Positions 1 to 7,437 of a stretch of 7,437 nucleotides of DNA are shown here, piece by piece (the stretch's first letter is position 1; every line of letters begins with the position of its first letter). Under the pieces are notes generated by a model, which did no database searches, was not told the origin of the DNA, and worked only from the letters and a program-made list of their open reading frames with translations. Made by a program: the position numbers and the translations under genes. The DNA lies in contig PATE01000075.1 in assembly GCA_002712305.1 (NCBI GenBank), forward strand, positions 30,798 to 38,234. Reading direction: 5' to 3'. Origin of the DNA: Gemmatimonadota bacterium (GTDB lineage Bacteria > Latescibacterota > UBA2968 > UBA8231).

Positions 1-902
1 ACATCATAGGGAAGCAGGAAGTTGAGCATCGTCGAGCCGGGCAGATAGGGATAGACATCGTAGGAGAAATCGACCTGCTTGCGTGCCGTGTTGTCGATGT
101 AGTCGAATAGCTCGTCGGTCATTTCTGCTGTCGTGCCCTTCAGGTGCGATATATGGACGGGGACACCTGCTCGCTGGCCGATCTCCACAGCTTCCTTCAC
201 GCCTCCGAGGGTTGTCTTTCGATACCGCACATGGGTCACGTAGAGACCACCGAAGCGTGCCATCGGTTCGCAGGCTTCGACGATCTCATCGGTGGTGGAG
301 AAACACTGGCCGATGTAATCGATCCCGGTCGAGACACCGACGGCGCCTTCCTCCATGCCCCGTAACACGTCGGCTCGCATGCGCTCCATCTGAAAGTCAT
401 CCGGCACTTGCCGACCCCAACCCGCGGCCATGGCCTTCACGTTGGCGTAGGGCAGGTGGCTGATGACATTCTGTGCCGATCGCCGATCGAGTTTGTCCAG
501 ATACTCACCGACGCCCGTCCAGCCGTCGTACTCCTCGAAGTTCAGGGCATTCAGTGACCGCAAGTAGTAGATCCAGTGGGGTGCTGTGCCTGCATCCATG
601 GGAGCATAGGAGATGCCATCGGCCATGATGACTTCCGTCGTGAAGCCTTGAGCCGTTTTTGGCTCGAGATTCTTGGTCTTCAGCAACCACGCATCGGAGT
701 GGTTGTGTACGTCGACGAAACCGGGGCACACAATTCGACCGGAGATATCGAGACACTGTCGGGCGTTGGATGCCGACAGGTCTGTGTCGATGGCAGCGAT
801 CTGATCGCCAGAGATGCCGATGTCGGCTCGGCGCCGCTTCTCTCCCGTGCCGTCGATGAGGGTGCCATTGGCGAGAATCAGGTCGAACATGCGCCATTCC
901 AT
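1..902 (-). CDS. D-aminoacylase / N-acyl-D-amino-acid deacylase family amidohydrolase (C-terminus beyond window)
   Basis: The minus strand reads open for 300 codons and is cut by the left edge. Family members hydrolyse N-acyl-D-amino acids or related amides in the cytoplasm, using a metal-dependent TIM barrel flanked by a beta-sandwich. Seen here: the N-terminal strand MFDLILANGTLIDGTG (residues 5-20), the metal-binding VDVHNHSD (H66, H68), GVSTGIDY (189-196), YVTHVR (H224) and VHISHLKG (H250, H253), all in family order. The segment equivalent to the family's GNCG metal-ligand loop reads MADG (93-96), so Asp95 stands where Cys is usual. The start at 902 (MEWRMFDL) or 890 (MFDL) matches the usual family N-terminus. 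The frame stays open to an ATG at 1016, which would add 38 residues with no family resemblance; no start has a strong ribosome binding site. It is transcribed away from the plus-strand cluster. The family is clear, but the substrate is not. Confidence 0.88.
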   Translation of the reverse strand, partial: MEWRMFDLILANGTLIDGTGEKRRRADIGISGDQIAAIDTDLSASNARQCLDISGRIVCPGFVDVHNHSDAWLLKTKNLEPKTAQGFTTEVIMADGISYAPMDAGTAPHWIYYLRSLNALNFEEYDGWTGVGEYLDKLDRRSAQNVISHLPYANVKAMAAGWGRQVPDDFQMERMRADVLRGMEEGAVGVSTGIDYIGQCFSTTDEIVEACEPMARFGGLYVTHVRYRKTTLGGVKEAVEIGQRAGVPVHISHLKGTTAEMTDELFDYIDNTARKQVDFSYDVYPYLPGSTMLNFLLPYD

Positions 903-1009
903 GAGGTTGGAGACAGTGATAGGGCACGGCAAGGTATCCCCGGTGAAGGAGCGCGGCAAGGTGCTCGTGTCGTCTTCAGACAGGACCTCGACAGGGCGAA
1001 GGAGCAGGT

Positions 1010-1043
1010 TTGACATGAACAAGACACTGGGTCTTTGTATATC
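1010..1043 (+). promoter_or_regulatory. Possible sigma70-type promoter for the plus-strand cluster
   Basis: A perfect TTGACA lies at 1010-1015. Candidate -10 elements are TTGTAT (1035-1040, 19-base spacer) and TATATC (1038-1043, 22-base spacer). Both spacers are longer than the preferred 17, so the match is imperfect. It sits 40-75 bases before the first plus-strand gene, in the divergent spacer, which is the expected place for a promoter driving the genes from 1085 onward. Confidence 0.3.
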
Positions 1044-1084
1044 ACACCCGACCTGCCTACCCCTTAACGGCCCTCGGCCAAAGG

Positions 1085-1915
1085 ATGAACCCGGTGATCG
1101 TCGACCCCCACGTACATGTCTGGCTGAACGACCCCGCTTTCCCATGGCCGGCTGAGAACACCAATCCTCCTGAGGAGGATCGGACGGCAGAAATGCTGCT
1201 GCAGTTGATGGACGAGCACGGTATCGACAAAACGGTCCTCGTCCAGGTGATCAGCTATCGCTGGGACAACAGCTACGTCGTGGACTGTGTGAAACGATAT
1301 CCGGACCGTCTCATGGGCGTGGGTCGAATCAATCCGGAAGATCCCGCCGCAGCGGATCATCTCAGCGAATGGGTCGAGGGTGGCGGGATCCATGGCGTGC
1401 GTCTCAGTCCTGGAGTGGGCGAAGCGGGCGACTGGTTTACAAATGATGAACTGATGGATCCTGTCTTCGCACGCGCTGAGTCGCTGAAGGTGCCCCTCTT
1501 ACTTCTCACACGGCCACCACGTTTGCTGGATCTGGCAAAGCGACTGGAGAAGTATCCGGATCTCGACGTGGTCATCGATCACATGGCTGACTGCGAGCCA
1601 GAGGATCTCGATGGCCGCAAGATCCTGACCGATCTGGCCCGATTCGAGCGTGTGTACGTGAAGATCAGCCACACTTGGTCTATCTCCAATGAGGCGTATC
1701 CCTGGAAGGACACTCACCCTCTGGCAGAGGCCGTTTATCAGGCTTTTGGTGCGCAACGGATCATGTGGGGGACCGACTGGCCCGTATGTCTCAGCAAGGC
1801 TGAGTTCGGTCAGACGCTGTCGGTCGTGCGGGACGAAATGAAATTCATCGCAGCTGAGGACCTCGACTGGGTCCTCGGAAAAACTGCGTTGCGCCTTTGG
1901 CCCTTCAAGGGCTGA
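1085..1915 (+). CDS. Amidohydrolase 2 family (COG3618-type) TIM-barrel hydrolase, lactonase-like
   Basis: This 276-residue protein has the layout of the Amidohydrolase_2 family (PF04909), COG3618 branch, whose characterised members include sugar-acid lactonases and 2-pyrone-4,6-dicarboxylate lactonase. Seen here: an N-terminal HxH metal motif in IVDPHVHVW (H9, H11), GVRLSP (104-109), the VIDHMADCE strand with H166, a conserved lysine region in YVKISHTW (191-198), and the barrel-end RIMWGTDWPV with Asp231, the likely catalytic acid. Length is normal for the family and no signal peptide is visible, so it is probably cytoplasmic. The ATG at 1085 is directly preceded by AAAGG, too close to be a standard ribosome binding site, but HxH near residue 10 fits the family and no better upstream start exists. 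A dehydrogenase gene follows 39 bases downstream in the same direction, which fits a lactone-opening role. The substrate is inferred, not shown. Confidence 0.88.
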   Translation: MNPVIVDPHVHVWLNDPAFPWPAENTNPPEEDRTAEMLLQLMDEHGIDKTVLVQVISYRWDNSYVVDCVKRYPDRLMGVGRINPEDPAAADHLSEWVEGGGIHGVRLSPGVGEAGDWFTNDELMDPVFARAESLKVPLLLLTRPPRLLDLAKRLEKYPDLDVVIDHMADCEPEDLDGRKILTDLARFERVYVKISHTWSISNEAYPWKDTHPLAEAVYQAFGAQRIMWGTDWPVCLSKAEFGQTLSVVRDEMKFIAAEDLDWVLGKTALRLWPFKG

Positions 1916-1934
1916 TGTCGGCACACGTAGAAAC

Positions 1935-1948
1935 AGAGAGAGAGAGAG
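1935..1948 (+). repeat. (AG)7 dinucleotide tract at the ribosome binding site of the next gene
   Basis: Seven tandem AG units end six bases before the ATG at 1955. The purine-rich tract supplies the only Shine-Dalgarno-like GAGAG matches for the downstream dehydrogenase. It is a simple repeat that could change length by slippage. Confidence 0.8.
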
Positions 1949-1954
1949 TAGGGC

Positions 1955-2824
1955 ATGCTCAGAGTAGGAATGGTAGGGGCAGAGAACAGTCACACCGTGG
2001 CAATCGCTCGTGTGCTGAACGTGGACAAGAAGATTCCTGGCGTCAGAGCGACCCACGTTTGGGGCGAGACCCGCACGTACGCCAGAGACGCGTCGGAGCG
2101 TGGGGAGATTCCGACGATCGTACGGCGAGCGGAAGAGATGATCGGCGAGGTCGATGCCGTCGTCGTCGATCATCGGCACGGTCGAGATCACCTGCCGGCG
2201 GCTCTTCCTTTTCTTGAGACGCGCGTTCCTCTGTTTGTCGACAAACCCTTTTGCTATCGCAAAGCGGAGGGACGCAAGTTCCTCGCCAGAGCTCGTCAAC
2301 TGAAAGTACCGGTCTGTTCGTTCTCGACCTTGCCGAAGCAGGCATCCTTCAAGCAGCTGAGCAAGGATGTGAAAAAACTCGGCAAGATTCAGACCGTCAT
2401 CTCCACCGGGCCCTGTGATATCAAGTCCAAGTGGGGGGGCATCTTCTTTTACGGGATCCATCAGGTGGACATGATCCTGCGCCTGACGGGATACGACTTC
2501 TATCGAACGCAGATCGTGAAAGGGAAGGGACAGAACCACAGCGCCAACATCCTGTTTCGGTCCGGCACGGTGGCCACCATGAATCTCATCGGTGAAAGCC
2601 GAGCCGCATTTCATCTGTCCATCGTTGGCGAAAAAGGCCGAATCGATCGCGAGGTCGTCGGCGACGAGAGTATGTATCTGACGGGGATCAAGGATTTCGT
2701 TCGCATGTTCAAGACGGGCAAGACAGACGAGACCGACGAAACGATGCTCGGCCCCGTCGCCGTACTCGAGTCATTGGAAAAATCCGTGGCCAAGCCCCAG
2801 GCCCGCGTGGGCGCCGGTCTATAG
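1955..2824 (+). CDS. Gfo/Idh/MocA family NAD(P)-dependent oxidoreductase
   Basis: This 289-residue protein has an N-terminal Rossmann fold followed by an alpha/beta substrate domain typical of the Gfo/Idh/MocA family, which oxidises or reduces sugars, inositols and related polyols. Seen here: the nucleotide-binding strand MLRVGMVGAENSH (1-13), VDAVVVDHRHGRDH (66-79), the hallmark FVDKPF with Lys97 of the EKP-type motif, and YGIHQVDMIL (166-175) with His169 at the usual catalytic position. The glycine loop is GAENSH, not GxGxxG, as in a subset of the family. The protein is on the short side for the family (commonly 330-400 residues), with a compact C-terminal domain. The start at 1955 is favoured by the MxRVGxxG beginning; the upstream (AG)7 tract probably acts as ribosome binding site. 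It lies 39 bases after the hydrolase gene and 18 bases before the TrpB-like remnant, so it is probably co-transcribed. The exact substrate cannot be told from sequence. Confidence 0.87.
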   Translation: MLRVGMVGAENSHTVAIARVLNVDKKIPGVRATHVWGETRTYARDASERGEIPTIVRRAEEMIGEVDAVVVDHRHGRDHLPAALPFLETRVPLFVDKPFCYRKAEGRKFLARARQLKVPVCSFSTLPKQASFKQLSKDVKKLGKIQTVISTGPCDIKSKWGGIFFYGIHQVDMILRLTGYDFYRTQIVKGKGQNHSANILFRSGTVATMNLIGESRAAFHLSIVGEKGRIDREVVGDESMYLTGIKDFVRMFKTGKTDETDETMLGPVAVLESLEKSVAKPQARVGAGL

Positions 2825-2842
2825 GGGAAGGGAGCAAGATAG

Positions 2843-3362
2843 TTGGAAGCGACCAAGATTCTTCTCGACGAGAGTGAGCCAGCCTCGTGCCCGACGTTGA
2901 CCAAGGGGGAGTATCGGTATGACTTCGGGGACACGGTGGGCATGCCCCCTGATGCCGATGCACACTCTTGGGCACGGGTTCGTTCCGGCCCCCGTTCACG
3001 CTGGGGGTCTCCGTTATCATGGCGCCGCACCCTTGGTCAGCCACCTGCTGCAGGGAGATCACATCGAGGCGCGTGCCTATCAGCAGCTGGAATGCTTTGA
3101 GGCAGGCGTGCAGTTTGCCCGCAGTGAGTGCATCGTCCCTGCCCCGGAGGCCAACCACGTGGTCAAAGGTGCCATCGACGAGGCGATCCGTTGTCGAGAC
3201 ACTGGAGAGGAAAAGGTCATCGCTCTCAACCTCTGTGGACACGGCCATTTCGACATGGCTGCCTACGCCGCCTACTTCGCCGGTGAACTCGAAGGACATG
3301 AATTCACGGACCAGATGCTCAACGAAAACATGAAGGAACTTGAAGCGCTCCCGACGCTGTAG
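2843..3362 (+). pseudogene. Decayed TrpB2-like (tryptophan synthase beta-like) PLP enzyme: internal deletion plus frameshift
   Basis: A TTG at 2843, preceded at 8 bases by the strong purine tract AGGGGAAGGGAG (2823-2834), opens a frame [12 protein letters not shown], which matches the extreme N-terminus of TrpB2-type proteins (LLDESEIP...). At codon 12 it jumps straight to [19 protein letters not shown], which in TrpB2 proteins lies near two thirds of the chain. About 250-280 residues are therefore absent, including the PLP-binding lysine and glycine-rich phosphate loop. After the Met codon at 2942 the frame is broken in CCCCC (2945-2949). The homology continues in the frame starting at 2949 with [32 protein letters not shown] and CGHGHFD, ending at the TAG at 3360-3362. 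The serine usual before GHGHFD is Cys. Full-length relatives are about 430 residues. The remnant cannot be an active enzyme. A real decayed gene is most likely; a collapsed assembly is the main alternative. Confidence 0.85.
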
Positions 3363-3415
3363 CCAACACAACCGTCAGAACTACCAACTATTTCGCAGGC
3401 AAAGGAAGGATATCC

Positions 3416-4549
3416 ATGGCCTTGACGTTGAAGTCGCCGGAGCAGACGCGTTACGACGCGATATCGCTCGGGGAAGTGATGATGAGGATCGATCCCGGTG
3501 CGGTGCCCACGGCGAGGGCTCGAACCGCCCGAATCTGGCACGGGGGCGGCGAGACGAACGTTACTGAGGGCCTCAGTTACTGTTTTGGTTTGCGTACGAC
3601 AGTCGTGACGGCCCTTGTGGACGACGGGATTGGACGCAACATCGAGAATCAGATGCGCGAAGCCGGGATCGATACGTCTCACATCATCTGGTTCGACAAC
3701 TCGGGTTCGGGCGTGTTCGCCACCGATGCAAAGGGCACCCTCCACAATGGCATCAACTTCACCTGGGCAGGCAAGGGCGTGCTGCCGTCGGTGACCGAGT
3801 ACTATCGCGCACACACACCAGTGCGGGAGGTCGGCCCCGGCGATGTTGATTGGGATCAGTTGTTTGGCGAGGCCAATGGAACGCGCTGGTTCAGCACGGG
3901 CGGGATCTACACCTTGCTGTCACCGAAAACGGCAGACCTCGCCTTGGAGGCGATGAAGAAGGCCCAGGAGCACGGCGCGGGCACGTCCTTCGATCTGAAC
4001 TATCGCTCGAAAGTGGAGCCGGACAAGAATCGCGCTCGTGAAATCAATCGTGGCATCGTGCCGCACGTGGATTTCCTCGTGGGTAATCAGGATGACTTTG
4101 ACGATGCTCTCGGGTACGAAACGCCGAATGTGCCCAAGGATGCCTCCTTCGATGAGTGGTTGGCGATCTATACCGGCATGTTGCGGCAGGTGGCCAAGGA
4201 CTATCCGAACATCAAGTACATAGGCACCCAACTGCGTGGCGCTCTGTCAGCGGATCGAATCGATTGGGGTGCCGTTCTCTACGATGTAGATACCGACCAG
4301 ATCCACCAGGCGGCAGTGCGCGAGAATATCGAAATCGCCGACCGCACCGGTGGTGGAGACTCCTTCGCCTCGGGCGTCATCGCTGCCCTGCTTCAGGGCA
4401 AGGGCGCTGATGAGGCGGTACAGTGGGGTGCTGCCCACGGAATTCTCGTACAGGGCACCATCGGCGACACGTCGATGGTCAAGCAATCAGACGTAGAGAA
4501 AGAAGTCGCTCGGGCGATCAAGGGGGGCGGCGTATCCGCGCTTCGTTAG
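3416..4549 (+). CDS. PfkB family carbohydrate kinase, 2-keto-3-deoxygluconate kinase-like
   Basis: This 377-residue protein is a ribokinase-fold (PfkB) sugar kinase most like 2-dehydro-3-deoxygluconokinase, which phosphorylates KDG with ATP before aldol cleavage. Seen here: the N-terminal strand YDAISLGEVMMRIDPG (13-28), the substrate-side glycine motif HGGGETNVTEGLS (42-54), SFDLNYRSKV (191-200) as in KDG kinases, NQDDF (224-228) at the usual N-x-x-E region, and the PfkB signature DRTGGGDSFASG (309-320) with Asp315 as the catalytic base. It is longer than the usual 300-340 residues because of insertions around residues 95-150 and 235-300. The ATG is well supported by AAAGGAAGGA (3401-3410) at a 5-base spacing. 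It follows the TrpB-like remnant by 53 bases and precedes a hairpin at 4597. The kinase assignment is firm; KDG as substrate is an inference, and other 2-keto-3-deoxy or keto sugars are possible. Confidence 0.88.
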   Translation: MALTLKSPEQTRYDAISLGEVMMRIDPGAVPTARARTARIWHGGGETNVTEGLSYCFGLRTTVVTALVDDGIGRNIENQMREAGIDTSHIIWFDNSGSGVFATDAKGTLHNGINFTWAGKGVLPSVTEYYRAHTPVREVGPGDVDWDQLFGEANGTRWFSTGGIYTLLSPKTADLALEAMKKAQEHGAGTSFDLNYRSKVEPDKNRAREINRGIVPHVDFLVGNQDDFDDALGYETPNVPKDASFDEWLAIYTGMLRQVAKDYPNIKYIGTQLRGALSADRIDWGAVLYDVDTDQIHQAAVRENIEIADRTGGGDSFASGVIAALLQGKGADEAVQWGAAHGILVQGTIGDTSMVKQSDVEKEVARAIKGGGVSALR

Positions 4550-4596
4550 ATCCGCCGGACGGGATCCGTCTCGTCCTGTCTCGATTCAGTTCAGTG

Positions 4597-4632
4597 AGGA
4601 GGGTGGCCCCCGGGTCTCCCTCCTTCTCTTTT
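4597..4632 (+). terminator. Probable rho-independent terminator or attenuator after the kinase gene
   Basis: AGGAGGG (4597-4603) pairs perfectly with CCCTCCT (4618-4624), extended by a possible G-U pair (4596/4625), across a 14-base loop. The 3' arm is followed by TTCTCTTTT. It lies 48 bases after the kinase stop and just before the transporter start, so it would end the upstream transcript or act as an attenuator with read-through into the transporter gene. Confidence 0.5.
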
Positions 4633-4651
4633 GTGCCGCTGTGCAGGTGGG

Positions 4652-5941
4652 ATGTCGGACGCATCTTCCCGTAAAGTCTACGAAGGCTGGCGACGAAACT
4701 TCTACACCCTTTGGGTGGCAGAGGTCATGGCCATCATCGGATTCCAGGCCGTTCAGCCCTTCCTGCCGTACTACATCCAGGAATTTGACGTGGCGGATCT
4801 GGATGAAGCACTTCTATGGGCAGGGCGGATGGGGACCGCAGCAGGTCTGGCGATGGCCATCTCCTCACCGATTTGGGGGACTCTGGCCGATCGATTTGGC
4901 CGTAAACCGATGGTCGTTCGCTCCATGCTCGGTGGTGGCATCGCGGTCCTGCTCATGGCCTACGTGCAGACGGTGGAGCAGTTGCTCTGGGCCCGTGTGA
5001 TCCAGGGCGCCTTAGCAGGCACGGTGACCGCCTGCCTGACGCTCGTCTCAACCTCAACCCCGCGATCACACGTCGGTTACGCCCTGGGCCTGATGCAAGG
5101 CGCGTTCATGCTGGGCGCCTCGGTGGGACCTCTGCTCGGGGGGCCGCTGATCGAACAGTTCGGCTACCATGCCTGCTTTCTCTACAGTGGGGTCACAGTC
5201 GTTGCCGCAGGTTTCGCGGTCCAGATCTGGGTGCGCGAAGACTTTCAGCGTTCGCAGCTGGTGGAGACGTCGGCGAGATATCGCCTGCCTGGCAGAGATG
5301 TGGGACGGCTGCTGAGGATCCGCGCCTTCCTGATTCTCGTGGTGAGTGTGACGTCCATGTCATTCACCTTCGGGTTCATCATGCCCGTCGTACCCCTTTT
5401 TCTACAGGAGCTGGCCGGCTCAGATCACGGGAGTATCGTCTCTCTGGCGGGTGTGATCTTTGCCATCAGCGGTCTGGTGGGGGCCGTATCGTCAGCGGTC
5501 ATGGGCAGATTCAGTGATACCGTCGGTCCGAAGCGCGTTCTGGTCTGGGGCCTCGTAGCAGCGGGCATTTTCTATTGTGCTCAGGGATATGCTCAGACGG
5601 TCATGACCCTCGGCATTCTTCTCGTCTTCAGTGGTATCGCGACGGGGGCCATCCGGCCGGTGGCGAATGCCCTCGTGGCACGGATCATCGACGAGGCGGA
5701 CCGGGGCAAGGCGTTCGGAATCATGACGAGCGCCGCCGCCCTCGGCTGGGCTGCCGGTCCGCTCGGCGGCAGCTGGGTGGGGGCAACTTGGGGCCTTCGT
5801 TCGGTGTTCTTCGTCACGGCTGGCCTGTTTCTACTTGTCGGACTCTGGGTCTGGCGCGCCATGGATGAACCGGCTTCTGCCTCTGGACATCGCTTGCCGC
5901 AGATGCTGCGCACCTGGCAGCGTCGCCTCGGCCGAATGTGA
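4652..5941 (+). CDS. Major facilitator superfamily (MFS) transporter, DHA1-like
   Basis: This is a 429-residue integral membrane protein with about 12 hydrophobic segments in two halves of six. Seen here: loop 2-3 motif A GTLADRFGRKP (76-86), a motif C-like helix GAFMLGASVGPLLGGPL (150-166), an inter-domain loop rich in Arg around residues 195-225, and a weaker motif A copy GRFSDTVGPKR in the second half. This matches proton-coupled drug/sugar antiporters of the DHA1 type, so it may export a compound or import a sugar. I chose the ATG at 4652 (MSDASSRKVYEGWRRNF), with AGGTGG close upstream. A TTG at 4631 would add seven residues but lies in the T-rich tail of the upstream hairpin and has no ribosome binding site. 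It is 102 bases after the kinase and converges on the dehydrogenase gene. The substrate is unknown. Confidence 0.9.
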   Translation: MSDASSRKVYEGWRRNFYTLWVAEVMAIIGFQAVQPFLPYYIQEFDVADLDEALLWAGRMGTAAGLAMAISSPIWGTLADRFGRKPMVVRSMLGGGIAVLLMAYVQTVEQLLWARVIQGALAGTVTACLTLVSTSTPRSHVGYALGLMQGAFMLGASVGPLLGGPLIEQFGYHACFLYSGVTVVAAGFAVQIWVREDFQRSQLVETSARYRLPGRDVGRLLRIRAFLILVVSVTSMSFTFGFIMPVVPLFLQELAGSDHGSIVSLAGVIFAISGLVGAVSSAVMGRFSDTVGPKRVLVWGLVAAGIFYCAQGYAQTVMTLGILLVFSGIATGAIRPVANALVARIIDEADRGKAFGIMTSAAALGWAAGPLGGSWVGATWGLRSVFFVTAGLFLLVGLWVWRAMDEPASASGHRLPQMLRTWQRRLGRM

Positions 5942-5956
5942 ACGACGTCGCCAGAG

Positions 5957-5995
5957 GAACAGCCAGATAGAACAGCTAGACAGAACAGACATGGG
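5957..5995 (+). repeat. Three tandem 13-base units beginning GAACAG
   Basis: GAACAG starts at 5957, 5970 and 5983, an exact 13-base period. The first two units (GAACAGCCAGATA and GAACAGCTAGACA) differ at two positions. The third keeps only the GAACAG core and then runs into the GC-rich palindrome. It lies just after the transporter stop codon, in non-coding DNA. Confidence 0.65.
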
Positions 5996-6023
5996 GACGG
6001 AGTCCACGAACCCCGTCCCCCAT
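5991..6023. repeat. GC-rich palindrome between convergent genes (REP-like or transcript-end hairpin)
   Basis: GGGGACGG (5993-6000) is a perfect inverted match to CCGTCCCC (6013-6020) around a 12-base loop. An outer AT/AT pair (5991-5992 with 6022-6023) is reached by bulging C6021. No T-run follows on either strand, so it is not a classical intrinsic terminator. Its place between two convergent stop codons fits either a bidirectional transcript-end structure or a REP-like mobile palindrome. Confidence 0.6.
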
Positions 6024-6043
6024 TCCGTCATATTCTGAGCTTG

Positions 6044-6997
6044 TTAGCGATTCTTGGCAGCCTTCTTTTTCGCAACCTTCTTCTTGGCTTTTGACCCGGA
6101 GCGCCCTGGGAAGGTCAACTCGGCGACGCCCGATTTGTCGAGTTCACCCTGGCCAATCGCGATCATACGATCGAACTGCGCCTTGGAGGCGCGTGCCAGA
6201 GGCAGGTCGAGTTTCTTCTCGCGGGCAATCTTGAGCGCGATGCCTGAGTCCTTGGCGGCGTGAGCCGCAGAGAAATAGCACTCATGATCGCGAGCGACCA
6301 TGTCTTCGCCGTCGGTCTCAAGCACACGAGAATTCGCACCGGTCTGAGAGAAGATCTCCATCAACAGTTTCAGATCGAGGCCCAGTGCCTTGCCCATGCC
6401 CAGTCCCTCGGCAAGACCGGCGGTATTGATGTTCATCACCATATTGACCAGGGCCTTCACCTGAGCCGCTTTGCCCGTGCTTCCCACATAACGAAGGTCA
6501 ACGCTCATCGCGTCGAGTAGGGGACGGCACTTGTCGAAGACGGGCTTCTTGCCTCCACACATGAGGTAGAGGGTTCCTTTGCGCGCCTGGGTGATGGAAC
6601 TGGCCATGCACCCTTCAAGGGCACGTGCTCCGACCTTGGCGGCACGCTTCTCGACTTCGATATGTGTTGCTGGGCTGATGGTGGCGCAATTGATGAAGAC
6701 CTTGCCCTTCACCTTCCCTGCCAGCAGGCCATCTCCGCGTGCGGAGAAGATGTTCTTCATCGCCTTGTCATCGGTGACGACGGTGATGATGTAGTCTGCT
6801 GCGGCCGAAACATCCGACAGCTTCTTGGCTGCCTTGGCGCCGACCTCACGGCCCAGCGATGTTGCGGCCTTTGTGTTGATGTCGAAGACGGATGTGACGG
6901 GAAATCCCACATCCTTCAGGTGTCGGGCGATGTTGGCGCCCATTCGACCGAGGCCGACGACGCCGACCGTATAGTGCGCTTTGCGCACTGGTGGCAT
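6044..6997 (-). CDS. 3-hydroxyisobutyrate dehydrogenase / tartronate-semialdehyde reductase family NAD(P)-dependent enzyme
   Basis: This 317-residue beta-hydroxyacid dehydrogenase probably interconverts a 3-hydroxy acid and its semialdehyde. Seen here: the Rossmann loop VGVVGLGRMG (G15, G17, G20), a second-strand acid in SVFDINT fitting NAD-type binding, FINCATISP (101-109), GKAAQVKALVN (175-185) with the catalytic Lys181 and Asn185, and AAKDSGIALK (247-256). The substrate signature normally DAPVSGG reads EGCMASS (128-134), so the substrate may be unusual. The C-terminus carries a lysine-rich tail, KAKKKVAKKKAAKNR (303-317). The ATG at 6997 is preferred because CAGGAG lies six bases upstream in the mRNA; an ATG at 7018 adds seven residues without a ribosome binding site. 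It converges with the transporter gene and diverges from the DUF342 reading frame. Confidence is high for the family, low for the substrate. Confidence 0.88.
   Translation of the reverse strand: MPPVRKAHYTVGVVGLGRMGANIARHLKDVGFPVTSVFDINTKAATSLGREVGAKAAKKLSDVSAAADYIITVVTDDKAMKNIFSARGDGLLAGKVKGKVFINCATISPATHIEVEKRAAKVGARALEGCMASSITQARKGTLYLMCGGKKPVFDKCRPLLDAMSVDLRYVGSTGKAAQVKALVNMVMNINTAGLAEGLGMGKALGLDLKLLMEIFSQTGANSRVLETDGEDMVARDHECYFSAAHAAKDSGIALKIAREKKLDLPLARASKAQFDRMIAIGQGELDKSGVAELTFPGRSGSKAKKKVAKKKAAKNR
6973..6989 (-). promoter_or_regulatory. Perfect 7-bp hairpin just inside the dehydrogenase coding start
   Basis: AGTGCGC (6973-6979) and GCGCACT (6983-6989) form a perfect inverted repeat with a 3-base loop. 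In the mRNA the hairpin begins eight bases after the ATG at 6997, within codons 3-9. This is where stable structure can slow translation initiation. The structure is visible; a regulatory role is only a possibility. Confidence 0.35.
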
Positions 6998-7124
6998 GAT
7001 GGCTCCTGTGCGTGACATGGTGGTAGGTGGAATGATGTGCGGAAGAAAATAGTCAAGAAGAAAACTGGTCGATCAGTTGGGTTGCCAAAAATAGGCCGCC
7101 ATCTGACTGGGCACAACGAGATGG

Positions 7125-7437
7125 TTGCCCAAGGTCGGCGGGTCGGCTGGGCGGATTCTCGATGATGGTTCCATCGATCTCCGAGATCGAAATCTGATCA
7201 GCGTTGTTCAGGACGGGGAGCTGCTTGGACGGTTACATCCGGCCCTTCCCGGCGTAACCGGACGGGACGCGCTTGGCGACGAGATACTTCCTCCGGCGCT
7301 GACTGAGATTGAGGTCGTGCCAGATGCTCGCATGGAAGCACTGGAGGAAGGGGATGGCATCATCGCCTACCACGCACGTACCTCCGGAGGCGTGTCCTCG
7401 ACGGAGGAAACACGAGGTAAAAGGGGGCGTACGGTTA
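7125..7437 (+). CDS. FapA/DUF342 domain protein, partial, start uncertain (runs off right edge)
   Basis: An open frame follows the in-frame TGA at 7104-7106 and continues to the window end. Its translation has the pattern of the DUF342/FapA family (flagellar assembly protein A and relatives, polymer-forming beta-helix proteins often linked to cell-surface or motility functions): DDGSIDLRDRNLISVV, then GELLGRLHPALPG, VTGRDALGDEI and DGIIAYHA. This corresponds to the later part of the FapA N-terminal region, so 100 or more residues seem to be missing upstream. The coordinate given is a TTG at 7125 with no ribosome binding site. A GTG at 7037 with AGGTGG six bases upstream opens another frame (RKKIVKKKTGRSVG...) that stops at 7163-7165 and could be joined only by a frameshift. 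The gene is therefore either 5'-truncated, frameshifted, or a short variant. The function here is not known, and no flagellar gene is nearby. Confidence 0.55.
   Translation, partial: MPKVGGSAGRILDDGSIDLRDRNLISVVQDGELLGRLHPALPGVTGRDALGDEILPPALTEIEVVPDARMEALEEGDGIIAYHARTSGGVSSTEETRGKRGRTV

Follow-up and report, generated by a model that had tools for sequence, protein, structure and literature searches.

A probable recent trpB2 pseudogene within a conserved amidohydrolase–dehydrogenase–kinase cluster

Between a dehydrogenase gene and a sugar kinase gene of a Gemmatimonadota bacterium lies a locus that starts and ends like a gene for TrpB2, a PLP-dependent protein, and lacks most of what should lie between. 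Does this locus encode a shortened protein, was it shortened during assembly, or is it a gene in decay? We analyzed the locus within a window of 7,437 nucleotides, the whole stretch of DNA considered here (G000:C96:30798-38234, from an assembly of 146 contigs that is 90.9% complete). All genes discussed in the window are encoded on the forward strand. Upstream of the locus are an Amidohydrolase_2 gene (1085-1915; PF04909), which is lactonase-like although the lactonase models score below cut-off, and an intact gene for a Gfo/Idh/MocA-type dehydrogenase (1955-2824; PF01408). Downstream are an intact gene for a PfkB-family sugar kinase (3416-4549; PF00294 and KDG-kinase-like models) and a gene for an MFS transporter (4631-5941; PF07690).

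A genome of the same genus, G020, retains the gene order of the window, including the transporter gene, at approximately 75-79% DNA identity (contig JABJJN010000018.1; L046). In G020, the slot between the dehydrogenase and kinase genes holds an intact 456-aa TrpB2 with a TTG start in the same place. This protein exceeds the cut-offs of both TrpB2 profiles, scoring 730.4 bits against NF009057 over positions 2-438 of 441 and 636.7 against TIGR01415, and its nearest solved chains are TrpB-type (6hul_B, 4qys_B, and 6hte_B). The window copy fell below both cut-offs, with 172.6 bits against NF009057 (cut-off 366) and 144 bits against TIGR01415 (cut-off 518.85). The two loci also differ further downstream, where L046:8993-10161 encodes a 2-hydroxyacid-dehydrogenase-like protein between the MFS transporter and a HIBADH-like gene; the window has no such gene at 5925-6051.

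Alignment with the syntenic intact gene (L046:5047-6417) revealed that the window copy lacks exactly 849 bp, or 283 codons (L046:5078-5926). Codons 1-12, with the TTG start (2843-2878; aligned from L046:5047 on), are joined directly to codon 295/296 of TrpB2. Because 849 is an exact multiple of three, this first junction is in frame. These observations bear out the original prediction, made from the window alone, that the 12 N-terminal codons of TrpB2 had been fused in frame to its C-terminal third through an internal deletion of roughly 0.8 kb from a full-length gene at this operon position. Whether related clusters carry a full-length gene of about 1.3 kb had been named as a check, and genes of 1.37 kb do occupy the same slot in relatives. 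At the junction (2874-2878), one blastn block ends at 2877 and the next starts at 2874, and the flanks overlap by GTGA relative to L046; this overlap becomes 3-5 nt (GTGA/GAG) once silent differences beside the junction in other relatives (TGT or TGC, GAA or GAG) are considered. The GAG at 2876-2878 is thus indeed common to both partners, as had been noted. The microhomology-mediated deletion proposed on that basis would be compatible with such a short overlap, which does not prove it: by our own arithmetic, an overlap of this kind arises by chance at approximately 2-5% of random junctions.

The fusion had also been read as continuing exactly in frame to 3362, and this part of the prediction fails. 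A first C-terminal stretch (2876-2944; NF009057 positions 291-322) is read in phase with the TTG start. Relatives then encode GGN ATG followed by ACN CCN and a leucine codon (GGNATGACNCCN), whereas the window reads GGC ATG CCCC CTG ATG and is two bases short after 2944; only four C (2945-2948) remain of the six bases. This frame-shifting lesion lies approximately 66 nt past the deletion junction. It could be a homopolymer contraction, but loss of 'AC' from ACC CCC CTG would account for the sequence equally well. From there, the C terminus of TrpB2 carries on in the frame of an ORF at 2919-3362, as a second stretch (2949-3362; LMPMHTLGH...EALPTL, stop TAG) that accounts for the 172.6-bit match to NF009057, at positions 314-440, and is 88% identical to G020. 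The locus as a whole (2843-3362) spans 520 nt, which is not a multiple of three. The sole frame readable from the old start (2843-3100) comprises 85 codons and a stop at 3098-3100; approximately the first 34 codons are TrpB2-like and the remainder are not.

The deleted codons 13-295 include both the PLP lysine (SHKPN, residues 110-114 of the G020 protein) and the glycine loop (GGGSN, residues 265-269), and the window copy has neither. Judged from its sequence, the predicted product cannot be a TrpB2 enzyme. An intact orthologue at the same locus, together with disabling lesions in the window copy, identifies the trpB2 locus as a pseudogene and not as a gene for a shortened protein.

The remnant has accumulated few amino acid changes. 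With both frames read, comparison of the remnant with G020 gave pN of 0.061 and pS of 0.84, and the five neighboring genes gave pN of 0.055-0.116 and pS of 0.64-0.77. Because substitutions in the remnant resemble those in functional genes, the breakage is recent, the gene having stayed under constraint through almost the whole period after G000 and G020 diverged. The remnant differs at two of the 59 positions at which 97% or more of TrpB2 homologues share a residue (G to C and F to L); 71 of 79 homologues show zero departures at these positions, and the two changes may mark the onset of decay. We also considered present selection on the remnant and rejected it, the low pN/pS having been inherited from before the loss.

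Could the lesions be a product of assembly or consensus calling, the organism's own trpB2 being whole and its core having been skipped when the contig was built, possibly from mixed strains? The window comes from a single metagenome-type assembly, and the 11 ambiguous bases on its contig all lie just upstream (C96:29024-30797), the last of them directly before the first base of the window. The contig ends C58 and C133 (L128 and L129) overlap by 3.1 kb at 99.4%, a sign of strain mixture, contigs of two relatives, G017 and G024, also break inside trpB2, and a near-undecayed remnant is what an assembly fault would leave as well. We nevertheless consider an artefact improbable, because it would require two separate lesions in one gene of a contig on which 26 of 29 orthologues are unbroken, and because an overlap of 3-5 bp is far below the size at which repeats collapse. 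Moreover, no other contig carries the missing core, and trpB2 has also eroded in G021 and disappeared from several relatives. The count of unbroken genes comes from a frame test along the 38-kb contig C96, with the 29 orthologues from G020 that have 240 aa or more. For 27 of them a single frame covered at least 80% of the length, and one of these 27 had an internal stop. General frameshift noise in the assembly is therefore not supported. Breakage is unusual on C96, though trpB2 is not the sole broken gene: two DegT-type aminotransferase-like genes (L130:1525-1923 and L130:3441-4724) are also broken, one being truncated and the other carrying an in-frame TAG. As for C58 and C133, the same PALP gene occurs at both ends, divided between two frames, and the two ends are probably unmerged strain variants.

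We regard it as highly improbable that the short form still functions, be it as the 85-codon peptide, as a C-terminal TrpB2 domain made from an internal start (2919-3362), or as an RNA spacer in the operon. The start site is still present, and both a Shine–Dalgarno-like sequence and the position between the dehydrogenase and kinase genes are evident from the sequence itself, in agreement with the prediction that the ribosome-binding site and operon position had been kept. The C-terminal frame is open, and pN/pS of the remnant is low; selection before the loss, however, accounts for the latter. A functional short form would also have to do without the PLP lysine and the glycine loop, in a reading frame that is not TrpB2 past approximately codon 34. 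Homologues with the same short form had been named as a check; among the 25 genomes sampled from the family, none other carries it, and other lineages have lost the remainder too. The locus is very probably what is left of an accessory gene for a PLP-dependent TrpB2 in the conserved amidohydrolase–dehydrogenase–kinase cluster, turned recently into a pseudogene by the 849-bp and 2-nt deletions.

The state of the slot varies widely across the family sample, in which G014 could not be scored. TrpB2 is intact in eight of the 25 genomes: G020, G001, G015, G016, G019, and G023, along with G017 and G024, in which the gene is divided between two contig ends and is otherwise whole. The breaks in G017 (L159/L140) and G024 (L158/L142) lie at approximately codons 276-292, near the right end of the deletion in the window, which could reflect polymorphism or chance. 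The slot in G021 retains approximately 60 C-terminal codons with frame breaks, a more decayed remnant, and G013 has perhaps a 5-codon scar of the trpB2 end (LPTL-stop), which may be a chance match. In 13 genomes (G018, G022, and eleven of genus g3), trpB2 is absent while the dehydrogenase and kinase are kept, and the two genes are separated by 31-68 bp or by other inserted genes. At L148, L153, L156, and L157, from relatives in genus g3, the slot holds genes for an AAA ATPase and a DUF4276-like protein; the pair in G008 matches PADLOC HEC-01A and HEC-01B, making it a candidate anti-phage defense system, and the pair in G003 looks broken.

A flanking-gene tree, the backbone of which is weakly supported, requires at least five changes of the slot between intact and lost states. 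The TrpB2 proteins of the family form one clade (SH-aLRT 99). The dehydrogenase occurs in 46 of 47 genomes of the class; beyond the family, strong TrpB2 matches occur in only two class genomes, both on a contig other than that of the dehydrogenase. Since the dehydrogenase is class-wide and, among the class genomes examined, TrpB2 occupies the dehydrogenase–kinase slot in one family only, TrpB2 appears to be a family-specific addition that was lost repeatedly. The simplest history is that trpB2 entered the slot once, close to the family's base, and was then lost repeatedly, although genus g3 may never have carried trpB2 there.

A search of all contigs found no TrpB2 core elsewhere in the G000 assembly, and relocation of the core to another genomic site was rejected for this reason. 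The sole other TrpB in G000 is a canonical trpB1 that adjoins trpA (on C89). Because the host retains both genes, tryptophan synthesis need not suffer. TrpB2 proteins of the 'outside operon' group (trpB2_o) usually occur alongside trpB1 (PMC1854888), and for characterized TrpB2 enzymes, catalysis with indole and either O-phospho-L-serine or serine is known, as are use of O-phospho-L-serine and tight binding of indole (cited in PMC11917138). The G020 orthologue resembles this group in its profile scores, in its location outside a trp operon, and in belonging to a family whose members mostly have trpB1, but the family copies reside in a sugar-type cluster, and the window copy has lost the catalytic two thirds and the reading frame. 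By analogy, an accessory role for the intact protein, the loss of which would be tolerable while trpBA remains, fits the pattern. The intact ancestor had been proposed as the missing step of the pathway encoded by the cluster. As a general claim we rejected this, because many genomes of the family keep the dehydrogenase and kinase but have no TrpB2. It also seems unlikely that the operonic TrpB2 carries out a side reaction on the cluster's substrate instead of tryptophan synthesis, with its loss marking lineages that dropped the substrate or gained another route.

Our literature search on pseudogenes in these lineages returned nothing useful. Compared with bacterial deletion and frameshift pseudogenes that have a surviving paralogue, the locus shows the same short common ends, frameshift, retained trpB1, and graded stages in relatives, with no essential difference; the one notable point is that loss recurs at a single operon slot. 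In Geobacter sulfurreducens, likewise, one of two trpB-type genes is frameshifted and the other kept, but there trpB1 decays and trpB2 stays (PMC1854888), the reverse of the situation in G000.

These comparisons suggest a course of events in which TrpB2 would have been dispensable where trpBA is present. The deletion that took out codons 13-295, and with them the PLP lysine and the glycine loop that binds phosphate, may have run through short repeats; the 2-nt deletion past the junction destroyed the frame. The rest would be trimmed later, as in the relatives with only 31-68 bp between the neighboring genes. The fate of trpB2 in the window is ordinary gene decay, and within one family operon erosion can be seen at several stages, from an intact gene through a fresh pseudogene with two lesions, a short remnant, and a possible scar to clean absence. 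It also cautions against building a pathway around a gene that happens to lie in a cluster, since the rest of this cluster continues without TrpB2.
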